In this document: positions 1-42,056 of the stretch, one piece after another
Layout of the letters: every line of letters starts with the position of its first letter
How positions within the stretch are numbered: position 1 is the stretch's first letter
Assembly (NCBI GenBank): GCA_944355355.1
Contig: CALVQE010000007.1
Coordinates: 1 to 42,056, forward strand
Direction: 5' to 3'
From: an uncultured Bacilli bacterium
Lineage (GTDB): Bacteria; Bacillota_I; Bacilli_A; RF39; UBA660
DNA: 42,056 nt
Program-made: the position numbers and the translations under genes
The notes under the pieces: generated by a model
What the model saw: only the letters and a program-made list of their open reading frames with translations
Told to the model about the DNA's origin: nothing
Databases searched by the model: none

Positions 1-128
1 AATAAATTACCTCTAAATTCTGCAAGAATTTATGTGCTAAAGCACATGGCCTCAACCCTTTTCCGATACGGTGAAATTAATTCTTTTTTTTAAATTATTA
101 ATTGCTCTCTTGTGAGAGGTTCACTTAA
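1..128 (+). other. Possible right end of an IS200/IS605-like element (hairpin-rich, omega-RNA-like)
   Basis: Frame 1 on the + strand is open from the window edge to a TAA at 91-93, so a coding region may end here. The stretch is dense in small perfect hairpins: 15-21/25-31 (AAATTCT, loop GCA), 32-38/41-47 (ATGTGCT, loop AA), 63-65/69-71 (CCG/CGG) and 105-109/114-118 (CTCTC, loop TTGT), the last followed by GTTCAC. Successive hairpins running off the 3' end of a reading frame are typical of IS200/IS605 right ends and the RNA guides of TnpB. The rest of the element would lie outside the window, so this is inference. A plain cluster of terminators is the alternative. Confidence 0.3.
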
Positions 129-1325
129 TCACTTTTCTAATAGCCAATCAATAATATTTTTATGAATAATACCATTTTGAGAATAATCGAGTTTATCTGT
201 AGAAATTACATATTTAGGATAGTTATCTTCTAAGTTTTTATATGCTCCAAATTCTCTTTCTTCAGTTTCTTTGCTAGCTAATGTATACGCGACTTGATAA
301 TATTCTTTCTGATTGTATTTCGTGGCAATAAAATCAATTTCTTTGCCATTATTGTTTCCAATGCTCACCGTATATCCCCGACAAACTAATTCATTATAAA
401 CAATATTTTTCAAATATGCTCCAAATTGTGTTTTTTTATTTACATTTAAAATTTGCCCTAAGCCTAAATCTGTTAAATAATATTTATCCTTTCTTGTTAA
501 AATTCTTTTTCCTCTTATATCATAGGTTGAAATTTTAGACATCAAGAGTGCTCCTGTAGCATAATCTAAACACTCATAAATCGTTTTTGTTGAAACTGGA
601 ATTTTTTCTTTTTCTAATTCTCCTATCATATTTGTAGGTGAGAAAAATTGACTAGGGTTTGTAACTAAATATTCCATTATTCTCTGAAATAAAGATACAT
701 TTTTTATGTTATTTCTTTTCACAATATCTTTTAACACAATGGCATCAAATACGTCGGATAAGTATGTTTTCATTCCTTCTTCTGTTTTAAATTCAAATCT
801 TTGAGGTAATCCACCCCATAATAAATAGTCGTTAAAAGCGGTTTCAATTTCTTTTTCATCATTTATTTCTTTTAACTCTAGTACTTCTTTAAAACTAAAA
901 GGATAAACTTGAAAAGAAATATAGCGTCCTGAAAGTAAAGTGGCTAATTCACCGGATAATAATTTAGAATTAGAACCTGTTACAAATATTGAAACATTCA
1001 ATGTTGCTTTAAATGAATTCACTGCTTTTTCCCAACCTTCAACCATCTGTATTTCATCAAAAAATAAATAATACTTTTTTTCATCAAGAATTTTTTCTTT
1101 TACATAATGATTTAAGTCCATAAAATCTTTTAAATTTGCATATTCCACATCTTCAAAATTTATATAAATGATATGATCTTTGGCAATATTTTTTTGAAGT
1201 AATTCATCAATAATTTGTTTTAATAGCACCGATTTTCCACAACGTCTTATTCCAGTTATTATTTTGATGATATCCATGTCATATGTTTCTCTTATTTTTT
1301 TTAAATAAGTTTCTCTTTTTATCAC
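129..1325 (-). CDS. AAA-family ATPase with C-terminal DUF4143 (AAA_14/DUF4143), copy 1
   Basis: A predicted soluble P-loop ATPase of 398 residues. Walker A GIRRCGKS is at about residues 25-32 and Walker B FFDE at about 88-91. The AAA_14 core is followed by a winged-helix-like middle and a nuclease-like DUF4143 C-terminus containing EIDFIA. The family's role is poorly defined; members are solitary genes, frequent in accessory regions. I chose the GTG at 1325 because a strong ribosome site (AGAAGGTG) lies six bases upstream. A longer frame to 1409 would run through the promoter. It is closely related to the ATPase at 15077-16312 (both have KIITGIRRCGKS) and more distantly to 36404-37711. It has its own consensus promoter with an inverted repeat over the -35, so it is probably self-regulated and independent of the mutL operon. 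Confidence 0.85.
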   Translation of the reverse strand: MIKRETYLKKIRETYDMDIIKIITGIRRCGKSVLLKQIIDELLQKNIAKDHIIYINFEDVEYANLKDFMDLNHYVKEKILDEKKYYLFFDEIQMVEGWEKAVNSFKATLNVSIFVTGSNSKLLSGELATLLSGRYISFQVYPFSFKEVLELKEINDEKEIETAFNDYLLWGGLPQRFEFKTEEGMKTYLSDVFDAIVLKDIVKRNNIKNVSLFQRIMEYLVTNPSQFFSPTNMIGELEKEKIPVSTKTIYECLDYATGALLMSKISTYDIRGKRILTRKDKYYLTDLGLGQILNVNKKTQFGAYLKNIVYNELVCRGYTVSIGNNNGKEIDFIATKYNQKEYYQVAYTLASKETEEREFGAYKNLEDNYPKYVISTDKLDYSQNGIIHKNIIDWLLEK

Positions 1326-1344
1326 AAAATCACCTTCTCTTAGT

Positions 1345-1373
1345 ATTATAAAAGTTGTCAGCAAAAAAGTCAA
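1345..1373 (-). promoter_or_regulatory. Sigma-A promoter of DUF4143 ATPase copy 1
   Basis: On the minus strand TTGACT (1373-1368) and TATAAT (1350-1345) are separated by exactly 17 bp. The predicted start near 1338 leaves a leader of only about a dozen bases before the GTG start, so the ribosome site lies at the very 5' end of the message. Confidence 0.8.
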
Positions 1374-1400
1374 TATATTTTTCCACAGAAAAATATATTG
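1371..1400. repeat. 12-bp perfect inverted repeat overlapping the -35 box
   Basis: The arms are 1371-1382 (CAATATATTTTT) and 1389-1400 (its exact complement), with loop CCACAG. Three bases of the inner arm belong to the -35 hexamer. It could be a repressor operator. On the minus strand the arms are followed by ACTTTTTT, so it could also end transcription coming from the mutL operon. Confidence 0.65.
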
Positions 1401-1458
1401 GCAATTCATCTTTTTTATTTTCCTGATATATCACAACTATTTATTTCTACTAAAAAAA

Positions 1459-1851
1459 TTATACTTGTTCTTGATACGAATTCACGATATTCGTTTTTAA
1501 AGCAAAGTAATCCGGAACGATAAGGGCATCTTCTTCTACCCCAATGATCACTTGGTCATATTTTTTATAATTTAATAGACAGGCTCTTTCATAGCCTTGG
1601 ACAGCAATGTCAGCTAAGGTTTCTAAGGAGATATCAAATTTTTCACGCAAGTAGGTTTCTTTGGAATACTCTTTTAAATTAATCTCTTTACCAACATAAA
1701 TTTTTATTTTCTTCTTTTTAGAGTAGATGTCTGCTCCCGTTATTAAGGGTATAGATAAATGTAATTGTTTGTCTAAAAAAGCTAAGTTTTCTTGCATTGA
1801 GTTTTTTTCTGTCCAAGAAGAAACGCCAATGCGATATGTGATCTTTGGCAT
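1459..1851 (-). CDS. Hypothetical protein, 130 aa, end of the yqeG-yqeH-mutL operon
   Basis: A small soluble protein with a clear ribosome site (GAGGTGATATC before ATG), 48 bp after mutL on the same strand. It has no signal peptide or membrane segment. Residues around 45-70 (IYSKKKKIKIYVGKEINLKEY) loosely resemble the end of PlsC-type acyltransferases, where a lysine-rich strand precedes a G-x-x-I-x-L motif, but the catalytic HxxxxD box is absent and the protein is far shorter than that family. I do not assign a function. Its position suggests co-transcription with mutL. Confidence 0.55.
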   Translation of the reverse strand: MPKITYRIGVSSWTEKNSMQENLAFLDKQLHLSIPLITGADIYSKKKKIKIYVGKEINLKEYSKETYLREKFDISLETLADIAVQGYERACLLNYKKYDQVIIGVEEDALIVPDYFALKTNIVNSYQEQV

Positions 1852-1899
1852 GATATCACCTCGTTTGAGCTTTTATTCTAATATAGAACAAGGGAAATG

Positions 1900-3654
1900 T
1901 CAATTCATGCTTCTTTTAAACATTCTTTCTAAATCATAGATACTAAATTTTATAATCGTTGGTCTTCCATGCGGACAATTATAAGGATTATCACAGGCAC
2001 ATAGTTCATTTAGTAGTTCTTCTTGAGCTTCATGGGAAATATGCATGTTTGCTTTAATACTCATTTTACAAGCTAAAGTAATGGCGATCGACTCATTAAA
2101 TTTTACGCGATCAAAGCCATCTAAGCCTCCGATTAAAAGATCGATGATACGCCTAATACTCTCTTCTTCATGTCCTTGTAAAAGCCACGTTGGATGTGAT
2201 TTTACGACAAAGGTATTTAATCCAAATTCCTCAAAGTGAAAACCCATGCTTTCCAGTAAGGGTAATTTTCCTTTAAGTATTAAAAAGTCACTGGAACTTA
2301 GTTCAATCGTAATAGGAAATAAAAGTTCTGTTGTGCTAAGTTCTTTTGATCTCAAAGCCCGCATATTTCGCTCGTAGTTTACTCTTTCTTGAGCAGCATG
2401 TTGATCAATTAAGTAAACACCTTCTTCGTTCTCAGCAATGATATAGGTTCCATGAGCTACACCAACAGGATAAAGCTTTAATCTTTTCATTTCCGGATTT
2501 ACATAAACTTCGGTAGTTGGTTCTTCTTCCTCTGAGGCTTGAAAGTCAAAAGTGGTTTGAACATCTTTCTTATTTTGATAAGGTTCTTCTTGTTCTTTGA
2601 TGATGTTTTCAACAACTTCTGTTTTATATGGATTACTTTCAGGCATCCTTTCTACCGCATCCGGTATTAATAAATTTTTGTATAGGGCGTCTTTTAAAGT
2701 TGTATAAATCAAATCATATAAAATATCCATTTTACCAATTTTTATATCTTGCTTAGTTGGGTGAATATTCACGTCTACTAAGGTAGGATCTGTATAAATA
2801 TTTAAAATGACAATTGGAAATTTAATGTCCGGTTTATAGGTATAATAAGCATCGTTTATGGCTTTGTTAATTTCATAGTTTTTAATGACACGGTCATTTA
2901 CAATGACAATCATGTGGTTGCGGTTACTTTTTAGGATTTCCGGTTTACCAATGTAACCAAATAAATCAAAATCATCATTACTATTTTGCACTTTAATCAT
3001 TTTTGAAGAAACACTTAAGCCATAGATTTCGTGAATCGTTTTTAATAAATCCCCACTGCCACTGGTTCTTACAATATCATGGCCATCATGGTTCAAAGAA
3101 AAGGCTATTTTAGGATGCGATAAAGCTAATCTTTCTAAAAAGGATACACAGCTAGCTAGTTCTGACTGCTCACTTTTCAGGTATTTTAACCGGGCTGGTG
3201 TATTATAAAATAGGTTTGTAATTTTAATTTTGGTTCCCTTTTTTAGAGGTCCTGATTCTTCACATATCAGCCTACCTCCTTCGATGATAATGTGGGTGCC
3301 AACTTCTCCATCACTCGTATTCATTTCGGTCCTTGAAACGCTGGCAATGGAAGGAAGGGCTTCTCCACGAAAGCCTAAAGTATCAATAAAAAATAAGTCA
3401 TCATCTTTATAAATTTTACTGGTAGCATGTCTTTGAAAAGCAAGATGCGCATCTTCTTTATTCATTCCAATGCCATCATCCATTACTTCGATGAGTTTTT
3501 TGCCACCTTCTAAAAGAGTCACATCGATTCTCGTTGCACCCGCATCAATACTGTTTTCACATAGTTCTTTCACTATAGAAGAACATTTTTCAACAACTTC
3601 CCCAGCGGCAATTTTGTTGGCAAGGGTTTCATCCATAACGCGAATTCTATTCAT
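1900..3654 (-). CDS. mutL: DNA mismatch repair protein MutL (endonuclease type)
   Basis: MutL couples mismatch recognition by MutS to strand removal. It has 584 residues. The N-terminal GHKL ATPase is clear: E30 and N34 in KELCENSIDAGA, DDGIGM at 59-64, and GFRGEAL at 94-100. The C-terminal dimerisation domain carries the metal-dependent endonuclease motif DQHA(x2)E(x4)E at 417-428 plus the late CPHGRP motif, so this is the nicking form found in bacteria without MutH. I chose ATG 3654, which follows GGAGG by six bases; an upstream in-frame ATG at 3678 has no such site. The start overlaps the end of yqeH by 8 bp, indicating translational coupling. No mutS is in the window. Confidence 0.97.
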   Translation of the reverse strand: MNRIRVMDETLANKIAAGEVVEKCSSIVKELCENSIDAGATRIDVTLLEGGKKLIEVMDDGIGMNKEDAHLAFQRHATSKIYKDDDLFFIDTLGFRGEALPSIASVSRTEMNTSDGEVGTHIIIEGGRLICEESGPLKKGTKIKITNLFYNTPARLKYLKSEQSELASCVSFLERLALSHPKIAFSLNHDGHDIVRTSGSGDLLKTIHEIYGLSVSSKMIKVQNSNDDFDLFGYIGKPEILKSNRNHMIVIVNDRVIKNYEINKAINDAYYTYKPDIKFPIVILNIYTDPTLVDVNIHPTKQDIKIGKMDILYDLIYTTLKDALYKNLLIPDAVERMPESNPYKTEVVENIIKEQEEPYQNKKDVQTTFDFQASEEEEPTTEVYVNPEMKRLKLYPVGVAHGTYIIAENEEGVYLIDQHAAQERVNYERNMRALRSKELSTTELLFPITIELSSSDFLILKGKLPLLESMGFHFEEFGLNTFVVKSHPTWLLQGHEEESIRRIIDLLIGGLDGFDRVKFNESIAITLACKMSIKANMHISHEAQEELLNELCACDNPYNCPHGRPTIIKFSIYDLERMFKRSMN

Positions 3655-4612
3655 GGTAGCCTCCAAAAAACGACTCACAAATATTAATATATTCTTCTGC
3701 GATATTGTAGAATGTTATTTTACAAGGTGCTTTTATGTAACAAAAACCTAGGCCTTTAAAATAGACATGACTGCGGGCTTTAATATCTTTGGTAAAGCTT
3801 GGTGTATCTAAAAGTGCCGTATTTTTCCCATAGACTTTTTGAACTTTAAGTAAATCACTTTTAAAGAAAGTCACTTGGACTTGGCGATCAAATTGAAGAC
3901 GAATAAAATCTTCTATTAAAAGACTACAAGATTCATTCACAGGAATAATTAAGGGTCTTATTTGCTTTTTTAAAATAGTTTTTTTGATTAAAGCTGGATC
4001 GTCTAGCGTATACATATCAGCAAAGCCAACGGTATCATAGATTTGTTTTTCGAGATAAGGAACTTTAATAAAGTTTAAGGTTGTGTTAGGCATTTCGCTG
4101 ACGGTAATCTCACTTTGGTTAGTTAAAGCTTTTACTAAACTACTTTTACCGGCATTGGTTGGACCGAGAAAGAAGATTTTTTGGTAAGGTAGACGACTCA
4201 ATTTTTCTTTTAATTTATGGACATTTTTAACCGAAATAAAAAGAATTTCTTCGGTAACATGATGGGTCTTTTGAAGCCATTTTCTGATATTTTCATAATA
4301 AATACTTTCCGGTATACTATCACTTTTGGTCACACAGAAAAGTTTGGGAATTTTGATTTGATGATAACACTTTATATTATCTGAATAAAGGTTTAAAAAA
4401 TCACAGAAAAAGAAGGCAAAGCCTTTACTCTTGTTTACTTTTTCAAGCATGCTTCCTTGTTCTTCAGGAATATCTACTTTTTGAAATTCGTGGTAGTTTC
4501 GCATTCGAAAGCAACGACGACAATATTTTTGATCTATGTTTTCAACATAGCCAATTTTAGAAGGATCCTCATTTTGTAAGAGAACTCCGCATCCTTTACA
4601 ACATTTACTCAT
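3647..4612 (-). CDS. yqeH: Circularly permuted ribosome-assembly GTPase YqeH
   Basis: YqeH-family GTPases act in 30S subunit assembly. This 321-residue protein starts with a treble-clef zinc finger (C5-x2-C8 and C31-x2-C34). The G motifs come in permuted order: G4 TKSD (95-98) precedes the P-loop GPTNAGKS (150-157) and G3 DTVG (193-196). The order and the zinc finger together are diagnostic. It is somewhat shorter than Bacillus YqeH (about 366 residues). It overlaps yqeG upstream and mutL downstream by 8 bp each, so the three genes form a tightly coupled operon. Confidence 0.95.
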   Translation of the reverse strand: MSKCCKGCGVLLQNEDPSKIGYVENIDQKYCRRCFRMRNYHEFQKVDIPEEQGSMLEKVNKSKGFAFFFCDFLNLYSDNIKCYHQIKIPKLFCVTKSDSIPESIYYENIRKWLQKTHHVTEEILFISVKNVHKLKEKLSRLPYQKIFFLGPTNAGKSSLVKALTNQSEITVSEMPNTTLNFIKVPYLEKQIYDTVGFADMYTLDDPALIKKTILKKQIRPLIIPVNESCSLLIEDFIRLQFDRQVQVTFFKSDLLKVQKVYGKNTALLDTPSFTKDIKARSHVYFKGLGFCYIKAPCKITFYNIAEEYINICESFFGGYHE

Positions 4613-5126
4613 AATACTCTCCTTTTTTAAATATCCCCTTTTTTTGAAAACTTTTGTAAATTCTTTTTTCGAACCAACGATTTATTTTCGTCGGAAATGC
4701 TTCTTTCGCACTGATAGGGTTTACTAAAATGCTCGTAAATCCCAGACGATTAGCACCTAAAATATCCGTAATGAGTTGATCACCAACACAGGCTACTTCA
4801 GTATCTTTATATGAATATAACTCTAATATTTTCAAATATTTTTTCTTAAATGGCTTGCTGCTGTTACATGAACTATCCACATTGCATCTTTCTTTAAATG
4901 GCGCAACTCTCTTTTTTGAGGCATTGGATAATATAATAGGTTTAAACCCTAAATCCTCTAAATATAAGAAAAATTCTAGAAGTTTTTTGTCGGGAATTTC
5001 TACTTCCATTGGGGCAAGAGTATTATCTAAATCAAACAAAATACACTTAATACCGCGCCTTTTTAAATCCTCATAATTAATATCATAAATACTTCTTTTA
5101 TATATATCTGGTCTAAATATATCCAT
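4605..5126 (-). CDS. yqeG: YqeG-family HAD phosphatase
   Basis: A 173-residue HAD-superfamily hydrolase. Motif I is DLDNTL (near residue 32), motif II the Ser of ILSNAS, motif III a Lys in the KPFKKK stretch, and motif IV GDQLITD. There is no large cap, as in the YqeG (class IIIA) family. Its natural substrate is not settled. Pairing with yqeH is a conserved arrangement in Bacillota and supports a link to ribosome assembly. It is the first gene of the operon running to 1459; the ribosome site is AAGGAAGGTG before ATG 5126. Confidence 0.93.
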   Translation of the reverse strand: MDIFRPDIYKRSIYDINYEDLKRRGIKCILFDLDNTLAPMEVEIPDKKLLEFFLYLEDLGFKPIILSNASKKRVAPFKERCNVDSSCNSSKPFKKKYLKILELYSYKDTEVACVGDQLITDILGANRLGFTSILVNPISAKEAFPTKINRWFEKRIYKSFQKKGIFKKGEYYE

Positions 5127-5231
5127 GACTCACCTTCCTTTTTTAAGTATATCACGTTTCATTCATTTTGGACAGAAGAACAGAAATAAAAATTTATCCT
5201 TTGAATATACTTTAGTATAGGAGTGTTAGAG

Positions 5232-5924
5232 ATGTTTTTACTTTCATTATTAAAATCGATGTTATTTTTTACCGGAAGTTATTCAAACAATGTTTTTCCA
5301 TCACCACTTAGTGAAAAGGAAGAACGCCACTACATTTTAAAAATGATGGCTGGTGATGAAGAGGCTCGCAATAAGCTGATTGAACATAATTTACGGTTAG
5401 TTGCCCATATTGTCAAAAAATTTGAAACCAATAATAAAGATACAGATGATTTAATTGGGATTGGAACGATCGGACTTATTAAGGGCGTAGATTCTTATGA
5501 TTTTGACAAGAATATAAGGCTTACTACGTATGTGGCAAAGTGTATTCAAAATGAAATTTTGATGTATTTTCGAAGTATTAAAGGTAGTCATTTAAAGAAT
5601 ATTAGTTTGAATGATTCGATTGGTTTTGACAAAGATGGGAATGAAATTAGCCTTATTGAAGTGATTAAAGATCAAACGGAAGATTTTGCAAGTGTTTTGC
5701 AGAAGAAAGATAATATATTGCTTGTCAATGAATATCTAAAAGTTTTAAACAGACGAGAACAAGATATTATTGTAAAAAGGTATGGACTCATGAATCGTAA
5801 AGAAATGACTCAAAAAGAAATTGCTAGGGAGATGCATATTTCCAGAAGTTATGTATCACGAATTGAAAAAAGGGCTTTAACAAAGATTTTAAGAGAGTTT
5901 ATCCGCCACAATAAAACTACTTAG
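5232..5924 (+). CDS. sigK: Pro-sigma-K, late mother-cell sporulation sigma factor
   Basis: A sigma-70 family factor of 230 residues that would direct late mother-cell transcription (coat, maturation, lysis). Region 2 (IEHNLRLVAHIVKKFE, DLIGIGTIGLIKG) and region 4 with its helix-turn-helix (EIAREMHISRSYVSRIEKRA) match sigma-K. The hydrophobic N-terminal stretch ending LFFTGSYSNNVFPSPLS is the pro-sequence; by comparison with Bacillus the SpoIVFB cut would fall between S and Y of GSYSNN. ATG 5232 is used because AGGAG is eight bases upstream and overlaps the only earlier alternative (GTG 5223). The gene is intact and not split by a skin-type element. Its processing protease candidate is 9430-10188. 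An AT-rich -10-like GAATATACTT at about 5203-5212 could be a mother-cell promoter, but I could not confirm a -35. Confidence 0.95.
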   Translation: MFLLSLLKSMLFFTGSYSNNVFPSPLSEKEERHYILKMMAGDEEARNKLIEHNLRLVAHIVKKFETNNKDTDDLIGIGTIGLIKGVDSYDFDKNIRLTTYVAKCIQNEILMYFRSIKGSHLKNISLNDSIGFDKDGNEISLIEVIKDQTEDFASVLQKKDNILLVNEYLKVLNRREQDIIVKRYGLMNRKEMTQKEIAREMHISRSYVSRIEKRALTKILREFIRHNKTT

Positions 5925-6780
5925 TTCGACCTTGAAGTTCATCTATCTCAGCCATAGTTTGGTATAGACTGAGCTCTATTTCATCGGGCTTTTTTTCTTT
6001 GTTTTTTTTCGCTAAATAATTACAGTATTCCCAGCAAGAATGATACTTCGTGCCATCTTCAAAAGTTTTTTTTGTTTTGTAAAATCTAAAATCAGGATTT
6101 ACTATAATTTCTTGTTTCATTATTTCCATGCGATTTAAAAGACGTATTCGCTTTGCTAGTAGCAAAAGGTGCCTCATTTTCTTATGTAGATATATATTTT
6201 CCTCATTTAAACTTTGACTTGTTTTTCGTTGACAATAATTCCAATAAGAGGCACAAGAAATGCCATCGGGAAAGCTTTCTTGATTACTTGATAGTTTGAA
6301 ATGAACGTCTTCGTATACTTGCTTCTCTAAAAGGGAAAAACGAGCATCTATTTTCAAAAGAGACTGTAATTGATTTATTCTAGTTAACTCGCTTATTAAA
6401 TCTTCTTTATATTCTGAATTTTGTTTTATCTTGCGTTTTATTTCCCTTAGAAAATTGGCAATTGTTTGCTGATTTGGAAGGACAATTTGAGAAGTTGTTA
6501 GGGCTATGAAAGGATTTGAATTTAGAATTTGTTCGATAGTTTCAAAGCAAATGGCAATCTCATTTTTTTCTAGTTCTCTTTGACATTTTTGTAAAGTGTT
6601 ATAAACATACATAGTTGTTAAATCGTCTATTTCTTTCGATTCTCGATGTCCCCAAGTATACAAAAAGGATAAAACACGTTTCCCATTAGGAAAACAAAGG
6701 CGTGGATCTTTCCATGAATAAATACGATTTTCTATAATTTTTTGATATATATAATCTGCTTTTTCTTTTCTTGTCAACAT
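5917..6780 (-). CDS. Unknown protein with three copies of a Trp/Cys-containing repeat
   Basis: A 287-residue soluble protein of no family I recognise. It contains a repeated unit near residues 20-45, 161-190 and 231-260. The shared pattern is an aromatic start, then F-[PE]-[DN]-G about nine residues later, then an aromatic pair (WNYC in the second, WEYC in the third, YTWGH in the first). A weaker version (VLPNQQ) sits in the middle. Basic helical spacers separate the units. It ends convergently with sigK with an 8-bp overlap, so antisense interference with sigK is possible. It has its own promoter (6802-6830) and ribosome site (AGGTGATATT before ATG). Confidence 0.7.
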   Translation of the reverse strand: MLTRKEKADYIYQKIIENRIYSWKDPRLCFPNGKRVLSFLYTWGHRESKEIDDLTTMYVYNTLQKCQRELEKNEIAICFETIEQILNSNPFIALTTSQIVLPNQQTIANFLREIKRKIKQNSEYKEDLISELTRINQLQSLLKIDARFSLLEKQVYEDVHFKLSSNQESFPDGISCASYWNYCQRKTSQSLNEENIYLHKKMRHLLLLAKRIRLLNRMEIMKQEIIVNPDFRFYKTKKTFEDGTKYHSCWEYCNYLAKKNKEKKPDEIELSLYQTMAEIDELQGRTK

Positions 6781-6801
6781 AATATCACCTGATTGATACT
6801 T

Positions 6802-6830
6802 ATTCTAGACTATTTTACTTTAAGTAGCAA
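6802..6830 (-). promoter_or_regulatory. Promoter of the repeat protein
   Basis: TTGCTA (6830-6825) and TAGAAT (6807-6802) on the minus strand, spaced by 17 bp, about 22 bp upstream of the ATG at 6780. Confidence 0.6.
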
Positions 6831-6831
6831 G

Positions 6832-6853
6832 AAAAAAAGTGAGCTAGACTCAC
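6832..6853 (-). terminator. Intrinsic terminator of the phase-variable surface gene
   Basis: The minus strand reads GTGAG-TCTAG-CTCAC followed by seven T. The stem overlaps the TGA stop of the surface gene at 6850-6852. Confidence 0.75.
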
Positions 6854-8133
6854 AGACTTAAAACATATGGATCACTTTCCGAACCTGTTCCACTTGTTAT
6901 TTTAACATTGGAAGATAAATAGACGACTGGAGAAAAGTTATGACCACTGGTATTACCATAAGAGACGTAACAAGTTTGAAAAACATTATCGTATGCTATG
7001 CAAAACACTTCACTGTCTGAACTTGGACTAAATTGATTAATTGACGGAGTAATTGTATACTCAGATAGGCCTTTATGTAGCCAATTATTTTTCAAACAAT
7101 TTCCATCATAGGCAGTATTTAAGGTCATGGTTAAGCAATCAGATCTACTTATAGAGTCTCCGCCTCCAGTTGCAAAGGCAAAATCGCTTGGGTAAAAAAG
7201 CCCGACCTTACCCGTCCATACATTCTCCACCCCTTCAACAATTGTGCTATTTTCCCTTTCGCTTGTATAAAGAGTAGCAGCATTTGCATATTCACTAGCG
7301 CCTAAATTCCATACCGCACTGGCAACCATTTCTTTGGCTTCAGTCGTCAGGCCATTTTCACTAAAATCGCATGTTTTTTCATAAGCACTATAAATACCAT
7401 TACTAACATAATATCCAAAATAACATGCGCTACTTGTTCTGTTCCAATAACCACCATCATTCAATAAAGTCATTAATTCTGCTTGTCCCCAATAGTTATT
7501 GGTCTTGCTCCAAATATAATTATCACTTTGGTAACCATGAATTGCGTTACCGAAACTTTCGTTACGTATAATTTTTAATCTTGCTTCTTTCTTACCTGTT
7601 CCATCATCAATGTTATTCATTACTCCGATAATTCGCCATAACTCATTATTAAACAATACATAATTATTTGGATTTGCTCCAATATATCTTAGGTTATTAT
7701 CTATTGTTCCATCATAAGCTAACTCGTCACTTTCACCTAATGCTAAAATTGTGTCCACAGCAGAAGGTATATATTTAAAATACAAAGTACACTTTGTATG
7801 CGTCGTTGTTAAATTATTTACTTTAATACTCCATGTGTCTTCATTTAACGTTGGTGTTGCCCCATTTGTACAACTAGATTTCTCGGTATCTAATGTGTAT
7901 CCTGATCCTTTTGTTGGCATCGTCTTACTAATCACATCATCGACATAAAAAGCAAAATATAAGTCTCCGGGATCTTCTACTGTTCCATTAATAACATTAA
8001 AGTTTTGATCTTGTTCATAAATAGCAAAACTACTATAAAGATATACCCCTGTAATTAATAGAATACAACATACTGTAAAAATGATAATTCCAATTTTTTT
8101 GTTATCTTTTTGTTTAAACTTTTCTAACTTCAT
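6850..8133 (-). CDS. Membrane-anchored surface protein, exoprotein family member 1
   Basis: A 427-residue protein: about 15 cytoplasmic basic residues, one membrane segment (IGIIIFTVCCILLITGVYLY), then an extracellular part. The first outer domain (to about residue 125) is small and beta-rich with two Cys. The second begins at LALGESDELAYDG and has NELWRIIGVMNN; the end has FSPVVYLSSNVKITSGTGSESDPYVLSL-type sequence. The pairing of an xWRI strand with a [VR]PVxxL...GTGSxxDPY tail is shared with 28282-29871 and 40295-41521, so these are paralogues. Function is unknown; adhesion or host interaction is a guess. Expression should depend on a promoter whose spacer contains a G10 run (8163-8194). 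Ribosome site GGTGA before ATG 8133. Confidence 0.8.
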   Translation of the reverse strand: MKLEKFKQKDNKKIGIIIFTVCCILLITGVYLYSSFAIYEQDQNFNVINGTVEDPGDLYFAFYVDDVISKTMPTKGSGYTLDTEKSSCTNGATPTLNEDTWSIKVNNLTTTHTKCTLYFKYIPSAVDTILALGESDELAYDGTIDNNLRYIGANPNNYVLFNNELWRIIGVMNNIDDGTGKKEARLKIIRNESFGNAIHGYQSDNYIWSKTNNYWGQAELMTLLNDGGYWNRTSSACYFGYYVSNGIYSAYEKTCDFSENGLTTEAKEMVASAVWNLGASEYANAATLYTSERENSTIVEGVENVWTGKVGLFYPSDFAFATGGGDSISRSDCLTMTLNTAYDGNCLKNNWLHKGLSEYTITPSINQFSPSSDSEVFCIAYDNVFQTCYVSYGNTSGHNFSPVVYLSSNVKITSGTGSESDPYVLSL

Positions 8134-8162
8134 ATAAAAATCACCATAGCTTTCCTATGATG

Positions 8163-8194
8163 ATTATACATGAATACCCCCCCCCCGTTGTCAA
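8163..8194 (-). promoter_or_regulatory. Putative phase-variable promoter with a G10 tract in the spacer
   Basis: On the minus strand a perfect -35 TTGACA (8194-8189) and a perfect -10 TATAAT (8168-8163) flank a 20-bp spacer that includes ten consecutive G (8186-8177). Optimal spacing is 17 bp, which would need seven G. Slippage in such tracts changes spacer length and promoter strength in known systems (for example Neisseria porA). As sequenced, this allele would be weak or off. The -35 lies three bases beyond the divIVA stop. Confidence 0.8.
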
Positions 8195-8197
8195 CAA

Positions 8198-8623
8198 TTA
8201 ATAATCTTCATCAATATCATCAATTGCTTCTAACTCAGTTTCGACGATAGTCCTAAACCTTCTTTTGAAAGCCACGATACGTTGTCTAAGTCTTTCGCCA
8301 TCAGATTCCAATTTTTCGGCTTTGACAAGAGCATCATTTACAATACGAGATGCATTTCTTTTGGCTTCATCAATGATACTTTTAGATTCATCTCGAGCAA
8401 CTTTTTTGATTTGATTTGATGCATCTTCTGCGACAAGTAAAGCTTTATTCAAAGTTTTTTCCATATTTTGATATTGAAGTAATTTTTCTTTTAAATCTGA
8501 GATTTCTTTATCTCTGGCTTTTAAATTGTTGAGCATGCTTTCGTACTCTTGGGCAACTTGAGCCACAAAGCGATTAACTTCACTTTTACTGTATCCATTA
8601 AAACTTGTACTAAACTTTTTCAA
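8198..8623 (-). CDS. divIVA: DivIVA-family cell division/polarity protein
   Basis: A 141-residue coiled-coil protein. The N-terminal FNGYSKSEVNRFVAQV is the DivIVA/GpsB membrane-binding signature (FxGYxxxEVxxFL), followed by heptad-rich helices to about residue 130. DivIVA marks negatively curved membrane at septa and poles and recruits partners; in spore formers it helps anchor the chromosome. The start codon is TTG, chosen because AAGGTGG lies five bases upstream and the conserved domain begins immediately. It is 32 bp after sepF, as in the usual sepF-divIVA order. GpsB is the alternative, but the length fits DivIVA better. Confidence 0.9.
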   Translation of the reverse strand: MKKFSTSFNGYSKSEVNRFVAQVAQEYESMLNNLKARDKEISDLKEKLLQYQNMEKTLNKALLVAEDASNQIKKVARDESKSIIDEAKRNASRIVNDALVKAEKLESDGERLRQRIVAFKRRFRTIVETELEAIDDIDEDY

Positions 8624-8655
8624 TTGCCCACCTTCTTTACTTTTTTTCTTTTTCT

Positions 8656-9066
8656 TTACCAGTCAATATCTTCTTCACTCTTTTTATCTGGTTTTTCGTT
8701 ATCATCCGATATTTTTCCTTGAATGTTAACATTCTTTGGTGTGCACAGATAAATTCCTACACCAATTTTTTGCATCGTTCCACCTATAGAATACACGCAT
8801 CCAGATAAAAAATCAATGATTCGTTTTGCTTGGGCCGATGTGACACGCTTTAAATTCACAACTACACTATTCCGATTTTTTAAATGATCGGCAATTTGTT
8901 GCGATTCAGAATAAGCTCTAGGCTCCATTAAAATCATTTTATTTCCTGTTTTATCCGCTTCTTTTAAAGCTTCTTCTTCGCTAATATTATAATATTCTTC
9001 TTCACTCATCGTACTAGTTTCATCTTCTTCATCTGAAAACCATTTTTTTAATTTATTCATTGCCAT
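8656..9066 (-). CDS. sepF: SepF, membrane anchor of FtsZ
   Basis: 136 residues. The N-terminus (AMNKLKKWF) is the short amphipathic membrane-binding helix, followed by an acidic linker and the C-terminal alpha/beta domain (RAYSESQQIADHLKNRNSVVVNLKRV... ARRIIDFLSG-like ... GGTMQKIG). SepF bundles FtsZ filaments and ties them to the membrane. No ftsA or ftsZ is present in the window. The ATG at 9066 has GGAGGAG about seven bases upstream. Confidence 0.95.
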   Translation of the reverse strand: MAMNKLKKWFSDEEDETSTMSEEEYYNISEEEALKEADKTGNKMILMEPRAYSESQQIADHLKNRNSVVVNLKRVTSAQAKRIIDFLSGCVYSIGGTMQKIGVGIYLCTPKNVNIQGKISDDNEKPDKKSEEDIDW

Positions 9067-9122
9067 ATATGTCTCCTCCAGACTCTATCTATTTATCATT
9101 GTATCAAAAACTCTCTCTTTTT

Positions 9123-9377
9123 TCAATTGCTATTTAAACTTTTAATTCGTAAAAAGCTACAGTTTTCTAAGAATGAATATACATTATAGGACTTTCCTTG
9201 GGTTAAAGTTAAATCTTTTATTTCTAAATTTGGTGGTGTTTCATCTTTTTCCATTTCTTTTTGTTTGGCCATATTTACTTCAATAAAATTCCACGTAAAA
9301 TAACCTATAATTCCTAATACAATTAAAATTATAATAGTAATCCCTATCTTTACTACTTTTTTCAAACTCTTTTTCAT
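9123..9377 (-). CDS. Small single-pass membrane protein
   Basis: 84 residues: a Lys-rich start, one membrane helix (VVKIGITIIILIVLGIIGYF), a charged linker, then PPNLEIKDLTLTQGKSYNVYSFLENCS, which looks like the first strands of an Ig-like outer domain (PPxIEIKDxTxxxGxxY). The chain stops soon after one Cys, so the protein may be a truncated member of a longer family. Start taken at ATG 9377 (AGGATGGG upstream); ATG 9386 is the alternative. It lies directly upstream of sepF. Confidence 0.5.
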   Translation of the reverse strand: MKKSLKKVVKIGITIIILIVLGIIGYFTWNFIEVNMAKQKEMEKDETPPNLEIKDLTLTQGKSYNVYSFLENCSFLRIKSLNSN

Positions 9378-9429
9378 ACTACCCATCCTAGATTCATCGT
9401 ATCACATTTTTTCTTCCTTGAAAAGAGTT

Positions 9430-10188
9430 TTAAACCCTTTTCGCAAACTTTTCTTTTAAGACTTCTTTTTCATTTTTAAAACTATCATGATCATAGAAAA
9501 AATGGGTTGTTTCTTTTTTTAAAACTTTGATATCTTTTTGATAATGGTTTTCAATTTTTTTAGACGGAAAAGTATGGAGATATCTTTCTAAATAAAAACG
9601 TTGAATAAGATATTTTTCTTCCTTTTTTAGAGTTAAAAATTGAAAGAAAAGGACAAGACAAATAAAATAATTATCTAACTTATATTTATAGTTTCCATAA
9701 ATAAAAAGAAAAAAGCATATAACTGAAAGTACTTTGTAACATTGAAAGGCTTTTTGATAAGGAAAAAACTTTTCAAAAAGACTATGAAAAAAGATGCTAC
9801 CATCTAAAGGAATAATGGGAAGGAGATTAAAAAGAATAATTGTTGTGTTATATAGAAGAAATGTCTGATATGTTTTTCCTTCTAGGATTATATATGCGAT
9901 GGGATATAAAATAAGTTGCATGCATATTCCTGAAAGTGAAATAAGCATTTCTTTGTTTATTGATGAGTTAATGGGTTTATCTATTTTAGTCATTCCGCCA
10001 AAGGGATAGAGTTCAATTTTTAAAATTTTATATCGACAGAGTAAAATTGTTATAACATGACCACATTCATGAAGAAAAACAATGCTAAAAATTAGAATTG
10101 TTTCTTTAAAGTAACCACATAGAAAAGCAATCAAAAAAAAGAGGTATGTTGTTATATTAAGATGAAATTTGGTTAAAATATTCTTCAT
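9430..10188 (-). CDS. spoIVFB: SpoIVFB-type intramembrane metalloprotease (M50)
   Basis: A polytopic membrane protein of 252 residues. The zinc motif HECGH is at 40-44 within a membrane helix, and the second motif NLLPIIPLDG (121-130) supplies the third ligand. Spacing and C-terminal soluble tail match SpoIVFB, which cuts pro-sigma-K in the forespore-surrounding membrane. The gene overlaps the upstream spoIVFA-like gene by 32 bp, as expected for a coupled inhibitor/protease pair. An intact pro-sigma-K gene with the expected cleavage region lies 4 kb away. A generic M50 protease is the alternative, but the neighbour makes SpoIVFB likely. Confidence 0.88.
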   Translation of the reverse strand: MKNILTKFHLNITTYLFFLIAFLCGYFKETILIFSIVFLHECGHVITILLCRYKILKIELYPFGGMTKIDKPINSSINKEMLISLSGICMQLILYPIAYIILEGKTYQTFLLYNTTIILFNLLPIIPLDGSIFFHSLFEKFFPYQKAFQCYKVLSVICFFLFIYGNYKYKLDNYFICLVLFFQFLTLKKEEKYLIQRFYLERYLHTFPSKKIENHYQKDIKVLKKETTHFFYDHDSFKNEKEVLKEKFAKRV

Positions 10189-10774
10189 ATGTTAGGTATT
10201 CTCCATCTTTTTGAAAGACAAGATAATATTTGTCTTCACTACTAGTACCTAAAATGGTGTTTGCATCTAAATAGTCATATAAATTTAAGTTAGTATCCGC
10301 GACATTTCCGTACCAGATATCTGTGCCGTCAACTCCTTGGATAATCAAGGTATTGCCATAGCCCTCTTTCTCGCCCATGAACACTAAAATACCACTTGTG
10401 ATGGAGGCAATAGGAGTTCCTTTGGGGGTAGAAATTTGATATCCATCTTGATAATTTTCTCTTGTTAAAATGTTCGTTTGTGTTGATACGATTTGTTCTT
10501 TAGGTTCGGTTACAGTTGGCAGGATGCTACCAAATGTCTCATGATACCAATTATTTATCTTAGTAAAAGTCAAGTTGCTTTCAAAGACATTGGATTTAAA
10601 AATTTCTAGATTCTCAGGACTGAGTTTAATGTATATAGTGCTCACTAAAAGGAAAATCAAAGAAAGAAGAATCTTGGTAAAATATTTACTGATTGTTTTG
10701 TCTTCTTTTTCGGGGACAAGATTTTTTTCTGTTCTGTTTTTATGTCGTTTTAAGGCTAGATCGATTTCATTCAT
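10157..10774 (-). CDS. spoIVFA: SpoIVFA-like regulator of SpoIVFB
   Basis: 205 residues: a charged N-terminus, one membrane segment (ILLSLIFLLVSTIYIKL), and an outer M23/LytM-like domain (ISTPKGTPIASITSGILVFMG, GYGNTLIIQGVDGTDIWYGNV) lacking the metal-binding His residues of active peptidases. This is the SpoIVFA layout: a scaffold that holds SpoIVFB inactive until SpoIVB cuts it. ATG 10774 follows GGTG by six bases. The overlap with spoIVFB supports the assignment. SpoIIQ-like proteins share the fold but are not paired with an M50 protease. Confidence 0.82.
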   Translation of the reverse strand: MNEIDLALKRHKNRTEKNLVPEKEDKTISKYFTKILLSLIFLLVSTIYIKLSPENLEIFKSNVFESNLTFTKINNWYHETFGSILPTVTEPKEQIVSTQTNILTRENYQDGYQISTPKGTPIASITSGILVFMGEKEGYGNTLIIQGVDGTDIWYGNVADTNLNLYDYLDANTILGTSSEDKYYLVFQKDGEYLTYEEYFNQISS

Positions 10775-10789
10775 ATTTTTCACCACTAC

Positions 10790-10799
10790 AATATATGCC
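10790..10799 (-). promoter_or_regulatory. Possible sigma-E -10 element upstream of spoIVFA
   Basis: The minus strand reads GGCATATATT. This matches about seven of nine positions of the sigma-E -10 consensus (GCATACAMT). It lies about 16 bp before the spoIVFA start. I did not find a convincing -35, so this is tentative; spoIVF is a sigma-E operon in Bacillus. Confidence 0.3.
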
Positions 10800-10812
10800 G
10801 AATGATAAAAGA

Positions 10813-10834
10813 AAAGAACGACTAAAGCGTCTTT
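10813..10834 (-). terminator. Weak hairpin after ftsQ
   Basis: Arms 10813-10823 and 10826-10834 pair with two bulges. The minus strand continues TCTTTTCTTTTA. It would separate the murG-murB-ftsQ operon from spoIVFA. Confidence 0.4.
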
Positions 10835-10847
10835 CTAATGAGTAAGA

Positions 10848-11555
10848 TCAGTTTGTATATTCACTAAAGGAAATTTTATCAGATGATGAGTCTAAATAAA
10901 GTGTGCCTAGTTTTCCTTCTAGTGAAGCATAAATTTCGATGTAGTTGTTTAGTTTGTCCATGTGTAAAAGATTGGTGTAAACACTGTTGCCATCGCTCAT
11001 TCTTAAAAAAAATCTTTCGTCATCAATCACCACATCATTGCTTGTCCAAGGTTGATATTCTATTTCACTTATTAAAGTAATTACATTTCGATTGATCTGA
11101 GATAGTTTTTCAATTAGTTTTGCATAGTAGGAATCAGGTACATAATTAATTAAGACTGGTACACCATCTAAGGCACTGAAATCAATTTCTTTTTTATTTG
11201 TTAAAATGAGTTTATTGTTATTGCGATTATAAAATAATGGCAGAGCTTCATCGATGTCTATTTGAATTGTCCCTAGTATACCTTTATGAATATCTACTTT
11301 GTCAACGTATGGAATACTCATAATTTTATCTTTTAAATCATTTGATTTTTCACGAAACAAGTATGGGTAATTTTTAAGGCCAGCGGCAACAATGATATCA
11401 TTATCACTGACATAGGTATTCCCTGTAATTAAAATGTGTTTTATTCTTAGATTCCAGAGATAGAAAAAAATGAGAAATAAAAAAAGAAGAAAGCAAAAAA
11501 ACTTGAAAATGGCTTTCCATTTTAATTTTCGCTTCATCACCTTCTTCTTTGTCAT
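10848..11555 (-). CDS. ftsQ: Cell division protein FtsQ/DivIB
   Basis: 235 residues: a basic cytoplasmic tail, one membrane helix (FKFFCFLLFLFLIFFYLW), a POTRA domain (IKHILITGNTYVSDNDIIVAAGL) and the beta domain. FtsQ/DivIB is a bitopic scaffold of the divisome that binds FtsL/FtsB-type partners and the septal synthase. It follows murB by four bases, in the conserved murG-murB-divIB order. ATG 11555 has GGTG five bases upstream. Confidence 0.93.
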   Translation of the reverse strand: MTKKKVMKRKLKWKAIFKFFCFLLFLFLIFFYLWNLRIKHILITGNTYVSDNDIIVAAGLKNYPYLFREKSNDLKDKIMSIPYVDKVDIHKGILGTIQIDIDEALPLFYNRNNNKLILTNKKEIDFSALDGVPVLINYVPDSYYAKLIEKLSQINRNVITLISEIEYQPWTSNDVVIDDERFFLRMSDGNSVYTNLLHMDKLNNYIEIYASLEGKLGTLYLDSSSDKISFSEYTN

Positions 11556-11559
11556 ATTT

Positions 11560-12447
11560 TCACCAGTCCTTTGTTTCTTGTTCTAAGATTAAATCGATTT
11601 GATAAACCTCTTTTACTTTTTCTTGTATTAATTTTATCAAATCTCTTATATCTTTTCCAGTAGCACCCCCTATATTTATAATAAAGTTGGCATGTTTTTC
11701 ACTTATACATGCTCCACCAATTTGTTTTCCTTTTAAACCTAAGTCATCGATTAGTTTACCACTTGCTAGTTCACTAGAAGGATTACGAAAGACACTGCCC
11801 GCGGATGGATACTCTAAAGGTTGTGTGGACAAACGTCTTTGAAGACGGTCACGAATCAGTTCTAAAGATTGTTCTTTTGTTCCTTTAGGAAATGTAAATG
11901 TTGCTTCGATGATAATGTTTTCTGGATGTTCTTTAAAATAGCTTGTCCTGTAGCCATGACTTAACTTGTCTTTCTCTTTTTTAATGAGATGTAAGTCTTT
12001 ATCAATATAAGTAACGGTTGTTAAATATTCAAACGTTGAAGTTTTATATGCTTCTGCATTACCAAAAATACAACCTCCTACTGTTCCAGGAATACCACTT
12101 GCCCATTCTAAACCACTTAAACCATTTTTGATGATCTCTAAGGCTAGAAAGTTCATCATCACACCAGCACCAACAGTAACATGCTGGCCTTCGTAAGAAA
12201 TATGATTTAATAAATCTAGTTTAACAATGACTCCTTCGTATTTTGAATCTGAGAAAATAACATTTGATCCATTTCCTAAAATAAAATAAGGGACATCATT
12301 TTGCTGAGCAAATTCTAAAAAAGATAGAAGACTTCCTACATCTTTAGGATGAAGAACATAACTTGCTTCTGTTTCTAGACGATAGGTATTATATTTTTTT
12401 AGTGAAATGTCTTTTTCTAAAATGCCAAATTGTTCTAATTCTTTCAT
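11560..12447 (-). CDS. murB: UDP-N-acetylenolpyruvoylglucosamine reductase MurB
   Basis: A 295-residue FAD enzyme that reduces the enolpyruvyl group to lactyl, giving UDP-MurNAc. It has FILGNGSNVIFSD (FAD binding), GIPGTVGGCIFGNAEAY, and YPSAGSVFRNPSS with the catalytic Ser, plus a late Glu in ISEKHANFIIN. It is the compact type common in Bacillota. The ATGA overlap with murG (4 bp) indicates coupled translation. Confidence 0.97.
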   Translation of the reverse strand: MKELEQFGILEKDISLKKYNTYRLETEASYVLHPKDVGSLLSFLEFAQQNDVPYFILGNGSNVIFSDSKYEGVIVKLDLLNHISYEGQHVTVGAGVMMNFLALEIIKNGLSGLEWASGIPGTVGGCIFGNAEAYKTSTFEYLTTVTYIDKDLHLIKKEKDKLSHGYRTSYFKEHPENIIIEATFTFPKGTKEQSLELIRDRLQRRLSTQPLEYPSAGSVFRNPSSELASGKLIDDLGLKGKQIGGACISEKHANFIINIGGATGKDIRDLIKLIQEKVKEVYQIDLILEQETKDW

Positions 12448-13520
12448 GATATAAGCTCCTTTATTTTTTCGTAGATAATTGAGGCGCTTTCTTGGACATC
12501 CTCTTTATCCATATTTACTTTTAATTTTAAGCGTAATTCTTCATTATTCAAAAGATTTTCTATTGATTCGGTGATTTTAGCCGTGGTAATTGTACTCTCT
12601 TCAAGTAAATAAATACAATCTTTCTTAGCTAATTCTAAGGCATTGTAATACTGATGATTATTGGCAACATTAGGGCTAGGTATAATGATACTTGGAACTT
12701 TTAGGGCAAGTATTTCAAAGAGACTGCCCGCGCCAGCACGGGATAGGACTATGTCACTAATTTTTAATAGACCTGGTAATTCATCCATATAGGGAAATAG
12801 ATGGACATTTTTAGGAAATTTATTTTGACGATATTCGTCATAATGATACTTTCCCGTAATATAACATATTTCGTAGTTTTTCCTTTTTAAGCTCATTAAG
12901 TAGTCTTTCATTTTATCGTTTAATGAACCGCTTCCTTGACTTCCAGCTACGACAGTTACAAGACGTTTTGCAGGATCTAAACCTAGTTCTTGTTTTTTCT
13001 TTTTTGGAGTTTTTAAGGCCCAGGCTCCACAAGGATGGCCTGTATAAATAATTTTTCCTTTTGTTTTAAAGTATTTTTTACTCGATTCAAAAGTCACGCC
13101 AATTAAATCCGCATATCTAGAAACCATTTTATTACTTTTTCCTGGAATACTGTTTTGTTCATGAATAAATATCGGAATATGCTCTTTATGAGCAGCCACG
13201 ACGACAGGATAGGTTACATATCCCCCTACCCCAATCACAATGTCTGGATGTTCTTTTTTAATCCATTCTCGACATACTGTAATGGCTTTTTTTACTAAAC
13301 GAATATTTTTCATATCCAGTAAGATATTTTTACTGAAACCATATACTTCTAGAGGAATATAGGTATATCCTAGTTTAGGAATTAGATCTTTTTCCATACG
13401 GTTATGTGTTCCGAAGTAGAACACTTCAACATTTTTTTCTCTTTTTTTAAATTCATCAATAATCGCTAAGGCAGGATTAATATGGCCCATTGAACCACCA
13501 GCTGTGACAAATATTTTCAT
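12444..13520 (-). CDS. murG: UDP-GlcNAc transferase MurG
   Basis: A 358-residue peripheral membrane glycosyltransferase (GT28) that converts lipid I to lipid II. The N-terminal glycine-rich loop is TAGGSMGHINPALAI; GVGGYVTYP and the C-terminal donor site (SRAGAGSLFEILALKVPSIIIPSP) are present. ATG 13520 is preceded by GGAGG at six bases; in-frame starts further upstream lack a ribosome site. It leads the murG-murB-ftsQ operon; a TATAAT at 13548-13543 may be its -10. Confidence 0.97.
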   Translation of the reverse strand: MKIFVTAGGSMGHINPALAIIDEFKKREKNVEVFYFGTHNRMEKDLIPKLGYTYIPLEVYGFSKNILLDMKNIRLVKKAITVCREWIKKEHPDIVIGVGGYVTYPVVVAAHKEHIPIFIHEQNSIPGKSNKMVSRYADLIGVTFESSKKYFKTKGKIIYTGHPCGAWALKTPKKKKQELGLDPAKRLVTVVAGSQGSGSLNDKMKDYLMSLKRKNYEICYITGKYHYDEYRQNKFPKNVHLFPYMDELPGLLKISDIVLSRAGAGSLFEILALKVPSIIIPSPNVANNHQYYNALELAKKDCIYLLEESTITTAKITESIENLLNNEELRLKLKVNMDKEDVQESASIIYEKIKELIS

Positions 13521-13603
13521 GGTCATCCTCCGTTTCATACTCATTATACTATATTTCCTATAAAAATTTGTAGAACAAATCAAAATTAGTGTAAAGCTAT
13601 GCC

Positions 13604-13702
13604 TTATTTAAACTTAATTTGTGTTTCAGTGACGGATCTTTTTGTCTCTTCGGAAATGTTAAAGTCATTCAATAAACCTTTTAATTCTGTGTAGGCAATC
13701 AT
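13604..13702 (-). CDS. Possible 32-aa peptide between murG and ftsW
   Basis: ATG 13702 with GAGG about nine bases upstream opens a 32-codon frame (MIAYTELKGLLNDF...) ending TAA 13604. It has no signal peptide and no recognised family. It sits in the divergent murG/ftsW gap upstream of murG. It may be a real small protein, a leader peptide or a relic of a longer gene. Confidence 0.3.
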   Translation of the reverse strand: MIAYTELKGLLNDFNISEETKRSVTETQIKFK

Positions 13703-13811
13703 TTTTGATTCCTCATTTCTAAAAATACCCTAACACATATCCGGTAGTATTGCAATTCATATTGTCCTTGTTTTTAGAATAAAATTTATTAAGCAAAGTT
13801 TGGTGAACAAA

Positions 13812-14897
13812 ATGAATAAAGGAAAAATCGATAAAGCTTTATTTTTAACGGTATTCATTATTGGTATTTTTGGGATAGTTATGATCTATTCTGCTTCAAG
13901 TATATGGGCAGAATATAAGTATCAAGATGCTTTTAAGTTTGTCAAAGCGCAGAGTATTTTCTTTATTTTAGGTCTTTTTCTTTGCTATTTTATTAGTAAG
14001 ATTAAAAGTGAATTTTGGTTTAAGCACGCAAATAAAATTCTTTTCATTTGTTTTATTTTGCTCATTTTAGTTTTAATTCCTGGAATTGGGACAATCCGAA
14101 ATGGTTCAAGAAGTTGGTTTGGTATTGGTGGTTTTGGTGTGCAACCTTCTGAGTTTGCCAAGATTGGTTTAATTATTTTTGTTTCCAAATACTTGAGTCA
14201 GAATAGAAAGGAACTGCGAAGTATTAAAAAAGGCGTGCTTCCTATATTAGGGGTTATTCTTCTATTTTTTCTACTTATTATGTTAGAACCTGATTTTGGA
14301 ACGGCGATGGTTATTGCTCTTACTTTAATTAGTCTTATTTTTATTAGTGGTGTTCAATTATCTTTTTTTGTCAAAGTTGGCTTGCTGGGATTATCGGGAA
14401 TTGTTCTTTTAATTATTATTGCTCCTTACCGGATGGCCCGGATCGTCTCTTTTTTAAATCCTTGGAGTGATCCCTTAGGAAGTGGGTTTCAAATTATTCA
14501 AAGCTTGTATGCAATTGGTCCAGGGGGACTTTTAGGGCAAGGTTTTATGAACTCGCATCAGAAACACTTTTACTTGCCAGAGCCTCAGACAGATTTTATC
14601 TTTGCAATTATTAGTGAAGAGTTTGGTTTCTTAGGTGTTTTAATTGTTGTTTCTTTCTTCTTCTTTCTTTTTTATCGGTCAGTTAAAATTGCTTTGAAAA
14701 CAAGTCAGTTATTTGATAAGTTTTTAGTTTTTGGTCTTGCTATTGGTATCCTTATTCAAGCCACATTAAATCTTTGTGTTGTAATCGGGCTTATTCCTGT
14801 CACAGGTGTTACTCTTCCCTTTTTTAGTTATGGTGGAAGTAGTCTTTTAGTTACAATGGCCTCGATTGGTATTATTTTGAGTGTTTCAGGAAAGTAG
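13812..14897 (+). CDS. ftsW: Septal peptidoglycan polymerase FtsW/SpoVE (SEDS family)
   Basis: A 361-residue polytopic SEDS glycosyltransferase that polymerises lipid II together with a class B PBP. Diagnostic stretches are GSRSWFGIGGFGVQPSEFAKI, LEPDFGTAMV, GGLLGQGFMNS, LPEPQTDFIFAIISEEFGFLG and the final TLPFFSYGGSSLLVTM. ATG 13812 has GGTGA five bases upstream. It could serve division, sporulation (SpoVE) or both. It is transcribed opposite to murG and mraY, unusual for this cluster. Its last 72 coding bases before the divergent tail (14811-14882) are duplicated at 16368-16439. Confidence 0.95.
   Translation: MNKGKIDKALFLTVFIIGIFGIVMIYSASSIWAEYKYQDAFKFVKAQSIFFILGLFLCYFISKIKSEFWFKHANKILFICFILLILVLIPGIGTIRNGSRSWFGIGGFGVQPSEFAKIGLIIFVSKYLSQNRKELRSIKKGVLPILGVILLFFLLIMLEPDFGTAMVIALTLISLIFISGVQLSFFVKVGLLGLSGIVLLIIIAPYRMARIVSFLNPWSDPLGSGFQIIQSLYAIGPGGLLGQGFMNSHQKHFYLPEPQTDFIFAIISEEFGFLGVLIVVSFFFFLFYRSVKIALKTSQLFDKFLVFGLAIGILIQATLNLCVVIGLIPVTGVTLPFFSYGGSSLLVTMASIGIILSVSGK
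14811..14882 (+). repeat. 72-bp ftsW 3'-end direct repeat, copy 1 (in the intact gene)
   Basis: Matches 16368-16439 at 69 of 72 positions in the same orientation. The three differences (GGT/GGA, GGA/GGG, ACA/ACG) are all synonymous. The repeats bracket the DUF4143 ATPase gene at 15077-16312. Confidence 0.9.
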
Positions 14898-14943
14898 GAT
14901 TCGAAAAAATTCTATTGAATTAATCCCCATGATGATATTTATT

Positions 14944-14984
14944 TCATTGAACAAAATTGACGTTTGCGTCAAAAAAAGTCAATG
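14944..14984. repeat. 41-bp palindromic repeat R1, upstream of the ATPase promoter
   Basis: Matches 15022-15062 at 37 of 41 positions. Both contain an outer dyad CATTGA...TCAATG and an inner dyad TGACG-N4-CGTCA sharing one centre. Three of the four differences fall in the N4 loop and one beside the inner arm, so the palindrome arms are conserved. R1 ends 7 bp before the -35. Confidence 0.85.
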
Positions 14985-14991
14985 GACATGA

Positions 14992-15020
14992 TTGACATTA
15001 ACTGGATATAATAATATAAT
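14992..15020 (+). promoter_or_regulatory. Perfect consensus sigma-A promoter of ATPase copy 2
   Basis: TTGACA (14992-14997), 17-bp spacer, TATAAT (15015-15020). The predicted start is near 15027, inside repeat R2. The promoter is exactly bracketed by R1 and R2. Confidence 0.85.
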
Positions 15021-15021
15021 G

Positions 15022-15062
15022 TCATTGAACAAAAGTGACGCATACGTCAAAAAAAGTCAATG
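15022..15062. repeat. 41-bp palindromic repeat R2, over the transcription start
   Basis: Second copy of the palindrome, centred at 15042.5, about 78 bp from the centre of R1 (close to seven and a half helical turns). It begins one base after the -10 and ends just before the ribosome site (GAAAGGAATG). It can act as DNA (operator) or, transcribed, as an RNA hairpin beside the ribosome site. Confidence 0.85.
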
Positions 15063-15076
15063 AAAGGAATGAAATC

Positions 15077-16312
15077 ATGATAGAAAGAAATGACTATTTA
15101 AATAAACTAATTTCTAAGAAAAATAATGGCATGATTAAAATAATTACTGGAATTAGAAGATGTGGTAAATCATATTTGTTAGATCCTATATTTAAAAATT
15201 ATCTGACTGATGTTGGTGTGGATGAAAATCATATTATTAAAATAGATTTAGAAATTAGAGATAATATTGAGTTAATCAACCCTGATAATTTATATAATTA
15301 TGTAAAAAATAAAATTATAGACAATGAAATTTATTATATTTTGATTGACGAAATTCAAAAAGTACCAGACTTCGAATCTGTTTTAAATAGTTTTTTAAAA
15401 ATGCAAAATTTAGATGTATATGTAACTGGTAGTAACTCAAAATTTTTATCTAGCGATATCATTACGGAATTTAGAGGTAGAGGTGATGAAGTTAGAATAT
15501 TTCCATTATCATTTAAAGAATTTTATAATGCTTATCAAGGAGACAAGCATGAGGCTTGGAATGATTATATATTATATGGTGGAATGCCTGTTATTTTAAA
15601 TATTAAAGATGACAAACAAAAATCTAAATATTTATTAGATTTATTTGAACTCACCTATAAAAAGGATATTATTGAAAGAAATAATATAATTAAAGATGAT
15701 ATTTTAGATTCTATAATTAATATATTATCATCATCTGTTGGAAGTCTAACAAATCCCCAAAAAATCTATAATACTTTTATTAGTAGTGGAATTAAAGATT
15801 TATCTAAAAATACTGTTGTTTCCTATTTAGACTATCTTATCGATTCTTTTTTGATAGAAAAGGCCGAAAGATATGATATTAAAGGAAAAAGATATATTGG
15901 CAGTCCACAAAAATATTACTTTGCAGATATAGGACTTCGAAATGCTAGACTTAATTTTAGACAAGTAGAAGAAAATCATATTATGGAAAATATCATTTAT
16001 AATGAATTATTAATTCGTGACTACAATGTTGATGTTGGAGTTGTAGATATAAGAGAAGGAAATCTCCATAAAAAATTAGAAATTGATTTTGTTTGTAATC
16101 AGGGTAATAAACGATATTATGTTCAAGTAGCTCTGAATATAGACACACGCGAAAAAAATTTACAAGAATCAAAGCCACTAAATAATATAGGGGATAATTT
16201 TAAAAAAATTATTGTTGTCAAAGACACTATAAAACATTGGATTACAGAAGATGGTATTTTAATTATCGGAGTACAAGAATTCTTATTAGATAAGAATAGT
16301 TTGGACTTGTAA
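15077..16312 (+). CDS. AAA-family ATPase with C-terminal DUF4143, copy 2
   Basis: A 411-residue P-loop ATPase. Walker A GIRRCGKS is at 25-32, Walker B LIDEIQ near 90, followed by sensor-like VTGSNSKFL and a DUF4143 domain with KLEIDFVC. It is a clear paralogue of 129-1325. The start is ATG 15077 after AAAGGAATG; a longer frame to 15035 would lie inside the palindromic repeat. Base composition is more AT-rich than the adjoining ftsW. It is the only gene in the cassette between the two ftsW 3' ends. No partner toxin or antitoxin is seen beside it. Function is unknown; regulation by the flanking palindromes is inferred. Confidence 0.85.
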   Translation: MIERNDYLNKLISKKNNGMIKIITGIRRCGKSYLLDPIFKNYLTDVGVDENHIIKIDLEIRDNIELINPDNLYNYVKNKIIDNEIYYILIDEIQKVPDFESVLNSFLKMQNLDVYVTGSNSKFLSSDIITEFRGRGDEVRIFPLSFKEFYNAYQGDKHEAWNDYILYGGMPVILNIKDDKQKSKYLLDLFELTYKKDIIERNNIIKDDILDSIINILSSSVGSLTNPQKIYNTFISSGIKDLSKNTVVSYLDYLIDSFLIEKAERYDIKGKRYIGSPQKYYFADIGLRNARLNFRQVEENHIMENIIYNELLIRDYNVDVGVVDIREGNLHKKLEIDFVCNQGNKRYYVQVALNIDTREKNLQESKPLNNIGDNFKKIIVVKDTIKHWITEDGILIIGVQEFLLDKNSLDL

Positions 16313-16367
16313 AAACAGTTATTTAGAAATGTCCTCTTTCATTTTCAGTCACTTTGGAAGTGTTGCT

Positions 16368-16454
16368 ACTCTTCCCTTTTTTAGTTATGGAGGGAGTAGT
16401 CTTTTAGTTACGATGGCCTCGATTGGTATTATTTTGAGTATAAGTAGAAAATAA
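16368..16454 (+). pseudogene. Displaced 3' end of a second ftsW (fragment)
   Basis: This encodes TLPFFSYGGSSLLVTMASIG and a few more residues, ending IILSISRK and TAA at 16452-16454. Bases 16368-16439 match ftsW 14811-14882 with only synonymous changes; the last residues differ (SISRK against SVSGK). Upstream of 16368 similarity stops abruptly. It has no start, no ribosome site and is far too short to function. It is best read as the original or donor ftsW 3' end left behind when the ATPase cassette entered. Confidence 0.85.
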
Positions 16455-16456
16455 AA

Positions 16457-16814
16457 TTATCTTTTATTTAAGTATTTCAAACAGAGGCTTAATCTACGAG
16501 CTTCTTTTTCTAAACAATCGTCTAAATAAGGCTCATGAAGGAATGGAAGAGGTTCTAGGCATGTCTTTTCTTGTTCAGTCAATGCTAAATCACTTTCTAG
16601 TTTCTTTCAATCGTTTGGACTACTTTTGTTATATCTAGAGCAAGTTGTTTATCTACTGTGTTACCAGTGTAATATTTTACTAATTTATTTAAGAGTTTTT
16701 GATATTTAAGCCAGCCCTTTAAAAGTATTGCTTGGGCGTGTTCATGTATTTCGCAACACAACTTATGGTTTTCGTCCTCCTTAGGCAACAATAGAATTCC
16801 ACCTGTCGGTCTAT
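16457..16814 (-). pseudogene. Unknown gene, frameshifted and cut by the ISL3 element
   Basis: Two minus-strand frames join into one plausible protein. The first (16814 down to 16597) encodes KLCCEIHEHAQAILLKGWLK and onward and has no good start because its beginning abuts the insertion sequence. The second, in another frame from about 16604 to the stop 16457-16459, encodes KKLESDLALTEQEKTCLEPL and onward. A one-base frameshift near 16605 would merge them. I do not recognise the family. The TTG at 16791 could start a 64-residue remnant. Confidence 0.5.
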
Positions 16815-16841
16815 GGTTCTTGCATAAAAGTTGTGGGATGA

Positions 16842-18326
16842 CTATTTAGTTCTAGATATATCAAATAGCTTTAAGAAGAAGTATTCATCATCAGGATAAC
16901 CATAAGCTTGTTTTCTTAAAGTTTTTATTTTGTTATTAATTCCTTCTATCTTACCAGTTGATATATTGTATTTAGCATGAGAGGTTATGCCATACATATG
17001 ACTTTTTAATAGTTTAGTAAACCATAGAAGATGTTTATTGCCATTAGTTTCACACATATCTATAATCTCTTCTATTTCTAGTTTCATTTCATTTTCATTA
17101 GTTAAAGTATAAGCATGTTGAAGTTTCTCTTTAATTAATTCTGCCAAAAATAACAATTCATTTTCTTCTAATATTTTATTATACTTGTCAACCTTACTAC
17201 CGGTTCTTTTTACTGGTGCTTTTTTAAAAAGCTCACTACCTTTATCAATTACTTTACCATTCTCTGCTTCTTTATCTTTTTTGATTAAAGTAGATAGTGA
17301 TGAAGTTAAAATATATTTACTTCTTTTTAAAGTTTTAGCTTCCTCAGTTTTTCCTTCTTCTTTTAATCTTTTTTGTTCATCTTTCCTTATTGCACTTATT
17401 ACTTTTTCATTATAGTTTTTAATTATATGAAAATAATCAAAAACTATAGTGATGTTAGGACACTTTTCTCTAAAGGCCTCTTCAAAATCAGAATTCATAT
17501 CACAAGCCACTGCTTTAACTTTACTCATCCATTCACCACCTACATGATTAATAAAATCATAAACGACTTGCTTCTTCTTGCCTTCTTGTATCCACAATAT
17601 ATGACCAGTTTCCAAGTCAATTATATGAGTTGCATATTTATAACCATTATGTAATTTAAACTCATCTATACCCAAATAAATAGCCTGTCTTTCTGGTTTT
17701 ATAAGCTTGCTATTAATAGTATATTTTTCTTCTAATCTCTTTTTATCTATATCTTTCACAATATTTCTGTTTAGACCTGTTATTTCTGCCACTTCTTTAT
17801 TAGTATAATGTCCTGTGGCTAATAAATCTCTTACATAGTTATATAGTTCAGTTGTTATACGGTGATTATCAGCTTTAAAACTTATATTTTGCATATTAGT
17901 ATTATGACAATTTTCACAATAAAATTGAATGTGACTAAAGCATACACTTGTAAGGTTTCCTCCAAAACATAGATGTTTAAGTGTTAGTGGATGAGAGTTA
18001 TTTATATGCATTTTATGACTACACTTAGGACAAATATAATCATTATCATTAATAGTTAAAACCCCATTAAATCGATATAGACTTCTATTTTTATCAATCT
18101 TTTCACTGGTTGTATTAGTATTAGTAAATCCTTCTAATAATGAAGGTATACTAAGATATTTTCCTGATGTATTATCCGTATCTGTTTCAATGGCATTTAC
18201 TTCATTTATTTTGCTTTCTAGTATAGATTTTGGGACTTGTTTATTAAAATTGTATAGTAAAATAACTTTTTTTGCTAAATTTTTAATACTTTTTACACAT
18301 TTAATTAATTTTTCTGATATAATCAT
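16842..18326 (-). CDS. ISL3-family transposase
   Basis: 494 residues. An N-terminal zinc ribbon (C99, C102, C137, C140) is followed by a helix-turn-helix (NKEVAEITGLNRNIVKDI, about 176-193) and the DDE_Tnp_ISL3 domain. Catalytic acids are most likely D221 (YLGIDEFK), D276 (VACDMNSD) and E461 (GKIEGINNK). All are present and the frame is open, so it may be active. Translation is probably guarded: the ribosome site lies in an 11-bp inverted repeat (18330-18340/18365-18375) that only read-through transcripts contain in full. Confidence 0.95.
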   Translation of the reverse strand: MIISEKLIKCVKSIKNLAKKVILLYNFNKQVPKSILESKINEVNAIETDTDNTSGKYLSIPSLLEGFTNTNTTSEKIDKNRSLYRFNGVLTINDNDYICPKCSHKMHINNSHPLTLKHLCFGGNLTSVCFSHIQFYCENCHNTNMQNISFKADNHRITTELYNYVRDLLATGHYTNKEVAEITGLNRNIVKDIDKKRLEEKYTINSKLIKPERQAIYLGIDEFKLHNGYKYATHIIDLETGHILWIQEGKKKQVVYDFINHVGGEWMSKVKAVACDMNSDFEEAFREKCPNITIVFDYFHIIKNYNEKVISAIRKDEQKRLKEEGKTEEAKTLKRSKYILTSSLSTLIKKDKEAENGKVIDKGSELFKKAPVKRTGSKVDKYNKILEENELLFLAELIKEKLQHAYTLTNENEMKLEIEEIIDMCETNGNKHLLWFTKLLKSHMYGITSHAKYNISTGKIEGINNKIKTLRKQAYGYPDDEYFFLKLFDISRTK

Positions 18327-18329
18327 AGT

Positions 18330-18375
18330 AACAACTTCCTTTTTTATTCTATTAAAACCATTATAGGAAGTTGTT
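18330..18375 (-). promoter_or_regulatory. Inverted repeat sequestering the transposase ribosome site
   Basis: Arms 18330-18340 and 18365-18375 are perfect 11-bp complements (AACAACTTCCT). The downstream arm contains the AAGGAAG ribosome site. The upstream arm lies between the -10 and -35 of the transposase promoter, so it is absent from the native transcript. Confidence 0.75.
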
Positions 18376-18388
18376 TTTATTTTGTCTA
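18360..18388 (-). promoter_or_regulatory. Internal promoter of the ISL3 transposase
   Basis: Minus strand TAGACA (18388-18383), 17 bp, TATAAT (18365-18360). Predicted start near 18353, downstream of the first arm of the hairpin. Confidence 0.65.
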
Positions 18389-18590
18389 TAATTTATTTAG
18401 ATTCCCACAACTTTTATGCAAGAACCAATATATTTTTGGCAATTACTCTCGTACTTATTTTCTTATCGCAATAATTCAAATAAGTATGACTCAGTTATTT
18501 TCAGGTATTGCTTTCTTTTGTTCACTCAATTAAAAAGCATATATTTAAAAATAGAACAAATTATTAGCTGTTATGTAAAAGGTATTTAAA

Positions 18591-18626
18591 CACCTAAGAT
18601 AGCACCTAAGATAACACCTAAGATAC
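18591..18626 (+). repeat. Three tandem 12-bp iterons before the Fic promoter
   Basis: CACCTAAGATA plus one variable base occurs three times head to tail (18591-18602, 18603-18614, 18615-18626). The array touches the -35 hexamer. It is a likely binding site for a regulator. Confidence 0.8.
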
Positions 18627-18655
18627 TTGATTTGATTCTTAATATTTATTATAAT
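18627..18655 (+). promoter_or_regulatory. Promoter of the Fic gene
   Basis: TTGATT (18627-18632), 17 bp, TATAAT (18650-18655), directly downstream of the iterons and 26 bp before the ATG. Confidence 0.75.
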
Positions 18656-18681
18656 GAATTATATGAAAAGAGTTGATTTAA

Positions 18682-19680
18682 ATGAATAATTATACTCCGC
18701 CATTCAATTTAACCAACGAAATATTAGATTATGTTTCGACAATTATGAAAAAAATAGGACAATTAGAAAATTATAAGTCATTAAACAAAAAACCAATCTT
18801 ACGAAAAAATAATCGTATTCGTTCTATTCATTCATCACTAGCTATTGAAGCCAATTCACTCTCTTTAGGAGAAGTAACAGATATTATAAATGGTAAAGTT
18901 GTTCTAGGAGATCAGAAAGAAATTCAGGAAGTTAAAAATGCTTATAAAGCTTATGAAAAAATAAAAGAATACAATCCAGTGTCCATTGAAGATTTAAAAG
19001 AAGCACATAGAATAATGACTTTTTTAATTCTTGATCACGCTGGCGAATTTAGACGTGGCAACGAAGGTGTTTTTGATGAAAATGATAACTGTATTTTTAT
19101 TGCTCCCAAACCAGATATGGTAGCTCCATTAATAGATGAACTTTTTAATTGGATGAGGCAAAATATTCAAACGATTAATTCGCTTATTATTTCTTCTGTA
19201 TTCCATTATGAATTTGTCTTCATTCATCCTTTTGAAGATGGAAATGGTAGAATTGCTAGATTATGGCAAAATGTGATTTTGGCTAATTATGAAGATATTT
19301 TTGAGTACATTCCTATCGAATCACAAATAAAGAGTTGGCAAAAAGAATATTATAATATTATTCAAGAGTGCAATGTAAAAGGAGATTGTACGTCATTTAT
19401 CGAATTTATGTTAAAAGTAATTAATGCTACACTAGATCAGCTTATTCAAAACTCGACTAATCAACTTTTCTATTCAACTCCAAGTATGCATAAATTGCTA
19501 AACGTTATGGAAACTGGAATACCTATGACCGCAGTGGAATTAATGGAAAAATTAGGTCTTAAATCAAAAAAATCTTTTCGAGAAAACTATTTAAAACCAG
19601 CCCTTGAACAGGAACTCATTGCAATGACTAAACCAGATAGACCTACTAGTAAAAACCAGATGTACTATAAACTATACTAA
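18682..19680 (+). CDS. Fic-domain protein (probable AMPylase)
   Basis: 332 residues. The Fic motif HPFEDGNGRIAR begins at residue 182; H182 is the expected catalytic base. An N-terminal helix with S52-LAI-E56-AN resembles the self-inhibitory S/T-xxx-E-G/N motif of class II Fic proteins, though the residue after Glu is Ala. The flap (GVFDENDNCIFIAP) is present and the C-terminus looks like a winged helix (TAVELMEKLGLKSKKSFREN). Most such enzymes transfer AMP from ATP to a protein hydroxyl; the target is unknown. It is a single gene in the accessory island, with a weak ribosome site (AAGAG). Confidence 0.9.
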   Translation: MNNYTPPFNLTNEILDYVSTIMKKIGQLENYKSLNKKPILRKNNRIRSIHSSLAIEANSLSLGEVTDIINGKVVLGDQKEIQEVKNAYKAYEKIKEYNPVSIEDLKEAHRIMTFLILDHAGEFRRGNEGVFDENDNCIFIAPKPDMVAPLIDELFNWMRQNIQTINSLIISSVFHYEFVFIHPFEDGNGRIARLWQNVILANYEDIFEYIPIESQIKSWQKEYYNIIQECNVKGDCTSFIEFMLKVINATLDQLIQNSTNQLFYSTPSMHKLLNVMETGIPMTAVELMEKLGLKSKKSFRENYLKPALEQELIAMTKPDRPTSKNQMYYKLY

Positions 19681-19710
19681 CAAATAAATCTTAAACATTG
19701 ATGTTCAAAA

Positions 19711-19736
19711 AAACTCTATCTGTTAAGATAAAGTTT
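19711..19736. terminator. Bidirectional terminator between the Fic gene and mraY
   Basis: Arms 19711-19721 and 19726-19736 pair at ten of eleven positions around loop GTTA. A-rich and T-rich flanks on both sides suit both convergent genes. Confidence 0.75.
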
Positions 19737-20728
19737 TAAATCCAAACTCCATAAGTTATAGCGGCCATAGCTAAAAGTAATCCTACAACGTAAAAGGCTT
19801 TAACAATGTCTCTTTCGCTGTAACCTAATTGTTCAAAATGATGATGTAAGGGAGCTATTTTGAATACTTTACGATGAAATTTGCGAATAGCTATAATTTG
19901 AATTAGACTAGATAGTGTTTCAATAACAAAGACGCCACCTATTAAAGCTAAAGAAAGTTCATGTCTTGTAATTATAGCTACGGTTGCCATAGCTGCGCCT
20001 AAAGAAAGACTTCCAAGGTCACCCATGAAAACTTTGGCTGGATTTGTATTAAAGAGTAAAAAGCCTAAGAGTGCTCCTACTAGGATAAAGCAGAATATGG
20101 CAACTTCTTGATACCCTTCCATCCATGTTGTATTCCAAGTAATGATACCGAAAGCAACAAAGGCTATTGTTGAAAGACCTGCACAAAGACCATCTAAGCC
20201 ATCGGTAATATTGACAGCATTGGACGAGCCTACTAACAAAAATAATATGAACAAACCAAAGGTCCAACCCATTGGAATAACAATATTCAAAGAAGAAATA
20301 CTTAGAACGGGTTCCCCACCATTTTTCATAAAGATATAGAAAAAGACTAAGGCAATGACCATTTGTAATAAAAATTTCGTTGTTATTCTTAAACCGGCAT
20401 TGTTATGATATCTCACTTTTAACCAGTCATCAATAAAACCTAAAAAGGCATAGGAAATAAAGACAAACAGTAAGATAATTAAGTTATGATTTAGTTCAAT
20501 ACTGCCTCTTAGATAAAGTAAAAATAAAGCAATTAGGACCGGAACGATAAAGATTATTCCACCCATTGTTGGTGTCCCTTCTTTTTTTTGATGTCTTTCA
20601 CCGACTGTTTGACTAACGTGTTGACGAAAGTTTACTTTTTTTAAGAAGGGAATGAAAATTAAGCCACATATTATTGCAAAGATAAAGCCTAACATCATTG
20701 CTAAAGCAGTTTTGGCTAAAATTAGCAT
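19736..20728 (-). CDS. mraY: Phospho-MurNAc-pentapeptide transferase MraY
   Basis: A roughly 330-residue polytopic enzyme that makes lipid I from UDP-MurNAc-pentapeptide and undecaprenyl phosphate. Signatures are KKEGTPTMGGIIF, FIDDWLK with the aspartates, NAVNITDGLDGLCAG, VFMGDLGSLSLG and the HHHFE loop (APLHHHFEQLGY). ATG 20728 has AGGTG six bases upstream; GTG 20737 with AGGAG seven bases upstream is an equally possible start. It lies 73-82 bp after spoVD/ftsI; murE, which normally sits between them, is absent. Confidence 0.97.
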   Translation of the reverse strand: MLILAKTALAMMLGFIFAIICGLIFIPFLKKVNFRQHVSQTVGERHQKKEGTPTMGGIIFIVPVLIALFLLYLRGSIELNHNLIILLFVFISYAFLGFIDDWLKVRYHNNAGLRITTKFLLQMVIALVFFYIFMKNGGEPVLSISSLNIVIPMGWTFGLFILFLLVGSSNAVNITDGLDGLCAGLSTIAFVAFGIITWNTTWMEGYQEVAIFCFILVGALLGFLLFNTNPAKVFMGDLGSLSLGAAMATVAIITRHELSLALIGGVFVIETLSSLIQIIAIRKFHRKVFKIAPLHHHFEQLGYSERDIVKAFYVVGLLLAMAAITYGVWI

Positions 20729-20810
20729 AGAATTCACCTACCTACTCCTATTATACTATAATTTCTTTAAATTACTTGTTTTTTCTTAAATTTTTGACAG
20801 GTTTGGACAA

Positions 20811-22715
20811 TCATCCAAGCATAAGCTTTACAACGCCACCTTCTTTAACATAAGAATTTCCACTAGGACTTTGATAAATAACTTTCGTTCCATCACCTGA
20901 ATATTCCAGAGAAAACCCTTTTAAATTTTCTTTAGCTTCTTCTAAACTCATACCGGTTACATCTGATATTTGCATATATTTTGTATCCATCCAGTTATAT
21001 TCTTTTGCCATACCTTCAGTGCTACTTTCGATATCTAACACAGATATTGCTGTTTCTAATATGGACTTAGCAACTGGAGCTGCAACTGTTCCACCATATT
21101 GAACAACACCAACGGGGTGATCGACGGCTACATAAACAACTATTTCAGGATTATCAGCTGGCATGAACCCAATAAAGGAAAGAATGTAATTGCCATCCAT
21201 GTAATGGCCATCTTCGACTTTTTGGGCGGTTCCGGTTTTACCACCGACACGGTAGTTTTCAATATAAGCATTCCGTCCTGAACCGTTAGCCACAACACTT
21301 TCTAGAGCATAACGGGCTAACTTGCTTGTTTCTTCACTGATCACTTTCCTACGTAAAACAGGTTCTTTTAAATAAATAATTAAATTCGTTTCTGGTTCTT
21401 GCATTGATTTTACAAGATATGGTTCATATAAACTTCCACCATTTACAACCGCTGATACGGCAGTTACTTGTTGAATTGGCGTGACACTGATTCCTTGTCC
21501 AAAGCTGGTCGTGGCAAGTTCTACTACTCCCATTTTGTCTGGATTAAAAAGAATACCTGTTGATTCTCCATTTAGATCAATGCCTGTTTTTTCACCAAAC
21601 CCAAATTTGCTAATATAACTCATTAAGGTATTTGTCCCTAGTTTTTGGCCTAAGGAAACAAAGCCAGGGTTGCAACTGTTTTCAACGACTTCAAGATAGG
21701 TTTGAGCTCCATGTCCCCCACTTTTCCAACAATGAATTGTGGCCCCATCGACATTGACGCTTCCTCCATCATAGAAGGTGTCTTCAAATAAGTTAACGGT
21801 TTGTTCTTCTAAGGATGCAGCAAGGGTGGTAATTTTGAATGTTGAACCTGGTTCATAGGTCATCCAAATTGGCAGGTTTCGATTGATGGTTTCTGTATCA
21901 TAATCTTGATAGTTGTTCGGATCAAAGTTTGGACGACTGGCCATCGCAAGGATTTCTCCTGTATTAGGGTCCATTGCAAGGATAAGCGCATGTTCAGGCG
22001 TATATTTTAACATAATATTATCTAGTTCTCTTTCGGCTGCAAGTTGAAGATCTAAGTCGATCGTAAGGGTTATATTTACACCATTTTGAGGTTCTTCATA
22101 CACTTCTGAAAGTTCTAAACGGTTGCCTTTGCCATCAGAAAAATATTTTATTGCCCCATCTTCTCCAGTCAAATATTCATCATAGGTTAGTTCAATCCCA
22201 GACAACCCTTGATTATCTATACCGACATAGCCTAAAACATGGGAAAGCAAGGAACCATAAGGATAGTATCTTTTACTCTCTTTTACTAAATAGACTCCAT
22301 CAAAACCAAGTTCATCAATTTGACTAGCAATATCATAGGATAACTGTCTTCCTTCAGGATGAACTCTTTCAATACTTGTTTTTTTACTCACATGAGCAAA
22401 CATATCTTCATAGTCCGAGCCTAGTATTTCGCTTAATTTTTGCGCAACTTCTTCTTTGTTTTCGATTTGATTTGGAATAAGAACTAGAGATGTTGTTGTT
22501 AAGTTAGTTGCTAAGACTTTGCCATTGCGATCATAGATTTCGCCACGATCGGCTCCAACAGGTAATTCTCTACTCCATAAAGACTCAGCAAGATTACTTA
22601 ACTTATCATACGAAAAGACTTGAATATAAAAAACACGAATGACTATAATGATCAAAATACATAAAACAAGCAGAAAGAAAAAACGGATTCGAGTATGAAT
22701 ATCTGAAAAAAACAT
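20811..22715 (-). CDS. spoVD: Class B penicillin-binding protein, SpoVD/FtsI type
   Basis: 634 residues: one N-terminal membrane helix, a pedestal (ADRGEIYDRNGKVLA) and a transpeptidase domain with S291-TFK, S347-CN and K493-TG. A single PASTA domain covers about 576-634. One PASTA copy is typical of SpoVD, while Bacillus PbpB has two, but this may be the only such gene and so serve vegetative division with FtsW. The start codon and ribosome site lie within a hairpin (22713-22738). The order spoVD-mraY is conserved, apart from the missing murE. Confidence 0.92.
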   Translation of the reverse strand: MFFSDIHTRIRFFFLLVLCILIIIVIRVFYIQVFSYDKLSNLAESLWSRELPVGADRGEIYDRNGKVLATNLTTTSLVLIPNQIENKEEVAQKLSEILGSDYEDMFAHVSKKTSIERVHPEGRQLSYDIASQIDELGFDGVYLVKESKRYYPYGSLLSHVLGYVGIDNQGLSGIELTYDEYLTGEDGAIKYFSDGKGNRLELSEVYEEPQNGVNITLTIDLDLQLAAERELDNIMLKYTPEHALILAMDPNTGEILAMASRPNFDPNNYQDYDTETINRNLPIWMTYEPGSTFKITTLAASLEEQTVNLFEDTFYDGGSVNVDGATIHCWKSGGHGAQTYLEVVENSCNPGFVSLGQKLGTNTLMSYISKFGFGEKTGIDLNGESTGILFNPDKMGVVELATTSFGQGISVTPIQQVTAVSAVVNGGSLYEPYLVKSMQEPETNLIIYLKEPVLRRKVISEETSKLARYALESVVANGSGRNAYIENYRVGGKTGTAQKVEDGHYMDGNYILSFIGFMPADNPEIVVYVAVDHPVGVVQYGGTVAAPVAKSILETAISVLDIESSTEGMAKEYNWMDTKYMQISDVTGMSLEEAKENLKGFSLEYSGDGTKVIYQSPSGNSYVKEGGVVKLMLG

Positions 22716-22738
22716 AGAATCACCTAAAACATTCTATG
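22713..22738 (-). promoter_or_regulatory. Hairpin holding the spoVD/ftsI start codon
   Basis: CATAGAAT (22731-22738 read on the minus strand) pairs perfectly with ATTCTATG (22713-22720), where ATG is the start codon. The 10-base loop holds the AGGTG ribosome site. Flanking A6 and T7 runs extend the stem past one mismatch. It could restrain translation or act as an attenuator. Confidence 0.5.
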
Positions 22739-22757
22739 CTTTTTTATGTTTATTATT

Positions 22758-22841
22758 CTAATCTTGATCCATGCTAGAACCTTTACAGCAGATCCAGTCT
22801 AAAACTAAGATGGGAATCAAGATTACGAAAAGCCATTTCAT
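22758..22841 (-). CDS. 27-aa membrane peptide upstream of spoVD
   Basis: ATG 22841 follows AGGTGAT by six bases and opens a 27-codon frame: one hydrophobic helix (WLFVILIPILVLDWICC) with a short polar tail (KGSSMDQD). It lies 43 bp upstream of spoVD on the same strand. It is not long enough for FtsL. It may be a genuine small membrane protein; no family recognised. Confidence 0.45.
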   Translation of the reverse strand: MKWLFVILIPILVLDWICCKGSSMDQD

Positions 22842-22910
22842 GCATATCACCTAATCTATCTTATGTTTGGTTTGAGCAAAAAAGACTTTCTTCTTCAAAA
22901 TAATCATCAT

Positions 22911-23768
22911 TTAATTTCCTTTTAACTTACCTATCTCTTCTTCACTTAAATTCGTAAGATTTTTAATTTCTTCTATAGAGTATTTTCCAAGCATTTTCTT
23001 GGCCATGTCTATTTTAGCTTGATACTCACCAAGTTGTTGACCATGTTCTTCGCCTTCTTTACGAGCTAATTTTAACTCTGTATTATGTATCATTTCTTGG
23101 TCTTCTTCTTCAGTCAGAAATAATCGAAAAGCTGGATCATCATTAATCTCATATAAATCTTTCATAAATTTGGTCACCACTTTATCTTTATGTTCTATGC
23201 TCTCTAGTTGCTCTTTATCTAAATCGAGCATAATAAGATACATATATTCTTTAATTTTCTCTTCGTCTTTATGATACCAGTATTCCATTAATTTGTCCAT
23301 ATCCCATTCCACAATTTTAAAATTGTTGACGTACTTCTTTAACTTATCATTTTGAACTGTATAAACGGAATATAATTCTCTATTTTCATCTGGTTTCATG
23401 CCATAAGTCAAGTTTAATTGAAGGATATCTATATCATCAGTATACTCTTTTCCTTTCTTGACATAATGTAAGTAAGCATCACATTGGTATGCTAAATTTC
23501 GGACATGTAAATAAGGGGTTTCTCTGGCATTCATTTCAATACCAATTTTACCTTTATCTGTTTCTAGTAACACATCAAAATATTTTCTTTTTAAGTTTAA
23601 GTTTCCAGTATTTCGTTCAACATTTTCATATTTAATTTTATAAATCTTGGTCTTTAAAGAAACTTCTAATAACTTTATTAATAACTCTTTATTTTCTTCT
23701 TTTAAAAAGATTTCTTTAAAAGCACGATCATTTTTACAAGTATAAAATTTTTCTTTTGTTGCAATCAT
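22911..23768 (-). CDS. Rpn-family PD-(D/E)XK nuclease/transposase-like protein, copy A
   Basis: 285 residues of the Rpn/PDDEXK_2 family (recombination-promoting nuclease, often annotated as a putative transposase). The N-terminal NDRAFKEIFL is the family opening. The nuclease core reads KYFDVLLETDKGKIGIEMNA, where D and E are probable metal ligands and the usual Lys is replaced by Asn. A Gln/Glu-rich helix and a C-terminal KKMLGKYSIEEIKNLTNLSEEEI follow. It is related to 32999-33865. The ribosome site lies in the loop of a 6-bp hairpin (23770-23775/23786-23791). Upstream are two perfect Spo0A boxes. Confidence 0.82.
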   Translation of the reverse strand: MIATKEKFYTCKNDRAFKEIFLKEENKELLIKLLEVSLKTKIYKIKYENVERNTGNLNLKRKYFDVLLETDKGKIGIEMNARETPYLHVRNLAYQCDAYLHYVKKGKEYTDDIDILQLNLTYGMKPDENRELYSVYTVQNDKLKKYVNNFKIVEWDMDKLMEYWYHKDEEKIKEYMYLIMLDLDKEQLESIEHKDKVVTKFMKDLYEINDDPAFRLFLTEEEDQEMIHNTELKLARKEGEEHGQQLGEYQAKIDMAKKMLGKYSIEEIKNLTNLSEEEIGKLKGN

Positions 23769-23795
23769 AAGGCATTTTTCCTTTCATGCCTATTT

Positions 23796-23824
23796 ATTCT
23801 ACGGAGAATCTTTTTATTATTCAA
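23796..23824 (-). promoter_or_regulatory. Promoter of Rpn copy A
   Basis: Minus strand TTGAAT (23824-23819), 17 bp, TAGAAT (23801-23796). The nearest Spo0A half-site begins seven bases upstream of the -35. Confidence 0.65.
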
Positions 23825-23831
23825 GAAGACA

Positions 23832-23871
23832 TTTTGTAATGTTTTGTCGAAGATGAAAATATTTTGTCGAA
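23832..23871. promoter_or_regulatory. Spo0A-box cluster upstream of Rpn copy A
   Basis: TTTTGTCGAA occurs at 23842-23851 and again at 23862-23871, 20 bp apart; each contains a perfect Spo0A box (TTTGTCRAA). A degenerate half-site TTTTGTAATG directly abuts the first (23832-23841), giving the 10-bp head-to-tail spacing used by Spo0A dimers. Confidence 0.65.
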
Positions 23872-23878
23872 TACTTAT

Positions 23879-24286
23879 CTAATTTCTTTTAGAAAATAAA
23901 AGCCTACATATTATTCCAGCAAGACTACCACAGGTATCGATGCAAACGTCCCAGATTTGTGGTGTCCGACCGGCAATAAAACCTTGATGAAATTCATCCG
24001 AAATAGCATAAAGGAAACAAAATAAAATTGTTATTATAATTTCTTTTTTGGATAGTTCTGAATAGTTTTTTAAAACGTTTAACGTCAGTATAGCTAGAAT
24101 GAAATATTCAAAGAAATGAGCACATTTGCGAATAATAAAGCTTAATAATTCAGGATCAATAATTTCAGGAAAGAAAGATATGACTTGATCCGATAGACCT
24201 GTTGAAACAGAACCCGTTTGATGAGAAAAGGTAAAAATGAGGATTAGCCAAAAGAAAAGCAAAATCCATGATATTGCTCTCTTCAT
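23879..24286 (-). CDS. VanZ-like membrane protein
   Basis: 135 residues with about four membrane segments. The VanZ-family signature is spread over RKCAHFFEYFILAIL, YAISDEFHQGFIAGR and DVCIDTCGSLAG. The family includes VanZ (teicoplanin resistance), but most members have no known role. The ATG shares one base with the LCP stop (TAATG), indicating coupling to the wall-polymer ligase upstream. Confidence 0.85.
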   Translation of the reverse strand: MKRAISWILLFFWLILIFTFSHQTGSVSTGLSDQVISFFPEIIDPELLSFIIRKCAHFFEYFILAILTLNVLKNYSELSKKEIIITILFCFLYAISDEFHQGFIAGRTPQIWDVCIDTCGSLAGIICRLLFSKRN

Positions 24287-25746
24287 TAATTCGTCTCCAG
24301 AACTTCATTTAATTTGGCAACGGCTTGTGAGACAGTATCCATATTTGGTTCCATTACGTAGAGATTTTGATTTGGATAGCTATAAGTTGGCATGGAAGCT
24401 CCGGTGCCATCCACATTAAAGGATTCTATAGACCATGAAGCCATATCATTAATTTGCATTTTAACTAAGCTTGTGATTTCATCGGTTGTTAAATTGGTTT
24501 GGAATGTTCCATCTAGAGCATTTAAAATATTTGTATAGTTATTAATTAAAGTACTTGATGATGTTACTTTTTCAATAATAAGTTCAATAACTTGTTCTTG
24601 ATTTTCTCCACGATGACGATCACCAGTTTCATAAGCATAACGTTCACGAGCAAAGGCTAGGGCACATCTTCCACCAACGTAATTTAGTCCTGGATTAAAG
24701 GTACAACCCCGATCTGTCCAGCAAGAAAAAGAATAATCGACATCCGAATAAATATTAATTCCCCCGATCGCATCGACAAGATTGACAACAGCATTAAAGT
24801 TTACACGAACATAATATGGGATCTCTATTTCTAATAAATCTTCAATTGTCGCCATGGAAAGCTCTACGCCACCTTGAGTACCAGCATGGGTAAGTTTATC
24901 TTTTAAACCAGTTGTACCATTGATTTGAACATAATAATCTCTTGGAATATGAACCATCAAGATTTTCTTTGCTGTTGGATTCACTGCTAAAATAATATTT
25001 ACGTCACTTAAACTACGAGCTGGCAAGTAATTTGTTCTTGTATCAATACCACTTAAGTAAACAACAAATGGTTCGCTTGTTACATCGACAGAGGATTCAC
25101 TATCTTCGATCGTTACAGTTACGGTTATGGTATCTAAAACTTTCACTTTGCTTTGGAAGTCTTTATCAACATCGAGCATAGCGTCGTAATTTCCAGAGTT
25201 TACGATAAGGATTAACTCTTCGTCTTCTGTTACTTGTTCTAGAAGAGATACGACATTTTCTTCGTATTCTAATGTTACATCCACTTTCTCTTTAACACTT
25301 TTCTCAAACAGACTTACATCATCCATATCTTTAACGGTTTTCACCGTATTTCCAGTTATATCTTCTAAAGAATTATAGCCTGAATCCGCATTAACAACGA
25401 TGTTATAGACATTTGTTTCGTATTTTAAGCCTAAGTTATGTCTTAAAAAACTCAAGGTATCATTAATCTTTAAAATAGCAAAGATTTCAACAGCCATAAA
25501 TAAGATTGCTAAAATATTCAGTAAAATCAAGATCCATGTTCTTGTTTTCTTTTTTACGACAAATAGTCCATGAATGGCGATTAGAAGTACAAAAACAATG
25601 ACAATAGCCATAAAATATTTCAGAGGTAAAACGTTTGCGTCATAAATAAAATAGCCAAGTATACACATGATAAGGAATGATAACCCCCATATCACACGAC
25701 TAAAATAAAGTATTTTTTTCTTTGTCTTATTTCTTTTTTTTGCCAT
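24286..25746 (-). CDS. LytR-CpsA-Psr family cell-wall glycopolymer ligase
   Basis: 486 residues. Three N-terminal membrane helices are followed by an accessory domain (about 110-240) and the LCP catalytic domain: TRTNYLPARSLSDVNIILAV, HIPRDYYVQING and the arginine-rich LAFARERYAYETGDRHRGEN. These enzymes attach teichoic acid or capsule chains to peptidoglycan outside the cell. ATG 25746 has GAGGG six bases upstream; a longer frame to 25794 overlaps the promoter -10. It is co-transcribed with the VanZ-like gene. Confidence 0.93.
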   Translation of the reverse strand: MAKKRNKTKKKILYFSRVIWGLSFLIMCILGYFIYDANVLPLKYFMAIVIVFVLLIAIHGLFVVKKKTRTWILILLNILAILFMAVEIFAILKINDTLSFLRHNLGLKYETNVYNIVVNADSGYNSLEDITGNTVKTVKDMDDVSLFEKSVKEKVDVTLEYEENVVSLLEQVTEDEELILIVNSGNYDAMLDVDKDFQSKVKVLDTITVTVTIEDSESSVDVTSEPFVVYLSGIDTRTNYLPARSLSDVNIILAVNPTAKKILMVHIPRDYYVQINGTTGLKDKLTHAGTQGGVELSMATIEDLLEIEIPYYVRVNFNAVVNLVDAIGGINIYSDVDYSFSCWTDRGCTFNPGLNYVGGRCALAFARERYAYETGDRHRGENQEQVIELIIEKVTSSSTLINNYTNILNALDGTFQTNLTTDEITSLVKMQINDMASWSIESFNVDGTGASMPTYSYPNQNLYVMEPNMDTVSQAVAKLNEVLETN

Positions 25747-25765
25747 AATATCCCTCGCTTTAAAC

Positions 25766-25794
25766 ATTATAGCAAAATAAAAGCTATTCGGCAA
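25766..25794 (-). promoter_or_regulatory. Promoter of the LCP-VanZ operon
   Basis: Minus strand TTGCCG (25794-25789), 17 bp, TATAAT (25771-25766), 20 bp before the ATG. It allows expression separate from mreCD. Confidence 0.65.
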
Positions 25795-25824
25795 TAAACC
25801 CTGTTTGGCTACCCAACTAGTCCT

Positions 25825-26199
25825 TTAACTCTTTACATTTATTTTACTTTTTTTTAAAACTATTCTTCCTTTTCGAAACCATAAACAAGTTAAAAGAAGA
25901 TTATAAATATTCGTCATAAAAAATAGTATCCAAGGTATTTTTTTAAAGATAAACATGAGTAAAAGTAGATAAAAACTAGTATTGATGATAGTTTGAATGC
26001 AAGCGCAAGAAAGTTTTTTAGGTCTTTTAAAAAAGCGATTTAAAAGAAAGAATAAGATAATAAATATGGTATGTAAAAATGGCAAACGATAGACGATACA
26101 ATCTAAAAAAAGGCCACAGAAAAGCATATAAGGTAAGACACCCTCTTTAGAAAAAGTCAATAAGCTCAAAAAGAAGTAAAGAGGAAAATATTCAAACAT
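25825..26199 (-). CDS. mreD: MreD-like rod-shape membrane protein
   Basis: 124 residues with about four membrane helices and few conserved residues. It is short for MreD (usually 160-170), but it directly follows mreC with an 8-bp overlap, the normal mreC-mreD order. MreD belongs to the elongasome. The assignment rests on context and hydrophobicity. Confidence 0.65.
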   Translation of the reverse strand: MFEYFPLYFFLSLLTFSKEGVLPYMLFCGLFLDCIVYRLPFLHTIFIILFFLLNRFFKRPKKLSCACIQTIINTSFYLLLLMFIFKKIPWILFFMTNIYNLLLTCLWFRKGRIVLKKSKINVKS

Positions 26200-26851
26200 G
26201 GATATTCTTCTTTCTAATTAAAACATAATTTAAATTGGAAATATCTGAGGCAGGTTTTACTTTTACTTTTTGTTCAATACCATTAGACTCAACTTCTGTT
26301 ACAGTTCCAACAGGTATTTCTAGACCAACTGCACTAAATGAAGAAGTATAGATAATATCTCCTTCTTGAATTTGTTCTTTACTCGTAATACTTGTTACAA
26401 CTAAGTCCTCATGTTCTCTTTGAAGTATTCCATAACTATTATTTATACGAACAGATAATTGGGTGTCTTTATTTGTAACTAATTTAACTGTGCTATGATG
26501 TTCGTCGACCAAAGAAACCGTGCCAATAAAACCTTTTTCATCATAGACAATATCTCCCACTTCTATATTATCTTTTTTTCCTTTTAATACAGTAATGGTA
26601 TCAAAAAAGACATACGGATCATGTAAAATAACTTTACTTACAACATATTCTCCTTCTAATATATTTTCAATATTCACTTTTTCCAGTAAAGACTCATATT
26701 CTTGTTTTAAGTTTAAGTAGTCACTTTCTAATATTACTTTCGTAGTTAAGTTATTGTCCTTCTTTATAACGAAAGACAGAAAAAGATCAAAGCCAAAGGA
26801 AGAAAAAAGAAAAACAAAGAAAAGAATGATAAAACTTTTATTTTTTTTCAT
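26192..26851 (-). CDS. mreC: Rod shape-determining protein MreC
   Basis: 219 residues: one N-terminal membrane helix, a short coiled coil (LNLKQEYESLLEKVN) and the double beta-barrel domain (GDIVYDEKGFIGTVSLVDEHHSTVKLVTNKD, QEGDIIYTSSFSAVGLEIPVGTV). MreC is the periplasmic-side scaffold of the elongation machine. ATG 26851 fits GGAG; GTG 26857 overlaps it. The start overlaps radC by 4 bp (ATGA). mreB, normally between radC and mreC, is not here. Confidence 0.9.
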   Translation of the reverse strand: MKKNKSFIILFFVFLFSSFGFDLFLSFVIKKDNNLTTKVILESDYLNLKQEYESLLEKVNIENILEGEYVVSKVILHDPYVFFDTITVLKGKKDNIEVGDIVYDEKGFIGTVSLVDEHHSTVKLVTNKDTQLSVRINNSYGILQREHEDLVVTSITSKEQIQEGDIIYTSSFSAVGLEIPVGTVTEVESNGIEQKVKVKPASDISNLNYVLIRKKNIHV

Positions 26852-27531
26852 AAACACTCTCCTTCCTCCGCAAAACTATAGTATTTATTATGTCCTAAAA
26901 TAACATGATCTAATACAGGAATGTTTAAAATTTTACCTGTTTCAACTAATTTTTTTGTTGTAGCATAATCTTCAATACTCGGAGTGATATCTCCACTAGG
27001 ATGATTGTGAATACATATGATTTTCACAGCATTATGTAAAACTGCTTCTTTAAAGATTTCGCGCGGATGAATTAAACTTTGATTGGCAGTTCCTATAAAG
27101 ATTACTTTTTTTCCAATTACAATGTTCTTAGTATTTAAAAATAAAACACAGAACTTTTCTTGCGTTTCGTTTGTAAAAAAACGATGATAGTATTTATAGA
27201 CATCACTTGTTTTTTGAATCTTTATTTTACTATCCGGTTCTAATTCATACATTCTTTTTCCTAATTCTAAAGCAGCCATTAAAGTAATTGCTTTAGTCGT
27301 TCCAATACCATGTATACTCGTTAAACTAGATAAACGAACATCTTTTAATCCTTCTAAACCTCCTACTTCTTTTAACAAATGAATTCCTAAGTCTTTAGCA
27401 GATTCTTCTTTAGAACCAGTCCGTAGTAAGATAGCTAATAGTTCTCCAACACTTAAAGAAGACACTCCTTCTTGGATAGCTTTTTCCCTTGGTTTTTCCC
27501 TTGTGGGCAAGTCTTTTATCTTATAACTCAT
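26848..27531 (-). CDS. radC: RadC/YsxA JAB-domain protein
   Basis: 227 residues. An N-terminal helix-hairpin-helix region (TSIHGIGTTKAITLMAALELG) precedes the JAMM/RadC domain with HNHPSGDITPSIED and LDHVILGH. The true function of RadC is unclear despite its name; it carries the zinc-binding residues of JAB peptidases. The position next to mreC and a SPOR gene matches the spoIIB-maf-radC-mreBCD region of Bacillus. Confidence 0.93.
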   Translation of the reverse strand: MSYKIKDLPTREKPREKAIQEGVSSLSVGELLAILLRTGSKEESAKDLGIHLLKEVGGLEGLKDVRLSSLTSIHGIGTTKAITLMAALELGKRMYELEPDSKIKIQKTSDVYKYYHRFFTNETQEKFCVLFLNTKNIVIGKKVIFIGTANQSLIHPREIFKEAVLHNAVKIICIHNHPSGDITPSIEDYATTKKLVETGKILNIPVLDHVILGHNKYYSFAEEGECL

Positions 27532-27955
27532 CTTGCACCATACTCTCTAATATTTTTTGATTTAATAGTAACACCACTTCATCACTAGCCGCATTTTCGA
27601 GTAAGAGATTATACTTTTCAAATAACTCAATATCTTGTTCTACGATCACCATTTTCTTCTTATAATAATGAATATTATGTTCTTTTAAAATACTTTCAAT
27701 TTTCTCTAAACCACTTTCTTTCGTTGAAGCCCCAACAACGACACGATAGATACCTTCATCTTCTAAAATGATCGCATTATTCATTTTCTCTTTATTTTCT
27801 AAGGCGTTTTGATAGTTTTCAAACACACCAGTTTGCAACACATATACCTCAGCCTCACCTATTTGTTCCTGTTCTTTTTTTATGCTTAAAGCAGGTATGG
27901 CTAAAACAGCTCCCGTAAGTATAGCTAGACCAATAGATATAAGTTTCTTTTTCAT
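27521..27955 (-). CDS. SPOR-domain membrane protein, SpoIIB-like by position
   Basis: 144 residues: an N-terminal membrane anchor (LISIGLAILTGAVLAIPAL) and a SPOR-like domain at about 36-102 (EVYVLQTGVFENYQNALENK ... YRVVVGASTKESGLEKIESILKEH). SPOR domains bind denuded glycan at division septa. In Bacillus, spoIIB, which has a SPOR domain and acts in septal engulfment, lies just before maf-radC-mreBCD. The gene here holds the same place and overlaps radC by 11 bp. It is much shorter than SpoIIB, so orthology is inference. Confidence 0.65.
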   Translation of the reverse strand: MKKKLISIGLAILTGAVLAIPALSIKKEQEQIGEAEVYVLQTGVFENYQNALENKEKMNNAIILEDEGIYRVVVGASTKESGLEKIESILKEHNIHYYKKKMVIVEQDIELFEKYNLLLENAASDEVVLLLNQKILESMVQDEL

Positions 27956-27980
27956 AAAACATCACCGGAATAAGCATAAC

Positions 27981-28019
27981 AAAAAAGACCTTCTTATTTT
28001 GTCGAAGAAAGTCTTTTTT
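27981..28019. terminator. Terminator-like hairpin with a Spo0A box in its loop
   Basis: AAAAAAGAC (27981-27989) pairs with 28011-28019, and TTCTT (27991-27995) with 28005-28009; one mismatch. It ends in T6 on both strands. TTTTGTCGAA at 27997-28006 is a perfect Spo0A box, 42 bp before the SPOR gene start. Confidence 0.65.
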
Positions 28020-28075
28020 CAAACAATTACTACTCTGTGAGGCGGTAAGGATTTTCGTAGTAAATTTTTCTATTT

Positions 28076-28115
28076 AAAAAGTCGATTTTCTTAGGCATTT
28101 CCTAATCAAATCGAC
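28076..28115 (-). terminator. Intrinsic terminator
   Basis: GTCGATTT (28081-28088) and TTAGG (28091-28095) pair with 28108-28115 and 28101-28105 around loop CATTT. The minus strand continues with five T. Confidence 0.7.
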
Positions 28116-28171
28116 CCTTTAGTTAAAATTTCATGTCTTTAACCTGTTGCATTTAACCAATTCAAAAGCAC

Positions 28172-28204
28172 AAAAAAATCTAGCACAATTTTATGTACTA
28201 GATT
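28172..28204 (-). terminator. Intrinsic terminator
   Basis: Arms 28177-28186 and 28195-28204 (AATCTAG core, one mismatch) with an 8-base loop. The minus strand continues with seven T. First terminator-like element after the surface gene ending at 28282. Confidence 0.65.
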
Positions 28205-28220
28205 CTGTAGACTTAATATC

Positions 28221-28248
28221 TTCCCAAAATGATGAGTCATTTTGGGAA
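28221..28248. repeat. Perfect 12-bp hairpin with 4-nt loop just after the variable-end surface gene
   Basis: TTCCCAAAATGA (28221-28232), loop TGAG, perfect complement 28237-28248. No T tract follows on either strand, so it is unlikely to be a terminator. It lies 34 bp past the stop of 28282-29871. Diversity-generating retroelements such as that of Bordetella phage BPP-1 need a hairpin with a 4-base loop downstream of the variable region. Confidence 0.8.
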
Positions 28249-28281
28249 CAAGTCTCTCGATTAATTTTTTTCAAAATCCGC

Positions 28282-29871
28282 CTAATCGGCGATTCTCCAT
28301 GGGTCATCAGCCGTTCCTGAGCCTACTTTCAGGCTATCAGGTATCAGATTGAGAATGGGACGCACACCGTTCAAGAAATACGCGAGGTTGTTGAGGGCAG
28401 TACCACTCGAATCGACGCGACGAACAGACGCATCGGCGCCATTGAAGCCGTAAGGCGACATGGTCCAGTAAGTGTTGCCTGTATATAAATAATACCCTGA
28501 ATTAGAAGTGCTATAGCCTCCGGCTAAAACAACTTCATCCGTTGTAACAAGTCCGATTGGATAACTTAAATCTCCATTCCCTGTAATTTCATCATCTACT
28601 GTAAATCGATCATTTTGATTTGGACATGTAAGTCTTGGATATTGCGTTTCTGTACTATCCCATGGACCGTCAGACCAGCGATAACGTGTATAACTTGTTC
28701 CTGTACCTGTACCTGTATTAGTTTCATTAAACGAACGATCGTTGCAGAATAAGGTATCGCTGACATAACTAGATAAACCTTTATCTTCAATATTTGTCTT
28801 ATACCAATTATCTAAATAGGATTTAATCGTACTATCATTCGTGTTGGCATGGGTATCTTCATAGGTACTCGAACCTGTTGTGCCATACATATAGCCGACA
28901 TACGCATTATCATTATAAGATGAATTGTAGGCACTGGTTCCTATTTGAGTATAATCTGTATTTGAATCATTATATCCATTTTTTAAAACATCACTTTTAT
29001 TTGGTAAAGCATCAATGACACTGGCATCTCCAGCATAAATCATTCTTATACTTCCATCTCCATTGATTCTTAGTATTCGCCAATAAAAGCCTGCAAACTT
29101 TACCCAGTTATTTTCAACGTTACCACGATAGTAATAGCTTGTTCCATAGTCATCTGAGGCACTACAAAGATAACCATTGTTTTCTTCTTCACCTGTTACT
29201 TGGACAGTTCCGTCGTCATTTACGGTTGGACAAGCACCTGTCGTATCTAATTGTTCAATAATCTTGTCGGCTACTGTTGGTTCTAGTGTGACTGCACTAC
29301 TAACGACGTTGATACTTGCTTCAAACTTTTGTCCTTGTACTTCATTGCCGGCTGACTCATCTATCCATAGATAAATATTATACGTCACACTTGCACCTTG
29401 TTTTAAGGTTCCAGTTTGAATGATTATTGACTGATCTAGATTTTCAACAGGTAGATTGCCTGTTTCTACATTTATATTGGATGAGACTTTGGCATAGTCT
29501 CCTAAGTTTGTGCCATTTGTAGGTGTTCCAGTACTAATGGCAAATTTGATTTTAGAGTTATCCATTGTATTGGTTGTTAAGGTATTTAAGGTGATTACAT
29601 ATTTGGCATCGGTTGTACATTTTGTATTGGATAGTTTTATGGTATATGGTGTTTGGGTTAGGCCTTTACTATCACTGACAGGATAGGTGTTTTTTAGAGA
29701 AATGGGTTTATTTACTTCTTCCATTTCGACATCAAAACACCCTACACTGACAAGGTTTTCTCCTTCTTGGGCAAAGTCTGCTATCCATAAAGCATAACTT
29801 TGCATTGCCATTAGGCATATGGCTATAGCAACTGCTACAATTGCTAGTCCTAATTTGTATTTTAAGCGCAT
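28282..29871 (-). CDS. Surface protein with a probable hypervariable C-terminus, exoprotein family member 2
   Basis: 529 residues. An N-terminal signal/anchor (LGLAIVAVAIAICLMAM) is followed by a TasA/camelysin-like beta domain (ALWIADFAQEGENLVSVGCF, to about 190), then a module with KFAGFYWRILRINGDG and the C-terminal end TTDEVVLAGGYSTSNSGYYLY, YWTMSPYGFNGADAS and NGVRPILNL, closing GSGTADDPWRI. The last part has the shape of C-type-lectin-fold targets of diversity-generating retroelements (xYWTxSP...GVRPxxxL). Its DNA (28282-28480) is strikingly G+C-rich and full of NNC/NNT codons unlike the rest of the gene. Paralogues: 6850-8133 and 40295-41521. ATG 29871 has GAGGG upstream. Confidence 0.8.
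   Translation of the reverse strand: MRLKYKLGLAIVAVAIAICLMAMQSYALWIADFAQEGENLVSVGCFDVEMEEVNKPISLKNTYPVSDSKGLTQTPYTIKLSNTKCTTDAKYVITLNTLTTNTMDNSKIKFAISTGTPTNGTNLGDYAKVSSNINVETGNLPVENLDQSIIIQTGTLKQGASVTYNIYLWIDESAGNEVQGQKFEASINVVSSAVTLEPTVADKIIEQLDTTGACPTVNDDGTVQVTGEEENNGYLCSASDDYGTSYYYRGNVENNWVKFAGFYWRILRINGDGSIRMIYAGDASVIDALPNKSDVLKNGYNDSNTDYTQIGTSAYNSSYNDNAYVGYMYGTTGSSTYEDTHANTNDSTIKSYLDNWYKTNIEDKGLSSYVSDTLFCNDRSFNETNTGTGTGTSYTRYRWSDGPWDSTETQYPRLTCPNQNDRFTVDDEITGNGDLSYPIGLVTTDEVVLAGGYSTSNSGYYLYTGNTYWTMSPYGFNGADASVRRVDSSGTALNNLAYFLNGVRPILNLIPDSLKVGSGTADDPWRIAD
28345..28480 (-). other. Candidate DGR variable region (VR)
   Basis: Bases 28381-28440 contain 38 G or C of 60 and 28361-28480 about 67 of 120, against roughly one third in the surroundings. 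The coding strand carries runs of NNY codons (TTC, GCC, TCT, CGT, CGC, GTC, CTC, AAC) between invariant-looking YWTMSP and GVRPILNL. That is the trace expected when AAC/AAT codons of a template repeat are mutated at A. No template repeat or reverse transcriptase is visible in the window. Confidence 0.55.
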
Positions 29872-29896
29872 AACGATCCCTCATATTCTACTTAAA

Positions 29897-29925
29897 ATTA
29901 TAACGGATTTTCCTTTCTAAATCAA
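29897..29925 (-). promoter_or_regulatory. Promoter of surface protein 2
   Basis: Minus strand TTGATT (29925-29920), 17 bp, TATAAT (29902-29897). It stands back to back with the promoter of the next gene, 11 bp between the two -35 boxes, so one regulator could control both. Confidence 0.7.
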
Positions 29926-29936
29926 GGTATAAATTG

Positions 29937-29964
29937 TTGACAAGATATTTAAAGTTGCTATAAT
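29937..29964 (+). promoter_or_regulatory. Promoter of the 670-aa membrane protein
   Basis: TTGACA (29937-29942), 16 bp, TATAAT (29959-29964). AGGAG at 29976-29980 serves the ATG at 29990. Confidence 0.75.
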
Positions 29965-29989
29965 AAATACTCGTCAGGAGTGATTTATT

Positions 29990-32002
29990 ATGATCAGAGC
30001 GGGTTATGAGAAAGAAAACGAAAAACTTATTGAAAGGTTGAATGGATATTTGGATGAGGAATTGGAACTTAATGTCATTTCGTGGTTAAATGAGCTTATT
30101 GAGATAATAAGTCGAGGTATGAATGATAATAATAATTCTACTTGTGATTCGTATTTAATTCTTCCTGAAGATCACGAACAATTTCAAAAACTCATGTGCC
30201 GTGTTGACACTTTTTATACGGATAAATATGAAAAAATTGAGTATATTTCAAAGGTGGTAGATGATTACGAATATTCAAATTTTGATGTTACGGAAATTGA
30301 TATGATTGATTTTTTTCTGGAAATAATACGTGAAAAAGAAAAAAGTTTTAATTATTCGAATAATGATAAAAAGAAGATTAAAAAGTTAAAAAAGCAACTT
30401 AAAGATTATCAAGATGTTATGGCTGTATTATTTTACGTTTTAGATCTGAAAGAAGAATATACATCACGTTATGAAATTTGGAATAATTTAGCAGGTGAAA
30501 AAGATAAAAAATTGTTAGGTGGCATTATTGATGTTATTTGTGGTCGTCGCAAAAAGAACTTTGCTACTGTCATGTTTCATTTTTTTCTAGGAGGCACTTT
30601 CCGGGTTAGTCATTCTTTACAAAAATTATATGGGAACGGATTGCCTTATGTTAAAGCAAAGATGGATGATCTAAGTTTAGAATTAAAAGATAAAGTCAAT
30701 GTTCTTAAGCTTAAGTTTTCTTTAAAGAAAGAAATAGATGTTTTAAATAATAAGGAAACTATAAAAGAAAAGAAAAATGTTTTAGTAAATAAAGTAAAGG
30801 ATAAAATCAATTTGGTTAAGGCCAATTTTTCTTTGAAGAATAATTCAAATATAAAAGATAGGAGTCAAAATAAAAAGTCAATAAGAGAAAAAGTCAGTGA
30901 TTTAACAAGTAAATTAAAAGATAAATTACCTACGTCTGAGTATTTGTCTGATTATTTGACGTATAAAAATTATAAGTTAGCAATTGAGTTTACAAATAAG
31001 AATGCAGAAAATTTATCTGTTAAAGATATTAAGAAGTATGCTCATAAAGTTAAAAATATTGATAAAAAGTATCAACAGATTTTAAAGGGACGCAAGGCAA
31101 ATGAGGTTTTAGATGACATCGATAATGTTTCAGCAACACATGCACATAAGGCCGTGAATCATACGGAGGTTTTACTTCAATATAATAGTGATGGCTTTTT
31201 AGACGCTCAAAAATATTTAGATTTTATTCGAGGTACTCAGGCGATCTCAGAAACAGATAAAGCTACTTCTGAACAGGAATTAAACGATTTATACAACGAT
31301 AATTTAACTTTTAAAGATTGTTTAGAGATCATTCCTGAAAATCTTCAGAAGATTAAAAAAGGTTATCGAAAGGTTGTTGGAAGAATGGCTGTGTTAACGG
31401 CAGGACTATCTATTGGAATGGTTTCTTTAGCAACGGCTACGTCTTTTAAGTTTTCAAACAGTAATTCTAAAGAAAATGAGATTACTATCGAAAGTGAATC
31501 CTCTAGTGCAATCACATCAACAGAAAAGGATGAGACTGTTCAAGAAACGCAGGAACCAACGATCAATATTACTCCAAATGAGACTCTTGAGGAAAGTATA
31601 GATACGAATGAATTGCAAGATTTAAAAGAGGCTTTATTAAAAGTTCAAACTCAGATTAATCAGAAAAATAGTGAGAAGGTCGAAGATGTTATTAATATTG
31701 GAGATTTTGTTTCTATTCGTGATGATGCATACATTTATGAGGATGTTTATTCTTTAGCAATGGAGGAAAATGCTAAAACTTCATTTTATCAGGATCAAGA
31801 AACACGAGTTGTCGAATCTATTATTGTAAAAAACGCTACTGATGAGATTGTCAACATTCATGATATGGCTCAGTATGAAAACTTAATAGCTAATGGTTAT
31901 GAAGTTATCGGTTACACGGTAGCTAATCAATACTCTACTGATAATATTACGATTGAAGGAAGATATCAAGCAGATGATGTACTATCTTTGACTCGAAAAT
32001 AA
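29990..32002 (+). CDS. Large unknown protein with long cytoplasmic part and one membrane helix
   Basis: 670 residues of no family I recognise. Residues 1-465 are hydrophilic, mostly helical and very rich in Lys. Between about 225 and 320 a short unit recurs: LKDKVNVLKLKFSLKK, VKDKINLVKANFSLKN and LKDKL. One membrane helix follows (AVLTAGLSIGMVSLATA, 467-483), then an acidic Ser/Thr/Glu linker (to about 555) and a small outer domain (IGDFVSIRDDAYIYEDVYSL ... GYEVIGYTVAN). By charge, the N-terminus should be inside. It is divergent from surface protein 2 with abutting promoters and ends at a strong terminator. Role unknown. Confidence 0.75.
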   Translation: MIRAGYEKENEKLIERLNGYLDEELELNVISWLNELIEIISRGMNDNNNSTCDSYLILPEDHEQFQKLMCRVDTFYTDKYEKIEYISKVVDDYEYSNFDVTEIDMIDFFLEIIREKEKSFNYSNNDKKKIKKLKKQLKDYQDVMAVLFYVLDLKEEYTSRYEIWNNLAGEKDKKLLGGIIDVICGRRKKNFATVMFHFFLGGTFRVSHSLQKLYGNGLPYVKAKMDDLSLELKDKVNVLKLKFSLKKEIDVLNNKETIKEKKNVLVNKVKDKINLVKANFSLKNNSNIKDRSQNKKSIREKVSDLTSKLKDKLPTSEYLSDYLTYKNYKLAIEFTNKNAENLSVKDIKKYAHKVKNIDKKYQQILKGRKANEVLDDIDNVSATHAHKAVNHTEVLLQYNSDGFLDAQKYLDFIRGTQAISETDKATSEQELNDLYNDNLTFKDCLEIIPENLQKIKKGYRKVVGRMAVLTAGLSIGMVSLATATSFKFSNSNSKENEITIESESSSAITSTEKDETVQETQEPTINITPNETLEESIDTNELQDLKEALLKVQTQINQKNSEKVEDVINIGDFVSIRDDAYIYEDVYSLAMEENAKTSFYQDQETRVVESIIVKNATDEIVNIHDMAQYENLIANGYEVIGYTVANQYSTDNITIEGRYQADDVLSLTRK

Positions 32003-32007
32003 TAAAT

Positions 32008-32036
32008 CCAGTCTCATATGGGACTGGGTCTTTTTT
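32008..32036 (+). terminator. Intrinsic terminator of the 670-aa gene
   Basis: CCAGTCTC (32008-32015) pairs with GGGACTGG (32020-32027), one G-T pair, loop ATAT, then GTC and six T. Confidence 0.85.
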
Positions 32037-32911
32037 ATACTACGGATTTTTCCAAAGAATGTTTACTTAACATAAGAATTTCTTTTTCATTTAATCCCGT
32101 AAGAACTTTGATTTCTTCTACGGAATATTTTTCAAGCATTTTCTTTGCAATTTCAATTGCTTTTTGTTTTTCTCCAAGTTGCTGGCCACGTTCTTCGCCT
32201 TCAGCTTTTGCTTCCATAATTAAGGTATTGCGAATCTTTTCTTCATCTTGTTCTTTTGTTAAATACTCTCGAAATCTTGGATCTTCATTGACTCTCTCTA
32301 ATTCTTCCATATATTTTTTCACCAACCTATCTTTTGTTTTGGAATACAACTTTTCCAATTCTTCTAATGGTAATCCAAGCATGATAATATACTTGTACTC
32401 TTGTATTTTCTCTTCGTTTTCATCATACCAAAATCTGACTATCCTGTCTATATTTACCTCATAAATAAAGGCATTTTGGACAAATAGAAGTTGATCGTCG
32501 TCCTGAATTTTGTAAACTCGACATTCTTTTGGATCTTTATGAATGCCACTTGTAAAGTTTAACTGTAGAAACTGGGTTACTTCATCATAGACTTGACCTG
32601 TGCCAACATAATGAGATACCATATCACTAAAAAAAGCAAAGTTTCGCGCTCGGATATACTTTTGATTCGATGCATTCACTTCAATTCCTATGAGTCCTGA
32701 ATCCGTTTCCAATAAGACGTCTAGTGCTTTTCTTCTAACTGAAACATTTCCTTCGATTCTTTCTGCATTCAAAAGCATTATCTTACTAAAATTCATTTTT
32801 AAAGAAGTATACAGTAAAATAGATAATAAATCTTTATTTTCTTCTTTTAAAAACGCGATCATTCATGCCCAAATAAAATGTCTTTTCTTCATTAAGCATG
32901 GAAACTTTCAT
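32035..32911 (-). pseudogene. Rpn-family nuclease copy B, frameshifted by a 14-bp deletion
   Basis: Nearly identical to copy C downstream of codon 22. The true start ATG 32911 with AGGAGGTG is present and gives MKVSMLNEEKTFYLGMNDRVF, but 14 bp are missing relative to copy C. The lost unit (TTTTTAAAGAAATC in C) begins with TTTTTAA, which also starts the sequence after it, so slippage between 7-bp repeats explains the loss. The main frame can only be read from an internal ATG at 32862 (MIAFLKEENK), which lacks a ribosome site and removes the conserved family N-terminus. A truncated product from coupled re-initiation at ATGAATGATC is possible. Confidence 0.85.
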
Positions 32912-32933
32912 ATTGTCACCTCCTTGGCTCTTT

Positions 32934-32990
32934 ATTCTAAGACAACGTTTTATTATAAAGCAATGGGAGGTTTTGTAAGGTTTTGTCGAA
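32934..32990 (-). promoter_or_regulatory. Promoter and Spo0A boxes of Rpn copy B
   Basis: TTGCTT (32963-32958), 18 bp, TAGAAT (32939-32934) on the minus strand. Seven bases upstream of the -35 lie TTTTGTAAGG (32971-32980) and the perfect box TTTTGTCGAA (32981-32990). Confidence 0.65.
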
Positions 32991-32998
32991 AAAAACAT

Positions 32999-33865
32999 TT
33001 ATGCCACAAATTTTTTATTTAACATGCGAATTTCTTTTTCATTTAATCCCGTAAGAACTTTGATTTCTTCTACGGAATATTTTTCAAGCATTTTCTTTGC
33101 TATTTCTATTTTGGTTTGTTTTTCTCCAAGTTCTTCGCCTTCAGCTTTTGCTTCCATAATTAAGGTATTGCGAATCTTTTCTTCATCTTGTTCTTTCGTT
33201 AAATACTCCCGAAATCTTGGATCTTCATTGACACCCTCTAATTCTTTCATATATTTTTTCACCAACCTATCTTTTGTTTTAGAATATAATTTTTCTAATT
33301 CTTCTAATGGTAATCCAAGCATGATAATATACTTGTACTCTTGTATTTTCTCTTCGTTTTCATCATACCAAAATTTAACTATCCTGTCTATATTCACTTC
33401 ATAAATAAAGGCGTTTCGTATAAAAAGAAGTTGATCATCATCTTGCATTTTATAAATTCGACATTCTTTTGGATCTTTATGGATCCCACTTGTGAAGTTT
33501 AACTGCAGAAACTGGGTTACTTCATCATAGACTTGACCTGTGCCAACATGATGAGATACCATATCACTAAAAAAAGCAAAGTTTCGCGCTCGGATATACT
33601 TTTGATTCGATGAATTTACTTCTATTCCAATAAGTCCTGAATCCGTTTCCAATAGAACATCGAGTGTTTTTCTTCTAACTGAAACATTTCCTTCGATTCT
33701 TTCTGCATTCAAAAGCGTTATCTTACTAAAACTCATTTTTAAAGAAGTATACAGTAAAATAGACAATAAATCTTTATTTTCTTCTCTTAAAAAGATTTCT
33801 TTAAAAACCCGATCATTCATTCCTAAATAAAATGTGTTTTCTTCATTAAACATAGAAACTTTCAT
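32999..33865 (-). CDS. Rpn-family PD-(D/E)XK nuclease/transposase-like protein, copy C
   Basis: 288 residues, intact. It opens with LGMNDRVFKEIFLREENKDL; the nuclease core is KTLDVLLETDSGLIGIEVNS, with candidate ligands D and E and Asn in place of the usual Lys, as in copy A. A charged helical region and a small C-terminal domain (EIAKKMLEKYSVEEIKVLTG) follow. ATG 33865 has AAGGAGGTG seven bases upstream; GTG 33874 lies inside that site. It is a tandem duplicate of copy B with a period of about 954 bp including the promoter. Family members cut DNA and promote recombination in E. coli; the role here is unknown. Confidence 0.85.
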   Translation of the reverse strand: MKVSMFNEENTFYLGMNDRVFKEIFLREENKDLLSILLYTSLKMSFSKITLLNAERIEGNVSVRRKTLDVLLETDSGLIGIEVNSSNQKYIRARNFAFFSDMVSHHVGTGQVYDEVTQFLQLNFTSGIHKDPKECRIYKMQDDDQLLFIRNAFIYEVNIDRIVKFWYDENEEKIQEYKYIIMLGLPLEELEKLYSKTKDRLVKKYMKELEGVNEDPRFREYLTKEQDEEKIRNTLIMEAKAEGEELGEKQTKIEIAKKMLEKYSVEEIKVLTGLNEKEIRMLNKKFVA

Positions 33866-33888
33866 GTTTGTCACCTCCTTGGCTCTTT

Positions 33889-33945
33889 ATTCTAAGACAA
33901 CGTTTTATCATAAAGCAATGGGAGGTTTTGTAATGTTTTGTCGAA
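33889..33945 (-). promoter_or_regulatory. Promoter and Spo0A boxes of Rpn copy C
   Basis: TTGCTT (33918-33913), 18 bp, TAGAAT (33894-33889) on the minus strand. Seven bases upstream of the -35: TTTTGTAATG (33926-33935), then the perfect box TTTTGTCGAA (33936-33945). Confidence 0.65.
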
Positions 33946-33947
33946 AA

Positions 33948-33981
33948 AATAAAACCCTCAGTTATATTCGAGGGTTTTATT
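33948..33981 (-). terminator. Terminator of the recD2/small-protein unit
   Basis: Perfect 12-bp stem (33948-33959 with 33970-33981), 10-base loop, continuing into a T run on the minus strand. Confidence 0.9.
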
Positions 33982-33984
33982 GAT

Positions 33985-34152
33985 TTATTTCATTTTTCTT
34001 TTCATATTATCCATCATGTCTGTAGCATTATCCATTGCTTTATTGAGCATCTTAGTAGCTTTCTTTTCGGTATTTGGATTGGATAAAACATAGGCTGCTA
34101 GTCCCATTCCGGCACTCATACCAATACCTAAGCCAATCAATGTATTTTTCAT
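33985..34152 (-). CDS. Small YtxH-like membrane-associated protein, 55 aa
   Basis: ATG 34152 follows GAGGTGATAAG. The N-terminus is a glycine-rich helix (IGLGIGMSAGMGLAAYVL), the rest a basic amphipathic helix (KKATKMLNKAMDNATDMMDNM). This is the pattern of short YtxH/stress-type proteins, though I cannot assign the family firmly. It starts 23 bp after the recD2 stop and ends just before a terminator, so it is the last gene of that unit. Confidence 0.65.
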   Translation of the reverse strand: MKNTLIGLGIGMSAGMGLAAYVLSNPNTEKKATKMLNKAMDNATDMMDNMKRKMK

Positions 34153-34175
34153 CTTATCACCTCAGTATTAGTATG

Positions 34176-36377
34176 CTAACTTTTTATAAAAATATTCTCT
34201 AATTTTTCTTTTAAACCGGTTTTACGGTTAGTGGCATAATCGTTATTGACACTCATTAAGAATGCTTCTTTTTCCCCTATTAAAACTAGGCTTTTCTTGG
34301 CTCTTGATACACCGGTGTAAATTAGTTTGTTATAAAGCATTTTATGGTAATTTTTGGTCATTGGTAAGATGACATGAGGAAATTCACTTCCTTGACTTTT
34401 ATGGATGGTAATGGCATAGGCATGTTTGATACTTCCTAAGTCTTCGGTTTTATAAACAACTTTATTACCATCAAAATCAATTAAGACTTCGGTATGTTTA
34501 TGAGGGTTTTGAACTTCTTCTATTTTTTTGATATATCCAATATCGCCATTAAAGACGTTGCAGTCTGGATTATTTACCAGTTGTAAGACTTTGTCTTCTT
34601 CACGATAAGTTGTATCAAAATAAACAATTTCTTTTTTCTTGTCGTCTTTTGGATTAAAGAGTTCTTGAAGCAAGATGTTTAGATTATCAATTCCATTCTC
34701 GCCTTTATACATAGGCGCTAGGACTTGCATTTCTTCAGCTTTTAGACCTTTTTCAATACTTCGTTCAATGATTTTTTTTAGCATCTCTTTTAAGTGTTTG
34801 CTGTCACAGGCAAGAAAGTTATAATCGTCTTTTTTCTCTAAGTAGTTACTACTTAAATTATGTTCTTTTATTTCTTTGGCAAGAATTGGTATATAAGAAT
34901 TATCACTTTGACGATAGATTGTTTCGAGGGAAATGTATGGAAACAAGTGGCTTTCTACTAAGTCATTTAAGATAAGACCAGCTCCGACACTTGGAAGTTG
35001 GAAAGTGTCTCCGACAAAGACAATCTGGCTGCTTTCGGGAATACCTTTTAAAAGAGAAGAAAATAAATATTCATCAATCATACTTGTTTCATCAACAATG
35101 ATAAGCTTATGATGATTTTTATTTTTTTCATTGATTTGAAATTCGTTGGTATCTTTATTCCATTTTAAATAACGGTGAATTGTCATGGCTGGCAGATTGG
35201 TGCTGGTTGAAAGTTTTTTGGCTGCTCTACCCGTTGGGGCAAGTAACGCAATTTGGGTTAAAGTGTCTAAAGGTGACAGTTTGTAAATTTCAATGAATAG
35301 TTTTGTAATAGCATTGACGATGGTTGTTTTTCCTGTTCCTGGTCCGCCTGAAATAATAGAAACTGGATTTTGAAGGGCTGTAATGATCGCGGTTTCTTGA
35401 TCTTTGTTATATTTTACGCCTAACAAGTCTTCTAAATATTCAAGTTTTTCTTTTAAGTGCGATATACTTTTTTTAGGATAGCTCATCATTCGATTTAGAA
35501 TATGGGCGATGTCAAGTTCCATTTCATAGTATTTTGTTAAATAGATATGACCACTTTCATAAATAATTTCTTCTTTTTCTAGTAGTTTTTTTAAATATTT
35601 TTCTAGTTCTTCAGGTGTCAAATGAATTTTAAATTCCTTTTTTAGTGAATCAGTTATTTCTTCAAGGGAATAATAGGCATCACCGGCTGTGTTACTAATT
35701 CTTTCCATACTTTCTTTTAAACATTCAAGTACACGCTTTTCATCGTAAGGATCATGCGTATCTAAAAATATTTTATCTAGTTTATTAAAAGGAATTAGCT
35801 CTTTAAAGTAATAGATGTTTTCTTCTAAAAAAACAAGGGTTTTATCTTGGTAATGTTTAACAAGTTTGGTTGCTTCTGAAACGGTAAAACCCATGTTTTT
35901 TAAAGTAATAATGGTGTCATCTACTTTAGAATAAGATAAAACACTGATATAGATGGCTTCAGCCTTTTTGGGAGTCATTCCTGGAACGAGCATGAGATTT
36001 TCTTTATTTTCTTTAATTAGTTTTAAAGCATCTTCTCCTAGAGTATTCACAATAGAAGTTGCAGTTTTAAGACCACAGCCTTTAATTAGAGAACTAGATA
36101 AAAACTCAATAATGCTGTCTTTTCCTTCCGGAATTTTCTTTTCATAGGTTTGGAAAGAAAATTGCATGCCATAACGTTCGTGTTTAACATAGGCTCCATG
36201 CAAAACATAGGTATCTTCTGTATTTACATCTGCCATTAAGCCTGTTATGGTTATAGTTTTATGGATAAGATCTTCTAATTCGGGTTCTTTGGTATCTAAA
36301 ACTTTTAAAATAGCAACTAAAAAACCTGATTCACTACTAAATATGATACTTCTAACTTTTCCTTCTATTGTTTGCAT
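34176..36377 (-). CDS. recD2: RecD2-type 5'-3' DNA helicase
   Basis: 733 residues. An N-terminal OB-like domain (MQTIEGKVRSIIFSSESGFLVAIL), helix-hairpin-helix segments (GCGLKTATSIVNTLGE, LVPGMTPKKAEAI), then the SF1B motor: Walker A GGPGTGKTT near residue 345, VDETSMID, GDTFQLPSVGAG and the late AITIHKSQGSEF. RecD2 works without RecBC and helps in mismatch repair and fork protection. The start is ATG 36377, 26 bp after the DUF4143 ATPase stop. Confidence 0.95.
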   Translation of the reverse strand: MQTIEGKVRSIIFSSESGFLVAILKVLDTKEPELEDLIHKTITITGLMADVNTEDTYVLHGAYVKHERYGMQFSFQTYEKKIPEGKDSIIEFLSSSLIKGCGLKTATSIVNTLGEDALKLIKENKENLMLVPGMTPKKAEAIYISVLSYSKVDDTIITLKNMGFTVSEATKLVKHYQDKTLVFLEENIYYFKELIPFNKLDKIFLDTHDPYDEKRVLECLKESMERISNTAGDAYYSLEEITDSLKKEFKIHLTPEELEKYLKKLLEKEEIIYESGHIYLTKYYEMELDIAHILNRMMSYPKKSISHLKEKLEYLEDLLGVKYNKDQETAIITALQNPVSIISGGPGTGKTTIVNAITKLFIEIYKLSPLDTLTQIALLAPTGRAAKKLSTSTNLPAMTIHRYLKWNKDTNEFQINEKNKNHHKLIIVDETSMIDEYLFSSLLKGIPESSQIVFVGDTFQLPSVGAGLILNDLVESHLFPYISLETIYRQSDNSYIPILAKEIKEHNLSSNYLEKKDDYNFLACDSKHLKEMLKKIIERSIEKGLKAEEMQVLAPMYKGENGIDNLNILLQELFNPKDDKKKEIVYFDTTYREEDKVLQLVNNPDCNVFNGDIGYIKKIEEVQNPHKHTEVLIDFDGNKVVYKTEDLGSIKHAYAITIHKSQGSEFPHVILPMTKNYHKMLYNKLIYTGVSRAKKSLVLIGEKEAFLMSVNNDYATNRKTGLKEKLENIFIKS

Positions 36378-36403
36378 GATATCCTAATCCTCCAATTTAG
36401 ATT

Positions 36404-37711
36404 TTATAAACAAAATGTCGCATATAACGGAATTGATTTGATTTTCTTTTCTTTATCATAACCAAAGCCTTTGGTACTAATACGAATGGCATACGGTGGA
36501 TGAAATTTAGCTATATAGGTATTTAAACTTTTTGATTTGGCTGTGTCGCCTATCTTTACTTCGACAGGGATAATTCCATCTTTAGTATATAATAAAAAGT
36601 CGATTTCAGCTAAGGCATCACTTTTCCAATAGTATAATTCATACTCTTTACATATTAACTGATTTGCTACATAATTTTCAGCAATTATTCCTTTATATAA
36701 AGATATATTATCGGTTAGGATGTCTTGCATTGATAAGCCTAGAATATTACAAAGTATCCCAACATCACTTAAATAGAGTTTAAATGTATCTGGATCAACA
36801 AAGCCTTTTAATGGAATCTGTGGTGTTTTGACTGCTAAAGCTTGGATAACCATATTACTGGCACATAGCCAATCTAGGGATGTTTCATATTCTCTAGCGC
36901 GAGCATTTTTATCTATTTTTGAATATTGAAACTTATTGGAATTATTTGCTAGTTGAGCTGGTAAAGATTTATATAAGCGATTAATTTTCAAAGCTTCAGT
37001 ATCACTGGTTACATACTTGTTCATATCGTTAAAATAAGATTCTAAAATGTCTTTCAAAATGCTTTGATCGTATTTGATATAGTCTTTTTGGGCATCTACC
37101 ATATTTTGAACACTTTCAGGCATACCACCAGTGATTAAATATATACGGTAGAGTTTCAAAGCTTTTTCATGAATAGCATCAGAAATTTTACTGTTTCTTT
37201 CGTATGCATCTTTTATTGACTTAATCAGCAAATCTTCTTTCATGGCCATCAAGAACTCTTCAAAATCCATAGGATACATATTTAACATTTTTACTTTACC
37301 AACAGGAAAAGAAAACCTTGATCTTTTTAATTTTACTCCTAAAAGTGAGCCAGCACATATAATGTGAACGTTATTGTGTTTTTCACAAAAATATTTTAAT
37401 TCAGCGATTAATTTTTCTGATTCTTGAATTTCATCGATAAATAGAATTGTACCCGGAATATCTAAATCAAAATTCACTAATATTTTTAACTGGGCAAATT
37501 TTTCATCTGAAGTTAAATCAGAATTATATAAGTTGCAAACATCATTTTGTTCAAACAAGTTTATGTAGATATAGTTTGCAAATTCCTGACGGCAAAACTC
37601 ATCAATTATATAGGTTTTACCAGACTGTCTAACGCCTAAAACCATTAATGGTTTTCTATTTTGCTCATTATTCTTCCATGAAAGCAACTGATCATATATT
37701 TTTCTTTTCAT
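36404..37711 (-). CDS. AAA-family ATPase with C-terminal DUF4143, copy 3 (different subfamily)
   Basis: 435 residues. Walker A GVRQSGKT is at 26-33, Walker B ILFIDEIQ near 95, CAGSLLGVKL in the sensor region, and a DUF4143 domain with YYWKSDALAEIDFLLY and VPVEVKIGD. The VRQSGKT/GSLLGV type differs from copies 1 and 2. The frame extends to 37855, but ATG 37711 has AGGTG six bases upstream and the extra codons only translate the 33-bp repeats and promoter. It precedes recD2 by 26 bp and may contribute to its transcription. Confidence 0.88.
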   Translation of the reverse strand: MKRKIYDQLLSWKNNEQNRKPLMVLGVRQSGKTYIIDEFCRQEFANYIYINLFEQNDVCNLYNSDLTSDEKFAQLKILVNFDLDIPGTILFIDEIQESEKLIAELKYFCEKHNNVHIICAGSLLGVKLKRSRFSFPVGKVKMLNMYPMDFEEFLMAMKEDLLIKSIKDAYERNSKISDAIHEKALKLYRIYLITGGMPESVQNMVDAQKDYIKYDQSILKDILESYFNDMNKYVTSDTEALKINRLYKSLPAQLANNSNKFQYSKIDKNARAREYETSLDWLCASNMVIQALAVKTPQIPLKGFVDPDTFKLYLSDVGILCNILGLSMQDILTDNISLYKGIIAENYVANQLICKEYELYYWKSDALAEIDFLLYTKDGIIPVEVKIGDTAKSKSLNTYIAKFHPPYAIRISTKGFGYDKEKKIKSIPLYATFCL

Positions 37712-37727
37712 TGTATCACCTATAGTT

Positions 37728-37756
37728 AGGATAACATTTATAAAGTTTTTCGTCAA
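37728..37756 (-). promoter_or_regulatory. Promoter of DUF4143 ATPase copy 3
   Basis: Minus strand TTGACG (37756-37751), 17 bp, TATCCT (37733-37728). It lies four bases downstream of the 33-bp repeat array. Confidence 0.65.
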
Positions 37757-37760
37757 GAGT

Positions 37761-37853
37761 TCATCACGTTTTCTGAACGAATAATTCGCTTTTTCATCAC
37801 GTTTTTCGAACGAATAATTCGCAGTTTTATCACGTTTTTCTAATGAAAGACAC
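37761..37853. repeat. 33-bp tandem repeats (two full, one partial copy)
   Basis: Units start at 37761, 37794 and 37827, each opening with T(C/T)ATCACGTTTT. The first two contain the palindrome CGAATAATTCG. The third degenerates after about 17 bases. The array ends just before the upstream gene's stop and abuts the promoter, so it looks like an operator array. Confidence 0.8.
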
Positions 37854-37855
37854 AA

Positions 37856-38245
37856 TTATTCATCACTTTTATACCCTAATAAATATAAACGATAGACTAA
37901 ATCATCATAATAGTTGTTTAAATTGATATCTCTATTTTGTCTAGCCACATTTATGTTATACCATAACTGATATAATTCATTATATTCATTTGTCCTTCTT
38001 CTTTTTTCTTCGGCTTTTGTTACCAAATTAAGCTTAGTATAGTAATCATTTAATGAGTTTATTATAAAGGAATCTAATCGTTCATAGTTTACACGACCAA
38101 CGGATAGAACTTCTCTTATTTTGGCCCTTTTAAAAGGTCTAGTTGTTTTTTCGTTAAAATCAAAGTTTTGATTGACACGAATTATTCCTTTTTGGATACC
38201 ACCATCTAACCATTGTAATTCTTTATATCGTATATTTTCAAACAT
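37856..38245 (-). CDS. Hypothetical protein, 129 aa
   Basis: A soluble, Tyr/Asn/Arg-rich protein of unknown family. Its N-terminus (FENIRYKELQWLDGGIQKGI) is followed by a basic stretch (TTRPFKRAKIREVL) and a helical C-terminus (EEKRRRTNEYNELYQLWYNI). Ribosome site GGGTGAT before ATG 38245. It stands 54 bp downstream of mtaB on the same strand. I see no domain to suggest a role. Confidence 0.5.
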   Translation of the reverse strand: MFENIRYKELQWLDGGIQKGIIRVNQNFDFNEKTTRPFKRAKIREVLSVGRVNYERLDSFIINSLNDYYTKLNLVTKAEEKRRRTNEYNELYQLWYNINVARQNRDINLNNYYDDLVYRLYLLGYKSDE

Positions 38246-38299
38246 CTAGATCACCCTTATTTATTCTGTATATATTTTATCAAATATTCCCTTTAAAAT

Positions 38300-39562
38300 C
38301 TACCGGCAAATTTCACCAATTAATTCACCATTTTGGACATCCTTTATGATGACATTTTGCAATATATTTATTGGTACTTCTTCTAAACATTTTACCTTTA
38401 AGTAATTTGAGGTTGTCCCTATTTGATCACTTTCGATCAATATTTCTAACTTTTTGCCAAGATATTTTTCAGCATAAGCTTGTTCTAAGACACTTGATAT
38501 TTCACATAATCTTTTGCTGCGTTCATGTTTTTCTGTTTCAGGCACTTGCATAGGCATTTTACTAGATGCGGTTCCTTCTCTTTTGGAATAAGGAAATACA
38601 TGAATTTTACTAAATGCAATTTCTTTAACAGTTTCAATCGTTTTTTGAAAAAGTTCTTCAGTTTCAAAAGGATGACCGACAATAACATCCGTTGTAATAG
38701 AAATATCTGGCCTAATCTCTTTGATTTTCTTTATTTTTTCTTTATACTCCTCTAAATTATATTTGCGATTCATTTTTTGCAAGATTTCATCTGAACCAGC
38801 CTGTAAGGGAACATGCAAGTGATCACAGATCTTCGGATTAGTTTTTAATTCTTGCAAGAATTTATCATTAAGTTCGGTTACTTCAATTGAAGAAATACGA
38901 ATTCTTTTTAATGCTTCTATCTGGGATAATTCATGAATTAAATCTGTTAAATCATGATCGCTATTAAAGCCGTATGATCCGGTATGAATACCAGTCAAGA
39001 CAATTTCTTGATGGCCATTATTTACTAGCATCTTCGCTTCTTTTATGACCGTCTCATAGTCTTTATCCCTTCTTTTTCCTCGCACATAAGGAATGATACA
39101 ATAACTGCAAAAGTTATCACAGCCATCTTCAATCTTTATATATGCTCTAGTGTGGGTAGTAAACTTTTCGATTTGCATCGGTTCAAAAGCTAAGTTTCGG
39201 GTGTGATAAAATTTAGTATATTTTTGATGCGTTTGAAGATAGTTTTCAACTAAAGAAACAATCTGACTTTTTTCATTATTTCCTAATAGGATGTCAATAT
39301 CCATTTGATTATATTCTGTTTCTTTATTCTCACTTGAACAACCACAGACAACTAAAATAGCGTTGTTGTGATTTTTTTTGAATCTTCTAACCATCTTACG
39401 AGATTTTTGATCGGCAACATTTGTAACTGAGCAAGTATTGACAATAATAATGTCTGGTTTTTCGCGATCTAGTTTATAACCTTTTTGCAAAAAATTTTCT
39501 TTAATTACTTCTGATTCATAAGCGTTGACTTTACAACCTAGGGTATAAATATAAAAATTCAT
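38300..39562 (-). CDS. mtaB: tRNA t6A37 methylthiotransferase MtaB
   Basis: A 420-residue radical-SAM enzyme that converts t6A to ms2t6A at position 37 of ANN-decoding tRNAs. The N-terminal UPF0004 domain has C10, C44 and a Cys in VVCGCS; the radical-SAM cluster is C148-xxx-C152-xx-C155 (DGCDNFCSYC); a TRAM domain ends the chain. The start is ATG 39562, where the conserved FYIYTLGCKVNAYE begins. Confidence 0.95.
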   Translation of the reverse strand: MNFYIYTLGCKVNAYESEVIKENFLQKGYKLDREKPDIIIVNTCSVTNVADQKSRKMVRRFKKNHNNAILVVCGCSSENKETEYNQMDIDILLGNNEKSQIVSLVENYLQTHQKYTKFYHTRNLAFEPMQIEKFTTHTRAYIKIEDGCDNFCSYCIIPYVRGKRRDKDYETVIKEAKMLVNNGHQEIVLTGIHTGSYGFNSDHDLTDLIHELSQIEALKRIRISSIEVTELNDKFLQELKTNPKICDHLHVPLQAGSDEILQKMNRKYNLEEYKEKIKKIKEIRPDISITTDVIVGHPFETEELFQKTIETVKEIAFSKIHVFPYSKREGTASSKMPMQVPETEKHERSKRLCEISSVLEQAYAEKYLGKKLEILIESDQIGTTSNYLKVKCLEEVPINILQNVIIKDVQNGELIGEICR

Positions 39563-39626
39563 TGGCACTTCACTTCTTTCTGTAGTTATTATGAAGACTA
39601 GAAAGTAAAATGTCAATGAATTTCGA

Positions 39627-40196
39627 TTAGTTTAAAAGTTCATTTAATTGTTGTAAAGCTTTTAGGAAGGCTTCTTCTTTTTCATAAGAGAATAATTTAC
39701 CTTTTACTTCTTCTTTAGGTATTGTTTCAAATTCTATTTTAGGTTCTTTAGCAATAAGTTCTATAGGCATTCTTTCTTCCACTGGATTTACACTTATTTT
39801 TTTGACTGGAATTATGTCATCTACCATTTCTTCTTTGGTATAGTTGATTTCATTCTGTTTAATTTCGCTTAACAACTCATCATAACTGATAATTGCTTTG
39901 CTTTCTTGTTCTTCTTCATAGGCCGTCATATCTACTAGGGGTTTAGGATTTTCATCGATGGTGTTTACAATATTCTGTAAATCGATTTCTTCATTAACTT
40001 CCTTATTCATAGTATACTCCTCATTTATTTCTTCTTTAGCTAATTCTAATTCTTTTTCTTCTAATTTTTCCGTTTCAATAACATAGATTAAAGAAACAAT
40101 TAATATGATTAAAGTTACAACTGCAAAATATAAGATATAATCTATAAAAGATAAACTACTAATAATTTGCCAAATGTCTGTAAAAAAATTATACAT
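39627..40196 (-). CDS. Single-pass membrane protein with long acidic tail
   Basis: 189 residues: one membrane helix (YILYFAVVTLIILIVSLIYV) followed by an acidic, probably coiled and disordered cytoplasmic region (EKLEEKELELAKEEINEEY). The final segment (EKEEAFLKALQQLNELL) is a short helix. ATG 40196 has AGGTG six bases upstream. Function unknown. It lies 64 bp upstream of mtaB on the same strand. Confidence 0.6.
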   Translation of the reverse strand: MYNFFTDIWQIISSLSFIDYILYFAVVTLIILIVSLIYVIETEKLEEKELELAKEEINEEYTMNKEVNEEIDLQNIVNTIDENPKPLVDMTAYEEEQESKAIISYDELLSEIKQNEINYTKEEMVDDIIPVKKISVNPVEERMPIELIAKEPKIEFETIPKEEVKGKLFSYEKEEAFLKALQQLNELLN

Positions 40197-40228
40197 ACTT
40201 CTCACCTACTATTAGTTTATCAGATATC

Positions 40229-40258
40229 AAAAAAAATAGTCATTAAAATTGACTATTT
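40229..40258 (-). terminator. Terminator of surface protein 3
   Basis: Perfect 9-bp stem AAATAGTCA (40234-40242 with 40250-40258), 7-base loop, then eight T in total on the minus strand. Confidence 0.85.
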
Positions 40259-40294
40259 GACATATAATTAGACACTATTTAGACAGGTCATTGT

Positions 40295-41521
40295 TTACGT
40301 TCCATATGTTAAGGTATAAGGTTCTTCTATAGTTCCTGTCCCTTCAACTGAAGCTCTACGAATAATTGTAATGACTGGTCTTACAAATAAATTCGATGTT
40401 TCTACTACATCTTTTCCTAAAGAGCCATTGGTATTGACAACAATATAGGAAACCGTGTTATTTTCTTTTTTATGAGGAGTCATCGTCCAGTACGCTCCTT
40501 GCATGCCATCTAAGTATAAATAGTAACCGGTATTTTCATTTAGGTTACCTCCAGCATACATAACTTCATCGGCTGTTAAAATAGCAATTTTTTTAGGCAC
40601 GCTTGTTCCATTACAAACATTGGTAGGATTTTGTTCTGTAAAGATACGGATATTCGAAAGATATTCAATACGATTATTTTCATCGGTCATTACAGAGTCA
40701 TCAAAGCAGTATCTAGTGCTTGAGATCAAATCATCGTAATCCATTAGATTTTGACTGTACCAATTTTCTAATTGTTGATTGACATTAGTTTCTGTAAAGT
40801 TTGTATTACCAACATTCTCAGTCGTATTCATTGGTATCATTTGTTCAGTTACCCCATTTAAAACAAGCTTAACTGTGCCATCTTCATTTATTTTAACAAT
40901 ACGCCATGTTTGACCAGCAAAGGAAACATAATTATTGGTTACATTACCTTTAAAGTAGTATACATCACCATCTTGTTCAGCTTTACGAATTAGTCCATCT
41001 GTAGCATCAGCATTTTCTAAGATGGTATTGTTTGCTAAAACTGTACTAGCAAAACTGTTATCGACTTGTTCAATATCTGTTTCAATTTCAAAGGTTATCG
41101 TTCTTTTATGAGGATTTTGAATAGTAAGTAAGAAACGTAGTGTTTCACCAGGTTCTATTTTGATGCGACTTCCTAATATTGTTTGAGAAAAGTTAGCCGT
41201 CACGGCTTCAAAGGTTTCTATATTTGAAGTGATTTCATAACTTAAATCTTCGGTGTTTCCTTCGATATTTAATAGTCTGATATAAAAATATTTCGTTTCT
41301 GTAGAATGATTTGTTACCGAAAAGTTTATTTCTTCGGTTTCTTCTTCGAGTTTAATCTTATTGCCATTTAAATAATTAATAGATAGTTCTTCTGTAACCA
41401 TAGTAATGGCCTCGCCGTAGCTTTGATCTTCTAAATAGGCACGATATTGGAATAAAATACTTATACAAAGTAAGATAGCACAAAAAATAAGCGCTAAAGC
41501 AATGGTATATCTTTTCCTCAT
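40295..41521 (-). CDS. Membrane-anchored surface protein, exoprotein family member 3
   Basis: 408 residues: membrane anchor (IALALIFCAILLCISILF), an outer beta domain with immunoglobulin-like strands (INFSVTNHSTETKYFYIRLL, to about 160), then the family module: YYFKGNVTNNYVSFAGQTWR, TADEVMYAGGNLNENTGYYL, GAYWTMTPHK, FVRPVITI and GTGTIEEPYTL. It matches member 2 closely in order and spacing of these motifs, but its YWTMTP-to-VRPV segment has ordinary AT-rich codons, so it is not visibly a diversified target. Ribosome site GAAGGTGA before ATG 41521. Confidence 0.8.
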   Translation of the reverse strand: MRKRYTIALALIFCAILLCISILFQYRAYLEDQSYGEAITMVTEELSINYLNGNKIKLEEETEEINFSVTNHSTETKYFYIRLLNIEGNTEDLSYEITSNIETFEAVTANFSQTILGSRIKIEPGETLRFLLTIQNPHKRTITFEIETDIEQVDNSFASTVLANNTILENADATDGLIRKAEQDGDVYYFKGNVTNNYVSFAGQTWRIVKINEDGTVKLVLNGVTEQMIPMNTTENVGNTNFTETNVNQQLENWYSQNLMDYDDLISSTRYCFDDSVMTDENNRIEYLSNIRIFTEQNPTNVCNGTSVPKKIAILTADEVMYAGGNLNENTGYYLYLDGMQGAYWTMTPHKKENNTVSYIVVNTNGSLGKDVVETSNLFVRPVITIIRRASVEGTGTIEEPYTLTYGT

Positions 41522-41544
41522 ATCTAGTCACCTTCATTATAATA

Positions 41545-41573
41545 AGTATACTGAATGCAAAAAAATATGTCAA
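41545..41573 (-). promoter_or_regulatory. Promoter of surface protein 3
   Basis: Minus strand TTGACA (41573-41568), 17 bp, TATACT (41550-41545). No G tract is present, unlike member 1. Confidence 0.75.
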
Positions 41574-41613
41574 TTTTCTTGTCATCATCTGACTTTCACT
41601 TGACATATTTTTT
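41560..41613. repeat. 14-bp perfect inverted repeat over the -35 of surface gene 3
   Basis: Arms 41560-41573 (AAAAAATATGTCAA) and 41600-41613 with a 26-bp spacer. The first arm contains the -35. It may be an operator or the terminator-like end of the neighbouring transposon remnant. Confidence 0.6.
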
Positions 41614-41630
41614 ATACTGTATATGGGTTA

Positions 41631-42056
41631 CTAGCACTTCCATCTCCCAAGCATCTCTTTGACTTTTAATTTTTCAGCTATAATTATTTCTTTTTTCTTC
41701 ATAATCTTTGATACTACTTCTTCTAAATACTTTTTTCTAGCATTTTTTAACTTTCGATAAAGCTCTTCTAATTTTCTTAAAGTCTTTTCGTAATTTTTGC
41801 TTCCTTTTTCTCTTCTAGATAATTCTTGTTGATACCCTTGTATTCTTCTTTCATATTTCTTTAAAAACTCAGGATTTTCATAATATGTTTTATCACTAGT
41901 AACAACCATATGTTTTATCCCAATATCAATACCAATTGCTCTTTGTTCTGTATAAATAACTTCTTCTACACAAACACTGACATAATATTTATATCCTACT
42001 TGTTTAATCGTGGCATTAAGTATTTTCCCTGGTAACTTATCTAAACAACGATAGCC
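41631..42056 (-). pseudogene. tnpB: Truncated IS200/IS605-family TnpB (partial at window edge)
   Basis: The frame is open from the right window edge. It has AIGIDIGIKHMVV (RuvC-I Asp), YYENPEFLKKYERRIQGYQQ, LSRREKGSKN and IIIAEKLKVKEM with the RuvC-II Glu. It then stops at GRWKC, where intact TnpB continues with a zinc finger and RuvC-III Asp. It therefore cannot be a working nuclease. The missing 3' part, including the guide-RNA region, is not found beyond the stop. Confidence 0.85.

Follow-up and report, generated by a model that had tools for sequence, protein, structure and literature searches.

What gives the 3′ end of one surface gene in an uncultured Bacilli bacterium a composition unlike its surroundings? 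The gene lies on the minus strand of a 42,056-nt stretch of DNA (contig CALVQE010000007.1 of assembly GCA_944355355.1), referred to here as the window. In a first-pass annotation, the end of this gene was proposed to be the variable region (VR) of a diversity-generating retroelement (DGR), because 28381-28440 has a G+C content of 63% and because successive codons between YWTMSP and GVRPILNL are of the NNC/NNT type. Both observations were borne out. The G+C content computes to 63.3%, a value equalled by no other 60-bp stretch in the window, and 30 of the 38 codons of the segment 28357-28470 end in C or T and 17 in C, compared with 56% and 18%, respectively, in the remaining gene. The segment as a whole has 57% G+C, as against 36.5% in the remainder of the gene and 31% across the window. 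It encodes the C-terminus YWTMSP...GVRPILNL and contains a hypervariable core at about 28366-28461; its 3′ boundary is 75 nt from the end of the ORF, and 28282-28356 is ordinary gene sequence. It had also been stated that the window lacks a reverse transcriptase (RT), and indeed none was found among its ORFs; one was found on another contig of the genome, C20.

The segment is very probably the VR of a remote DGR target, overwritten from an RNA composed of a template repeat (TR) and an Sp element by means of Avd and RT. According to this mechanism, a small RNA consisting of the TR and a structured 3′ Sp would be bound by Avd and the DGR RT, the RT would copy the TR and place random bases opposite template adenines, and the resulting cDNA would take the place of the VR, which lies at the 3′ end of a gene for a membrane-anchored surface protein. 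The cDNA step and the use of templates in trans are inferred, and the system may be active at present. The features concerned are collected in Table 1.

Table 1. Features of the window and of the machinery locus on contig C20
Feature	Coordinates	Strand	Remarks
Target gene, 529 aa (window)	28282..29871	-	ORF; predicted N-terminal hydrophobic anchor, C-terminal DUF6273-like domain with VR
Class A VR including conserved flanks TACTGGACC...GGTGTGCGTCCC (window)	28357..28470	-	Aligned with 13 paralogous VRs; G016 class A template locus
VR 3′ end GGTGTGCGTCCC, candidate start of cDNA integration, putatively IMH-like (window)	28357..28368	-	G016 class A TR/VR identity stops at GGTGTGCGGCCC
Inverted repeat TTCCCAAAATGA-CTCA-TCATTTTGGGAA, possible DGR-type hairpin/cruciform (window)	28221..28248	-	33 nt after stop codon
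Target gene; one-base insertion in VR shifts frame (C20, L014)	VR region 2130-2264		
Six tandem template repeats T1-T6 (C20, L014)	2588-4236		
Avd-like ORF, 115 aa (C20, L014)	4420-4767		
Reverse transcriptase (C20, L014)	4757-5887		RVT_1 1.6e-17

The window protein shows a weak match to DUF6273 (E 0.0098-0.017, residues 464-509), and the resemblance recurs in 14 of 21 paralogs, the best with 2.5e-6. In phage DGR targets, DUF6273 has been modelled as a C-type lectin fold (PMC10743442, PMC11792537). The fold predicted for the C-terminal domain from three window sequences reached a pLDDT of 33 and was discarded, and a profile of the target gave no match among PDB sequences. A hydrophobic segment at the N-terminus suggests a membrane anchor and display at the surface. 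Viral contigs contained neither a relative of the target protein nor the class A pattern described below, and hence a phage origin is unsupported. Two other genes of the window, 40295-41521 (-) and 6850-8133 (-), are related to the C-terminal domain of the target and are without the G+C-rich tip; the first ends in YWTMTP...FVRPVITI. The window also holds three related ORFs, 22911-23768, 32035-32862 and 32999-33874 (-), two of them near-identical and in tandem, which by eye resemble Rpn/PDDEXK-type transposase-family proteins.

On searching the segment against its own genome, a MAG of 1.37 Mb in 80 contigs that is 93% complete, 18 matches were obtained, the window itself included, which in frame are the C-termini of related genes, YWTMSP...GVRP(V/T/I)(I/L)NL. 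Fourteen copies belong to what is here called class A (two each on C14, C5, C45 and C8, and one each on C4, C15, C37, C57, C76 and the window); C73 and C24 carry doubtful relatives and C31 a different VR type. The paralogs align across the entire C-terminal domain and the family is partly mosaic. In a gapless block of 63 nt from 12 class A copies, the first and second positions of AAC/AAT-type codons show up to four bases and the third is nearly fixed; in the 57 nt directly upstream of the block in the same genes, third positions vary like those of ordinary coding DNA. When a template was reconstructed from the remaining copies, mismatches to the window VR fell on 11 of its 19 A positions and on 2 of its 44 non-A positions (Fisher p = 7e-6, an approximate value, the A columns having been derived from the family itself). 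The class A copies are not visibly decayed, since their frames are open and their third positions nearly invariant. Altogether, the genome holds about 20 DGR targets.

The inverted repeat downstream of the window gene has a 12-bp stem and a 4-nt loop and lies approximately 108 nt from the end of the VR. Five copies of its core are present in the genome, all of them following a VR gene (C7, C11, C14, C20 and C31), and a control pattern gave zero occurrences; most VR genes of the genome are without it. It is also present in G016, a genome of the same genus, and in G030, and in C14, C20, C31, G016 and G030 the outer stems differ and yet pair around a CTCN loop. In phage DGRs, the hairpins are found 4-34 bp from the VR and combine a GRNA loop with a GC-rich stem (PMC3240598), whereas the repeat in the window has a CTCN loop, an AT-rich stem and a much greater distance; owing to these differences, it is alike in kind to the phage hairpins, not the same. 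A terminator or another 3′-end signal unrelated to DGR homing is a serious candidate for its role, to which we give somewhat less than even weight: stop codons are often followed by inverted repeats, and the departures from the phage elements (PMC3240598) and the scarcity of the repeat among VR genes agree with such a role, but no T-run follows the repeat, all five genomic copies flank VR genes, and the outer stems show matched changes around a conserved core and 4-nt loop.

The machinery on C20, comprising a target gene, six TRs, avd and RT, is the one assembled locus of its kind in the genome and fits the class B targets. The best PDB sequence match of the RT is 8ub7 (7.5e-30), titled only 'Reverse transcriptase', which we take to be the BPP-1 DGR complex; group II intron RTs follow twenty orders of magnitude behind. 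The RT contains the motif IGNMTSQ, which fits the DGR-type (I/V/L)GxxxSQ, and the SQ motif is a feature of DGR RTs (PMC3521204). The Avd-like ORF matches bAvd with 6.7e-10 (39.9 bits, curated cut-off 40) and DivGenRetAVD with 1.1e-9 (38.5 against 80 bits), both under the curated cut-offs; its position and length are those expected for Avd. RT fragments on C39 (L013, G000:C39, 2047-2681) look like a group II intron RT and were discounted as a DGR RT.

Five class B VRs match the C20 templates, one each on C20, C4 and C11 and two on C30. In the best case, the C20 VR differs from T3 at 19 of 30 A and at none of 81 non-A positions; for the C4b VR and T3 the differences are 12/30 and 1/81, and for the C30a VR and T4 12/30 and 1/78. 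The C4b and C30b VRs were better fitted as two-part mosaics, and the C11 VR retains four non-A differences. When the mutable base was set to C, G or T in the two-part fits, 10-19 differences per VR were left unexplained, compared with 0-4 for A. The frameshift in the VR of the C20 target could be overwritten by later homing, or it may be an assembly error. With a DGR-type RT, an Avd-like gene and A-rich templates in the same genome, and with paralog differences falling on the inferred template A, the reading of the segment as a DGR variable region was upheld, and the remote template that had been offered as one alternative was judged to be right. With an RT beside a series of distinct RNA templates in the genome, many surface proteins appear to be rewritten by a single mutation machine.

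Four of the six C20 templates (T1, T3, T4 and T6) are followed by a conserved element of about 138 nt, T2 and T5 being without one of their own, and the same element follows TRs in G016, G014, G008, G012, G015, G030 and G035. It was named Sp by analogy, because it is placed where BPP-1 has its Sp RNA, which recruits bRT-Avd and primes cDNA synthesis (PMC12875486); by the same analogy, its role may be as in BPP-1. The fold obtained with RNAalifold is branched, with 12 pairs backed by two-sided changes; 98% of the cells pair, compared with 26-47% when the partners were slid, and the covariation score was not reached by any shuffle. Sp elements of class A and class B fit one covariance model, and no Rfam family matches the element. 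The sequence GGG(A/G)TAAT(C/T), or a one-letter variant of it, lies 20-35 nt upstream of most TRs compared, and three terminator-like hairpins lie between the C20 units, with 1.3 expected in the region; the units may be transcribed independently. It was also considered whether templates overwrite each other by A-specific homing. Differences among the TRs within arrays (L014 2588-4236 and L091 7289-9155) show only a mild excess at A, some of the TRs being VR-like, and the idea was kept as a lead. In G016:C15 (L091, minus strand, ~9389 to 9230), the 3′ end of a target gene runs from the VR into Sp-like sequence and its normal end is gone, as if a VR and a TR had recombined.

Template units also occur away from any RT gene. 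The genome G014, of another species, has eight of them, four on its contig C65 before avd-RT, two on C14 and one each on C40 and C39, while its RT match is found on C65 only; the two on C14 lie in the middle of a 20.7-kb contig, between unrelated genes. In the G014 VRs on C15 and C2, the 3′ part fits the C14a unit and the 5′ part a C65 unit, and the C14a-fitting part contains an ATTTAT block that is absent from all other templates; in the C27 VR, the 3′ part fits C14b. On allowing remote units, the unexplained differences of the G014 VRs dropped from 7 to 3, from 10 to 7 and from 7 to 4. These fits are suggestive and not proof, because a free breakpoint and eight templates were used, and contigs of a MAG can be misbinned. 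They suggest that templates have been supplied by remote units and that later homing can leave the 5′ end of a VR in place. A broader proposal, to which we give an even chance, is that the DGR templates of this genus make up a family of independent small-RNA genes, whose units (GGGATAATC promoter-like motif, TR, Sp and often a terminator) would act in trans with one RT and Avd, in arrays and alone, and that mosaic VRs arise by successive homing from different templates, with the latest event at the 3′ end and earlier ones at the 5′ end; a few templates and about 20 targets could thus combine.

Which template wrote the window VR? Neither a class A TR, nor another strong Sp copy, nor a second DGR RT was found in the window's assembly. 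Among the templates at hand, the best leaves 16 non-A differences to the window VR and none is its direct template. The first-pass annotation had proposed a search for a repeat differing at template A positions beside an RT and an Avd-like gene; this was found in the C20 templates as far as class B is concerned, but no exact template for the window VR is present in the assembly, and the comparison for this VR therefore rests on paralogs and on templates of sister genomes. G016 carries on its contig C36, in a row, a class A VR, the inverted repeat, a TR (~584-690), an Avd-like gene and an RT. This TR differs from the G016 VRs on C36, C46 and C33 at 20, 15 and 20 of 30 A positions and at 1, 1 and 4 non-A positions; against two class A VRs from the genome of the window, 14-15 A and 4-5 non-A positions differ. 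A second system in G016 closely resembles that of C20, with an RT 97% identical and six complete template units. The class A machinery is probably present in the strain of the window, its template or templates lying either in an unassembled second cassette as in G016 or in stand-alone units as in G014. A synteny comparison for the missing cassette yielded nothing and, having no positive control, was given no weight. A scan of genome contigs for the class A pattern gave one match in a Patescibacteria MAG and an orphan template in G022. The latter is an A-rich, class A-type template-like repeat in non-coding DNA of an uncultured Bacilli bacterium (G022:C29, L094/L106, CALVWG010000029.1, ~672-775); no RT was found in that genome and the repeat gave no match to the Sp model; it is either an orphan or a different type of template.

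The C20 RT and Avd might also serve class A, through class A units that lie unassembled elsewhere and stand alone as in G014. That some template units of G014 lie far from its sole RT match, and that a single covariance model accommodates the Sp of both classes, speaks for such sharing, but in G016 class A has a separate RT, about 49% identical to that of class B, so each class may depend on an enzyme of its own; sharing is possible, though we lean against it. We consider it unlikely that the window VR is a fossil of a class A DGR since lost from the lineage, with only the class B DGR keeping its parts. A 93%-complete assembly without class A template or second DGR RT would agree with a loss, as would the broken RT genes of some relatives and the Treponema denticola strains known to have targets without TR or RT (PMC4891356); however, in the class A copies the frames remain open and the third positions nearly invariant, and the genome is in 80 contigs, assemblies being prone to break at repeats of this kind. 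RT matches with internal stop codons were seen in three genomes of the same genus (G012:C35, G001:C4 and G004:C46), where the RT seems to decay repeatedly. An ordinary gene family shaped by paralog recombination and diversifying selection, with no retroelement acting at the window gene, would account for many, partly mosaic paralogs, but it is very improbable, as selection explains neither fixed third and free first and second positions at AAC/AAT-type codons nor differences to non-coding templates at A only.

The segment in the window is very probably a genuine DGR variable region, and remote targets and more than one TR are already known. The BPP-1 DGR (mtd, avd, TR, brt) shares with the present system A-specific transfer from TR to VR at the 3′ end of a target, Avd, an RT with the SQ motif and a structured RNA directly 3′ of the TR (PMC12875486, PMC3521204); it differs in having one TR between avd and brt, whereas here six TRs with Sp stand in a row before avd and the targets are scattered, and its downstream inverted repeat differs in loop, stem and distance from that of the window's genome. 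The TvpA DGR of T. denticola is likewise chromosomal and has remote surface targets with C-terminal VRs, with one TR and 2-7 targets per strain (PMC4891356), compared with about 20 targets, several templates per genome and two template classes here. Many targets written in trans are reported for Trichodesmium (18 TR/VR-related loci; PMC8867640) and Thiohalocapsa (15 targets at nine loci; PMC10907252), where, in the parts of these reports consulted, neither template arrays with repeated Sp nor RT-free template units are described, unlike here. DGRs with several TRs were listed by MetaCSST, e.g., two TRs and six VRs in Stenotrophomonas sp. SKA14 (PMC6642488); the portions seen of that source describe no repeated Sp/terminator units or stand-alone template loci such as those found here. 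DUF6273 targets of gut phage DGRs (tentaclins, Faecalibacterium prophages) also have the VR in the C-terminal part of a DUF6273-type domain (PMC10743442, PMC11792537), while the genes of the window's genome are chromosomal, probably membrane-anchored and without relatives on viral contigs. A limited search of the open-access literature gave no account of arrays in which templates and Sp are repeated, of template loci lacking an RT, or of a multi-template, multi-target DGR system of the present kind. RT-centred surveys of short contigs miss remote targets (PMC8144416).

If this reading holds, a small uncultured bacterium would place a considerable share of its surface repertoire under targeted hypermutation, and DGR templates would be exchangeable RNA modules instead of being tied to one cassette. 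The system would then offer a natural model of multi-template mutagenesis, and the Sp RNA model a means to find orphan templates.
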